DNA from: Zanthoxylum bungeanum
Lineage: Eukaryota; Streptophyta; Magnoliopsida; Sapindales; Rutaceae
DNA: 64,000 nucleotides
Assembly: GCA_019454045.1 (NCBI GenBank)
Contig: SKCR01017976.1
Location: 1-64,000, forward strand
Reading direction: 5' to 3'
Shown: positions 1-64,000 of the stretch, in pieces
Layout of the letters: the number at the start of each line of letters is the position of its first letter
How positions within the stretch are numbered: position 1 is the stretch's first letter
Notes under the pieces: generated by a model
The model's database searches: none
Seen by the model: only the letters and a program-made list of their open reading frames with translations
Told to the model about the DNA's origin: nothing
Program-made: the position numbers and the translations under genes

Positions 1-78
1 AATAATCTCAGAACATTCATTGGACATAGCGCGATACCCATACTCCTACTTCTTACTTTTTCATAAAATAAAGGTGTT
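1..78 (-). pseudogene. Ty1/copia element A, RNase H fragment left of the Athila insertion
   Basis: Read on the minus strand, this short flank encodes a decayed copia RNase H segment: an ISWKSKK-like stretch (one W lost to a stop) followed, after a small loss, by YRAMSNECSEI. Copia RNase H domains normally carry ISWKSKKQ...SEYRAM there. The rest of the element resumes at 12660. The Athila element therefore landed inside this RNase H region, and bases 74-78 (GTGTT) are the left copy of its target-site duplication. Confidence 0.7.
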
Positions 79-2161
79 TGATTAGTGGAAAATATATCAA
101 TATTTACCGCCCATTTTACTTAATATTTTATTTAGTTTCTCGGGTTTGATGAACGTTTTGATGTGTTTTAGTTTATTTTACAGATAAAATAATATTGGGA
201 CATAATGAAATCATTTAGGACGAAATTTGGGTCAAATAGGGGTAAAAATTGGACTTAACATATTAATTTTGGAGATTGGAAACTTAAAAGGGAGTTTTAA
301 CGAAGTGCAGTTTTGGAAATTCCAATTTTGCGCATCTGTCGTATTTTGGGCATAACTATTTACTCTGATATCGGATTGAGCTGATTCAAATTCCAGATTA
401 AAGAAAACTCAAACATCTAAAACTTTGAAAGACAAAATAATATCAAATTCTGAAGATGTCATGCCCGAAATTGATGAACCATCCAGAAGTGTGTTGTGTG
501 TAATTATTAAAGTAATTTTCAATCATTTTCAAAGAAAAAAATAAATTAATAAATAAATAATAAAAATTATCAAATCACCACCAAACATGATAAGCGATTA
601 GTGGAGCAATTAATAATGGATTTGGTGGAGCAATTAGTGGAGCAATTAGTGGAGCAATTAATAATGGATTTGGTGGATGATTTGATGGAGGTAAAATTTT
701 GCCTATAAATATCAAGTCATTTCATTTGTAAATTCATACTTTCTTCTAAGGAATTCCTTAAGAATACTAAGAAGATTGTATCTTGTTTGTTTATTTACAG
801 CTTTCAGTAATTAATTTCCGCTTTCGCACTTTCTTTTCTTTACTTTTCAGTAATGAGGAGGTAACTCCCATTTGCTGGGGTAAAAGGTAAAACTTTTATT
901 ACTAATATTTAGATTAATCTCCCTTAATTATAATATATAAACTAGTTAAAACCTAACTTAACGAGGATACCACCATATTGGTCGGTTGGTAATTATTTAA
1001 ATTGGTTTTAACTTGACTAAATTGGATACCGCCTGATTGGTCGGTTGGTAATTAATTATTAATTTGACTTAATCTGGATACCGCCTATATGGCTGGTTGG
1101 TAATTATCATGCAAAGTTAATATATTATATTAATGGAGATATCTAAAATAGAAGTAATAAAAGTGGATCATTTTACCTCAGCATTTTATTTTATTGTACT
1201 TTTACTTTATTTACTTTCAGCAATTTACTTTCAGCATTTACTTTCAGCAATTTACTTTTCAGCAATTTACTTTCAGCATTTACTTTTCAGTAATTTACTT
1301 TCAGCATTTACTTTTCAGCATTTAATTTTCAGTATTTAATTTCAGCATTTACTTTCTGTCATTTACTTTTCAGCATTTTACTTTATGTCTTTTATTTTAT
1401 TTAAGTTTTTACTAGCCCTAGTTATGTGTCGTAACTAAATTAGTTATATGGGGTTGTGATGAATTCTAATATCACCGGTTTATAAGGGGTTATTTTATAG
1501 TTTGGGTAATTTAAAGGTTTACTTATTAAGTCTTAAGCTTAATGCTTCTTGTTGTCTGATCACCAATAAGATTGATGTGGTAAATCTAAAATAAACTTGA
1601 CAAAGGAATTTTAGGTTTCAGCCTTAGACTTAATAGCCCACGATCTTCCTTGAGGATAAATAACCCTTTAATTAATTTCCTTACATGATAGACATATACC
1701 TGTCGGGCGGGGGTAGCCATAATTGGAACTTAAACTTTATGAATCTAGATAATTTGGTTGACATAGACATATGGTTCAATTGGGTTATACTGGGTATTTG
1801 CGTCTGACCATCGACAGAGGCTTTCGCATAATTTAGTGTTCTAGGTTAGTAAAATGATTTATTACACAAACATGAAATAACCACTTCATCTTTTAAAAGA
1901 TATTAGAAAGATTCACAACCCTAGATAGTTTCCTAATATTGAATTTTCTTAAACCTACTTTCGCGTAATTTTATTTTATATGTTTTTAAATTAAAAATCA
2001 TCACCATTTCAAATCAATCAATCAACCTGTTAGATACTAGTAATCATTTGACCTCATAAAATTAATAGATTAGGTATTAAGTCCTCGTGGGATCGATACT
2101 TTTTATACTACTTGAAAGATACGTGAGCTTGCGTTATACGCGTGTGATTACGCACCGGTCA
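79..2161 (+). repeat. Athila 5' LTR (about 2.08 kb)
   Basis: It matches 10511-12659 along its whole length. It begins TGATTAGTGG and ends CACCGGTCA. It contains a short repeated AGTGGAGCAATTA block (about 600-660), three copies of a GGATACCGCC...GGTCGGTTGGTAATTA block (about 963-1105) and a TTTACTTTTCAGCA-type array (about 1195-1390). It lacks about 70 bp that the 3' LTR has near 11262-11333, between two TTTTCAGT direct repeats. Substitutions are denser in the first few hundred bases than elsewhere. Confidence 0.93.
1195..1390 (+). repeat. Short tandem array TTTACTTTTCAGCA in the LTR
   Basis: About a dozen imperfect 13-15 bp units alternate between TTTACTTTCAGCA and ATTTACTTTTCAG. The same array lies in the 3' LTR at about 11690-11885 with a different unit order and number, which fits slippage. 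A spurious 68-codon open frame through it is a by-product of the repeat. Confidence 0.85.
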
Positions 2162-2167
2162 AGTTTT

Positions 2168-2184
2168 TGGCGCCGTTGCTGGGG
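2168..2184 (+). other. Primer binding site, tRNA-Asp type
   Basis: TGGCGCCGTTGCTGGGG starts six bases after the 5' LTR. It is complementary to the 3' end of plant tRNA-Asp apart from one C-to-T change, the primer commonly used by Athila and Tat elements. It marks the start of minus-strand DNA synthesis. Confidence 0.9.
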
Positions 2185-2293
2185 ACTTATTTATCTTTCA
2201 ATATTAGTTTAGAGGTTAGATACCTTCACTTGTATCTAATTTCTTTTTACTTACTGTTTTTATTTTCTTGTGTTTCAGGTTCTCAGATCCTTT

Positions 2294-3830
2294 ATGAGAC
2301 GAACCAGAAGCTTTGAACTCCGACCGCTTGACCCAGAAATTGAAAGAACCATCAGACAGTTGAGAAGGGAAAGGCGAGAAGGCCAAGAAGCTTTAGTCAA
2401 CATGGAACCTGAACCTTTGGAGGTTGCACCACCAATTCCCATTCGAGACAGAACCATTCCGGTGGTTGACAGACTCATTTCTTGTATTGTACTTCCTCAT
2501 TTACCAGCAAATGCGGGTGACATCAAATTATGCATTTAGATGATTCAGCAGTCAGTTCAGTTTGGGGGAATGCAACTGAAGATCCTAATGCCCACATCAG
2601 CAACTTCCTGGAAGTTTGCGGCACTTTCAATTACAACCGAGAATCTGAAGAAGCAATGAGACTGCGTATTTTCCCATACTCCTTGAAGGACAGAGCTAAA
2701 GCTTGGCTACATTCACTACCAGCAGGTTCCATCACAACTTGGAACACTTTAGCCACCAAATTTCTTGCAAAGTACTTTCCACCAGCCAGAACTGGAAAGC
2801 TGAGGAATGACATTACATCCTTTGTGCAACAAGACTCAGAAACTCTCTACGAAGCTTGGGAAAGGTACAAAGATTTGCTCCGGAAATGTCCTCACCATGA
2901 GATTCCAAAATGGCTTCAAGTCCAAACCTTCTATAATGGACTATCTAGACTGATGAGAACCACAATCGATGCTGCTGCTGGAGGAGCTTTACTGGCAAAA
3001 GGAGAAAATCAAGCCTGTGACCTAATCGAAGAAATGGCCAACAAAAATTCCTTGTGGCCAACAGAAATGAGCATGATCCAAAGAATTGCAGGAATTTATG
3101 AAAGTGGAGCCAATACAGCTGTCAACGCCAAGCTGGATCAGATATGCAAATTCATGGAGACTCTCAGGACTGGATCCACAAGTTCACCATATAGAGGAGC
3201 ACCAGAACCAAACCAACTTGAAGAGACGGTGAATTATGTCAACAATTTCAACAGACAGTGGAACAATCCATATTCCAACACCTACAACCCAGGGTGGAGG
3301 AATCATCCCAATTTTTCATGGAGCAACAATTCAGGACAAAAGAACAATCCACCACCTGGATTTCAACAACAAACTATCCACCACCAGGATTTCAACAACA
3401 GAACAAAGGCCAGGAACATAAAAAAGAACCAGAAATGAAAGAATAGATTGCAGAGATGTTCAAAAAGCAACAAGCAGCATATGATGCTATCTTTCAGAAC
3501 CAATCTACTTCCATCAAAGCACTGGAGAATCAAATTGGACAACTGGCTAATGCTCAGAGTTACAGACCGTCAGGTAATCTTCCCAGCAACACAGAACCAA
3601 ATCCAAAGAACCGAGGGAATGAGCAATGTCAAGCCATTACTTTGAAAAGCGGTACTGAAATCAACAAAGATGTTGGAATCAAGGTATCCAAAGAAGAAGT
3701 TTCAAAAGAAGCAGAGCAACAGATGGAGGAAAAAGAAGCAAAGGAAAAAGAACCAGAAAGAATCACTCCACCTCCACCTTTTCCACAGCGACTTCAGAAA
3801 AATAAACTGGACAAGCAGTTTGCTTGATTC
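2294..3830 (+). pseudogene. gag: Athila gag (broken)
   Basis: Encodes the capsid-type Gag that packages element RNA. The frame opens with MRRTRSFELRP; I chose ATG 2294 over the in-frame ATG at 2270 because it follows an acceptor-like TTTCAG ending at 2278. The central part carries Athila Gag landmarks: RLRIFPYSL, AKAWLHSLPAGSITTW, a TIDAAAGGALL motif and a Gln/Asn/Pro-rich tail with PPGFQQQ repeats. No CCHC knuckle is seen. The frame shifts near 2525-2540 and again near 3365-3400, then meets TAG at 3444-3446 and TGA at 3825-3827. The segment 3456-3827 continues Gag with QSTSIKALENQIGQLANAQ and a Lys/Glu-rich linker into protease. Confidence 0.88.
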
Positions 3831-4361
3831 CTGGAGGTGTTCAAAAAGCTGCATATCAACATCCCATTCGCAGAAGCGTTGGAAGAAATGCCCAGCTATG
3901 TTAAATTCATGAAAGATATTCTTTCACGAAAACGGAGATTGGGAGACTACGAGACAGTAGCATTGACGGAAGAATGCAGTGCCATTATTCAGAGGAAACG
4001 TCCCCCGAAGTTGAAAGATCCTGGCAGTTTCACAGTTCCATGCACCATTGGAGAACATTATATTGGTAAGGCTTTATGTGATTTAGGTGCTAGTGTTAAC
4101 TTGATGCCTTTTTCTATTTACATGAAACTGCATATTGGAGAAGCAATGCCTACCTCAGTCTCGTTGTAACTTGCTGATCAAACACTAGCATTTCCAAGAG
4201 GTGTTGTTGAAGATGTGCTGGTCAAAGTCGACAAACTCATTCTTCCAGCAGATTTCATTATCCTTGACATGGAAGAAGACAAAGATGTGCCTATCATCCT
4301 TGGAAGACCATTCTTGGCGACATGACGAACTGTAATTGATGTACAAAAAGGAGAACTAACC
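3831..4361 (+). pseudogene. Athila aspartic protease region
   Basis: It continues the frame of the Gag tail after the TGA at 3825. The retropepsin-type motif reads ALCDLGASVNLMP (about 4070-4110), where the D-L-G form in place of D-T/S-G is usual for Athila. A second typical block, [12 protein letters not shown], lies at about 4288-4322. The frame is cut by TAA (4167-4169) and TGA (4323-4325). This enzyme would process the Gag-Pol polyprotein inside the particle; this copy is dead. Confidence 0.85.
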
Positions 4362-6210
4362 ATGAAAGTTCAGGACCAAGAAGTTACTTTCAATGTTTTC
4401 AAAGCCATAAAATTCCCGAGCGATGAAAAGGAAGAAGAATGCTTCAGAGTTGATGTTGTTGATAGTATCGTTCATGATACTAAGCAATATCCCACGGATA
4501 CACTTGAAGCTTGCATCACCAACATGACTGACAACGAGCTAGATGTTGAAATCCTGGAATGTATCAACTACCTTGACAAACCATTCCGATTCAAATCAAC
4601 ACCACCAGTTGAAATCTTGGAACTGCCTAAGAAAGATCGAATCAAGCCTTCGATTGAAGAACCACCACAGCTGCAGCTGAAGTTACTTCCGAGCCATCTC
4701 AGGTATGCATTTCTTGGAAACTCTTCTGAATTACCTGTTATTATTTCTTCTTCACTAACATTACAGCATGAAGAAAAATTACTGAGAGTATTACGAGAGC
4801 ACAAAAGAGCCATTGGCTGGACTATAGCAGACATTCGAGGCATTAGTCTATCATTTTGCATGCACAAGATTCTGATGAATGATGAGTACAAACCCACAGT
4901 GGAGCATAAACGGAGACTCAATCCAATCATGAAGGAAGTCGTTAAAGAAAGAATAATCAATGGTTGGATGCTGCCATCATTTACCCCATCTCAGATAGCA
5001 GTTGGGTGAGTCCTATGCAGTGTGTACCAAATAAATGAGGAATTACTGTGGTTACCAATGAAAAGAATGAGCTAATCCCAACAAGAACGGTGACTGGATG
5101 GAGAGTATGCATGGACTACAAGAAGCTGAACAAAGCCACGAGAAAGGATCATTTTCCGCTACCATTCATTGACCAGATGTTAGAAAGACTGGCGGGACAT
5201 GAGTTCTATTGTTTTCTGGACGGATATTCAGGGTACAATTAGATTGCCATCGCACCAGAAGACCAGGAGAAAACTACCTTTACATGTCCCTATGATACTT
5301 TTGCTTTCCGTATGATGCCATTTGGATTATGTAATGCCTCTGCTACATTTCAGCGTTGCATGATGGCCATCTTCTCAGAAATGCTGGAGCAAAGTATGGA
5401 GGTTTTTATGGATGACTTTTTTGTGTTTCGAGATTCTTTTGACCACTGCTTGCAAAATTTAGAACAGGTGTTACAAAGGTGCGAAGATACAAATCTGGTG
5501 CTCAATTGGGAGAAATGCCATTTCATGGTACATGAGGGCATTGTTCTTGGACACCGGATCTCACAAAAAGGAATTGAGGTAGAAAAAGCAAAGATTGAAA
5601 CAAATAAAAAACTACCTCCGCTGACATCTGTCAAAGGGATTCGGAGCTTTCTCGGACATGCAGGTTTTTACAGGAGATTTATCAAAGACTTTTTCAAGAT
5701 TGCTAAACCTCTGTGCAATCTTCTGGAGAAGGATGTGCCTTTTAACTTCACCAAAGAATGTCAGGAAGCTTTTGAGATCTTAAAACAAACAAAGCTGATT
5801 TCTGCCCCCATCATATTGTAGCACCAGACTGGACCCTTCCATTTGAAGTAATGTGTGATGCTAGTGATTATTTTCTGTAGGTGCAGTTTTGGGACAACGA
5901 AAAGCAAAGATTTTTCACACCATTTACTATTCCAACAGAACTTTGAATGAAGCTAAATCAACTACACAACCACTAAAAGGAGTTGCTCACAGTTGTAAAT
6001 GCTTTTGACAAATTCCGCTCCTATCTGTTGGGTCCCAAAGTAGTGGTCTACACAGATCATTCAGCAATCAAATACTTGATCACGAAGAAAGATGCCAAAC
6101 CCAGATTGATCCGTTGGATTTTCTTCTGCAAGAATTTGACGTGGAGATCAAAGACAGGAAATGGACAGAAAACCCAAGTGGCAGATCATCTATCGAGGCT
6201 CGAGAATGGA
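4362..6210 (+). pseudogene. Athila reverse transcriptase and RNase H (broken)
   Basis: It continues the protease frame, then shifts near 4980-5045. RT landmarks in order are GWRVCMDYKKLNKATRKDHF (about 5095-5155), FCFLDGYSGYN-like, TFAFRMMPFGLCNASATFQR (about 5300-5355) and the active site VFMDD (about 5401-5418), the gypsy form of YxDD. NWEKCHFMV and SFLGHAGFYRRFIKDF follow. After a further shift near 5820, RNase H is seen as VMCDASDY and then [13 protein letters not shown] and [11 protein letters not shown]. Stops include TGA 5007-5009 and TAG 5240-5242. Together these would copy element RNA to DNA; the breaks rule out activity here. Confidence 0.9.
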
Positions 6211-7580
6211 GAAACAGCTGGCAAAGATCTGTTAATCAAAGAAACTTTTCCTGATGAACAACTTTTTGCCATGAAACAACAAGATTCCCCTTGGTATGCT
6301 GACTATGTCAACTACATTGTGTCAGGAAAATGGCCGTTGGAATGGACAACTCAGCAACGGAAGAAATTCTTCAAAGAAGTCAAGCACTATGTCTGGGATG
6401 AGCCATACCTGTTCAAATGGTATGCTGATAAATTATTGAGACAGTGTGTTCCACAAGTGGAGGTCAACAGTGTTTTGCAACACTGTCATTCATCACCATA
6501 TGGCGGACACTTCGGCGGAAATAAAACTGCAGCCAAAGTCCTACAATCAGGTTTGTTCCAGCCCACTCTTTTTAAAGATGCTTATCTTTTTGCTCTTCAA
6601 TGTGACAAGTGCCAGAGAATGGGGAATATTTCGAAGAGAAATGAAGGGCCGTTGCAAAACATTCTGGAAGTGGAGATATTCGATGTGTGGGGTATAGATT
6701 TCATGGGACCCTTTGTTCTATCATTCGGAAACCTGTACATCTTGGTTGTTGTAGACTACGTCTCCAAATGGGTTGAAGCAATTGCACTACCATCCAATGA
6801 TTCAAAATTGGTGATCAAATTCCTGAAAAATAATATTTTCACTCGGTTTGGAACACCTCGGGCCATTATCAGTGATGGTGGCACATATTTCTGTAACAGA
6901 TAATTTGATGCACTCCTATCCAAATATGGAGTTACTCACAAGGTTGCCACTGCTTACCATCCACAGTCAAACAGACAGGTTGAAGTTTCAAACAGGGAAA
7001 TCAAAAGAATCTTGGAGAGAACTGTTGGATCAATAAGGAAAGATTGGTCTACAAAACTAGATGATGCATTATGGGCCTACCGAACAGCTTACAAGACACC
7101 CATTGGTATGTCCCCATATCGATTGGTGTTTGGAAAAGCGTGCCATCTGCCATTTGAGCTTGAACACAAGGTGTCCTGGGCACTGAAGAAGTTAGAATCT
7201 TGATTCACAAGCTGCAGGAGAGAACGACTTCACCACCAACTCACGAATTGGAGGAATTTTGCTTACAGGCTTCTGAGAATGCTAGATTGTACAAAGAAAA
7301 GACCAAGAAATGGCATGATCGAAAAATAGTGCATAGACAGTTGGAACCAATGCAGCAAGTGTTGTTGTACAATTCACGGTTGAAACTTTTCCCTGGAAAG
7401 TTGAAATCAAGGTGGTCAGGTCCATTTGTGATCACTCAGGTTTTACCATAAAGAGCTGTTGAGTTACTGGATCCCAACACCAACGAAACATTCAAGGTTA
7501 ACAGTCAGCGTGTCAAGCACTACTGGGGAGAATCGTTTGAGCGAAAAAAAGAAAGTGTCACACTTTCAGATCCAGCCTAA
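6211..7580 (+). pseudogene. Athila integrase (broken)
   Basis: The zinc-binding HHCC region reads as [17 protein letters not shown]...[10 protein letters not shown] (about 6480-6625). The DDE core has D in WGIDFMGP (about 6690), D in IISDGGTYF (about 6870) and E in [11 protein letters not shown] (about 6980-7010). [19 protein letters not shown] and the C-terminal SRLKLFPGKLKSRWSGPF block are strongly Athila-like. There is TAA at 6901-6903, a frameshift near 7200, TAA at 7449-7451 and a natural-looking end at TAA 7578-7580. No chromodomain is seen, as expected for Athila. Confidence 0.9.
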
Positions 7581-7716
7581 CATTCGAGAAGTCACGTGTA
7601 GCTGTCGACGTTAAACTTAGCGCTCGCAGGGAGGCAACCAATGCAATTTGTGTATATATTGTGATGGTGTGTTTTATTTTTGTGTGTTTAATTTTTGCAG
7701 GTAAAGTCATTTCACG

Positions 7717-8268
7717 ATGGAAGAAGCTCTCGCAAATCTTCGTAAGCAATTTCCTTCTCTCCCTCAAAAATCTCTGATGAAAGTCTACAAAGCTCGCTAA
7801 GAACGGATGAGATTACTAACAATCCATTGTGTTCCTTATGATATACGTTGGGTAATTGAAGCACGGGTCCGAATGGCAGGTGAGTCTTCTGAATCTTTTA
7901 TTTCACATCTGCCTGGTTTTGGAAAAATCACATATGCAAAGAAACGTAGAGCTAAGCAAATGGGTGTTTGTTACAAATGTGCACGCTGTAATTGCAATAC
8001 TCGTTGTCGTTCTTTAAGAATGGTGTTTGATAATCGCGAAGATAAAATTAAATTCATTAGAGATGGCTTGAGTAAGGAGTATGTAGATAATATATCTTCA
8101 ACTCTTGAGATGCCTCCCAGTGGATATGTTCATATAGCCATTCACAAATTACATACATACACAATTTCAAAAAGAAAGACAACAGTTAAGTCTTGGGAAT
8201 CTGACTCAAAAAGACCCTGTTTGCCAATTTATAAGAAAATGGATGGGAAGCTTGTCTCTGACGCATAG
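7717..8268 (+). pseudogene. Extra Athila ORF: small basic Cys-rich protein, resembling plant-virus nucleic-acid-binding proteins
   Basis: One frame of 183 codons from ATG 7717 to TAG 8266-8268, broken only by TAA at 7798-7800; the open part starts at ATG 8 codons... later at 7807. A polypyrimidine tract and AG ending at 7700 sit just upstream and look like a splice acceptor. The centre has YAKKRRAKQMGVCYKC, then more Cys as CARCNCNTRC, then KIKFIRDG. An Arg/Lys cluster directly before a Cys-x2-Cys motif, with a downstream K..FI..G block, is the layout I know from the Cys-rich nucleic-acid-binding proteins of carlaviruses and vitiviruses, several of which suppress RNA silencing. That likeness is my inference from motif order, not a search result. 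It lies between pol and the LOG gene on the same strand and is not an Athila env-like ORF: no signal peptide or membrane segment is evident. Function unknown. Confidence 0.6.
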
Positions 8269-8519
8269 ACGTCAATCAAGCCGCTACTTTTCTTGTAAAT
8301 ATTATATCTCTTTGTCTTTTCCTAATAATTGTAATTTGTTTTGTTTGTTCTTTTATTTTCTCTCCGACAGGATCCAGACCTTTTTGACTATCACGATTTA
8401 TTTTACTATTAACTAATAATTGTCATTTGGCAGGTACTAGCGCTATTATTTTACTCACCCTTTTCAGGTGTTATAAATTCAACTCATCATTGCACTTTTA
8501 AAGACATCCAGAGTAAAAC

Positions 8520-9173
8520 ATGGAAGCCCCTTCAAGAAGACGAGTTGAAAATATCTGTGTGTTTTGCGGTACTAGTGTTGGTGTTAAGCCATAATACGTA
8601 GAAACAGCACAGGAATTGGGTCGAGTCTTAGCTGCAAGGAATATGCACTTAGTATATGGTGGAGGCAATCTTGGACTTATGGGGATTGTTTCAAAAGCCG
8701 TACAGGAATGAGGCAGTCACGTTTTGGGAATCATCCTAAAACCCCTTGCAGAGGCAAATCTTATTGAACCATCAAACGGAGAGGAAATGATCGTGCCAGG
8801 TATGTTTGAACGATTGGTAGAAATGATTAACCGTGCTGATGCTTTTATTGCTTTGTCAGGTGGCTTGGGCACATTGGAGGAAATTTTTATAGTGTTATCT
8901 TGGGCGAACCTGAACATACACCAGAAACCTCTTAGACTGTACAACGTTGAAGGATTTTATGATTTTCTTTGTGTGTTTCTTGATGATGCTCGGAGAAATG
9001 GGTTCGTGTCAAAACCTATGAAAGAACTCCTCTGTACCGCCAGAACTGCTCCGGATCTAATAGACTAACTCTTAGCTTATGAACCACAAGTTGACCCTAT
9101 CATTTCAAAGATAAATTGGTCCGAGGACGATCGTGGTAAGAGGCGTCGGATTAATCTGGATCTTAACCTTTAA
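8520..9173 (+). pseudogene. LOG-like: Captured LONELY GUY-type cytokinin riboside 5'-monophosphate phosphoribohydrolase, three stops
   Basis: LOG enzymes release active cytokinin base from its nucleotide in the cytosol and nucleus. One uninterrupted frame of 217 codons runs from ATG 8520 to TAA 9171-9173, about the usual LOG length. Landmarks in order are [63 protein letters not shown] and NVEGFYDF. The family's PGGxGTxxE motif is kept except P to S, with the catalytic-type Glu and the preceding Arg retained. In-frame stops are TAA 8592-8594, TGA 8709-8711 and TAA 9066-9068; there is no frameshift. There are no introns, whereas plant LOG genes have several, so capture via RNA is likely. The C terminus ends KRRRINLDLNL, a basic patch plus an LxLxL motif not usual for LOG. 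It sits 251 bp after the Cys-rich ORF inside the Athila element. This copy is dead. Confidence 0.92.
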
Positions 9174-9705
9174 TTTCCTGTAGAATTTCAGCTAACCAGA
9201 TATTATCTTCTAAACTCTTCTTCTACTGTTTAAGACATTGGGGACAATGTCTCATTTAGGTTTGGGGGAGGGAATTAGTTGATCAGTACCTTGTTTTTAG
9301 TTTGTGTGTTGTTTTTATTTTTAGTCCAAAATTTTTCGAAAAATACAAAAAAAAATTTCAAAAATTTCAAAAATTACAAAAATATTTTGTGTTTTTGTGT
9401 TTTTATTTTGACTAAAAATGTGAAATTGGTAAGAGATAACTGTGTAAGGAATTTCCACTCCTGAGACGTATCTCAAACCATTTTTGAAACAAGTTAGTTT
9501 TTGTTTATTTCATTTTAAATTATTTAATTTGTAAATTCTCCATAAAACTGACTAAAATGGATCTTCATATGCTCAGTTAGCAAATATTATCAACATGCAT
9601 TGTAACATACGGACATGAGCTAAAATTGAAAAGTTTGTAATATTCAGTGCTCTAGTTTAATTGGAGAAAACATCTCAAAAAGTGATGGAGTATAAAAAAA
9701 AAAAC

Positions 9706-9931
9706 GTCTGAGATCCGAGTTATTAAGTCTGTAAGGGTGTTTTAACACCTAGTGCCCTAAAGCCAACTGATTTGAGAGTCACTGGCCCAAAGCTCGCTAC
9801 ATGGATCAAAGATGTTGCAAAAATATATATATCTGAAGTCTGAGTAATTAAGTATGTATGGGTGTCTTAACACCTGGTGCCCTAAAGCCAACTGGTTTGG
9901 GAGCCACCGACCCAACACTCGCTACATAGAT
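9706..9931 (+). repeat. Duplicated ~100-bp block with GGTGTTTTAACACC hairpin
   Basis: Two diverged copies (about 9706-9805 and 9832-9931) share ATTAAGT-TGTA-GGGTGT-TTAACACC, TGCCCTAAAGCCAACTG and CCCA-A-CTCGCTACAT. GGTGTT/AACACC can form a 6-bp stem in each copy. The same block occurs twice in the second Athila fragment (38436-38668). Confidence 0.85.
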
Positions 9932-10498
9932 GGAAGATATTATATATAAATAAATAAATAAATCAAAAATCAAAAAAAAAATCAGAAAAATCAGAAAAAT
10001 TATTCCATTGCTACAAAAAGGTGTGAATTCTGATAAAACTTTAGGACAAAATATTACTCTCTTATCAACTGCACTTGTGACTGTTGTGGGCAAAAATGAG
10101 TTGATTAATATTTAGTCGGCTGTGCATAAGGAGAATGGTAAATATAATCGGAGAATTTACTTATTCAGTAATTTAGAAAAAAAAAAAAAAAAACAACTAG
10201 TAACTTGGAGTAGAAGTTTCACCTGATTAGTCACTAACTTCTTTATTCTATTTTCTCTTGTCTTTTTTCTTTTGTGTGCATTAGTTTTATTATCTTTTTA
10301 CTTTTGTAAAACTTTTGTGGGTATCGTTGCTGTAAGCCCTCACGAGACTATAACTCGTCCACTAGGGACACCTAGGGGTTTAAAGGCTTGTTGCATATGC
10401 TAAATGCAACCGTGATCCCTACGAAAGTGGCTTAGTTTAATTTTAATTGTTTCTTGTATTTTATTTTATTGTTTTGCTCGGGGACTAGCAAAATATTA

Positions 10499-10510
10499 GG
10501 TTTGGGGGTG
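10499..10510 (+). other. Polypurine tract
   Basis: GGTTTGGGGGTG abuts the first base of the 3' LTR, the expected primer site for plus-strand DNA synthesis. A near copy (9258-9273) lies 1.2 kb upstream, just behind the LOG gene. Confidence 0.8.
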
Positions 10511-12659
10511 TGATGAGTGGAAAATATATCAATATTTACCGCCCCTTTTACTTAATATTTTGTTTCGTTTCTCGGGTTTGATGAACGTTTTGATGTGTTT
10601 TAGTTTGCAGATAAAATAATATTGGGACATAATGAAATCATTTAGGACGAAATGTGGGTCAAATAAGGGCAAAAATTGGACTTGACATATTAATTTTGGA
10701 GATTGGAAACTTGAAAGGGCGTTTTAACGAAGTGCAGTTTTTGAAATTCCAATTTTGCGCATCTGTCGTATTTTGGGAATTACTTTTACTCCGATATCCG
10801 ATTGATCTGTTCAAGTTCCAGATTAAAGAAGACTCAAAGATCTACAACTTTGAAAGAAAAAATAATTTCGAATTCTGAAGATTTCATACCCGTAATTGAT
10901 AAACCATCCAGAAGTGTGTTGTGTGTAATTATTAAAGTCATTTTCAATCATTTTCAAAGCAAAAATAAATTAATAAATTAATAATAAAAATTATCAAATC
11001 ACCACCAAACATGATAAGCAATTAGTGGAGCAATTAATAATGGATTTGGTGGAGCAATTAGTGGAGCAATTAATAATGGATTTGGTGGATGATTTGATGG
11101 GGGCAAAATTTTGCCTATAAATACCAAGTCATTTCATTTGTAAATTCATACTTTCTTCTAAGGAATTCCTTAAGAATACTAAGAAGATTGTATTTTGTTT
11201 GTTTATTTACAGCTTTCAGTAATTAATTTCTGCTTTCGCACTTTCTTTTCTTTACTTTTCAGTTTTTACTTTCCGCAATTTACTTTTACGTACAGTACTT
11301 TTCTTTCTTTAATTTTCAGTTTTTACTTTTCAGTAATGAGGAGGTAACTCCCCTTTGTTGGGGTAAAAGGTAAAACTTTTATTACTAATATTTAGATTAA
11401 TCTCCCTTAATTATAATATATAAACTAGTTAAAACCTGACTTAACGAGGATACCGCCATATTGGTCGGTTGGTAATTATTTAAATTGGTTTTAACCTGAC
11501 TAAACTGAATACCGCCTGATTGGTCGGTTGGTAATTAATTATTAATTTGACTTAATCTGGATACCGCCTATATGGCTGGTTGGTAATTATCATGCAAAGT
11601 TAATATATTATATTAAGGGAGATATCTAAAATAGAAGTAATAAAAGTGGATCATTTTACCTCAGCATTTTATTTTATTGTACTTTTACTTTATTTACTTT
11701 TCAGCAATTTACTTTCAGCATTTACTTTTCAGTAATTTACTTTCAGCAATTTACTTTCAGCATTTACTTTTCAGTAATTTACTTTCAGCATTTACTTTTC
11801 AGCATTTAATTTTCAGTATTTAATTTCAGCATTTACTTTCTGTCATTTACTTTTCAGCAATTTACTTTTCAGCATTTTACTTTATGTCTTTTATTTTATT
11901 TAAGTTTTTACTAGCCCTAGTTATATGTCGTAACTAAGTTAGTTATATGGGGTTGTGATGAATTCTAATATCACCGGTTTATAAGGGATTATTTTATAGT
12001 TTGGGTAATTTAAAGGTTTACTTATTAAGTCTTAAGCTTAATGCTTCTTGTTGTCTGATCACCAATAAGATTGATGTGGTAAATCTAAAATAAACTTAAC
12101 AAAGGAATTTTAGGTTTCAGCCTTAGACTTAATAGCCCATGATCTTCCTTGAGGATAAATAACCCTTTAATAGATTTCCTTACATGATAGACATATACCT
12201 GTCGGGCGGGGGTAGCCATAATTGGAACTTAAACTTTATGAATCTAGATAATTTGGTTGACATAGACATATGGTTCAATTGGGTTATAATGGGTATTTGC
12301 GTCTGACCATCGACAGAGGCTTTCGCATAATTTAGTGTTCCAGGTTAGTAAAACGATTTATTACACAAACATGAAATAACCACTTCATCTTTTAAAAGAT
12401 ATTAGAAAGATTCGCAACCCTAGATAGTTTCCTAATATTGAATTTTCTTAAAGCTTCTTTCGCGCAATTTTATTTACATGTTTTTAAATTAAAAATCATC
12501 ACCATTTCAAATCAATCAATCAACCTGTTAGATACTAGTAATCATTTGACCTCATAAAATTAATAGATTAGGTATTAAGTCCTCGTGGGATCGATACTTT
12601 TTATACTACTTGAACGATATGTGCGCTTGCATTATACGCGTGTGATTACGCACCGGTCA
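10511..12659 (+). repeat. Athila 3' LTR (about 2.15 kb)
   Basis: Begins TGATGAGTGG and ends CACCGGTCA, followed by the right GTGTT target duplication. It is the same as the 5' LTR apart from point changes, small indels and an extra block at about 11262-11333. The short-unit array is at about 11690-11885. A 74-codon open frame near its start is not a gene. Confidence 0.93.
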
Positions 12660-12664
12660 GTGTT

Positions 12665-13525
12665 GCGAAGAAACATCCATCAGCCAGTAACAGAATGCCG
12701 AGTATATTAAATACTAGCCCAATCAGCATCACTATATGGCACTAATCGGATAGCAGAGTCCATAAGAAAGAAAAAACCACGACTAGAGGTTCCTTGCAAA
12801 AAGTGAATTTTGTAACGAACTGCCACCAAACGAAGAGGGCAAGGAACCTGCATAAACTGACTAACATGTTAAACAAATGAAATATCGGGCCAAGTAATAG
12901 TTATATAATTTAGGTTTCCAACCAACTTTGTATACAAACGGGGATTAGAGAGAAGGTCAACTTCATCACTACGATACTTCACATTCACCTCCAAATGAGT
13001 ATCAACGACACATCTATCTTCTAGACTAGCTAAGTTAATTAACTCTTGGATGTACTTATGTTGATCCAAGAAAGTACAAGTCAGTGTGAAGTGTACCTCA
13101 AAACCTATGAAATGTTACAAAGAACCTAAGTCTTTCATACGAAACGAATTGTGGAGATGCTTCTGAAGCTGGGAAATCAACCTAGTGTCGGTCCCAATAC
13201 TAACAATACCATCCACATACTCCAGAAGCAACACAATACCATTGTCTTGAAAAGAAACATAGAGGAATTATATTGACTTTGGGCAAAGGAGAAATGAAGG
13301 AGCGGAGAGTGAAACTTATCAAACCAAGCACGATGAGCCTATTTCAAGCCATATAGTGATCGCTTCAGCCGACAAACATCTGAAGATGGCAAAGAAAATA
13401 ACCTAGGTGATAATGTCATATAAATCTCTTCCTTAAGATCGTAATGCAAAAAGGAATTTTTAACATCTATCTGTCACAAATTCTAGTCTTTGGAAGCGGC
13501 TATAGCTAAAATAATATGTACCGTG
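12665..13525 (-). pseudogene. Ty1/copia element A, reverse transcriptase to RNase H (broken)
   Basis: Minus strand. The RT core is recognisable in pieces: NLRQIDVKNSFLHYDLKEEIYM-like text at 13420-13500, CRLKRSLYGLK and AHRAWFDKFH at about 13310-13380, then a decayed YVDD region. At 12869-13069 comes the conserved end of RT, KYIQELINLASLED...LYTKLVGNLNYITITWPDISF. Next to the Athila border is an RHSVTGWMFL-type RNase H start. Multiple stops and shifts. It is continuous with 1-78 once the Athila element and one TSD are discounted. Confidence 0.85.
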
Positions 13526-13894
13526 TAAGGATGGTAGAAAAGCCCGAGCTCGATTCGGCCCGGCACAACCCGGACCGGCCCGCCCGGGATCATAAAATCT
13601 TAGGCCGGGCAATATTTTTAGAAGCCTGATCAGGGCTCAACTTATTTAGCCCGGGCCTCGGCTAAAAAAAATTAATTTTTTACTTATTATTTATACTTTG
13701 TAGCATTTGAATTGTTAGTTTATAGACTAAACATTATAATGTATTTGTGAATGATCTTGAAACAAATGTCCTATATTTTATATTTGTATATTCTTAATTT
13801 TAATTTTAATTTTTTTTAAAACGGGCTGGATAAAGCCGGGGTCCAGGCCCGGCCCGAGTCAGTTCGAGCCCGGCCCGACCCATTGTCACTCTTA
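13526..13894. mobile_element. Small non-autonomous hAT-type element (MITE-like), 369 bp
   Basis: Flanked by an 8-bp near-identical duplication GTACCGTG (13518-13525) and GTACTGTG (13895-13902), the size typical for hAT. The ends are imperfect inverted repeats: TAAGGATGG.. at the left and, on the other strand, TAAGAGTGA.. at the right, each running into GGCCCGG-rich subterminal repeats. The middle is AT-rich and non-coding. It interrupts the copia A RT segment. Confidence 0.82.
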
Positions 13895-13902
13895 GTACTG
13901 TG

Positions 13903-14918
13903 GTCATCTAAGCTACATGTGCAAATGTCTCCTCATAATCCACCTCATACTCCTATCGATTATCGAAAGCCACTAACTGAGCTTTATATCTGTCAAGTGA
14001 GCCATCGGCTCGCAACTTAATGGAATAATTACATTTACAGCCAATAAGGTTAACCCCAGCAGGACAAGGAATAATATCCCATGTATGATTCTTTTAAAGA
14101 GCTTGAAGTTCCTATTGCATAACATTTACCCAACAAAGCTATTTAACTGCATGAGAATAAGAGGTAGGAATTGTGATATCGGATAAAGTGGCAAAGATAC
14201 CTATCAGATGGATGAATTGAGCGGATGGACCACCAAAGAGCCACATAAATAGCGGATCGGGTTCAGGAAGGTGTTGTGGAGATGGGGGCTGTCGTCTCTG
14301 ATATACAACATCTGGTTTAAAACTATCGACATGTCTAGATAGATTATCAAAACAAAAAAGCTTTACCAATTCATATGAAGAAATAACTAGTTGCTGAAAG
14401 TAATACTGATTCTCGAAGAAAAACACATTTCGAGATATATGAAAATGATTAGCAACACCATCATAACACACAAATCCTTTTTGAGCAATGATATAACCCA
14501 TGAATGGACACCTTGCAGACTGAGCTGTAAGCTTGTGATGATCATTATGACGTAAGTGAACAAAGCAAACACTCCTAAAAGTGTGTAACATATCATACCC
14601 ATGATTTTTATCATACAAACTATAATAAGGAGAATCAAAATCCAAAGTGGTAGAGGGCAACCGATTAATCAGATGAACAATTATGGATAAAACCTCGACC
14701 TAAAATTTGGGTTGAACTGAAGATTCTAATAGTAGAGTCTGAACTACATCTAGCACATGACGGTTTTTATGTTTAGCCATGTTGAGAAGCATACAGACAT
14801 GACTGTTGAGAGATAATACCTTTTTGCTATAAAAAGGTCTTGAAAGTCATTAGACATATATTCTCCTCCATTATGAGACCATAAAACCTTGATACCGGTA
14901 GAAAATCAGATTTCAATA
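13903..14918 (-). pseudogene. Ty1/copia element A, integrase (broken)
   Basis: Minus strand. From the upstream side: FSTGIKVLWSHNGGEYM (about 14845-14915), decayed text, then ESSVQPKF*VEVLSIIVHLINRLPSTTL (about 14650-14720), then the open stretch 14139-14660 with HTFRSVCFVHLR, HKLTAQSARCPFMGY and KGFVCYD...ISRNVFFFENQY. These are the standard copia integrase C-terminal blocks. The open stretch itself is 173 codons. The upstream part of the element (gag, protease) is missing, cut at the D LTR border. Confidence 0.85.
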
Positions 14919-15313
14919 TGTTAGTTCCATTTTTATTGGCAAAGTCCGTAACAAAATAAGTTCAATTGAGTTGTAATGAGTCTTGAAGATCTTGAAGCAA
15001 TTGGACAAGTATTTGGACAAAATCTGATGGATTTATCAGAGCGATATTCACTCTTTTGAATATTTCAGATGATTTAGAGCTCAAATTGACATGAGGTTAG
15101 TTGAATTGGAGAGTAGACTCGAATATGATCCCGTACATATAAAGAATGTATGATTTTTCCAAGGGATGAGAAAGTTACAATTGTTTTAAGTTACCCTTGA
15201 AAACCAATACGCGACCTGCGTTCGTGTGGTGTTCGTATTTTCGTTTAAACGTTTCGATATAGAAATTTGTTTTTCAGTTTCGTTTGAAGTGAGTTCGAAT
15301 ATCCCTGTGTAAG
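14919..15313 (+). repeat. Copia element D LTR, piece 1 of 3
   Basis: Copia A integrase similarity stops at 14918. A TGTTAGTTCC start lies at 14919, and the sequence runs to GTAAG, where the next element is inserted. I infer it is the 5' part of an LTR continuing at 26526-26917 and 37455-37782, because the last piece is followed by a copia primer site and gag start. No second LTR of this family is in the window to confirm it. Confidence 0.5.
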
Positions 15314-17836
15314 TGTTATGGTTGGTGCTCAGAGTGCCAATCCGGATCGTATTTATGTCTGATTCATAAATATGAACAATTCATTTTTCCATAATATTAC
15401 TTATTTAATGGTCGCACCTCTTGTCTTTTATACACATTTTCGATCTAATTGTGATTAGATATCTAATTATGATTAGATTGAAACTAAATTTGATTTAGTG
15501 ATACGTGTATATTAGACAAAGACCCTAGGATTTACAACGTAGTGCGTAGTGACAACGTAGTTTGTAATTGATATTGGGAAGCGTCACTATAAGTTGTATA
15601 TCCTTAAATAAAGTTCTTGATCAAGATTTGCCAACACAAGTCGGTTAGTAAAACTCCGATGAGACCAGTACATGTCGTATATCGTGACTTGGTCCGATGG
15701 TTTATCCCAATGAACCATGAGTCTCGAGAGACTCGTATAGACATGTAGGTGTTTATTTGATAAACACTGAACGACTCACTAAAGATTTCCTAATAGATGG
15801 TACACCAACATCAATAGGAATCTTCTCGAGTTGAACGAGCATAGTGGTCCTTCGACTTGAGATACCAGTGTGGATATATGAGTTATCCTCCACACTTTGA
15901 TGGTAGTCACGTCACCGATCTATTTAGATCAGACCTCCGCCTGTTCGTTGGGTGTGGACTGATGCTCATGATATCCTGTGTGTATCAAGATAGAATCCGC
16001 CAGTCCTGGGTACAGGGCATAGGCATCCTACACTTGTTTGCGATCTAGTAAATCCATGGTCGTGGTATAACTTTGAAATCAGTTCCGAGTGTTATTTAGA
16101 GATCGTGAAAGTCGACTATATTATACCATAAGGATTTGACGTTCTTATCTATATCTCAGGCATAATATGGATAGTCTGTGACGGAGGGATTATATGTATG
16201 CAATGATCTCGACTTACATAGTTTAGCGAGATTATCCGTGGTCTTCATAATTCATGAGTGGGTGAATTATGGACACGAAATTGGATTTCGTGACGGATAA
16301 ACCTAAACTTAGAGAGTCCCACAATATGAAGTGTACTCGTTGAGCATTTGGGCAACGCTTTATGAATAATACAGATTATTCATAATACTTCATCGGATAA
16401 ATGAGTTAATTCGAATCGTTTAATTGGTTAAATGAAAACACATGCATAAGGGCATTTTTGGTCAATCGTAATTATTGTGTATTTGTATTTGATACATAAT
16501 TTGATTAGATACATATTAATTAATTGTCAAATGAGATTTTGACACATGCCATTAATATATGTATTTTTTATTTAATGTAAATAAAAATACATATATAATA
16601 ACAATTATAGTAATTAATTATTTAGATATTTCAATGTTAAATATTTAAATAATTAAATGATAAACTTTTTTCATAATAGTTATGATAAATATTTAATTAT
16701 AATTGGTTACATGGGGCATGATTTAATTAAACTTTAGGTGTGCAAATTTGATTTGTTAACATAAAGTTTAATTATATTTAATTGATTTAAATTACCAAAA
16801 TGACCATTATACCCTTGTAGAGTCGGTCATGGGAATTTTTAAAGTAAAAAATTTTTCATTTCCTTCTCATGGCTATGTTATGGCCGAACTCCTCCTTAGA
16901 AAAAAGCTCTCAAATTCTCTTGATGATTCAAGATGGGGAATGAAGAAAATCAAGAAAAAAAGCCAAGGAATGAGAGGATTAAATGTAATTCTATAAATCC
17001 CTAAGCTTAGAAAATATGTTTCTTGTTTCTTGATGATCTAGTGAGATCTAGGGTTTCTTCTTTTCTATAAATTTGGGGCTTTTGGATTTGGAGGATGGAA
17101 TTGGAAGCATATTGCATATGTGAAGTTGTTTTGGATAATATTATTGTAATATTGATTCAATTTTGTCATTTGATGATATGTTGCCATTCTAGAGTGTTAT
17201 GACCACTCTTGTAATGCCTAGAATTATTCTTGGGTGGTTCATTTGTGGTGACTTTGGTTGGAGTTAAGATTAATTAGATTAATGTTGGAAAATTGGATTT
17301 TAAGCATGAAAAATTGATATTTTTACTTCTGGATCAGATCTGGAAATACTGTTCATATGGTGATGAAAATAATGTCATATAAATGTATTGGATGTGTTTT
17401 GGGTGTTGCAACAATTTCCGGAAATTGTTTCGGAGTTGAAATAAGCGAAAACGGTAAAAAATGGCATTACCGGGTGACTTTTGAGCCAACCGGGTGACAG
17501 CTGCCCAAACAGTGAATTTTTCAATGTTCGGGCAGCCCATGAACTGCCCTAATACTATTGGGGCTGACCTGGGTAGCTCTCATGTGTATTGGGTGATCGG
17601 TTCGGTTAAAAACGCGTTTTATGCCATTTTGCGGAAAAAATATTTTCGTAAAAGTTTCGCGACTTTTCTTAGTTATTTATGTCGTTATTTGATATCAAAT
17701 AAATATGTTTAGGTGAAATATGAATGAATTATTCATATTTAATATTGAATAATTCATTCGGTAATTTAAAAAGTTTTAAAATTATGATTTCGCCTGAACA
17801 GCGCTTCCGCCGCGCCCTTTGCTCAAAACCCCAACA
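15314..17836 (+). repeat. 5' LTR of the non-coding element
   Basis: Matches 24023-26525 over its length. Starts TGTTATGGTTGGTGCTCAGA and ends CAAAACCCCAACA. A 63-codon open frame (15857-16048) has a counterpart at 24566-24757 in the other LTR with many replacement changes and is not a gene. Confidence 0.93.
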
Positions 17837-17840
17837 AAAA

Positions 17841-17852
17841 TGATATCAGAGC
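17841..17852 (+). other. Primer binding site, initiator tRNA-Met type
   Basis: TGATATCAGAGC, four bases after the LTR, is the copia initiator-Met primer site TGGTATCAGAGC with one change. Confidence 0.85.
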
Positions 17853-18194
17853 AGGTCTGATTCTTCATCCTTTACATTAGTCATGCTTGATATATGATAC
17901 GTAATCCAATTTTGATGTTCGCACATGCATGTAATTTAGATATTTCTTGACTTTTCGGTTCTACGCTAACGGGAAACGTAACTGAAATTTAATAGTTAAG
18001 TTAAATTATGTTTTCTAAGGTAGAATTGAACTGTTTAGAAGTTGATCTAGATTAAATTATGCATTTGATGTAGAGTAAAGCTTCCTTGTGGAATATCCCC
18101 GCTTAAATAAGGCAATAAAGTAACATGTATTGGATGCATGTTTCTTGGTCCGTCTTGTCAATACGATTTATGGGTATCTTTCTATGGCTGCATC

Positions 18195-18490
18195 CGAGAT
18201 CGTGCCAAAGCAATGAGGGTGTAATGATAGAATTTTATCCATGCCGGATGTATAATTGGTACTAGACAAATTCAAGTGAAAGTGGAAATCATGAACGTGC
18301 CAAAGCTGTCAGGACTACATCGGTAGCTTGAGTTTGTCATTGGCAAGTGATGCCTTGATACGCCTCCTTGTGAACATGCCAAAGCTTTCATAACGAGAAA
18401 TGGTCAGGACAAAAATTAGGAGTCACTAGTGAGTGGTTGACAATGAGTTGTCTACCTAATGAATATACGTAGGCGAGATCGTGCCAAAGA
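18195..18490 (+). repeat. Leader with four spaced CGTGCCAAAG motifs
   Basis: CGTGCCAAAG or CATGCCAAAG occurs at 18201-18210, 18296-18305, 18375-18384 and 18480-18489, each preceded by GAT or GAA. The homologous leader of copia C (minus strand) has four related copies at 33266-33275, 33372-33381, 33451-33460 and 33547-33556. Confidence 0.85.
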
Positions 18491-18544
18491 TGTGAGTCAA
18501 AATATATTCATGGGATCCTACTCTCACTATTGAATTCAATTTAA

Positions 18545-19918
18545 TTATTGAATTCTCGTTCTTCGTTAGGGATTACGGTATTACGTAAAGTAGTGGGAGA
18601 CACTGCTGGGTTAAAAATCCATAACTAAGGCAATGCGTAATTTTATGGAAATTGCTGCTTTTGTATTCATTTATTCTATATTGTTGATAGAATTATACTT
18701 CTAATCCACTGCATGTATATTACTTGAATATGTTTTCTGACTTCTCTTATGGTTGCATATTTCTATAATAGGTTCTAGAATGTTAGTAGACTTAGATATT
18801 GTTAGATTAGTTAAAACCATCGGGAACTGTTGTTTCGATTTTCTTAAAAATCAAGATTGTTAGTGACTTAGTTTCTAAGTCACGATAAGTAATCTAAATA
18901 GATATCTGTTTTACGATATAATTGTCTAGAGAGAATAGTTTCTTGTGCAGTAAGAATTGACACGAATCAGTTCATGTCTTGAGATTCTTAACTGACATTA
19001 AGAAAACTCCATTAGGTATTTGTTTATCTCATAATGAAATTTCTTAGATTTAGTGACTTTTAGAAGTCACGTGTTTGACACAGTTTGCTAATCAATTGTT
19101 TGTAATTGTTGTAAATAATTGAAATCAAATTATAAAGCTAAAGAAAGAAGTTGTGTACAGAGAAGATCGATTCTCACAATATGACAACTATAGGTATTAG
19201 ATACCAGATCTCCCGTCTAGTTAATTAAAATAATATTAATAATTGTTTTGATATTTGATATCAGAACTTGCGACTATTGGATAGTTACTTGTTCTTTATA
19301 AATAATTGTTACATATTTTAATAAGACTAGTAGTGTCATTAGAGATGAACATTAAGAAAAATATTTGGTTAACTAAATAAAATGTTTTATGAGATTTTAT
19401 CACATAAGCATTAGATGTTTATTCTGTATGGTAAAGGATGGTCTGATACGAGACCACACCTCATTTCCTTATCCATTTAATGAATATTATTTAGGATGTG
19501 ATTAAATCTCATTTAACCAATGATCGTCATTGGACCACAGATTTATTAAACTAATACTTTGGAAGTATGTAGTTTAATGAATTAGAAATTGCCTTGGATA
19601 GTTTTTTTTACTTCGTAACTTAATTAATGAATTATCATGACTTGGTTACATGTTTCTAAAAGAATATATATATTGAACGTCTTGAATGGTTCGAGAACTT
19701 TCAATATATTTCTGATGAAATGCGGATAGAATATTTTGAATGGTTCACAGATATTCTATTTGAAGTGTTGAAAACTATATATTAAAATTCATCGTGAGTC
19801 TTTGAATTGTTCAAAGATGTTTGATATGATCAAACATATGAATTTATGGAAATTTGTTCTAAAGTTATTTAATGAATAATGATTCTTACTCAATATTATT
19901 CTTCTACGATTCCATTGT
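18545..19918 (+). other. Non-coding internal region, left part
   Basis: AT-rich. Short imperfect repeats occur near 19670-19830 (TTGAATGGTTC followed by related words three times). I see no coding, RNA gene or terminal repeat here. Confidence 0.6.
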
Positions 19919-19923
19919 GATGG

Positions 19924-21806
19924 TGTTAGTGTCCTAGACATGCCACGGGATCTCTAAGCGTGATTCGTGTGAATACTCAAAGAAGTTGCGGAAAAAACTT
20001 ACATTGATCGATTTCGTTGGATGTTGAAAGTTCAAAACATTTGATGAAGAAGAAGAGCTCCAAGCCTTTTCTTTGTGTTCCAAACTCAAGGATTGGTTTC
20101 CCTAACACCTTGAATGACTCCTTGAATGTGCTAGCAAGAAGAAAATTTGCAATAAAATTTCTAAGGGAGGAAGAGATGCAATCGGCACTTTAGGGGAGAG
20201 GAGAGAGCTTTTTTTATTATTATTTTATGTATTTGATTTTCCAAAATTCAATTATCATTTACCAAAATCAAATTTTGGTATATGTCATTCAAATGACAAA
20301 ATGTGTTTTACAAGTTATCAACCAAATCACCACCAACTTCTATCACCAAAAAGTAAATAAAGTTGACTAATGATTTGAGTTGGTGGGCCCCACTTTAAAA
20401 TTCAAAATTCGAGTGGGCCCGCTAAACACACTTCGGGCTCGAGTTCGTTTAATTCCGAATTAACGAATTTTCCGTTGCGACATAATTAAATATAATTTAA
20501 TTAAATAATTATGCCTAGCAAAATTATTAGTAAAGTCGCTTACGAATTAATTCTAAATTAATTCATTCGCCCGAATTAAAATTCAATTTTAATTCCGCTT
20601 TGAAATCTAATTTCAATTAATATATCAAATATATTATTTAATCGATTAATTCCAAATTAATCGTTCTCTCTCTTCTAATCGAATTTTATCCCAGATAAAT
20701 TCTTGTCGTAATTAATCCTAGATTAATTTTCTCTCTCTCATAATTAATCCCAGATTAATTCTGTTCGAGTCAAACGTTATCGGTGAATCTTTGGGAAGGG
20801 ACCCATGAGATTCCTGGATATGTTGGCAGTAAATTCGGTCGTCGGACTATCTGAACACGTGCGTACCTGGTACCACATTCTTACCGATTTACAGGACATG
20901 GTTGGCTTCTAGCAAAGTACCGTACCTACCTAATTCTCCAGAAATATTCTTTTAAGGAATACATAATCTATACCAGGCGTAGTATACTAAGTATTGTGTA
21001 TTACGATCCAGTATCGGATGTCACATGCTAGGCTTGTGGCTGGAATTGTGTCTGCCCCGTACGAAGCATATATCGGATCACTAGCAACTAGTCTCTTTAA
21101 TCGGATAATCATGACCTTGTCATATTATCCCGATAGTTGCAACATAATAAAGTACATGTTCTGTATCCTTACGTGATCATCATCTCCATATGACGAAGTG
21201 ACACTTCTATCTTGACATCACACCCAATACACTACAATTCTCAATAAACCCAGAAGAGGCGTACACAGAACCTGTTAAAGCCCCGGATGACCAAAACCAA
21301 AGCGTATTGATTTTCGCAAGTATTAGCGATGCAAGTCTCAGGTTAAGACCAAATACACCTACCCTGATTCGGATTCCCATAGACACATAGTCATACTACC
21401 AATGTGATTCTGATGGGTCTATCCAGAGCGAAGCTGTTTCCGTACCATCGGTAAACAGAACCTCCTATTACACTTGCATGAGTATCCAATACCCAAATAT
21501 ATGAGAACTATGTCGTTACGCTTCTATAACGCACACAAGTGTAATACTAGCCTATTCTGCATTATCGATGTCCAGTCTCGATAATACTATGACTAAGGAT
21601 ATTTAATGATTAAATATTTCGTGGATTGATACTGTCTCATATCTTATTAATCCGGAACTAATCATAAGGACTTTTATCATTTATATATTCAAGTAATCTA
21701 ATTACAAAATGATAAAATAGTAATTTCCTTTGTCACATAGTTAATTTGTACAAAAACCACAATGTCTTTTACAAATAGTGATGTTATGGGTCATAATAGT
21801 CCAACA
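19924..21806 (+). mobile_element. Solo LTR, 1.88 kb
   Basis: Starts TGTTAGTGTCC, ends AGTCCAACA, and is flanked by a perfect duplication GATGG (19919-19923 and 21807-21811). There is no internal region, so it is what LTR-LTR recombination leaves. It contains runs of GATTAATTC/TAATCCCAG-type repeats (about 20600-20765). The same family appears on the minus strand at 57591-58427 and 63353-64000. Confidence 0.92.
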
Positions 21807-21811
21807 GATGG

Positions 21812-24009
21812 AATTGGTCAATGGGACAAATCGAATCTTATATGATTTGATTCGTTTGATATTGAGTGTTACCGAATTAGTTTCAATACTCTTGGGGTAA
21901 TGCTCCAGTAACACTAATTCATCCTTTTAATTACTGTTCCATTAGTTTATGCAGTTACGTATATGATATGTACAAGTAGAAAATTTGAATCTTAAAATGT
22001 TTGAGATTTGAATCTTTCTTTTATATAATGGTTATATAATTGAAAGTACTTGCGCCTCGGAGGTACAAGTAAAAGTTTATCATTTATTCTATTTAATAGA
22101 ATATTGTATTCTATTTGATAGAATATCTTTTCTACGATCCCGAGTAATAAAATTATTTTATTACTTGGAGTGTAACATCAGATGTTAAAAATTGTAGAAA
22201 AAACTTGACTTATTGAAGTCAAATGTGTGAGTGATAAACTGTAATGGAACTACATAATTAATTAGATGAAATGACCCTACGATATCTTCCGTATAATTTT
22301 AATAGGATGTCAGAATCATTTACGAAGTATTTGATACTTATTAGTTCTGTTGTTTTCTTATCGAAGAAAAGTATCATATAACTTATAGTGGGAGCGATAT
22401 TTGATATCGATTTCGGAAATTACCATTGAACCATAAATCTAAGATTGTTCATAGCTTACTACGATCAAGTTTTGAACTTGATTAAGCTTTCGTTATGAAT
22501 AGTTCATAAAATGTGCAAATTATTTGTGCAACAAAAGGAAAGTAAGCTTGATAAAGGTTTGACTTTTATAGTATGACAGTGAGAAAAGTTATACTCAGTG
22601 ATCTATTGTAGATTCTGAGAAAACTTGTCTCAAGTCGCACTAATTGAATAATTAAAGATTTGTTGGTTAATGTTGATATTAAACAATGTATTTTGGCTAA
22701 AGAATGCAAAGTGGTGTTCCTGAATGTCTTCTTCGAATGAGAGATCGGTTATGGTTTCTCTGTTTGAATAGTTCATTCTAGAATGGCCCTAGAGTTTGTA
22801 TTCTGCTAAGATCATAGTTTGATATACTAGTTTATACAGCCTATTGTATACTCAGATAAGCTTTCCGAAAATCTGTGTTCTCTAATTTTGATACAGTCAG
22901 ATTGTCTGAATTTATCAAAGCATAGAGAATACATATTTGATAGTAGGGTCAGATGGAGCGTAAAATTTTCTTTCTAGTGTTATATATCCTAACGAAATTG
23001 TCATTATTAATATAATAATGAAATATTTCTGAGGTAAAAGGTTTACCTAAGTCTTCTTTTCTCCGTGAAAGCAGTGGGAGTAGTCTTTGTTATATTTGAT
23101 ATAAAGTTTTATATATAATATAAAACTAAGAGACTTGTGAGATACTCTCATTAGTCGTGCATTAGATATGATCTAACAAAAGACACAACAAGACTATCTG
23201 TATGACATTTAGTATAACTGTTTGACAGTTTGTGTGTCTCTTGTATATAATATTAATCTTTTGTAAATGATGATTCCTTTGTTGAAAGAGAAATTTATTA
23301 GAATGTCTAATCAATCTGATGCATCATATGATGATAGCATAATGAATAATATATTATGTACAAATAAAAATATCAATTTAATTGTAATTGTTACAAGTTA
23401 TTTTGATATGTTGTAGACCATAAGATGGATCTTGAAACATGTTCTTTGTGATCTTTGAGATATTAAGAATGAGTTTCTAATTCATAGAGAATATAATTCG
23501 CAACCATTAAGGTCGGATTAGTTTTGAGTCTAATTATGACATTAGATGGTCTATGTTATATAAAGTCAGAAAAGATGCAGTGGAAGTGTCACAATTGATT
23601 CTACTGAATTAGTAGAATTAGTTGTAACTTATGAAGTATTAACTTATGAAGTTGCAAAGTGACCTTATAAATTAGAAGTTTGATATTAATGTTGTGCTTG
23701 TAATAATTTGCATTGTATTTGGATTTGATCCTAAAATACATAGACAACTTAATAGCTATAGCACAATATTGATATCGTATCTGAGTCATATTTATGTAGA
23801 ACTTGGGTTCTACAAAATATGAATGATGTTAGCTAAGGGAAAACAATTGGGTTTGTTAGACAGACTCAATTTGTTAAAGCGGGCTTACTTGTTGTTGCCT
23901 ACCTCTTGAGTGCTAGGTGAGCTCTTGAGTGCTAGGTGAGCTCTTGAGGGCCATGAGTATGTGATACACATTGAGACGTTTATATGATAGTGTGGATTGG
24001 CACTAGAGC
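21812..24009 (+). other. Non-coding internal region, right part
   Basis: AT-rich with no recognisable protein domains on either strand. Near its end is a 19-bp tandem repeat, CTCTTGAGTGCTAGGTGAG, at 23903-23921 and 23922-23940 plus eight bases of a third copy. Confidence 0.6.
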
Positions 24010-24022
24010 AAGTGGGAAAAAT

Positions 24023-26525
24023 TGTTAGGGTTGGTGCTCAGAGTGCCAATCCGGATCGTATTTATGTCTGATTCATAAATACGAACAATTCATTTTTCCA
24101 TAATATTAGTTATTTAATGGTAGCACCTCTTGTCTTTTATACACATATTCGATCTATTTGTGATTAGATATCTAATTATGATTAGATTGAAACTAAATCT
24201 GATTTAGTGATACGTGTATATTAGACAAAGACCCTAGGATTTACAATGTAGTGCGCAGTGACAACGTAGTTTGTAATTGACATTGGGAAGCGTCACTATA
24301 AGTTGTATATCCTTAAATAAAGTTCCTGGTCAAGATTTGCTAACACGGGTCGGTTAGTAAAAATTCGCTGAGACCAGTACATGTCGTATATCATGACTTG
24401 GTCCGATGGTTTATCCCAAAGAACCATGAGTCCCGGGAGACTCGTATAGACATGTAGGTGTTTATTTGATAAACACTGAACGACTCACTGAAGATTTCCT
24501 ATTAGATGGTACACCAACGTCAGTATGAATCTTCTTTAGTTGAGCGAATATAGTGGTCATTTGACTTGAGATACCATTGTGGATATATGAGTTATCCTCC
24601 ACACTTTGATGACATTCATGTCACCGATCTATTTAGATCATACCTCCACCTGTTCGTTGGGTGTGGACTGATGCTCATGATATCCTATACGTATCAAGAT
24701 AGAATCCATCAGTCCTGTGTACAGGGCATATGCATCCTACACGTGTTTGCGATCTAGTAAATCCTTGGCAGTGGTATAACTTCGGAAATCAGTTCCGAGT
24801 GTTATTTAGAGATCATAAATTTGAGGTCGACTATATTATACCATAAGGATTTGACGTTATTATCTATATCCCAGGTATAATATGGATAGACTGTGACGGA
24901 TGGATTATACGTATGCAATGACCTCGACTTACATATTTTAGTGAGATTATCTGTGGTCGTCATAATTCATGAGTGGGTGAATTATGGACACGAAATTGGA
25001 TTTCGTGACGGATAAACCTAAACTTATAGAGTCCCACAATATGAAGTGTACTCGGTGAGCACTTGGGCAACGCTTTATGAATAATACAGATTATTCATAA
25101 TTCTTCATCGGATTAAATGAGTTAATTCGAATCGTTTAATCGGTTAAACGAAAACACATACAAAAGGGCATTTTTGGTCAATCGTAATTATTGTGTATTT
25201 GTATTTGATATATAATTTGATTAGATACACATTAATTCATTATCAAATGAGATTTTGACACAAGCCATTAATATATGTATTTTTTATTTAATGTAAATAA
25301 AAATACATATATAATAACAATTATATTAAGTAATTATTTAGATATTTCAATGTTAAATATTTAAATAATTAAATGATAAACTTTTTTCATAATAGTTATG
25401 ATAAATATTTAATTATAATTGGTTACATGTGGCATGATTTAATTAAACTTTAGGTTTGCAAATTTGATTTGTTAACATAAAGTTTAATTATATTTAATTG
25501 ATTTAAATTACCAAAATGACCATTATACCCTTGTAAAGTCGGTCATGGGCATTTTTAAAGTAAAAATTTTTCATTTCCTTCTCATGGCTATGCTATGGCC
25601 GAACTCCTCCTTAGAAAAAAGCTCTCAAATTCTCTTGATGATTCAAGATGGGGAATAAAGAAAATCAAGAAAAAAAGCTAAGGAATTAGAGGATTAAAGG
25701 TAATTCTACAAATACTTAAGCTTAGAAAATATGTTTCTTTTTTCTTGATGATCTAGTGAGATCTAGGGTTTCTTCTTTTCTATGAATTTGGGCTTTTGGA
25801 TTTGGAGAATGGAATTGGAAGCATATTGCATGTGTGAAGTTGTTTTGGATAATATTATTGTAATATTGATTCAATTTTCTCATTTGATGATAAGTTTCCA
25901 TTCTAGAGTGTTATGACCACTCTTGTAATGCCTATAATTTTTCTTGGGTGGTTCATTTGTGTTGACTTTGGTTGGTGTTAAGATTAATTAGATTAATGTT
26001 GGAAAATTAGATTTTAAGCATGAAAAAATTGATATTTTTTCTTCTAGATCAGATCTGGAAATACTGTTCATATGGTGATGAAAATAATGTCATATAAATG
26101 TATTGGATGTGTTTTGGGTGTTATAACAATTTCCGGAAATTGTTTCGGAGTTGAAATAAGTGAAAACGGAAAAAACGGCGTTACCGGGTGAGTTTTGAGC
26201 CAACCGAATGACGGCTGCCCAAACAGTGAATTTGTCATTGTTCGGGCAGCCCATGAACTGCCCTAATACTATTGGGGCTGACCTGGGTAGCCCTCATGTG
26301 TATTGGGTGGTCGGTTTGGTCAAAAACGCGTAAAGTTTTCGTAAAAATTTCGCGACGTTTCTTAGTTATTTATGTCGTTATTTGATATCGAATAAATATG
26401 TTTATGTGAAATATGAATGAATTATTCTTATTGGATATTGAATAATTCAGTAATTTAAAAAGTTTTGAAATTACAATTTCGCCTGAACAGCGCTTCCGCC
26501 GCGCCTTTTACCCAAAACCCCAACA
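24023..26525 (+). repeat. 3' LTR of the non-coding element
   Basis: Starts TGTTAGGGTTGGTGCTCAGA after a purine-rich stretch (24006-24022) and ends CCCCAACA before the right GTAAG. It differs from the 5' LTR by scattered substitutions and small indels, for example loss of bases near 26330. Confidence 0.93.
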
Positions 26526-26917
26526 GTAAGTAGGTTATTTTAGACATGTTTTCAAGCCAAAATAATACTAGGAAACCCTTTCATTTGCCATACCTATATA
26601 AACAAATACTAGGCCACCATCATAAGGGTTGAAAACACATTCCTTTGAGCCTAAACACATTCTTAGTTTTCAATCTCTTTGTTTTCACCTTGAAGACTAC
26701 TTGTTCTCATGTCGCTTTGTTTTGGTGAAAGCTTTCTTTGTTAAACCATCAACACAACAAACTCAATTTCCTAAACCTTCAGAGTTTTCAAGGAGGAAGA
26801 TTGGCAGTCAGAGTTCCGGCGTTCAGAGTTGCAGAGTTGATTCACTCAGAGACTTCAGAGGTTCTGAAGAAACCGTGGGGTACGGGCTCGAGGAGTTCTT
26901 TGAGTTCTTGCAGTCTA
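26526..26917 (+). repeat. Copia element D LTR, piece 2, with a TATA box
   Basis: Resumes D after the GTAAG duplication. TATATAAA at 26595-26602 followed by a CT-rich and then protein-like leader is typical of the U3-R border of an LTR. Open frames of 101 and 68 codons here overlap each other, have no recognisable domain and are cut by the next element; I do not call them genes. Confidence 0.45.
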
Positions 26918-29149
26918 TGTGTTTTTGGCGGTAATTCCGGGTAAACGCAGCAGAACGGGGAAATCAAAATTTTTCGAGTTCAATAATTTTTCTTGGGTAA
27001 TTACTCAATACTTAAAACCTGAAATTTTTCCCGAAAAATCAGATTTTTCATTAATTACCGTTTGGCCCCTAAACTTTGTATTTTTATCATTTTAGTCCTA
27101 AATTGTCAAATACAATTTTAATTGATTCCAAATTAATCCCAAAATGATTTATACATGTCTTATACATGAAAATACAAATTATAATTCAAGAAACAAATTT
27201 TCTCCAATTTGCCGAGAGGTCCCTTAAGTTTCCAAGATTTGCACTTTAGTCCAAATTGGTTCAAAACCACTCAAGATCAAGTCCAATCAACACCAAAATT
27301 AATATGCATCATATATACATCATTAATTAACACATATATGAAAAACCCTAAATTTGGAAAGGGTTATGAACCCTAATTTTACAAAATTGTTCTATAGACC
27401 AATTAACCCCAAATTAATTAAATTCAACACTTTAATTTAATCTTTACCACACCAAACAAGTCTCACCATCATGAAACAACTCAAGAAAAATTCTAGGTCA
27501 TTTATGAGTGGCTAAGCAACTCTAGAATGGCTACCAAGTTATCAAATAACTAAAAGTATGCTTAATAACACTTAATAGCTTCATTTACAAAATACACATG
27601 CTAACACCTTTGATTCATGCTTCAAATAAATTTATTAAAAACCCAAGAGAATAGAGAAAATATGACAACATCATATGTTGAAGTCTAAAGGCACAGAAAT
27701 AATTTTCAAGTAAAGAAAAGTATGAAATTACACCTTTAACACTTAGGTTTTTCTCAACTCCCTTTTTTATAATCTATTTTTGAAGCCAAAAAATGAAACA
27801 AAAGAAAAAACTCAAAGCTTAAAAGATAGGGCATGACCGACTCTAGGAATGGCAAAATGGGAATTTTGATTTTACAAATTTAATCAATATTAAATATGCC
27901 AAAAATCAAGTTGTCAACCATTTTAATTAATATATGCACAAATGTACCAATCACATTTTGCCATATTAGAGTGAAAAGATATTTATATTTAATTAATCTA
28001 ATTATTTAACAATTAAATAATTAGATAATTACGAATATAAATATCCAAATATATGTATAATATTTACATTAAATATTTCATAATACATATTAATTAGGAA
28101 ATAGCAGGAAAAATCCTTAAAGCGTGTATTTATCGTTTAACCGTTAAACGATCTATAAATAATCAATATTATTTACAAAGGTAGACCTAGTGCTCTACAA
28201 GTATGTTTCATTAGTGAGACTCTCTAAGTTCAGGCATATCCGTCACGAAATCTAATTTCGTGTCCATAATCTACCCATCGGTAAATTATGACGAACACAG
28301 ATAAACTCTCTAAACCATATAGGTCGAGGTCACTACATACGTATAATCCATCCATCACAGATATCTAGATTATCCCAAAGATATAGATATAAACGTCAAA
28401 TCTCTATAGGTATAATCTCGTCGATGATTCCATTAGTGATCTCTTATTAACACTTAAAAATCACTTCTAAAGTGTACCACGGGCCCAGAGATTTAACAGA
28501 TTATTAATCCCATAATGGATACATATGCTCTGTACATAGAACTGAAGAATCATATCTTGATACGCACATGATATCCTAAGGATCAGTCCACACCCAAAGA
28601 ACAGACGGGTCTGATCTAAATAGATCGGTGACGTGACTGCCATCAAAGTGTGGATGATACCTCATACATCCACAGTGGTACCTCAAGTTGAAGGATCACT
28701 ATGCTCACTCAACCCGAGAAGATTCTTATTGACGTTGGTGTACTATCTATTAAGAATCTTTGATGAGTCATTCAGTGTTTATCCGATATAAACACCTACG
28801 TGTCTATACGAGTCTCTCGAGACTCATGGTTAATTGAGAAACCATTGGAATCTAATATACCAATAAATGACACGTACCGGTGTCAGCGAGTTTACTTACT
28901 GACCAAGTAATTGTAAACCTTGACCAGGAACAGTTAAAGAATAATACTGTTATGATACCACTCAATGTCAGTTGCGACACTTTTGCAACTGTATCATAAC
29001 CAATCACTCTATGATCATTTACATATTTACCATATAATAAAAGAATTCATATTATAGAAACTGTTTATTTTATTCATTAATAAAATACTTACAAGAGTAT
29101 TTACAAGGAAATACATAAGAAATTGGCGCTCAAAGCACCAACCCTAACA
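26918..29149 (-). repeat. Copia C 3' LTR
   Basis: On the minus strand it starts TGTTAGGGTTGGTGC at 29149 right after the pol stop. It runs to about 26918, where GGCGGTAATTCCGGG matches the inner edge of the 5' LTR at about 33815. The parallel stretch 36690-37454 matches about 28320-29100. The lower edge is less certain because its final bases have changed. Confidence 0.82.
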
Positions 29150-29156
29150 AAATCTC

Positions 29157-30870
29157 TCAGTGCCAATATCGATTGTATCTAATACCCATTGACTCCACAT
29201 GCTTATCAAATAACTTCGGAGGTATGATCTTTGTAAGTGGGCCTGCTACATTATCTTCACTTGGGACCTTGCACACAACAATGTCACCTCGTGACACAAT
29301 CTCTCGAATGATGTGATACTTTCGTTCCAATTGCTTCGATTTTTTATGCGTCCTTGGTTCTTTTGCTTGTGCAATGGCACCAGTATTATCACAGTATAAT
29401 GAAATCAGATTCTCGATATTTGGGACAACTCCCAATTTTGTAATAAACTTCTTAACCCAAACAACTTCTTTTGCAGCTTCTGAAGCAGTAATATATTCTA
29501 CCTCTGAGGGTAAATACAAATCATGATGTAGACTTTCTATCATCGGGATCCGATTGGAAATCAGAATCCGTATACCCATTAAACTACAGTTTATTTCCTC
29601 CATATATGATAAACTTATCCTTTGTACCTTTAAGATACTTCATGATATCTTTAACAGCCATCCAATGGTCATTTCCTGGATTGGACTGATATCTACTGGT
29701 TACACTAACCGCGTAGCTAATATCAGGCCTCGTACATAACATGACATACAAAATGCTACCCAAACATGAAGCATAAGGCTGATTAGACATTCTAATCTTC
29801 TCATCTCATGTTTGCGGACACATCTTCTTCGAAATATGAATGCCATGTCTGAATGGTATATTTGTTGTCTTACAGTTAACAAAATTATACCGTTCTAAGA
29901 TCTTATCTATGTACGTTGATTGGGATAACCCAATAAGCTTCCTTTCTCTATCCCTATAGAGTTTTATACCCAAGATATAAAAAGCTTCACTCAGGTCCTT
30001 CATAGAGAAATTCTTAAGAAGGTAAGCTTTGACGGCCTGCATCATTCCTATATCATTCTCATTGATTAGAATGTCATCAACATATAGAACCAAAAATACT
30101 ATCATACTCCCACTGGCCTTCTGGTACACACATGATTCTTCCGTATTCTTGAGAAAAACCAGACAATCTAATAATCTCATCGAATCAAAGATTCCAACTT
30201 CGCGAATCTTTCTTAAGTCCATAAATGGACTTCTTAAGTTTACAAACCATGTCTGAGGTTTCGCTGGATATAAAACCCTCCGGCTGTTCCATATAGATTT
30301 CTTTGTCAAGAAACCCATTTAGAAAAGTCGTTTTGACATCCATTTGCCAAATCTCGTAATCATGGTAAGCAGCAATAGACAACAAATTCCTTATAGACTT
30401 CAGCATCGCAACTGGCGAAAAAGTTTCATCGTAGTCGACACCAGGTCGCTGCGTGTAACCTTTAGCTACCAGTCTGGCCTTAAAGGTTTCAACCTTTCCG
30501 TCAGGCCCACGCTTCCTCTTGTAAACTAATTTACTACATATAGGAACAATTCCTTCAGGAAGCGGAACCAAGTCCCAAACTTGATCCTGATGCATAGAGT
30601 CTAACTCTGATTTCATGGCCTCTTGCCACTTCGCGGAGTCGATGTCCAACATCTTTTCTCTATAGGTGTAAGGGTCAGTCTCTTCAATTAAGAGAACATC
30701 TAGACTCTTTTCTTGTATCAAATACAAGCGTTCAGGAGGTCTAGACCCCCTTTTGGGACTTACAGAGTGTGTGTGTTGAAGGTTCTTCATCTATTTGAAC
30801 TTCAGGTTCCTCCAATGGTTCATTGGTTTCAGATTGTACTTCATCAAGTTCAACCTGTCTATGATTACCT
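29157..30870 (-). pseudogene. Copia C reverse transcriptase and RNase H (broken)
   Basis: Minus strand. RT opens with WQEAMKSELDSMHQDQVWDL (about 30580-30640), then VARLVAKGYTQRPGVDYDETFSPVA-like text, MDVKTTFLNGFLDKEIYMEQ, and an intact active site LVLYVDDILI at 30063-30092. VTSRYQSNPGNDHW (about 29660-29710) starts the RT-RNase H link. RNase H has YITASEAAKEVVWVKKF and LYCDNTGAIAQAKEP...KHI-type text down to 29157. The region is spread over four overlapping open stretches in different frames, so several frameshifts are present. Confidence 0.9.
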
Positions 30871-31580
30871 CATTCAGACAAAAATTCTACTTCTAGAAAT
30901 TTTGTAAAGCGAGCTACGAACACATTTCGATGCTCGGTATCATAGAATAAATATCCTTTCGTATTGGAAGGATATCCAACAAACCTAAACTTTTTCCCTC
31001 GATGTAAAAGCTTATCTTGCTGATCCATCCTGACATAGACAGGACAGCCCCAAATCTTAATATAATTAAGATTCGGTTTCCTACCAGTCCATAACTAATA
31101 CAGAGTCGTAGGAATAGCCTTTGAATGAATCTTATTCAAAAGATTATCATGAGTTAAAAGAGCATATTCCCATAAGTAATAGGGCAAATCTGTAAAACTC
31201 AACATCAATCGGACCATATCCAATAAAGTCTGATTTCTCCTTACGGACACTCCATTGTGTTGTGGAGTACCCGAAGAAGTATATTAAGCGAGAATCCCAT
31301 TCTCCTTTAAATAATCAGTGAACTCACCACTCATATATTCTCTGCCTCGATCAGATTGAAGACATTTAATATATTTACTAGTATGTTTTTCTACTTCATT
31401 TCAGAATTCTTTGAACCTTTCAAAGGTTTCTGATTTCTGTTTCATCAAATAAACATAATCGTAGCGTGACAGATCATCGGTAAAGGTAACAAAGTATGAA
31501 AAATCATTGTAAACAGTATGACTCATAGGACCACATACATCAAAATGTATTAGTTCCAATAAGTCAGCGGCTCGGTGTCC
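30871..31580 (-). pseudogene. Copia C integrase core (decayed)
   Basis: Minus strand. Fragments such as YGDLSRY-type and QNGVS-like segments are too worn for a clean read. The position between the pre-integrase domain and RT, and patches like HNTMEC (about 31250) and VGYPSNTKGY-type text (about 30960), fit the integrase core and its C-terminal part. No open stretch longer than 60 codons. Confidence 0.55.
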
Positions 31581-32150
31581 TACACCCGAAAATGGGATTC
31601 GGTCATTTTACCCTGAATGCAAGATTCACAAGTTGGATAAGATCCAATGGTAAGATCATGTATCAAACCATTCCTAACCAACTGGGTTAGGCGTTTCACG
31701 CCTATATGACCTAACCTCATATGCCACAGTTCAATATTATTTATATCAGATACCTTACGTTTATTAATTCCAGCATTAAAGATATCTTGTGAGGTATGCA
31801 AAATGTAATGATCGTGCTCATTTGGACAAACTAGGATCTGAACATTATATCTATCATATAAATATAAATAATGATTCTTAATATTTACATTATATCCTTC
31901 AGTATCTAATACAAAAAGTGACATAATGTTTGTAACACATCCCGGTACAAAAAAGCAGTCATGTAACAAAATTCTCCCACTGGGTAGGGGATTCTCGCAT
32001 AAGCCCACAGTAACTGCATCCAGAGAGTCGCCACTCCCGAATCGCAACTGCATCTCCCCAGATTTTAGTTGTCTACTTTCCTTAAGCACCTGCAACGAAT
32101 TGCAAATGTGAATTGGACAAGCAGAATCTAAAATCCAACTGGATGACATA
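31580..32150 (-). pseudogene. Copia C protease and pre-integrase region
   Basis: Minus strand, open for 189 codons. The start has SSWILDSACPIHICNSLQ (about 32085-32145), the copia protease active-site region, where D-S-A replaces the usual D-S/T-G. It continues with FVPGCVTNIMSL and the pre-integrase block LWHMRLGHIGVKRLTQL...CESCIQGKMT (about 31610-31725), with the expected H and C residues for zinc binding. Ends at TAG 31580-31582. Confidence 0.82.
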
Positions 32151-33045
32151 GCTTCACAAGCTAATGAGATATCAATAATGGGAAAAATAAAAGTACCTGA
32201 AGTAGATGCTATTTCCTTTCTAATCTGGGCCAGGTAATCAGGACAATTCCTCTTCCAATGACAAATCTTGCTGCAATGGTGGCATTTATCTTCGGCAGCT
32301 CTCTTTGGTTTAGCTATCTTACCCTATGGTGGAAGATTCGACTTCTTTTTCTTTCATTTCTTCTTCTTCCCTTTCTGTTTAGATTGGGAGGAAGTAGGAA
32401 GAGTAGTGGGTTTAGGAGGGCGAGTCGGAACTCCATTCCTTAAATATTCATCCGCAGTTTGCAACATCTTATGCAGCTCCTGATAAGAACAGCTAATCCT
32501 ATTCATATTGAAATACATTACAAATTGGCGATATGATGCTGTGAGAGATCCAAGTATGACACTTCGTCCTAAAGTGTCATTCAGAGGGAGATTAAAGCGC
32601 CTCAACTATTCGATCAAATTAATTAGATGAAGCACATGAAGGCTCACAACATGTCCCTCTTCAAGTTTTGCATGGAACAATTCCATTGTTATTTTATTAA
32701 CCGAGACTTGTTCTTGGTTCATAAAGGATTCTCGCAGTCGCATCATCATAGTATATGCGTAAGGTAATCCAAAATATTACCTTTTAAGCTTCGGTGCCAA
32801 GGAACTGAGAATATATGATTTGACTCTCCTATCATCATCTATCCACTTTTGGAGAGTCTCATGTTCCTCTTGTGTTGCATCATCTGCTATGGCAGGTGGC
32901 AACAGACCTTCTAACATATTTTCTATTTGCTCAGACCCAAGAATAATTCTTAGATCCAAGTCCCAATCTACAAAATTTTCGCGCCTTTAAACTTGTTCGT
33001 ATCAAGTATATGAGCAAAATGATTAGAAGTAGGTGCCGCCATCAC
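32151..33045 (-). pseudogene. gag: Copia C gag (broken)
   Basis: Minus strand. The N-terminal part includes NHFAHILDTNKF and MDLRIILGSEQIENMLEG...HETLQKWIDDDRRVKSYIL (32777-32959). The middle has SLTASYRQFVMYFNMN and a Lys-rich stretch, and the zinc knuckle reads CHHCSKICHWKRNC at about 32225-32270, a CX2CX4HX4C with the usual Gly replaced by Ile. Split over at least three frames. It encodes the particle protein of the element. Confidence 0.85.
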
Positions 33046-33787
33046 AAATCTATCATATAGATATCGAAATACGGTTAGCAGACAAAATAGTTTCATATAA
33101 TATAAAATAAATAAAGCATAAATAGATCATGGATTTTTAATCTAAAAATGCCCCTCCCACTATTACATGCAATACTGTAATCCCCAAACAGAATGCAAAC
33201 AAACAATTAATCAAATTAAATATAATCATGAAAAGTGGATCCCATGAATATATTTCAGCTCACAGATTTGGCACGATCTCACCTACGTATATTCATTAGG
33301 TAGACAATTCATTGTCAATCACTCACTAGTGACTCCTGGGTTCTGGTCTTGGTCGTTTCTCGTTGTGACAGCTTTGGAACGTTCACAATGAGGCGTACCA
33401 AGGTTAAACTTGTCAATGATAAATTCAAGATACTTGCGTAGTCCTGACAACTTTGGCACGTTCAGGATTTCCACTTTCGCTTGAATTTACCTAGTATCAC
33501 ATATACATCCGGTATAGATAAATTTCTATCAACTACACCCTCAATGCTTTGGCACTTTCTCGGATGCAGCCATAGAATAGATATCCATAAACCGTATTGA
33601 CAAGACAGACCAAGAAATATGCATCCAATACATATTACTTTAAAACCTTATTAATTAGGGATTTTCCTCAAAGATGTTACGTATTTAATTTAATCAAATT
33701 AAATAAATACAAGCATGCATAAAGTAAAGACAAAATTAATCATTGAATTTAAAGGCATATTCATATCATGTGTTCAGGTTCAAACCT
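33046..33787 (-). other. Copia C 5' leader
   Basis: Non-coding. It holds four spaced CGTGCCAAAG-type motifs (see 18195) and matches the leader of the non-coding element over about 450 bp, which ties the two families together. Confidence 0.75.
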
Positions 33788-33799
33788 GCTCTGATACCA
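33788..33799 (-). other. Copia C primer binding site, initiator tRNA-Met
   Basis: On the minus strand TGGTATCAGAGC, an exact copia primer site, five bases from the LTR edge (33804). Confidence 0.92.
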
Positions 33800-33934
33800 T
33801 TTTTATTGGGTTTTAGACGGTAATTCCAGGTAAACGCAGCGGAACACGGAAAATCCAAATTTTATGATTTCAATAATTTTTCTTGGGTAATTAAAATAAA
33901 CTAATTTATTTCAAACATAGTGATAAAGTTGGAA

Positions 33935-34310
33935 ATTAATTATGTGTTGCATACTTGGTTGAGAATTTAAAGTGTAATTATACACAAGTAATTCCATCCA
34001 ATCATGATTGACACATACACATATATCTACACATATCGAATATTGTATTGTAACATTAAAATTGAAATACTGAGTATTGAATTGCTAAGAGATTCTATTG
34101 AGGAAGTATTTAAAGGATATTCTATCAAAAAGGCGATAAGAGCCTAAGTGGTCAGGGATTTAAGTGGTTACTCCGGACCCCCCTCGTCATCTAGGAATAT
34201 TCCTTTATTTACTTATCATAAGAAACCTTAGTCGGAAATTCAAGGACTTGTGTTTATTGGTACTATTGTCAAATAGAACAACGAGTGGATACTTGGTATA
34301 TCATTTGAAC
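33935..34310. repeat. Inverted LTR-like segment of F
   Basis: Reverse complement of 36105-36490, from the TACCAAGTATCCACTCGTTG end to the CAAGTATGCAACACA end, with scattered differences. The next 70 bp (34313-34385) are in the opposite relation, being a direct copy. Confidence 0.82.
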
Positions 34311-34615
34311 AACCTAATATTAACTTAAATCTATACTACCAAGATTATTGTGATACAATATATGATCTTACTAAGTTGATATTACAAATAATTAGATTAA
34401 TCTAAGTCTATTTCAAGTAAGAAAAATGAGGCCTCCATGTTCACTCTTATAATCTGAAAGATATCCAGATTAAGAAAAAGTCTTGTGTCTCACTATTTTC
34501 GTTTTGAGTAAAGAGAGAGTTCCCACACTTTTAGGTATTTGTAGGAAGGTATGTGACCTTTCCACAACTCATATGGTGTCTTGACCAATCTTCTGTGAGG
34601 AAGCTTGTTCAGAAC

Positions 34616-35158
34616 CTAGTTCGCGGAAAGCAAGGCTTCCCCCCACAAGTTCTGGGGTAAACCAGAGCTTGTCAACATGGCGTTCATCATTTCCTTCAGC
34701 ATCCGGTTTTTGTGCTCAGCAATCCCGTTTTGTTGAGGCGAATAAGAAGCAGTGGTTTCTTGAATAATTCCATTATTGGAACAATATTCACCAAATGGTG
34801 ACACATATTCACCACCTCTATCGCTCATGATTCTCTTGATTTTCTTGCCAAGTTGATTTTCAACTTCGTTCTTATAGTGTACAAAGCTCTCAATAGCTTC
34901 ATCTTTGTTTCTCAGCAAATACACATAACAGAATCTTGTGTTATCATCAATAAAAGTGACAAAATACTTTTTACCGCCTCTTGTTTGCACAATATTCATG
35001 TCACACATATCAGTGTGTACAAGTTCTATAGGTTCAGAACTTTGTTCTATGGAATGAAATGATGTTCTATGCATTTTTTCTTCAACAAATGCCTCACACT
35101 TATGTTGGCTATCAATTGAAAATTTAGGTATAAGGTCTATGTTAATTAATTTACGCAT
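34616..35158 (-). pseudogene. Copia F integrase, N-terminal two thirds
   Basis: Minus strand, open for 180 codons. Pre-integrase Cys at KCEAFVEEKM, then the DDE core with D in LVHTDMCD (about 35025), D in RIMSDRGGEYVSP (about 34800-34835) and E in QQNGIAEHKNRMLKEMMNAM (about 34690-34745). All three catalytic positions are present. It ends at LWGEALLSAN, where the sequence leaves the coding frame at about 34616. The remaining RT and RNase H are missing. Confidence 0.88.
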
Positions 35159-35605
35159 TGTATCATAATTAACATGTCCTAACCTCTCATGCCATACATT
35201 TTGTTACTCAATAATATAAGCGGAAGTTGTAGATTTATTAATAGCACTGTGTCAATTAACAGTCATTACATTGAATTTGAAAAGGCCCTCAGTGAGGTAT
35301 CATTTTCCTACATACACATCATTTTTGGTCAATACAAATTTATCAGAAACAAATACAAGCTTAAAACCAGTCTGGCTAAGAAGAGAGCCCGAGACCAAGT
35401 TCTTCTGAATATCTGGAACATGCAATACATTCTTCAATGTAAGCTCCTTTCCGGATGTCATCTTCAGAACCACTGTGCCTTATCCAACCACTCTAGAGGT
35501 AGACGAGTTTCCCATTGTCAGATGATAGCCGCCATCGACCTTCTGATATGAGGAAAACATCTTGTTGTCATCACAGATATGACGAGTAGCCCCAGTGTCT
35601 ACCCA
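35159..35605 (-). pseudogene. Copia F protease region (broken)
   Basis: Minus strand. WVDTGATRHIC-type active site at about 35575-35605, then [32 protein letters not shown] and the pre-integrase WHERLGHVNYDTM near 35160-35200. Stops and a frame change separate it from gag. Confidence 0.78.
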
Positions 35606-36104
35606 TCATTCTCTCGGATTCCCAACCAAGTTAGCTTCTGTTACCACTGCTGATAGGTGTATCTCTGAGATTTCATCAGTCAGCTGCTCATCTTCAGTGA
35701 CATGGACCTTATTTTTCTTTTTCTTGCCCTTGTCCTGAGACTTCTTGTTTCTGCAGTCCTTTGCCATATGACCGCTCTTTCCAAAGTTGTAGCACTTTCC
35801 CTTGAACTTCTTGTTAGCTTGGGAAGAATCAACTTCACTGTTCTTTCTCTTCTTGCTACCCTTTACACATTCGATGATATTAGACCTTAACATGGACCTT
35901 ATTTTTCTTTTTCTTGCCCTTGTCCTGAGACTTATTGTTTCTGCAGTCCTTTGCCATATGACCGCTCTTTCCAAAGTTGTAGCACTTTCCCTTGAACTTC
36001 TTGTTAGCTTGGGAAGAATCAACTCCACGGTATTGTGATGTTTCCGCTAGCCATGTGTAACTGGTGAAACCAACAGAGGTCAATAAGTCTACAAAAGACA
36101 AATT
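35606..36104 (-). pseudogene. Copia F gag C-terminus with tandemly duplicated zinc-knuckle segment
   Basis: Minus strand. The sequence SSQANKKFKGKCYNFGKSG then HMAKDCR occurs twice (about 35720-35830 and 35912-36022). About 130 bp are nearly identical and repeat with a 192-bp spacing. In both copies the second Cys of the CCHC knuckle is Phe (CYNF), so the change predates the duplication. A Lys-rich DKGKKKKNKVHV follows each copy. The duplication looks recent. Confidence 0.85.
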
Positions 36105-36689
36105 GCACAACGATCAACAAATAATCTTGTTCAAGTGATATACCAAGTATCCACTCGTTGTTTTGTTGGACAGTATTACCAATAAACACAAGTCCTTGAA
36201 TTTTCGACTAAGGTTTCTTATGAAAAGTAAATAAAGGAATATTCCCAGAAGACGATGGGGGGTCCGGAGTAACCATTTAGGCTCTTATCGCATTTTTGAC
36301 AGAATATCCTTTAAACACTTCCTCAATAGAATCTCTTAGGAATTCAAAACTTAGCATTACATTTTTTAATTTCACAATACAATATTCGATATGTGTAGAT
36401 ATATGTGTATGTGTCAATCAAGATTGGATGGAATTACTTGTGTATTATTACACTTTAAATTCTCAACCAAGTATGCAACACACAAATAATTTTCATTTTA
36501 TCACTATGCGTATGCTTGTGATAATTGAACACCCTAATAATAACTTTATTAATAACTTAAATCTATACTACCAAGATTATTGTGATACAGTATATGATTT
36601 TACTAAGTTAATCGAAGTCTCTTTCAATTTAGAAACTATTCCAGGACTAATTTCATTAGTGTCATGTTCGTATCTACGTTCGAACGAGA

Positions 36690-37454
36690 CTGCATACGTA
36701 TAATCCCTTTGTCACAGATATCCGGATTATCCTAGAGATATAGATATAAACGTCAAATCTCTAAAGGTATAATCTCGTCGACGATTCTATTAGCAATCTC
36801 TTATTAACACTTAGAACTCACTTCTAAAGTGTACCACGGGCCCATGGATTTAACAGATTGCTAATCCCATAATGGATACCTATGCTCTATATACAAAACT
36901 GACGGATCTTATCTTGATACGCACAGGATATCCTGAGGATCAGTCCACACCCAACGAACAGGCGGAGGTCTGATCTAAATAGATTGGTGACGTGACTGCC
37001 ATCAAAGTGTGGAGGATACCTCATACATCCACAATGGTACCTCAAGCTGAAGGATCACTATGCTCACTCAACCCGAGAAGATTCTTATTGATGTTGGTGT
37101 ACCATCTATTAAGAATATTCGGTGAGTCATTCAGTGTTTATCTGATATAAACATCTACGTGTCTATATGAGTCTTCCGAGACTCATGGTTCATTGAGAAA
37201 CCATTGGAATCCAATATACCAATACACGACACGTACCGGTCTCAGTGGGTTTACTTACTGACCAAGTAATTGTAAACCTTGACCAGAAACAATTAAAGAA
37301 TGATATTGTTATGATACCACTCAATGTCAGTTACGACGCTTTTGCAACTGTATCATAACCAGTCAGACTATGGTCATTTACGTCTTTACCATATAATAAA
37401 AGAATTCATATTATAGAAACTGTTTATTTTATTCATTAATAAAATACTTACAAG
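36690..37454 (-). repeat. Copia C 5' LTR, outer piece
   Basis: Matches 28320-29100 of the 3' LTR. Ends at ATACTTACAAGAG, about 50 bp short of the LTR start, where piece 3 of the D LTR begins. Confidence 0.85.
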
Positions 37455-37985
37455 AGGTATGAGAGTCGATGGAGTTACCACCATAGGTCTTTTCCATCGC
37501 TGTAAGTTTTTCTCTATATAGTGGATTTGGGCTGGTAGCTGAGATATCCAGAGTGGTTTTTTTACACGCAAGAGTTTTCCACTTCGTCACCAAAATAACT
37601 GTGTTGATTTTGTGTGATTGATTTATTTACTGCATTGTTTTTATTCGTGGTGAATCATAATTGTTAGACTTAAGGGTGTATGTGAATTTAATTAATCCAT
37701 AGTAACAATATTTAAGAATTGTCTTAAAATATTGTGATAAATTCCGCATAGAGTCAGAACCTTGGATAATTACGAAATTTCAATTGGTATCAGAGTCTGA
37801 ACTCGATCCTTGACCTGTTAGCTATGGAAAGAAGCCAACCTTTAAATTGTCCCTCATTCTTTGATGGGACTAGAGTATGGGTGGAAACCTCATGTAGTTA
37901 TAGTTGATAGGGTGTTGTGTGCTCGGTTGAGTTTATGAGAATCCCAATGTGTGAGATAGCCAAGGATACATGGGACATCCTGCAG
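37455..37985 (+). pseudogene. Copia element D: LTR piece 3, primer site and gag start
   Basis: The LTR end is placed at 37782 (TTTCA). TGGTATCAGAGTC (37785-37797) is a copia initiator-Met primer site. ATG at 37824 opens MERSQPLNCPSFFDGTRVW, the usual copia Gag opening, but two adjacent stops follow after 27 codons and WDILQ-like text ends at about 37985. From there the sequence switches to an Athila fragment, so the rest of D is lost. Confidence 0.65.
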
Positions 37986-40255
37986 ATTTTATTCTTTTGT
38001 AAAAGAAATAAAAATTTGATTTGATTTTTATATTATTTCTTAACAAGTGATTTTTGTTCATTTCCTTTTAAATTATTTAAATTTATGAATTCTTCATAAA
38101 ATTGTTTAAATTTGATTTTCATATGCTCATTTGACAAGTATTATCAACATACATGGTAACATATGATCATGGATTGTAAGTGAAAATTTTATAATATTCA
38201 GTTATCTAGTTTGTTGGAGGCACCACCTAAAAACAATGGAGTTTGCGTTTTCATTTAAAAAAAAAGAAGCAAATCAAAAAAAAAAAAACTAACCAAGCTT
38301 GTACTTAGTAACCGGACATCTTGGCTCAGCAAGCAATGGTTATTCGCTTAAAACGATAAAGCTTGAGTTTTTTTATAAAAAAAAAAGGAAAAAAAAAGGA
38401 GTGTGAATAAGTTTGATTTTGTAGCTTCTTTAACTCGAACAATTAAGTCTGTATGGGTGTATTAACACTTAGTTCCCTAGGGCCAACTGGTCTGAGAGTC
38501 ACTGGCCCAAAGCTCGCTAAATGAGTTAATGAGAAAGCTTAAGAAAATCATACATTTTTATTTTTGACATATGAGATCCGAGCAATTAAGATCGTAAGGG
38601 TGTCTTGACACCTAGTGCCCTAAAGCCAACTGGATTGAGAGTTATAGGCCCAAAGCTCACAACAAGGATTGAAGATATATTATTATTAAAAAAACTAATT
38701 TTGTATTTATAAATAAATTTATATTGCCAAAAGGTATGAATTCTAATATAATTTTAGGACAAAAATATTACTATATTTTCAACAAAATCTATGAATACTA
38801 TGGGCACAATGAAATGATTGATATCTTGTCTCATGTGTGAATGAAAAAAATGGTAAAATGTAAATGAGGATTTACTTATTTGATAATTTAGAAAGAAAAA
38901 AAATAATTATTAACTTGAAAAAGACTTTTTTCTTTTAGTTTTCGCTTAAATTACTAGGGACTGGTAATAAGCTGATCAGGGCTTTGATGGTCACTAAAAA
39001 GTACACATTTATTAAAAGAAAAATTAATATTTTACACTTGTAGTTTCATTAATCCCCTTAATTTAGCACATTTGTGAAATAACAATTAAATTTATGTTTT
39101 ATATATTTTTATTGTGATTTTTTATTTCTTATGTAGGTGAAATAATACTTTGGATTTTGGAGATTAGAAACTTAAAATGACGTTCTAACTTTATACTCTG
39201 ATATCGGATTGAGGCGATTCTAGTTCCAGATGAAAGAATACTCAAATATCTACAACATTATTGTATTTTCTAATTTTGAAGTTTTCAAAGACGGAATTGA
39301 TGAAATATCTAAAGTGTGTTATATGTAATTATTAAAAATACAAACAAACAAGATTAGGAAAAAAAAAATTCCTCCACCTTTCCACCGAAAGGTGGTGGAG
39401 GATTTGTCAAAGCATGCAAAGAAATTTACATGTTTTGACAACCATGTAAGGAAAAAAAGTGAGTGATTTCTTTTAATTTGTAATTTGCATAAGAGATGTT
39501 GTGCTCAACATTTCATTTTTCTCAGCAAAATTTCCAAATGTCTTTTTGAGATTTTGTGGGATAAGCTCTTGTGTGTATTTTTTTATTTTGTAATTTTTTT
39601 CTTTTATTAATAAAATTATGAATGTTTTTATTTATATATTGTTCTGCTACTTTTTTTCTTGCTGGGTGAAGCTAGTCGTATGAAAATATAGATATTTTTA
39701 TTTATATTTTATTTTATAAATTGTGATAGTTTTCCAAATAAAATTTATACTCTTTTCAGTTTATTTAGGACTATTGATTAGCTGTATACAGTCCCCGATT
39801 GACACAGATATTGACACAGATAATACTTGAATCCCATAAATGAGAAAGACTGGACTATTAAAGATCTGGATTAATACAGTACAGCCTATATGACTGGTTT
39901 TATATATTTGACATAATTGAGTACCTAACTGGACTTGTTATAAACAAATATTATCACCGCCTTTATAGTTGGTTTTATATGTTTTGGCATATTTAGGACA
40001 TTGGTCGGACTAATTATCAACATGACAGATCACATGTGTTAACATAATTAATACTTGATAATTATGGAATAAATTGATTGAGAAATAATTATAATTTATA
40101 TTTGATTTGATTTTATTGTTTTTATTTTATTAGTTGAATTATTATTTTATCTTATTAAATTTATTCCATGTAGATCGACCCTGGACTTACCGGGTTATTT
40201 TATTATTTCGACACTCTTATACTTAGGAGTAAAAAACCATTTTGTGAGTGTGTCA
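37986..40255 (+). mobile_element. 3' end of a second Athila family (3' non-coding region plus 3' LTR)
   Basis: 37986-38984 parallels the 3' non-coding region of the first Athila (same CATATGCTCA...TATTATCAACAT block, same duplicated hairpin block). 38985-40255 starts TGATGG, ends GTGTCA and shares patches such as CTCTGATATCGGATTGAG with the first Athila LTR, but is shorter (about 1.27 kb). No coding part is present; it was cut off on the left. Confidence 0.78.
38436..38668 (+). repeat. Duplicated hairpin block, second Athila family
   Basis: Copies at about 38436-38525 and 38572-38668 carry the same ATTAAG-T, GGGTGT-TT-ACAC and CCAACTG words as 9706-9931. In the first of these copies the stem has decayed (GGTGTATTAACACT). 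Confidence 0.82.
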
Positions 40256-40340
40256 ATTGTGTATTTGGTCTATTGGATTATGGTGTGTTAAACACGTTGC
40301 AATACATTAATTAGTGCAATCATATGTTTGGTTATATTTT

Positions 40341-40640
40341 GCTCACTCAATATTGTATTATTTAATGTATTCCACATTGCATTAACGAATGATGAGGGAG
40401 TGCATGATTATAGCAAATTACACTAAAAATTTTAAAAAATATATTTTTCTTCTATAATCATATTAATATTAAAATTAATATATTAAAATATTAAAGTAGA
40501 GTATTAAAATTAAAAAATAATTTTAATAAAATACAGTGTAATATTAAACGTTGTACAATATTAATATAATATAATATAATATTATTTATAATACACTATA
40601 CATTAAATAAAATAATACAATTTAATATAATACAGTGAGC
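40341..40640. mobile_element. AT-rich inverted-repeat element, MITE candidate
   Basis: The ends GCTCACTCAATATTGTATTATTT (left) and, read on the other strand, GCTCACTGTATTATATTAAAT (right) form an imperfect inverted repeat around a very AT-rich non-coding centre of about 300 bp. I find no clear target duplication, so the family is open. Confidence 0.45.
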
Positions 40641-41350
40641 TAAACCCACTCTTGCTCCACTGGTCGGGTGATGTACTTGGTAGAGTCAGTGGCCAATGTA
40701 TGGTTCTTATGTTTGATTGGAAATCTAACGGCCCTGATTGGTCAACAAAACATCCATTTATTGCCCCCATTCTTTACACCTTCGAATGATGGTAGCATAG
40801 ATTTTACTGTAAGGATAAGAAAGTATTGTGTTGTCAAATATCAATTGATGTGTGATGTACACAGCTGTCAGCTCTGAGTTATTTCCATTGATTGCCCCTC
40901 CATTAATAACCGTTACATTATAGTAAATAGTCAGCAGCTTTTACTGTGCCTCTGAGCCATTTTATTGGGAACTATGCGTGCCACGACTCCTATCTCTCCC
41001 CGCATCTTGTCAAGTTTATATTGGAATCTACTGGGCAGGTCCTAGTCTCATTGTGATGATCAATCTCTTTGTTGTATTTTCTCGTATCTCCATTATTCAA
41101 AACCAACAACAACAAAAAAAAAAAAAAAGATTTGATTTTGTTTTGTTTTGGTTTTGTTATTTCTTTTTTAAAAGTACAAAATTTAAAAATTTAATTTAAT
41201 TTTTAATATTATTTTGACATTTTAAAGATAAAAAAACAAAAATTAAGTATTATTACCGTGGCCCACTTTTTACACATTAAATAAAATTTAAATATTATTT
41301 TAATATGAAAAAATGAAAATTGTATGTATGTGTATATATATACACACGGG
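40641..41350. other. Unassigned, higher-complexity stretch
   Basis: Less AT-rich than its surroundings and without similarity to other parts of the window. Open frames (69 and 73 codons) are unrecognised; the second ends in a poly-A-derived tail. Could be remains of low-copy host DNA. Confidence 0.35.
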
Positions 41351-41537
41351 TCAAATACCAAAGGTGCTATTAATGTTCAAGCTAAGTTTCAACAATACCA
41401 TTATGATTGTTACGAATTTACGAGGTCGGGTAATTTCTTGGTCCTTAGACGATATTTGTGGATTCATGGGTAAAGTAGAGGTACACCATTTGCTGCTCAA
41501 ACCGCAGCAGGAAGTGATATTCGAGCAGTAGCTGATT
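41351..41537 (+). pseudogene. rps11: Nuclear insert of plastid rps11 (NUPT), diverged
   Basis: The sequence encodes a run close to plastid ribosomal protein S11: FKLSFNNTIMIVTNLRGRVI then SWSLDDICGF. After a one-base frame change (about 41480) comes PFAAQTAAGSDIRAVAD. The stretch TTTGCTGCTCAAACCGCAGC (41486-41505) looks unchanged from the plastid gene; the rest has many substitutions. Only about 60 codons are covered, with no start, and flanks are AT-rich nuclear sequence. The mitochondrial-type S11 is much less similar. It is a gene fragment without function here. Confidence 0.8.
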
Positions 41538-41689
41538 AAACTTACTTATTAAACTTGAACCAAAGATCTAATCTTCTCTTGAAAAATGTAGAAAACTTCA
41601 AAAGCTTATCTAAATAATTATTTATGCTAATTTTTTTTCTTATGCTTTAATTTATGTTTGCATAATCAAAAACATACTCAAGCTTGCTT

Positions 41690-43605
41690 TTTATAGTCGA
41701 GCTAATGCACTTTTAATTAATAAAAGTTCTAATCAATTTTTAAGTGGACTTAATCAAATTTATCCAAATATACATAATTAGATATAACTAATAAATTTTG
41801 TCTACCACTTTGATTTAATCCAATTAAATCAAGTCAAATACATCTATTATTACATATTTTATAATTACCAAAATATCCTCCAATGGTAGAGATATTTATG
41901 AAATTACAAAAAAGCCATTGTGTATTTATTTAGTTAACTAATAAATAAATTTAGATTGATCCAATTATTCCAATTTGGTCAAAGTAAATAATTAATGTTA
42001 TTTAATAACACTTAATTATTTTAATTGATAATTATAATATCAAATATTATTTACTTTAAGAATATTTTATAATATTAATAATATCTCAATGTGTTGGACC
42101 ACCAAGTGTCCAGTATTACTACATGACTATTCTAAGGTCGATGTCATTATCATCATATTTATATATCAAAATAATATATATTATGACATAATAATTACCA
42201 TTAATAAGATTAGAAATGAAAACGTAGTTATTTTATTAATAAATAATAAAATATAATGTACAAATATTATTCGGATTGACGCTCCATGCACCAACTCCAA
42301 AAAACTCCCACTTGCTTAGTGTTAATCCGGATGGTACCAAAGTCTTATCTCCTCCACATGCTTATCGAATAACTTAGTAGATAAGACCTTAGTAAGAAGG
42401 TCTGTTATATTATCTTCTCTTTAAACCTTCAAGACCACTATGTATTTTCGTTCAATAATTTCTCTAATCACGCGATATTTGATCTCAACGTGTTTAGATT
42501 TGGAATGCGCTTTTGGCTCTTTAGCATGGGCAATGGCTCCGCTATTATCACAGTATAGTGGGATCATATCCATAATACTAGGCACAATGTCAAGTTCTGT
42601 GATAAAATTTCTAATTCATATAGCTTCTTTAGTAGCTTCTGAAGCCGCTATAAATCCTGCCGCAGAAGTGGAATCAGTTGTAGAGCCTTGCTTTGAACAT
42701 CGCCAACTAACTGCACCGCCATTAAGGATAAATATGTATCCGGGTGTAGCCTTTCTATCAATCGGATATCCCTCGAAATCGAAATCTGTATAACACTTAA
42801 GTTGTAGTCTTCCCTATATATTAGAAACTTATCCTTAGTACCATTAAGATATTTCGTGATATGTTTCATGGCTGTCCAAATATCATTATATTGATCAGAC
42901 TAATTTTTACCACTTTGATTTAATCCAATTAAATCTAGACAAAGTTTAACCAATTGATTAGTTCATTATCTACCATTTTGATTTAATTCAATTAAATCAA
43001 TCCAAATACACTTATTATTACATATTTATAATTACCAAAATATCCCCAAATGATGGAGATATTTATGAAATTATAACAAAGCCCTTGTGTTATTTTGGAT
43101 TAATCCAATTGGGTCTAAAGTAAATAATTATTGTTATCCAATAACACTTAATTAATTTGATTGATAATTATCATATCAAATATTAGTTATTATCAAATAT
43201 TATCAGCTACCCAAGTGCTCAACGAGTACACTTCATATTGTAGGACTCTCTAAGTCCAGACACGTTCGTCATATAAGCCTAGTTTATGTACGCAATTCGA
43301 AACCACCTTCGAATTTGTGAAGAACACGAATGACCTTTCTGAACTATATAAGTCGAGGTCATCACATATGTTTAACAATCCCTCCGTCACAGGCTACCCG
43401 AGTTGTGCTTAGAGAACATAGATTGCACCATCAAGTTTCCGAGACGCACATCGCATATTGTCGACATGTCCATGATTCTTGACAACTAATTAGAACACTA
43501 TTCCCGATACATACAATCCGCCCTAAGTTATCGGCTTTGGCCAAAGTCTTAAATATCATGGCTTATTCTCATGGATACCTAAACCCCTTATGGTACACAT
43601 TAGGG
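41690..43605 (-). mobile_element. Chimeric copia fragment E1 (LTR, RNase H end, LTR)
   Basis: Minus strand. The part below about 42298 is LTR, beginning GGAGTTGGTGC after a GTGGGAG purine tract. 42300-42890 is the last part of pol. From 42905 up to 43605 the sequence is LTR again, sharing TCTACCATTTTGATTTAAT-type words with 41795. The upper LTR is joined straight to RNase H, so most of the element is deleted. The same join is present in E2 (55662-57590). Confidence 0.72.
42330..42890 (-). pseudogene. E1 RNase H fragment
   Basis: Minus strand. HITKYLNGTKDKFLIY (about 42800-42865), then SATEAE-region text with AAIKEAIW-like patches and IARAKEPKAHSKSKH...IKYRVIREII (about 42450-42530). The AVQLVGDVQSKA region is full of changes. 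Frames are broken in several places. Confidence 0.78.
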
Positions 43606-43800
43606 GTGTTTATAGGGTTGGGTCAACCCGCGACCCGATCCACGCGGGTTTAAAAAATGAATTTTCGGGTTAACTCGACCCAAAATTTACGGATTGGGTA
43701 ATGAATTTGATATTAAAACCCGAACCAACCCGAAACTATAATATTTTTATTATTTTTTAAAATTTTTTACTATTATTTCATTTATTTATTACTTTTGTTC
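43606..43800. mobile_element. hAT-type terminal fragment, GGGTCGGGTT-rich
   Basis: TTAGGGGTGTTTATAGGGTTGGGTCAACCC is a terminal sequence type common to plant hAT elements, followed by repeated CGACCC/GGGTT words. No right end is found. The same fragment sits at the same position in E2 (57136). Confidence 0.5.
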
Positions 43801-44047
43801 TCTTTAAACTTTCTATATATGAGAGAGCTTACTTGCTAAATTTTTTTATATCTAATATTAAATTTCTCTGTGAGTGACATAAAAAAGTATTACAGTGTTG
43901 TTCTAACTCCATTTTGTTTAAATTTTCTGAGAACGTCAAGTCAAAATTACAACCGAGCCAATTTCCTAACTACCATTATAGTTTTGTAAAATTTGAAAAT
44001 TTGGAGAATAAATTTCGAAACAATTCAGTCCTATCAGGTAATGCTTT
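43801..44047. other. CACTA left flank, unassigned
   Basis: A short open stretch (43914 onward, FSENVKSKLQPSQFPNYHY...) ends inside the CACTA element; I do not recognise it and it may be chance. Bases 44045-44047 (TTT) are the left target duplication. Confidence 0.35.
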
Positions 44048-44525
44048 CACTACAAAAAAATTGACCTTTAGCTTCCAAACCTTTAGCGTCGAAATTATAT
44101 TCGACGCTAATAATTACTTTTAGCGTCAATTTGGATAATCGACGTAAAATAGTATACTTTTAGCGTCGAAATATTTTTTCGACGTAAAAGGGTAAATTTT
44201 TAGCGTTGTATTTGATATACGATGATAAAACTTATCATTTAGCGTCGAATGTATGTCGACGCTAAAGGTTTTTGACAATTCCATCGACACTCCCTTACCT
44301 TTGGCGTCGAGAAAATTTTCGACGCTAAAATTACAACTTTTACCATCGAATAAAAGAAATTTGACGTTAAAATGTACCATATAGCGTCAAATGTTATGTC
44401 GACACTAAAGGTTATGATAATTCCACCGACAATCCTTTTACCTTTAGCATCGAAATTAAATTTTGACGCTAAATGGTAAGTTTTTAGCGTTGAATTACGT
44501 TAATTCGACACTAAAACTATATTAA
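44048..44525 (+). repeat. CACTA left subterminal motif cluster
   Basis: About a dozen TTTAGCGTCGA or TCGACGCTAAA words, often as face-to-face pairs around a short spacer (for example 44159-44190 and 44300-44330). They form weak palindromes of 30-40 bp. CT-rich leader-like sequence follows at 44540-44640. Confidence 0.9.
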
Positions 44526-44927
44526 AATGTAAAAACCCCAACACTTCTTTCCCCCTCTGTTCTTTCTCTCCTCTGTAATTTTAGTCTCTCCTCTGCAAGT
44601 TTACTCACAGCTCTCCTACAACTTTTCAACAAAACTCTAATTTTTCATAAGGTAAATTTCCTTTCATCTCTCTTTGTTATTTTTCCTATATTTGAATCAG
44701 TACTCTCACTTAATTAATTTAAGTTTAATCTTTATAAAAAGTTATGGTTTTAATTTCTTATAATTATGTTTATTATATACATTGTGTTTGTGGTTTTTGA
44801 TGTATATATGTAGATTAGTTAATTAACTAAATATATTTTATTTTGTAACTAATTAATTAATTAACTAAATATATATATGTATGCTTAAATAAATAATTAA
44901 TGAATTGGTGATGTTGATGAGTGTAAT

Positions 44928-47900
44928 ATGATGTCTAATAAGTATATTCTTATATGTAGATATTTGGCTGAAATAGATAGAAATTGGATGAGCTCGGTGG
45001 ATAGATTGAGTGTTGAATACCGTAATGGAGTGTATGAGTTCATGGAATCGGCAAAGAAACACATTGATGCAGAAGGTCTTGTTCGGTGTCCATTTATAAA
45101 TTATTTGAATAGGAAAATGAAATAGTTAGATGAAGTTCATAATCATTTATACATGTCGGGAATATCACCAATTTATCGTACATGGATTTATCATGGTGAG
45201 TAGTATAACTCTCAATCACGGTTTTTTTTTATTCCGGTGAAGGGAGTAGTAGTTACAATCAACCTAAAAACGATGAGATAATCGATGCTTTGCGTGACTT
45301 ACAAGGTCCATAAGTTTGTCATAGTGTTGGCGGTGACAAACCAGTGTTAGGTGGAAATGATCAAAATTTATTTAGTGAACTACTTGATGAGACAAAAAAA
45401 ATACCATTTGAAGATGCTGGGATGTCGATCTTGAATTTCATTGTGAAATTATTACACATTAAAGTGATGAACAGAATGACCAACAAAAGTATTGATATGA
45501 TGTAGACTTACTGGGGCAAATGTTACCGGTTGGAAGCAAGTTGCTTAAGTCGTATTACGAGGCAAAGAAAATATTGTGTGATCTGGGAATGAGGTATGAA
45601 TCCATTGATGCTTGTAAGTATGACTGTGTATTATTTCGTGTCGAGTATGAATCACTTGAATATTATCTGATATGTGGTGAAAGTCAGTACAAAGTCCGTG
45701 GTATGGGGAAGAAATTGTTTCAAAAGATATTACGATATTTCTCATTAACACTCAGGCTGCAGATGTTGTTCATGTCACGACACACAGCGACTGACATGAA
45801 GTGGCCTCATGAAAAGAGGATCGGTGCGGAGGTCATACTCAGACATCCTGCAGATGGAACCAAGTGGAAGAAATTTGATGACATGTACCCCCATTTCACT
45901 GAGGACCCCCATAATGTCAGTTAGGTCTCGCCTCCGATGGTTTTAACCCGTTTGGGAATATGTACAACTCTTACAACATGTGGCCCGTTATTGTTATTCC
46001 ATATAACTTACCTCTATGGAAATGTATGAATGATCTGTTCATGTTTATGTCATTGTTTATCCCTGGTCCACGTTCCCATGGTAAAGAAATGAATATTTAC
46101 TTGAGACCATTAATCGAGGAGTTACAAACAATATGGAATGTGGGTGTGCATACCTATGATGCAGCTTCTCAGCAGTATTTTCATATGCATGCCGCATTAT
46201 TATGGACCATTAATGATTTTCCAGCTTATGGTTCATTATCTGGATGGACCACTAAGGGATATATGACATGTTCAATTTTTGGGGGTCAAACACATTCGCA
46301 ACGGTTACGGAATAAAATAGGATACACAGGGCACATGAGATTTATTGAGTTGAGTCATCCTTGGCGGAGAAGTAAATTATTCAACGGTCAACAAGAACCT
46401 CAAAGTATGCCCAGTCCATTATCTGAATTTGACATATTTTGCCAACATCAACATCTTAGAGACAGCACACCGGGGAAACATCCTAATAATAAAGATAAAA
46501 ATCGAAAACGTCAACCTGAAGAGTTGAATTAGACAGGAAAAAATATTTTCTTTGAGTTAGAGTATTGGGGGAGTTTGAGTCTGCGACATAATTTGGATGT
46601 AATGCATATAGAAAAAAACATATACGAGAGTTTAATGGGCACACTGTTCAACATTTCGGGTAAGACGAAAGACATTGTAAATGCTAGATTGGACCTATAA
46701 GATCTTAGAATTCGCAGTGAATTGCATTTACAGGTCACTCTTCGAGGTCTTATTAAGCCACCTGCTAGTTACGTGCTAACTCAATCAGAGAGAAAATCAT
46801 TTTGTGATTGGCTGAAAATGGTTAAATTTTCTGATAAATTTTCTGATGGTTATGCGTTGAATATTGGACGTTGGGTTAGGGATGATTCGATAACTGGGTT
46901 AAAGAGTCACGACTGTCATGTGCTTCTTGGGATTCTTCTTCCTGTTGGCATTCGACCTTATCTGCCGTCAAATATATGTGACGTAGTACTTGATCTATGT
47001 GGCTTCTTTAAACAATTGTGTGAAATGACATTAACCACATCTGTTATTGATGTTAGGGTTGGTGCTCAGAGTGCCAATGCGGATTATATTCATGTCCGAT
47101 TAATGAATAAGAACAATTTATTTTTCCATAATATAACTTATTTATGGTAGTACTTCTTGCTTTTATATACATATTCGATCTAATTACGATTAGATTGAAA
47201 CTAAATAGGATTTAGTGATATATATATTAGACAAAGACCCGATAATATATAATGTAGTGCACAGTTACAAAGTAGTTTGTAATTGACATTGGGAAGTGTC
47301 ACTACTAGAAATATATTATCAAATAAAGTTCCTGGTCAAGTTTTACTAACACGGGTCGGTTAATAAAATTCGCTGAGACTAGTAAACGTCGTATATCGAC
47401 ACTTGGACCGATGGTTTATCGCAATGAACCATGCGTCTGGGGAGACTCGTATAGATGTGTAGGCATTTATAATGGATAAACACTAAACGACTCATCGAAG
47501 ATTTCCTAATAGATGGTACACCAACGTCAATATGAATCTTCTCGGGTCAAGCGAGCATAGTGGTCCTTCGACTTGAGATACCACTGTGGATGTATGAGGT
47601 ATCCTCCACACTTGGATGGCAGTCACGTCACCGATCTATTTAGATTAGACCTCGCATGTTCGTTGGGTGTGGACTGATCCTCAGGATATCCTGTGCGTAT
47701 CAAGATAAGATCCGTCAATTCTGTGTACAGAGCATGGGTATTCAATATGGAATTAGTAATCTGTTAAATCCATGGGCCTGTGGTATACTGTAGAAGTAAG
47801 TTCTAAGTGTTATTAAGAGATTGCTAATAGAATCTTCGACGGGATTATACCTATAGAGATTTGACATTTTTGTATCTATATCTCTGGAATAATCTGAATA

Positions 47901-50900
47901 CCTGTGACAGATGGATTATATGTATGCGATGACCTCGACCTGTATGATTCAGCAAGTTTATCTGTGGTCATCATAATTTACAGGTGGGTAGATTATGGAC
48001 ACGAAATTAGATTTCGTGACAGATATGCTTGAATCTAGAGAGTCTCGCTAATGAAATATGCTCGTAGAGCACTAGGGCAACTTTTATAAATAATATTAAT
48101 TATTTATAAATCGTTTAACGGTTAAACGAAAAGATATATGCTTCAAGGTTTTTCAGGCCATTTCTTAGTTAATGTGTATTGAATTTAATACATGATTTTA
48201 TTTAATACACATTAATTAATTGTCAAATAAAGTATTTGACACATGTCGCAAATATATGTATTATGGAATATTTAAAGTAAATATAATACATATATTTAGA
48301 TAATTTTTAGATAATTATCTAATTATTTAATTTTTAAATAATTAAAATTATTTATTACATTTATCTTTATTATGATTATGGTTGGAGATGGATTAATTTG
48401 ATTGGTTCACTTGTTAGAAAACATTTAAAGTTGTAGTGTACAACTTGAACAAGTAACTTAGCCTTTATTTATTAATATAAAATTGAAACAAAATTACCCT
48501 TTTGTCCCTAGGGTTCTCGGCCTTAGTGTGTGGGTATATAAAATTTTATTTCATTTTTTTCCTTTCATAAGTTCAAGCCTCCAAGAAATAAAAGGAGAGA
48601 GTTGAGAGAAAAAACACAAGTCTTTAAGCTTGAAACTTGAAGTAAAGCTTGGAAATCAAGGTATTTTCATCCTTTCCTTTTGTAGAAAATTATTTCTATT
48701 ATTTTAGGCTACTACATGTGATGTTAGTATGTGTTTTTCTTCTCTCTTATTTTGTGTTGAGAAACTTATAAGCATGTATGTTGAACAAAATTTGCTTATT
48801 AATGGTTAATAAGCACACTTTTGATCATTAGATGACTTGGTTTCCATTCTAGAGTTGTTAGGCCACTCAATGATGACTTAGAATTGTTTTTGAGTTGTTT
48901 CATAGTGGTGAGACTTGATTGGTGTTGTAGAGATTAGATTAAAGTGTTGAATTGTGTTAATTTTGGTTAATTTGATTATTTAAGAAATTAGGGTTTCTAA
49001 CCTAAACCAAAATTGGGGCTTTTATATATATGTTATATTTTGATACATATGAGATGTATAAATTATTTTGGTAGTGATTGGAAATCACCTAAACTTGTAT
49101 TTGACAATTTAGGACTAAAATGTTCAAAATGAAAAATATTTGGGGCTCACGACAATAAGTAAAAATCTGGAAAAAATTTTCTAGGTTGCATTTTAATGTA
49201 TATAAGATGTACAAATTATTTTGGTAGTGATTGGATATCACCTAATCTTATATTTGAACCAAAATGAACAAAATATAAACTTTTTGGGACATTTTCGTAA
49301 TTATTGAAAATCTGAAAAATTTTCAGATTTCTGTTTTTAATGTATATTTGATGTACAAGTCATTTTGGTTGTGATTGGAAATCACCTAAGCTTGTTTTCA
49401 ACAATTTATGACTAAAATGATGAAAATTGAAAGTTTTGGGGTTGTATGGTAATTTACTGAAATTTTGATTTTGGGGTTACAAAATTTGTTTTTGAGTATT
49501 GAGTGATTAAAATAAATAATTTTATTTTAATTACCCAAGAAAAATTAAAGAAATCGAAAAATTTGATTTTCCCGCATTCCGCTGCGTAACCTAGGTATTT
49601 TTGCCCAAAACCCCAACAATTGACGAACTTGAGCGAGGAATCGTGATAATCCTATGCAAGCTGGAGTAAATATTCTCACCCGTTTTTTTTTATGTGATGG
49701 TACATCTGGCCGTGCATTTGCCATCCGAAGCTAGGAGGGGAGGTCTTGTCCATATGTACCTCATTGAGAGGTAATATTAAATTTTAAATATTACATTTTT
49801 AAATTTAATTTTGTATTAAAATTATTAATAATGAAAATTTATTGTAATAATTCCAGGGTTTTGGGACATTACAAACAATATGTGAAAAACAAAGCGCGGC
49901 TTGAAGGGTCAATAGCAGAGGCGGTCTTAATCAGTGAGGCAATAACATTTTGTTCGATGTACATGCATAATATTGAAACTCCTTTCAATCGTTGGCCAAG
50001 AAACTATGATGGAGATGACAGTAATCAGCAAGATATCACAGTGTTCGTCAAAATTACAGACCGTTTGGAGCATTAGGTGTCAAATTACTAACAATTGAGG
50101 AAGCTCAACGTGCGCATTGGTTTATATTGAGTAATTGCGACGAAGTGCAACCATACTTAACGTAAGTCTAGTCGGTGCATCAGTGTATTTTATTTGGATT
50201 ACATTAACGTAACTCATTTTCTGTAGGCAACATATTACCATGTTATAATGTGATAGTGACCACAACGTTGATGGAAGATACAAAAAAGAATTTCCTAAAT
50301 AGTTTGAGGCAATTGTAAGCCTAACATTGACTGTTTATTTTTATCCTAACAGTAAATATTTAATGTTTGTTATATTAACACGCAAATATTATCATGTGTT
50401 AGATAAACAACCAAGTGAAAAATGGTCAACTGGACTCGTCATCTTCGTTAGTTGCATTGACATATGGGCCTCAAAAGTAGGCTTACAAATACAGTGGATG
50501 CGTTTTGAACGGAGTTAGATTTCATACTGAGCAGCGAGATGTTTCATATGTCACTCAGAATTATGGAATTGCAGTACCGGGAGAACACAGATCTGATATT
50601 GTTGACTTCTATGGAGTGTTGTAATCAGTCATTGAGTTGATATACAGACCCCGACGAGGTACAATGCTATTCGAATGCAAGTGGTTTGACATAAATTCCA
50701 GAAAGAGGAGAATTCAATTTAGTAATCGTTTAATGTCAATTAATATTCAACATTATTGGTACAAGAATGATCCATATATTTTTTTATACCCAAGCCCGGT
50801 CTGTGATATATATGTCTGATCCAAAGCTAGGAAATGGATAGATGGTGGTAGAAAAGTAACAACATAGGGGCATTTGGACACGCATGAGAAATATAGTGTC

Positions 50901-51137
50901 GGAATTTCAGATGAAGCACAAGTCTCAGACGACTTTGAAGTTCCTGAACATATATTTCATATACCAAATATACAAGTTACTGAAAATAACATATGCACTC
51001 GAGAAAATACAGAAAACATTGAGATAATTCATCATTCTCAAGTTATCGTGGAAGTAGCAAATGAAGAAGAATTCGAAGATGAAGATGAGTTCGAGTCCTT
51101 TCAGGAATCCACAAATGCCGAAGATAATAATGACTAA
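44928..51137 (+). pseudogene. tnp2: CACTA TNP2-type transposase gene, broken and split by a solo LTR
   Basis: The N-terminus has DRNWMSSVDRLSVEYRNGV and a decayed CPC-type zinc motif, then HLYMSGISPIYRTWIYHGE. The conserved core follows over 45520-46532: LKSYYEAKKILCDLGM, KYDCVLFRVEYE, LQMLFMSRHTA, LRHPADGTKWKKFDDMYPHF, MWPVIVIPYNLP, LIEELQTIWNVGVHTYDA, LLWTINDFPAYGSLSGW and HPWRRSKLF, all TNP2 hallmarks. 46540-47050 carries NLDVMHIEKNIYESL...ISGKTKD. After the LTR insertion (47051-49618) it resumes with DELERGIVI and PSEARRGGLVHMYLIER. An intron at 49771-49856 (GT..AG) follows, then the HYKQYVKNKARLEGSIAEA block and FECKWFDINS (about 50660). The acidic tail ends at 51137. Stops and shifts are frequent. 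It would cut and move the element. Confidence 0.9.
47051..49618 (+). mobile_element. Solo LTR, 2.57 kb, inside the CACTA transposase gene
   Basis: Starts TGTTAGGGTTGGTGCTCAGA, ends CCCCAACA, flanked by a perfect duplication ATTGA (47046-47050 and 49619-49623). It is a relative of the LTRs at 15314 and 24023 and of copia C, but clearly diverged from them. About 48980-49450 holds three copies of a TTTTGGTAGTGATTGGAAATCACCTAA-like block. Confidence 0.92.
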
Positions 51138-51211
51138 TCTAGTTAGTAGATGTATAATGGATGATTACTTGTTATTATATGGAGATATTAAATTTCGTGT
51201 TGACGATGATG

Positions 51212-51290
51212 GTTATTATTATTATTATCATGGATGGATGGATGGTTGTTATTATTATTATTATCATTATTATTATTATTATTATTATTA

Positions 51291-51321
<31 letters not shown>

Positions 51322-51352
51322 TTTGTTGTTGTTGTTGTTATTATTATTATTT
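51212..51352 (+). repeat. ATT/TTG microsatellite
   Basis: (TTA)n with interspersed TCATGGATGGATGGATGG and GTTGTTGTTG runs. Long open frames of Ile/Tyr/Leu here are produced by the repeat. Confidence 0.95.
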
Positions 51353-51357
51353 TAAAT

Positions 51358-51540
51358 TTTAGCGTTGAAAAATTATAATCGATGCTGAAAGTTAGACTTT
51401 TAGCGTCGATTTTATTTCGACGCTAAAAGTAAAAAAATTAAATTTCCCAGACAAAATTGCATAATTTTTTATTAGGCGCCAATATTTTAGTATCGAAATA
51501 TTCGATGCTAAAATGAAACTATTTCGACGCTAAAGGGTTA
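51358..51540 (+). repeat. CACTA internal motif cluster between the two genes
   Basis: At least five TTTAGCGTCGA/TCGACGCTAAA-type words in face-to-face pairs, followed at 51541-51610 by an AAAATCCC and CT-rich stretch like that after the left-end cluster (44520-44640). It probably acts as the promoter region of the second gene. Confidence 0.8.
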
Positions 51541-52395
51541 TTAAAATCCCAAAATCGGAATCACCCTTCACTTTCTTCTCTTCTGCGTGTTTTCTTATAT
51601 TCTTCTCTTCTTATCTAAACTAGACTCGTCGATTATGCAAATCAACGGTAATGATTTCATATGTATATATGCATATACGTATTATGTGTGTTGAATGATA
51701 CATTTAGATTTGGAATTCAGATTATATGATAAATACATATTTTGTGTGTTGAATGTGTGTTAAATGATACGTTTAGATTTGGAATTCAGATTATGTAGGT
51801 GGGAATGTGTGTTGAATGTTGAGGAGGATGATGCTTGCTGTTCTACTTACTGTTCTGGAATTTCCAGAATAACACTTGCTGTTCTGGAATTTTTATTTGC
51901 TGATTTTTTTCAATGAAATTTTCCATGTTGCACTAAGTTACTTACGGATGTATACATGCGGTCCGGGAAAATTTTAGGGTGAACACCCATCCGAACAAAT
52001 AGGGTCAATAGTTCAGCATTTAGGCCGTAACATACTTGAGTGACTAAGGTGAAATGATTAGGGATTCATCAGTAATTTGGTTGATGCTCATGCTCGACCT
52101 ACCCAAAAAAGTCTAGGCTTAAGAAAAATGATGATAGTTCAGTTGTCGAAGAAAATTTCCCGATGAACTTGCTGTTCTGGAAATCCACAACAGCACTTGT
52201 TGTTCTTATTTTTATTATAGATATGGCTTGGATTACAGTTATAAGACTTGAAGTGAATGATTTTGATAAACTAGCCAATGATTCACATTTTCTATCTTAT
52301 TTTTATATTTTAAATTTGGATATATATATCTTGCTAGTGAAATTGAGGGTGCATAACTATTATTCAAGTACTGCATTTTGATTCTTATTTTGCAG

Positions 52396-53898
52396 ATGGC
52401 ACCGGGCAATCGCAAACACGCTACTTCGACTTCATCTACATCTGCAATGATAGATGTCCCTGCTAGGGTATTTTCTAGCACATGTGACTCGAGTACAGCG
52501 AAGGGTCAAGGATGCACCCGTGGCCTAGGATTGGTTAAGCAAGTTAAGGCTCACGGTTGCATCCGGATAGAGATATCAGATGATGGAGAAAGACAAATTG
52601 GGCAACATTCTCCATCATTTACAAATGCCATAGGTGCTGCTGCTCGGTATGAAGCTCCCCAAAACTACGTTTCTTAGAGAAAGATATCTTGAGAGACGAA
52701 AATAAACCAGCTCTTCTCGACGCTATTTGTGAGTAAACTTACAGTATTGAGTTTTCGTTATATTCTACTATCTTTAAATTAATATTTTATACTTAATTTT
52801 TACTTGGTTTCTATTCCTGTAAGAGTGGTTCGACGTGGATCTGACCAAAGTAAATGTCCAGAAGTATCTTGACCACTACATGGGGAAACGTTATAAGGAT
52901 TATAGGACAAAAATCATGAAATCGATATTCGACGCATATGGGCATTCGGATGCTCCACAACACAAGCCTGATTTTATAGAGGAGCAAGATTGTACATTCT
53001 TGTGTGAGCTTTGGTCTAGAGAGAAACACGAGGTAATTTTTAAAATAATACGAAATTGATAATTCTCTTCGTTTTTGTACTTGCAGTGTTGTTAAATGCA
53101 GAATAAATGTCACGCAAATGCGGATAATCAAAGTCACATGCGTTTCAACCACCGTGGAGGTTCCAAGCCATTTATCCAACACTGTGGCGAACATTCTGAG
53201 GTAAATATATCATAAACTGTATTTTAACAGTTCATTAATTTAACTAATGTCCAATAATGTATTAGTTTATATTTTTTAGCAGAGTAGCACAGGTGAGGTG
53301 CAATCATTTCCAGAGTTTTTCTTAGTGACGCACTACAATGAGAAGAAAAAATGGATCAATGAAGAAGCCGAACGCTGCTACGTAAGTTTAAGTATTAAAA
53401 GTAAAATAAATATTATTTTAAATTAATTTTTTCTTTTCAAATTCGAACATTAACTTAATTTTTTTAAAACAGAACGAAATGGTGGAGCTTCAGCATCAAA
53501 CTTAGGAGACAGGGTCCGACCCTATACCGGATGAGGAGTTGTCGCAATTGGTTTTCAAGAACCAAACAACATACAACGTTGGCCTTGGCCTTGGCACTCG
53601 TAAGAAGCCGACATCATTTGGGCGCACTACTATTTCTTCTCAAACTGACTCGTGCCTTCGAGAAGAGCTAGCCACCACCAAGAACATGTTGGAAAATACC
53701 GAAGATGAGCTGAAGAAGACTTAGGAGACGCTACTGCAGGTTAAAGTGGACCACGAAAGGAAGATGCAGGAGTTCGACCAGCAGATAAGGGCTTTCCGGG
53801 AGATGTTGGAGGCCTCACTCGGCCGGAGTGCATCGGGCTCGAGCGCCCCCCATCACAGCAGCAATAAATTTTATTTTCATTTGTATAAACATTCATAA
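52396..53898 (+). pseudogene. CACTA second gene, transposase-associated coiled-coil protein, five exons
   Basis: The start ATG 52396 follows an acceptor TTTTGCAG. Exon 1 has a low-complexity Ser/Thr stretch, then RGLGLVKQVKAHGCIRIEI. Stops TAG 52675 and a following TGA break it before a donor near 52729. Exon 2 ends at donor 53032 and carries DLTKVNVQKYLDHYMGKRYKDYRTKI. Exon 3 (ending 53200) has FNHRGGSKPF, exon 4 (53283-53381) has FFLVTHYNEKKKWINEEAE, and exon 5 (from 53473) has DPIPDEELSQLVF and a coiled coil (REELATTKNMLENTEDELKK, TAG at 53722-53724, then a heptad-like tail). This block order is that of the plant En/Spm-associated transposase family (Ptta/En/Spm, Transposase_24). Splice sites are intact; exons carry nonsense changes. 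Confidence 0.82.
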
Positions 53899-54069
53899 TA
53901 GATAGTTTTAATATACTATGTATTTATTTTATTTAATAAATTTTCATTATAATAACAAATTAATTATTAGAATAAAAATAATTGTATTATTATTCGGTAA
54001 TTTTTTTTTGAAATAATAATATTTTTTTAAATATTAAATTGAATATTTCAGAGCAAAAGTATGTAAAAT

Positions 54070-54448
54070 AAATTTTTTATACTTTTAGCGTCGAATAATT
54101 CGACGCTAAAGCCTAAAAGTAAGAAAATAATATTTACTTCGAAATAATTTATTGATTTTAGCGTCAAAAATTTTCGACGCTAAAATAGAACTTTTAGCGT
54201 CGAATATTTTCGTCGCCAAATTTGTACTGTAGGGTCGAAAAATACTCTTTTTAGTCGAAAAAATTTGGACGCAAAATCCGAGGTTTTGGCGTCGAAATGT
54301 TATATTTCGACGCTAATTGTCTTTCTCGTCCACATTTTGGTGTCGAAATTTAGCGTCGAATTTGTTCGACGCAAATTACTCTTGGCGTCCAATTTCTTAG
54401 TTTTAGCGTCGATATATTTCGACGCTAAAGACCTTATTTTTTGTAGTG
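54070..54448 (+). repeat. CACTA right subterminal motif cluster
   Basis: Over a dozen AGCGTCGA/TCGACGC words in both orientations down to the terminal TTTTTTGTAGTG. Confidence 0.92.
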
Positions 54449-54451
54449 TTT

Positions 54452-54938
54452 GAATATTTATGTTCTGAATTCTTTAATTAAATTTAATCTAATAAAAGGC
54501 TCCTTTATGGGTTTCATAGTTATTATTGGGTTGCGAAGATGTTCCTGGGAGAAAATTCTCAAGGAATCTCGAAACCTGCACAACAGAGTATTATTTATTA
54601 TCTGCTTAAAAATCAACAAGTTACTACAATAAATTTATTGTTTTCCTTACTTTGTATACTTAATATATGTTATATGTAGCAGCGTAATTGTATTCTCTGA
54701 TTGAAGCTTAATTTTATCAAGCAACATATTATGAAAATCAAGCATATTATATACACATTCTCATATGCATGATTATTCATACATCTTCCGTATCATGAAA
54801 AAACACAACGAAGCAATGCGCGGGCCAAATTACTAACTAGAGTAATTTAAAAACTATATTTCCTTTTCTATAGATAATTATTTGCATCTGCATTTAATAT
54901 TTGTCTATTCTATTCAACTTATCCTCGTGTGGCTTCAG
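54452..54938. other. CACTA right flank, unassigned
   Basis: AT-rich with no recognisable gene. It may be intron or flank of the VSR fragment that follows, since a clean splice acceptor (GGCTTCAG) ends it at 54938. Confidence 0.4.
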
Positions 54939-55645
54939 ATTGGAAAAGGTTCCCGTGGAGATGTGACTATACTGCCAACTATTGTTATAAACAACAGACA
55001 GTATAGAGGTCTGAACCAACATCTTGAACATATCTTTAAGCTATCTGATTGCATGGACAATTTTTTATTCTTTACATTTTCTTGATTTCTGATAAGTTGA
55101 ACATTGGAGCAGTTCTCAAGGCTATTTGTGCAGGTTTTCAGGAAACTACTGAGCCAAATGAACACCTAGTGAAGTTATAGGATACTTTTCGAGGAAGAGT
55201 GTGCTAGTGTCCTGTAGTACGAGGCGTGAAGTTTATTGGTGATGGTTATACTCATTGTGAAGGTAAAAGCTTTTGCATGGAGTTGAATTTCATAATTATA
55301 TTTTTGGAGTCTCATGTTGTCTGTGTTTGGAAGTTAGTCACTTCCATTCGTACATTTCACATATCAATCTATAGGCTGTGCAACAGTCCTGGATCTTTAC
55401 TTGATGGATGGTTTTCAGCCTATTGGAACTTAAATGTTGGTTCCATTTTTAGGTTTCCAAGTAGACTATAATAAAAATTTTGATTTTAGTTCTATGACTT
55501 GTATCTGTTTACTGTTTAGTGATATATATATATATCATGTCTGTGCTTGTTTGGTTGAATAGCTTCAGGAGCTTTACGCTGTGCAATTAATAATGGAGGG
55601 AGTTGGAAGAAAACCCAAGATGGCAAGAGTTTTTCTACTTGTATT
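54939..55645 (+). pseudogene. VSR-like: Vacuolar sorting receptor (VSR) gene fragment, three exons
   Basis: VSRs are membrane receptors that carry soluble proteins to the plant vacuole. Exon 1 (54939-55008) encodes [20 protein letters not shown] then QYR, a VSR luminal-domain signature, and ends at a GT donor. Exon 2 (about 55092-55261) encodes GAVLKAICAGFQETTEP, then jumps with stops and an internal loss of about 30 codons to DTFRGRVC and GVKFIGDGYTHCE, the start of the EGF-like region, and ends at GAAG|GTAAAA. Exon 3 (55569-55645) encodes ALRCAINNGGSWKKTQDGKS; a family Cys is Ser. The acceptor of exon 2 seems lost (CTG where CAG is expected). Introns are present, so this is a genomic fragment, not a retrocopy. 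No signal peptide, transmembrane segment or rest of the gene is here. Confidence 0.88.
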
Positions 55646-55889
55646 GTAAGTAACATTTTTGGGACTATTCTAAAGTCGATGTCATTATAAGCATATTTGT
55701 ATGTCAAAATAATATATATTATGACATAATAATTATAAATAATAAGATTAGAAATGAAAACGTAGTTATTTTATTAATAAATAATAAAATATAATGTACA
55801 ATATATTATTCGGATTGACGCTCCAAGCATCAACTCCAAAAAACTTCCACTTGCTTAGTGCCAATCAAGATGGTATTGAAGTCCTATCT

Positions 55890-56455
55890 CCTCCATATGC
55901 TTATCAAATAACTTAGTAGGTAAGGCATTAATAAGCGGATCTGTTATGTTGTCTTCCCCTTGAACCTTCAAGACCACTATGTATTTTTCGTTCGATGATT
56001 TCTCTAATCACGCGATATTTCATCTCAAAGTGTTTAGATTTGGAATGCGCCTTTGGCTGTTTAGCCTGTGTAATGGCTCCGCTATTATCATAGTACAGTG
56101 GGATCAGATCCGCAATACTAGACACAATGTTAAGTTCTGTGATTAAATTTCTAATCCATACAGCTTCTTTAGCAGCTTCCGAAGCCGCTATAAATCCTAC
56201 CGCAATGGTGGAATAAGTTGTAGAGCCTTGCTTTGAATATCGCCAACTAATTGCACCGCTATTAAGGGTAAATATGTATCCGGATGTAGACTTTCTATCA
56301 ATCGAATATCCCTCTCGAAGTCTGTATAATCCTTAAGTTGTAGTCTTCCTCATATATTAGAAACTTATCCTTAGTACCATTAAGATATTTCGTGATATGT
56401 TTCACGGCTGTCCAATGATCATTACCTGGATCAGACTGATGTCTACCACTTTGAT
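55890..56455 (-). pseudogene. E2 RNase H fragment
   Basis: Minus strand. YQSDPGNDHWTAVKHITKYL at about 56385-56445, decayed middle, then YYDNSGAITQAKQPKAHSKS (about 56040-56105) and KYRVIREIIERK. The catalytic-region YCDN has become YYDN. Broken by shifts. Confidence 0.8.
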
Positions 56456-57135
56456 TTAATCCAATTAAATCTAGACAAAGTTTAACCAATTGATTAGTTC
56501 ATTGTCTACCACTTTAATTTAATCCAATTAAATCAATCCAAATACACGTATTATTATATTTTTTTAATTACCAAAATATCCTCCAATGGTGGAGATATTT
56601 ATGAAATTACAACAAAGTCCTTATGTGATTTTGGATTAATCCAATTAGGTCAAAGTAATAATTAATGTTATCCAATAATACTTAATTATTTTAATAGATA
56701 ATTATTATAACAAATATTATTTATTATCGAACATTATCAGTTACCCAAGTGCTCAACGAGTACACTTCATATTGTGAGACTCTCTAAGTCCAGACACGTT
56801 CGTCATATAATCATAGCTTATATGTACGCAATTCAGAACCACCTCTGAATTTGCGAAGAACAAGAACGACCTTTCTGAACTATACAAGTCGAGGTCATCA
56901 CATATGTTTAACAATCCCTTCGTCGTAGGCTATCCGATTTGTGCTTAGGAAACATAGATTACACCGTCAAGTTTACAAGACGTACATCTAATATTGTCGA
57001 CATGTCCACGATTCTTGACAACTAATCAGAACACTATTTATGATACATGCGATCCACCCTAAGTGATCGGCTTTGACCAAAGTATTAAGAATTATGACTT
57101 ACTCACATGGATACCTAAACCCCTTATGGTACACA

Positions 57136-57409
57136 TTAGGAGTGTTCATAAGGTCGGGTCAACCCGCGACCCGACCCGACCTGACCCGCGTGAGTTTAAA
57201 AAAATAAAGAATTTTCGGGTTAACTCGACCCAACCTAAAATTTACTGGTTGGGTAACGGGTTTGATATTAATACCCGACCCGACCCGAAACCATAATATT
57301 CTTTTATTTTTCTAAAAATTTTATTATTATTTTTTAAAATTTTTACTATTATTTCATTTATTTATTACTTTTGTTGTCTTTAAAATTTATATATATGATA
57401 ATTTTCGGG
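57136..57409. mobile_element. hAT-type terminal fragment in E2
   Basis: TTAGGAGTGTTCATAAGG then repeated GACCCGACC/GGGTT words, then an AT-rich tail, in the same LTR context as 43606. Copia LTR sequence resumes near 57410. No right terminal repeat is evident. Confidence 0.5.
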
Positions 57410-57590
57410 ACATAAAATAACTAATACGAGCTTCCTTTGCTTATGGTACATCAGGTCAAACCATTGAAACTCTAATTTCAATATATGACATATGCTAGTG
57501 TTCTTGGTTATATGAATTCGACCGAAAACCAATGATTATGAATATTTACTTTAAGAATAGTTTATAATAGTAATATTATCCCAATGTCAG

Positions 57591-58427
57591 TGTTGTACAA
57601 TTATGACCCATATCACCACTATTTTGTAAAGAACATGGTGTTCTTGTACAAAATTAACTATGTGACAAAGGAAATTGCTCTTTTATCATTTGTAATTTGA
57701 TTACCTGGATATATAAATGATAAAAGTCCATATAATTAGTGCTAGATTAATAAGATATGAGACAGTATTAATCCACGAAAGGTTTAATCATTAAATATAC
57801 CTAGTCGTAGTATTATCGAGACTGGACATCGATAATGCGGAATAGGCTAGTATTGCACTTGTGCGCATTATGGAAGCGTAACGACACAGTTCTCATATAT
57901 TTAAGTATTGGATACTTATGCAAGTGTGATATGAGGTTCTATTTACCGATGGTACGGGAATAGCTTCGCTCTGGATAGACCACTCGGAATCCCATTGGTA
58001 GTATGACTATGTGTATATGGGAATCCGAATCAAGGTAGGTGTATTTGGTCTTAACCTGAGACTTGCATCGCTAATACTTGTGACAATCAGTATACTTTGG
58101 TTTTGGTCGTCCGAGGCTTTAACAGGTTCTGTGTACGCCTCTTCTGGGTATACTGAGAATCATAGTGTATTGGGTGTGATGTCAAGATGGAAGTATCACT
58201 TCAGTCATATGGAGATGATGATCATGCAGGGATACAGAACTGGTACTCTTAAGTACTGTAGTCATCGGGATAATATGACTAGGTCATGATTATCCGATTA
58301 TAAAAACTAGTTGCCAGTGATCCGATATATGCTTCGTACGGGGCAGACACAATTCCAGCCCCAGGCCTAGCATGTGACGTCCGATACTGGATCGTAATAC
58401 GTAATACACTGTATACTACGCCTGGTT
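57591..58427 (-). repeat. LTR (family of the 19924 solo LTR), minus strand, piece 1
   Basis: Reverse complement of about 20960-21806, starting at the LTR edge TGTTG. It ends at ACTACGCCTGGT, where a gypsy element begins. About 43 bp of LTR sequence expected next are missing before piece 2 (63353). Confidence 0.88.
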
Positions 58428-59372
58428 AGAGAAATACCGGTTCTTAATGGAAGCAACCTCGACAGTAGCGGGCTTGGTCTCAGAAGGCCCCCCAAAAGTT
58501 CTTCTATTCTGGCCATAAAACTTTCTGTTTTCAGCCTCTTCTTCCTCAATATCCATGACAGTTTCCCTCAACTGTCGAAAATCAGAAATCATCGAAGTCA
58601 TCCTCCTTAGTTTACTATAAATAGAGGGCTTGGTGCCCTTGATGATCATTTTGATTTGGTCATTCTCTGAGGGCCGAGTCTGCATTTTCAAAAGCTGGCT
58701 TCTCCAGCGATCCACATACTCTTTGAAACTTTCCTCTGACTTCTGCTTAGTGTTCTCCAAATCACGGAGTGACAAGTCAATTTCTAAGTCTGTAACATAC
58801 TGCTTCAGAAAATCATCAGCTAGTTCCCTCCAATCTTCCTTAACCTTATTCTTAAGGCTATGATACCAAACCACAGGTGCCCCCTCGAGTGACATCCCAA
58901 ACATCTTCTGAGCTTGGCGCTGTGTTAGGCCCACTGAACTCATAACTGACACATATTGTCGGAGGTGGACCCTCGGATCCCCATTCCCGTTGAACTTGGC
59001 CATATCCGGCATCTTGAACTGAGCAGGCAACTGTTCCTCAAAAGCCATCGCCTCATAGTCTAGTAATTCTTCGTCCTTACCCTTCATCTTACGGGTAACT
59101 GACTCAACCTGATCCCGAAGCTTCTGAAATTCTGCCTGAGACCCAATCACTTTGCCTGTTGCATACTCTGCCATGCCATCATCAAAAGTGGGGATATCAT
59201 CCCCCAACCCATTCGGAGGTTCCTCGCGCCTCACATTCTCAGAATTTCCCCCAGCACGGGGCTTAGCCATATTTGTCATGGCAGTAGTCAAGGTTTGCAA
59301 CTGTTCAGTGACCTTGGCGAGACCGTTTTCCAACTGATCCATACGTGATACCTCAATATCTGATTCACTCAT
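58416..59372 (-). pseudogene. gag: Tat/Ogre-type gag, open but truncated and fused to host LTR
   Basis: Minus strand, open for 363 codons from 59507. I prefer the inner ATG at 59372 (MSESDIEVSRMDQLENGLAK) because upstream codons look like leader. There is an N-terminal coiled-coil-like stretch, then PDMAKFNGNGDPRVHLRQYV, FGMSLEGAPVVWYHSL, WRELADDFLKQYVTD and ESFKEYVDRWRSQLLKM, the retrotransposon Gag core. There is no zinc knuckle, because the frame runs off the element at about 58428 and ends a few codons later at TAG in the neighbouring LTR. It is the longest undamaged coding stretch in the window, suggesting a young insertion. Confidence 0.9.
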
Positions 59373-59509
59373 GTCTGTTCCCAGTATTTTGGTGAGTCTT
59401 CCCTTTTCCCTAACCCAACGGGAATCTATGATGGCTTTCAGAACACGAGGGTTAACATGATGTATGTATGCATGGGGTGCGTGAGATGCATGTAACATAT
59501 ATAACATAC

Positions 59510-60374
59510 TAAATCAACTAAAATTTTCAAACAAATCGTCCCGTTATCATTTTAGAAGCTTCTGGGCTAACTGTCATAGGAGTGAACTCGTCCCAGTTTA
59601 AATGGCCCAACAAGTTCACATCTCATGGCAAGGAGCCCAACTAAATCCAAATGGTAATGTTCCGAACACAAGCACAAAGTAAGATAATGCAAACATAAAA
59701 TAATGATTTTTATAGAATGGCCCATCAACATTTCAGAAGCTTTGGGCCTAATGGTCATAAGGTACGAACTCGCCCCAGTTTAAATGGCCCAGCAAGTTCG
59801 CATTTCTGACAATAGTCCAACTGCATTCAAATGAGGATGGTCCACAAGCACATATTCAAGGAAATAATTGTTACTTTAACCATACAAACCCGATCTATGG
59901 GTGGGTTCGCAAGAGTGTAGACAAAGGCTCTCACCGGCAAAGGATGGCCCACAACTAGGTCTCCCCGCTCAACGGTTCGAGCGACCAAGTGAGCGCACCC
60001 TTTTTATACACTAAGGTACGTGCCAATGAGCTATGGTGTGTGACGGACTGTCAAATGGATTTCCCGTTGTAGATTCCCCAGAGGGAGGGTGGAGCGAGGC
60101 TCACTTAAATACCCAAGCCTCTTAGGCTCTTATCGCTTGTTGTCAGGAATAAACAACGAGTCCTCCAATTAGTCCATCATAATAGGCTACAGTAGATGGC
60201 CTATAGGTGCCTTCACAGCTTTTCCTTCTAGAAATGTAGTGAATGAAGGAAGACATCAAACCATTACCTAGCCTTAAAATGCCTTTGATTAACCCCTCAT
60301 TATCCACTATAGACACGGTCCATTAGAACATAAATCCAAACATTACAAGACAATATTTCGGGGCCGATTCTCTA
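59510..60374 (-). repeat. Tat/Ogre leader with a duplicated ~120-bp block
   Basis: Blocks at about 59555-59680 and 59737-59860 share AGAAGCTT-TGGGC, GTCATA-G, CCCAGTTTAAATGGCCCA and CAAGTTC words with about 182-bp spacing. The rest is non-coding. Confidence 0.8.
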
Positions 60375-60392
60375 TCCCCAGTGGAGTCGCCA
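60375..60392 (-). other. Primer binding site, probably tRNA-Arg type
   Basis: Minus strand TGGCGACTCCACTGGGGA, three bases after the LTR end CCCCACA. This sequence is the standard primer site of Tat/Ogre elements, reported as tRNA-Arg; the tRNA identity is from memory. Confidence 0.82.
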
Positions 60393-60959
60393 GACTGTGG
60401 GGACCAGGATCTGGGGCGACGCATGCTGTCCCGGGCTCGCGGCCCGGTCAGGAGTACAGAGTAGCCACGGGGGACTAAACCGGAGAATAATGGAGTCGCC
60501 ACCCGGTGTGAACCGGGAAAATGAGATTTAAGGCCGCACTCACCCCTCGCAAGGGAAGACCTCAAACCGTTGGGTTCAGAATGGTCCCTTACTTATGTCA
60601 CTTGTAATGAAAGGATTTATGTAATAATTTAATCAAGTTTAAGTAACACTTATTTCCAAGAGTATCATGCTTCTAAATTCACATGCATACATTAACAAGT
60701 TCATCACAACATGCAACATCACATGGCAATCTCATGAACATTTCTCAATCATATGATAGGGAAAACTAAGAACAACCTAATCATGCTTGAATACTATCTT
60801 ATGAACATATTAACCAAATAACATGCTAATAACCTAATCATGCTCGGATATCATCTCAAGAACACATCGAATGGATAAATGCAGGAATACAAATAATATG
60901 ATTGGCTACATAATGCAAGGGAGATCACCCAAAAGGCAGTTGTGCATGAAATATGATGA

Positions 60960-61200
60960 GACAGACTTAGTTCAGTGTGTGCGCGTTCGTGTAGCGTTCG
61001 TAAACGCGTTCGAACAGTAAACAGAAGGTTCACGTTCATGTAGCGTTTGATAACGCCTTCGAACGGATCCAGACCTGATGAAACAAAATGCATGCGCGTT
61101 CGAGTAGCGTTTGTAAAACGCGTTCGAACGGGAAACATAAGGTTCACGTTCGTATAGCGTTCGAAAACGTGTTCGAACGGGAACAGACCTGATGCACAAA
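60960..61200. repeat. Array of CGTTCGAACG-type palindromic units
   Basis: Four units of GCGTTCG-GTAGCGTT-G-AAACGCGTTCGAAC alternate with GGTTCACG or CAGACCTGATG spacers, giving a roughly 115-bp higher-order repeat. Related words recur at 63139-63220 near the other end of the LTR. Confidence 0.85.
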
Positions 61201-61242
61201 ATGTGACGCAATACATACATAAAAAAAGAAAATAGCGAAATA

Positions 61243-61680
61243 CGAAGCGCGACGAAGCATCGTGGTGAAGGATTTTAACCTCTCCAATTAGAGGACCTTT
61301 CATCACACTTACTAAGCCCATGCGCTTATCTGAATGCATATAAAAATAAAGACAATAACCTTAGACTTCATATACCCGATTGAACACATCTTACATTCAA
61401 CCGAATATACGTTAATCGGCGCGACAAGCATCATGGTAAAGGATTTTAACCTCTTCAATTAGAGGACCTTTCATCGCTTTTACTAAGCCCATGTGCTCGA
61501 TCACATCATGCATACCAAAATAAAGACAATCATATCAAACTTGGTATGCCCGATTGAACAAATCTTACATTCAACCGAACACACATCAACCGGCGCGGCA
61601 AAGCGTTGTGGTAAAGGATTTTAACCCTCCAAATAGGGGACCTTTAATCCGACTTACTAGGCCCATGCGCTCGATTGTAT
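61243..61680. repeat. ~175-bp tandem repeat, about 2.5 copies
   Basis: Units start near 61243, 61418 and 61594 with GGCGCG-CAA-GC-T-GTGG. They contain AAGGATTTTAACC, TAGAGGACCTTTCATC and CTTACATTCAACCGAA. Confidence 0.88.
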
Positions 61681-63352
61681 CATACATACAAAAGTAACAT
61701 GCAGAATAAATAAATGAATCAAAGCAACATAAAACAAAAGAATGTGTCGTTTACTCAAGTGGTACGTGGAGTTGTATCCCGAGTACAGATCATACTACCG
61801 TCCATTCGGAACCGGCTATGAAATTTATGTCCGGGTTTCCATCCTATATACAACAAGAGGCGACACATTTTCCATTTCATTCAAGCCACAACATGCATCC
61901 ACAAACGACTCTCATGCGAATAGAATTCAATAAACAATCAAAAACGAATATAAACTAATGAGAAAAGTGCCCTCAGGTCTAACCTTTTAAATCACCTCTC
62001 GGATGTACGGTACACGATCGTCGGAAGGGTGGATGCTCCGCAACTCTCCCGGTTCACTGGTTCACTGCTCTCGTTCATTGTTTTACTGTCTTGAGTCGTT
62101 GTTCTCTGTCTTTTGCTGCTGCTTTTGACTCCGATTCGCTGCCGTTTTGCTGGTGTATTTTAGTTACTGTTTTTGGGATGTTTTGGTTACTATTTTGGGT
62201 GTGATTTTCGGTGGTGTTATGGTGTGGTTCGGGGGCTGTTTTATGTGTGTTTTAGGGCTGCTGTATGGGCTGTTTTTTGGTGATACAAGGTTGCTGAATG
62301 GAGGTCTGGTTTTCGGTGATTAGGAAAGGGGATCAAGAGAATTTTTGTGTCATTTCTTGAGTGTGTGTGAACTTCTAGGGTTTCTGTGTGTGTTGTGATT
62401 TTCGTGTGAGTTGTGTGTATATTATGTGTATGAGCTAGGGGAGGCTTTTCTTGTATGAATGAGCTAGGGGACTAGGTGGTGAGAGATTTTTGTTGAGGCT
62501 GGTGAGGGTTGTGGCGTGATTAATCAGGTGAAGGCTGTGTGGAGGTCTGATGGATGAGTGTTGCTTGTGTTTAGGGCTGTTACGTGAAGGGGGCTAGGGT
62601 TGTCTATTTGAAGAGAGGATTTTAGGGTTCCATTGTCTTATTTCTTTGTTTGTGCCATGAGAGAGGAGGCTTAGTTGGGAGACCCGGATGGCTTGGAAAA
62701 GTGTGGTTCATATAGAGAAAGGCTAGGGCTTCACCTTGTCTCACAAGGAAGGGATTTTGGCATTAAAAGGAGGATTTGATTTTGTATTCAACAAGGAAAG
62801 GATTAGATTGAGGGGGGACAAATTGGTTTAGATTAGGAATACAAAATATTTAATTTGTTATGATTGATTTTAATTAGGCATGACATCTTTTTAATTTAGT
62901 ATGTGATTTGTTTAGTTAGGAAGGAATCTTGTGTAATTGGTGGGTGAATATCTTAATTAAGGAATTAAAATATTTGATTGATTTTAATGTTTATTTTAAT
63001 TTGGTATGTGATTTTTAGATTTGTTTTGATTTCACCATGTGTAAAATATGTGTTTTAAGTGGGCTTGGGCGTGTGGGCCAAGGCTTGGGCGAATTGGGCT
63101 TAATGTGAGGCTAGCAGCAAAACCAGAATTACCGACACCGTTCGAATGCTTCCTCGAACGCGGCACGAATGCTCGCAATCTGTTTGGCGTTCGAACGTAT
63201 ACACGAACGCAGCACGAACGAAAACAGTGAACCTTGTTTATTCTGAATTCCCCCTTCCGATGTCCGCTTCCCGTGACCTCCGTGACTTAAAAGGTAGTGT
63301 CTCCAAATGAGATTCATCATAGGGACTTATATGCAAAAATGCAGTGCCTACA

Positions 63353-64000
63353 GGTAGGCACGGTGCTTTGATAGAAGCCAACCGTGACTTGTAAATCGGT
63401 AAGAACATGGTACTAGGTACGCACGTATTCAGATAGTCCTATGACCGTATTTACTGCCAACATATCCAGGGATCTCTTGGGTCGCTTCCCGAAGATTCAC
63501 CGATGAGATTTGACTCGAATAAAATTAATCTGGGATTAATTATGAGAGAGAAAATTAATCTAGAATTAATTACGGCAATAATTAATTTGGGATTAATTAA
63601 CAGAGAGAAAATTAATATGAGATTAATTGCGTCAAAAATTTAATCTGGGATTAAATTCGTCTAGAGAAGAGAACGCGATTAATTTGAAATTAATCGGCAA
63701 AATGAATTTAATTGTGAAATTAGATTTTACTATTTAATTTATTTTAATGGGCTAAAATAATATATTAGATATATTAATTGAAATTAGATTTCAATGCGGA
63801 ATTAAAATTGGATTTTAATTCGTGCGAACGAATTAATTTAGAATTAATTCATAAGCGACTTACGTAATAATTTTGCTAGGCATTATTATTAAATTGGATT
63901 TAATTATGTCGCAACGGAAAATTTGTTTAATTCAGAATTAAACGAACCCGTGCCCGAGCGAAGTTGCGTGTTGGATTGTCCGACTTAAATTTGGAATTTA
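63353..64000 (-). repeat. LTR (family of the 19924 solo LTR), minus strand, piece 2
   Basis: Reverse complement of about 20330-20915, starting at GGTAGG and running off the window. It includes the GATTAATT/TAATCTGGGATTAA-type repeat run. Whether the whole is a solo LTR or part of a complete element cannot be seen. Confidence 0.88.

What the first reader, a model, noticed from the sequence alone, without database searches (positions are those of the whole stretch)
7717..9173. Athila retrotransposon with a two-gene 3' cassette: a LOG cytokinin enzyme plus a basic Cys-rich ORF
Inside an element with perfect LTR and TSD boundaries, two sense-strand ORFs unrelated to gag-pol or env occupy the 3' region. 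LOG makes active cytokinin, and the other ORF has the layout of a viral nucleic-acid-binding or silencing-suppressor protein. A retroelement that could locally raise cytokinin (meristem, cell division) and blunt silencing would favour its own transmission. Seen: positions, motifs and strand. Inference: a selected function.
Basis: partly seen in the sequence, partly recalled or inferred. Interest (0 to 1): 0.9.

Follow-up and report, generated by a model that had tools for sequence, protein, structure and literature searches.

The report
Retrotransposon with virus-like and hormone genes
A plant jumping gene carries two extra genes behind its copying machinery, one resembling a plant-virus regulator and one resembling a plant enzyme that switches on a growth hormone, and copies across the same genome show that both were kept by selection, so they probably help the element.

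Summary
The element (LTRs 79-2161 and 10511-12659, TSD GTGTT on both sides) has two sense ORFs after integrase. ORF 1 (7717-8268) passes the Pfam cut-offs of Viral_NABP and Carla_C4, nucleic-acid-binding proteins of carla-type viruses. ORF 2 (8520-9172) is a LOG cytokinin enzyme. Both are broken in this copy. It is not a one-off: 59 of 60 further copies fetched from the same 3.96 Gb genome carry both genes in the same order and place. Differences between copies concentrate on third codon positions in both genes but not in the spacer, so both were under purifying selection. New here: the LOG clade has a basic, LxLxL (EAR-like) tail in 90 of 120 listed relatives against 0 of 120 host LOGs compared. 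A plant contig elsewhere has the NABP in the same place without LOG nearby. LOG-like ORFs in Athila-type elements were already reported; for the virus-like gene, the pairing and the tail my paper searches listed nothing. I infer a nuclear module that makes host cells proliferative and permissive. Structure and selection are shown; function is not.

The parts
74..78 (.). 5-bp target-site duplication GTGTT, left
79..2161 (+). 5' LTR, TG...CA
2168..2185 (+). primer-binding-site-like stretch TGGCGCCGTTGCTGGGGA right after the 5' LTR (tRNA identity not tested)
2530..3438 (+). gag, open 302 aa (Retrotrans_gag 2.1e-23)
5312..5821 (+). reverse transcriptase part (RVT_1 1.5e-15); pol is broken into several frames
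5983..7526 (+). RNase H end and integrase (RT_RNaseH, Integrase_H2C2, rve in 5983-6903; C-terminal part by tblastx to L001 up to 7526)
7717..8268 (+). ORF 1: viral-type nucleic-acid-binding protein (Viral_NABP / Carla_C4), with one early in-frame stop in this copy; open part 7807-8268
8352..8467 (+). two pyrimidine-rich CAG acceptor-like sites (ending 8370 and 8467) in the NABP-LOG spacer, suggesting spliced expression (inference)
8520..9172 (+). ORF 2: LOG (cytokinin riboside 5'-monophosphate phosphoribohydrolase-like), 217 codons with three in-frame stops in this copy; C-terminal tail KRRRINLDLNL
9235..9250 (+). non-coding motif ACATTGGGGACAATGT after LOG; in L001 a matching stretch follows NABP directly (by eye in the printed sequence)
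10511..12659 (+). 3' LTR
12660..12664 (.). target-site duplication GTGTT, right

Best explanation
SHOWN: a lineage of plant Ty3/gypsy (Athila-like) retrotransposons carries a conserved accessory module between integrase and the 3' end: a viral-type nucleic-acid-binding protein with a Cys4 cluster (NABP), then a LOG enzyme with a basic + LxLxL tail. Both were under purifying selection in the elements that gave rise to the copies. The NABP occurs in the same place in another plant contig with no LOG in the 983 nt after it, so the module looks composite. INFERRED: the two ORFs are made from spliced, env-like subgenomic RNAs. Both proteins act in the nucleus. The NABP binds nucleic acid, regulates host genes and/or weakens silencing, as carlavirus CRPs do. 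The LOG releases active cytokinin and, through its EAR-like tail, recruits TOPLESS-type co-repressors. Together they push the cell towards a dividing, less-silencing state in which the element can copy itself into meristem-derived germ cells.
For: Recurrence: 59 of 60 fetched copies have NABP then LOG, 55 of 60 show IN-NABP-LOG, the other pieces lacking an integrase match or (L068) LOG. Independently, all 16 contigs shared by the LOG list and the P0001 NABP list have NABP 250-263 nt before LOG, same strand, and 7 of the 16 pairs are free of stops in both. Open frames: 122 of 150 scored LOG places and 122 of 150 scored NABP places have no stop; these are the best-scoring places, not a random sample. 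Selection: pairwise differences at codon positions 1/2/3 are NABP .057/.047/.099, LOG .068/.038/.112, spacer .111/.096/.105, over 60, 59 and 59 copies, decayed ones included. NG86 omega is NABP 0.499 (37 copies, 666 pairs) and LOG 0.306 (10 copies, 45 pairs) among open ORFs, below the minimum of every set of 40 neutral simulations. Identity: Pfam. LOG fold: pLDDT 85.3, best match AtLOG3 2a33, TMt 0.94. R98 and E121 are invariant in 29 LOG relatives aligned. Tail: LxLxL in 90 of 120 listed LOG relatives against 0 of 120 host LOGs, basic cluster 108 against 1; basic + LDLNL tail in 44 of 59 genome copies. One split separates 60 LOG relatives from 20 host LOGs at 100/100. Same place in another plant: L001; a Rhamnella protein joins integrase end to NABP. 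Carlavirus CRP precedent (CVB p12: transcription factor, hyperplasia, weak suppressor): passages of PMC12172455.
Against: No expression, binding, enzyme or silencing data. The window copy is dead (stops in both genes). The NABP structure model is poor (pLDDT 68.6, pTM 0.30) and its viral structure matches are not significant (best E 0.1), although 9 of the top 11 are named nucleic-acid-binding, silencing-suppressor or 15-kDa proteins of plant viruses. LxLxL is a short motif and 30 of 120 LOG relatives lack it (16 of the 96 of 205-260 aa; some are cut short), among them the rows nearest the host LOGs (tree). The host control came from AtLOG3/AtLOG8 queries only. The acceptor-like sites are only mildly enriched (2 of 11 in the spacer), and the site before NABP in the window is weaker (10 of 15 pyrimidines). 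The NABP margin over neutral simulation is thin in the most transition-biased setting (0.499 against a minimum of 0.501).
Confidence: 0.5

Rival explanations
1. One-off capture: this insertion picked up two unrelated sequences that drift neutrally.
For: Both genes are broken in the window copy.
Against: 59 of 60 copies have both; codon-position bias in both genes and not in the spacer; omega 0.31-0.50.
Confidence: 0.02
2. The NABP is a structural or movement helper for the element's own RNA (nucleocapsid-like chaperone or env substitute), not a host regulator or silencing suppressor. LOG is simply a second cargo that improves host-cell conditions.
For: It sits where env-like ORFs sit; the basic + Cys4 make-up (C-x2-C-x4-C-x3-C in 36 of 37 open copies) fits RNA binding; it occurs without LOG nearby in L001.
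Against: Relatives in carla-type viruses are described as transcription factor and silencing suppressors (PMC12172455 passages). No data of mine separate the two.
Confidence: 0.3
3. The LOG only makes cytokinin; its C-terminal tail is a nuclear-localisation or packaging signal and the LxLxL pattern is incidental.
For: The basic cluster is more widespread (108 of 120) than LxLxL (90 of 120), and some relatives end right after the basic cluster.
Against: LxLxL persists in sequences that differ elsewhere in the tail (LDLNL, LDLSL, LDLTL, LNLTL), among them named Populus, Reevesia and Paulownia sequences.
Confidence: 0.3
4. LOG has lost enzymatic work and is kept as a scaffold that carries the repressor tail.
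For: 4 of 40 readable copies have SGG or AGG in place of PGG.
Against: R98, E121 and GGxGT are invariant in 29 relatives aligned; 33 of 59 copies keep MSER..PGGLGTLEE exactly, 19 of 59 were not readable by the pattern.
Confidence: 0.08

Closest known systems
Athila-type elements with LOGL4-like / YgdH ORFs (Steinbauerova et al. 2011, abstract recalled only; Citrus and Populus consensuses in PMC9289625, section 12 read)
   Same: Ty3/gypsy element with a LOG-domain ORF.
   Different: A second, viral-type gene sits between integrase and LOG; the LOG carries a basic + LxLxL tail; recurrence and selection are measured here. Neither feature is mentioned in the section and passages that I read.
Carlavirus / betaflexivirus cysteine-rich NABP (Pfam Carla_C4, Viral_NABP)
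   Same: Basic region followed by a Cys cluster; passes the Pfam cut-offs.
   Different: Encoded in a chromosomal retrotransposon; relatives in several plant families (named hits: Populus, Acer, Xanthoceras, Orobanche, Rhamnella). Cys spacing C-x2-C-x4-C-x3-C. The Pfam matches do not cover the first ~35 residues of the 182-aa relatives.
Plant LOG proteins (AtLOG3, AtLOG8)
   Same: Fold and PGGxGTxxE/R98/E121 site.
   Different: Separate clade, no intron in the element, tail absent from 120 of 120 host LOGs compared.
Athila/Calypso env-like ORF and other extra ORFs in plant LTR elements (PMC7264820, PMC6317226, passages only)
   Same: Position between pol and 3' LTR, sense strand.
   Different: The Pfam matches are to viral NABP and LOG, not to an envelope protein. 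The 2019 survey counted extra ORFs of at least 250 codons, so ORFs of 182 and 217 codons would fall below it.

Membership tests
LTR retrotransposon, Ty3/gypsy order | LTR pair with TG...CA and TSD | tested here: met
LTR retrotransposon, Ty3/gypsy order | gag, then RT, RNase H, integrase in that order | tested here: met
Athila clade | placement in the Athila branch of RT/IN trees | not tested
Athila clade | Athila ORF-1 domain (PF03078), present in 16% of Athila elements (PMC6317226 passage) | tested here: inconclusive
   not found in the window ORFs scanned; most members lack it too
LOG cytokinin-activating enzyme | LOG fold and family profile | tested here: met
   (fold on relative P0121)
LOG cytokinin-activating enzyme | PGGxGTxxE with catalytic Arg | tested here: met
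   met in relatives and in 33 of 59 genome copies exactly; the window copy has SGG and stops
LOG cytokinin-activating enzyme | NCBIfam equivalog cut-off (NF058542) | tested here: inconclusive
   60 bits against a cut-off of 300, but only the open 114-aa part was scanned
LOG cytokinin-activating enzyme | conversion of iPRMP to iP | not testable with these tools
   needs enzyme assay
Carlavirus-type NABP / CRP | Pfam profile above the curated cut-off | tested here: met
   window ORF above both cut-offs; P0001 and P0027 above both, P0074 below both, P0113 above Carla_C4 only, L001 above Viral_NABP only
Carlavirus-type NABP / CRP | encoded by a flexivirus genome | tested here: not met
   lies in a retrotransposon; so it is a homologue, not a virus gene in place
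Carlavirus-type NABP / CRP | same fold as viral members | tested here: inconclusive
   poor model, no significant match
EAR-motif (TOPLESS-recruiting) proteins | LxLxL motif | tested here: met
   (motif definition recalled)
EAR-motif (TOPLESS-recruiting) proteins | binding to TOPLESS / repression | not testable with these tools
   needs binding and reporter assays

The most novel reading that the evidence does not exclude
A plant retrotransposon lineage has built and kept a two-protein host-reprogramming kit: a zinc-finger-type regulator shared, by transfer in one direction or the other, with carla-type RNA viruses, and a captured cytokinin-activating enzyme that gained a nuclear, EAR-type repressor tail. 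Together they make cells divide and silence less, the plant counterpart of a growth-promoting retrovirus. The viral CRP genes may even descend from such elements.
Probability: 0.25. Interest if true: 0.95.

Novelty: new variant of a known kind. Interest (0 to 1): 0.85.

Why it matters
Retroelements are usually thought to need only gag-pol. This one has kept a hormone-activating enzyme and a virus-type regulator together under selection in a high-copy family, which makes the question whether plant retrotransposons manipulate host cell fate directly testable with single-ORF assays. It links Ty3-type elements and carla-type viruses through a shared gene family. It also suggests that some LOG gene models (for example Populus LOGL10 entries) may be element genes rather than host genes.

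Tried and rejected
Rejected: one-off capture. Host LOG misread as element LOG: the LOG relatives form a clade apart from the host LOGs compared, and in this genome they lie in IN-NABP-LOG units. An incidental tail: 0 of 120 host LOGs have it; caveat, the host set came from AtLOG3/AtLOG8 queries (best 120 of 7998), so other host LOG groups are not excluded. PMC11593424 (passages) speaks of group-specific motifs of host LOGs; the term LxLxL does not occur in its main text.

Led nowhere: three viral-contig scans found no relative. The NABP structure was too poor to judge. Contig lengths shared between the two protein lists gave no linkage (by eye). The integrase comparison with L001 was saturated at synonymous sites; the integrase omega within the genome (0.279, 14 copies, 91 pairs, mean dS 0.67) may include misaligned ends and is only a rough yardstick. 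The direction of transfer between virus and element was not tested, as I had no viral sequences to put in a tree. One search stopped with an error and was redone. One search's catalytic-motif count of 0 was an error in my search pattern, corrected. Host species: not identified. P0121 and P0001 are up to 96% and 99% identical to copies in this genome, so they are not independent species evidence.

Limits: the 60 copies were picked from the 150 NABP places that one search scored (of 60256 first-look candidates), so they favour copies close to the window NABP; open LOG ORFs (10 of 60) are under-represented for that reason. L068 lacks LOG (1 of 60); its downstream part was not examined. L001 ends 983 nt after NABP, so a LOG further on is not excluded. 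The neutral simulations used a star tree from one copy, 15 (NABP) or 10 (LOG) sequences, 40 runs for each of 8 settings per gene. Copies are related, so pair counts are not independent.

Full report
What is there. The window starts with a Ty3/gypsy element: LTRs at 79-2161 and 10511-12659, TG...CA ends, and a matching 5-bp TSD (GTGTT). The two LTRs differ at 73 of 2062 aligned sites (K2P 0.036), about 1.4-2.6 million years with two rates that I assumed from memory. gag is open over 302 aa; pol is broken into several frames with RT, RNase H and integrase domains in gypsy order. Between integrase and the 3' LTR lie the two ORFs of the finding. Both are broken here: the first has an early in-frame stop and a divergent C-terminal stretch, and the second has three in-frame stops.

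ORF 1. The open part (153 aa) matches Pfam Viral_NABP (2.7e-6) and Carla_C4 (3.8e-6), both above the curated cut-offs. 194 proteins match at E up to 1; the 120 listed carry a precomputed PF01623 label, and 52 of the 120 are 180-184 aa long. Named sources are Populus, Acer, Xanthoceras, Orobanche and Rhamnella. A basic stretch (KKRRAK) precedes C-x2-C-x4-C-x3-C; this Cys pattern is present in 36 of 37 open copies from this genome. A Rhamnella protein joins the integrase end to this domain. A plant-type contig filed under a bacterial MAG (L001) has an open integrase of 466 aa followed by an open NABP in the same place, and no LOG match in the remaining 983 nt. Between window and L001 the NABP has omega 0.345 (181 codons; 0.262 over 166 core codons) at dS about 1.0-1.2. 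A structure model is poor, and its viral matches are not significant.

ORF 2. It is a LOG. Full-length relatives of 217 aa reach 87% identity (1134 hits, best 120 listed). R98, E121 and GGxGT are invariant in the 29 relatives aligned. The AlphaFold2 model of P0121 (pLDDT 85.3) matches Arabidopsis LOG3 best. 60 LOG relatives (the first 60 of 96 of 205-260 aa) are split from 20 host LOGs (every sixth of 120) at 100/100. The last 15 residues of the model have pLDDT under 50 and hold a basic cluster plus the LxLxL region: LxLxL (or DLNxxP) in the last 14 residues in 90 of 120 relatives against 0 of 120 host LOGs, and a basic cluster in the last 22 residues in 108 against 1. P0121 itself ends NLDFNL and counts among the 30 without. 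I recall LxLxL as the EAR motif that recruits TOPLESS; no call tests that. The sequences without it include the rows nearest the host LOGs in the tree, so the tail may have grown in steps. Whether each relative outside this genome lies in an element was not checked.

Recurrence. The genome has 3.96 Gb in 51709 contigs. The 150 NABP places scored with the window protein all match. I fetched 60 pieces of at most 4.5 kb: 59 of 60 have LOG after NABP, 246-367 nt apart; 56 of 60 show integrase upstream, 55 of 60 all three; the motif A[CT]ATTG.GGACAAT[GA] is found in 50 of 60. In L001 a matching motif follows NABP directly with no LOG between (by eye), so LOG looks like an insertion between NABP and the motif. 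With the LOG P0121 as query, 150 of 150 scored places match, 122 without stops; with P0001 as NABP query, 150 of 150, 122 without stops. The two lists share 16 contigs, and in all 16 NABP lies 250-263 nt before LOG on the same strand, 7 of them with no stop in either.

Selection. With all copies, decayed ones included, differences at codon positions 1/2/3 are .057/.047/.099 for NABP (60 copies).068/.038/.112 for LOG (59), and .111/.096/.105 for the spacer (59). Among open ORFs omega is 0.499 (NABP, 37 copies, 666 pairs; 662 below 1) and 0.306 (LOG, 10 copies, 45 pairs; 45 below 1). Neutral simulations that forbid stops give means of 0.60-0.88 and minima of 0.50-0.73. LOG is far below these; NABP is below all, by a hair in the harshest setting. 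So both proteins were selected in the lineages that gave the copies.

Mechanism. Pyrimidine-rich CAG sites lie between NABP and LOG (8370, 8467) and before NABP in L001 (1661), while the one before NABP in the window (7700) is weaker. This suggests spliced env-like expression; it is inference. By family knowledge, a LOG releases active cytokinin. Carlavirus CRPs are described as silencing suppressors, and that of chrysanthemum virus B also as a transcription factor that causes hyperplasia (passages of PMC12172455). I infer that the pair makes the cell proliferative and permissive, with the LOG tail adding repression in the nucleus. How likely: structure, recurrence and selection about 0.95; nuclear action of at least one protein about 0.6; the full cytokinin + TOPLESS + regulator picture about 0.25.

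What is known. PMC9289625 (abstract, section 12 and passages seen) reports the YgdH/LOG domain in Citrus consensuses, and in Populus trichocarpa without its count filter, and refers to Steinbauerova 2011, whose abstract I recall as naming two Athila-like elements with LOGL4 similarity. The same section names no viral NABP domain; its supplementary chart was not seen. The 2019 survey (PMC6317226, passages) counted extra ORFs of at least 250 codons, so it would miss both. PMC3136472 (passages) found one betaflexivirus replicase-like sequence in cucumber; 'nucleic acid-binding' does not occur in its main text. Searches for Athila + carlavirus (one paper listed, a review of viral proteases), Carla_C4/Viral_NABP + retrotransposon (none), extra ORFs + Athila (9 listed), endogenous betaflexivirus (13 listed), retrotransposon + LONELY GUY (20 of 361 listed; 105: 5 listed), LONELY GUY + EAR motif (10 of 113 listed) and EAR/TOPLESS/viral protein (one unrelated) listed no report of the NABP gene, the pairing or the tail; except for the papers named here as seen in sections or passages, I saw listings only. 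This library lacks most subscription papers.

Verdict. The finding is real and better than stated. The LOG part is a new member of a reported oddity; the viral-type gene, its pairing with LOG and the EAR-like tail make it a new variant of a known kind. Function remains to be shown.

Noticed in passing
window 9256-9268 and 10496-10508: A polypurine-tract-like stretch (TTAGGTTTGGGGG) occurs twice: right after the LOG motif and right before the 3' LTR, as if an internal second plus-strand primer sat behind the cassette (read).
   Followed up: no
window 9707-9938 and 38442-38698: A ~107-nt unit occurs twice (83% alike) in the element's 3' non-coding part, and a related stretch lies at 38442-38698, a possible remnant of another copy of the family.
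   Followed up: no
window 15311-17836, 24020-26525 and further pairs: Further repeat pairs (for example 2534 nt at 93%) show that much of the rest of the window is repetitive.
   Followed up: no
one search hits P0160, P0165, P0188: Populus gene models named LOGL10 fall in the element LOG clade with its tail; public LOG gene counts may include retrotransposon genes.
   Followed up: partly
L001: A plant-type retrotransposon contig is filed in a Candidatus Nomurabacteria MAG (DAIEQH010000041.1), most likely contamination.
   Followed up: partly
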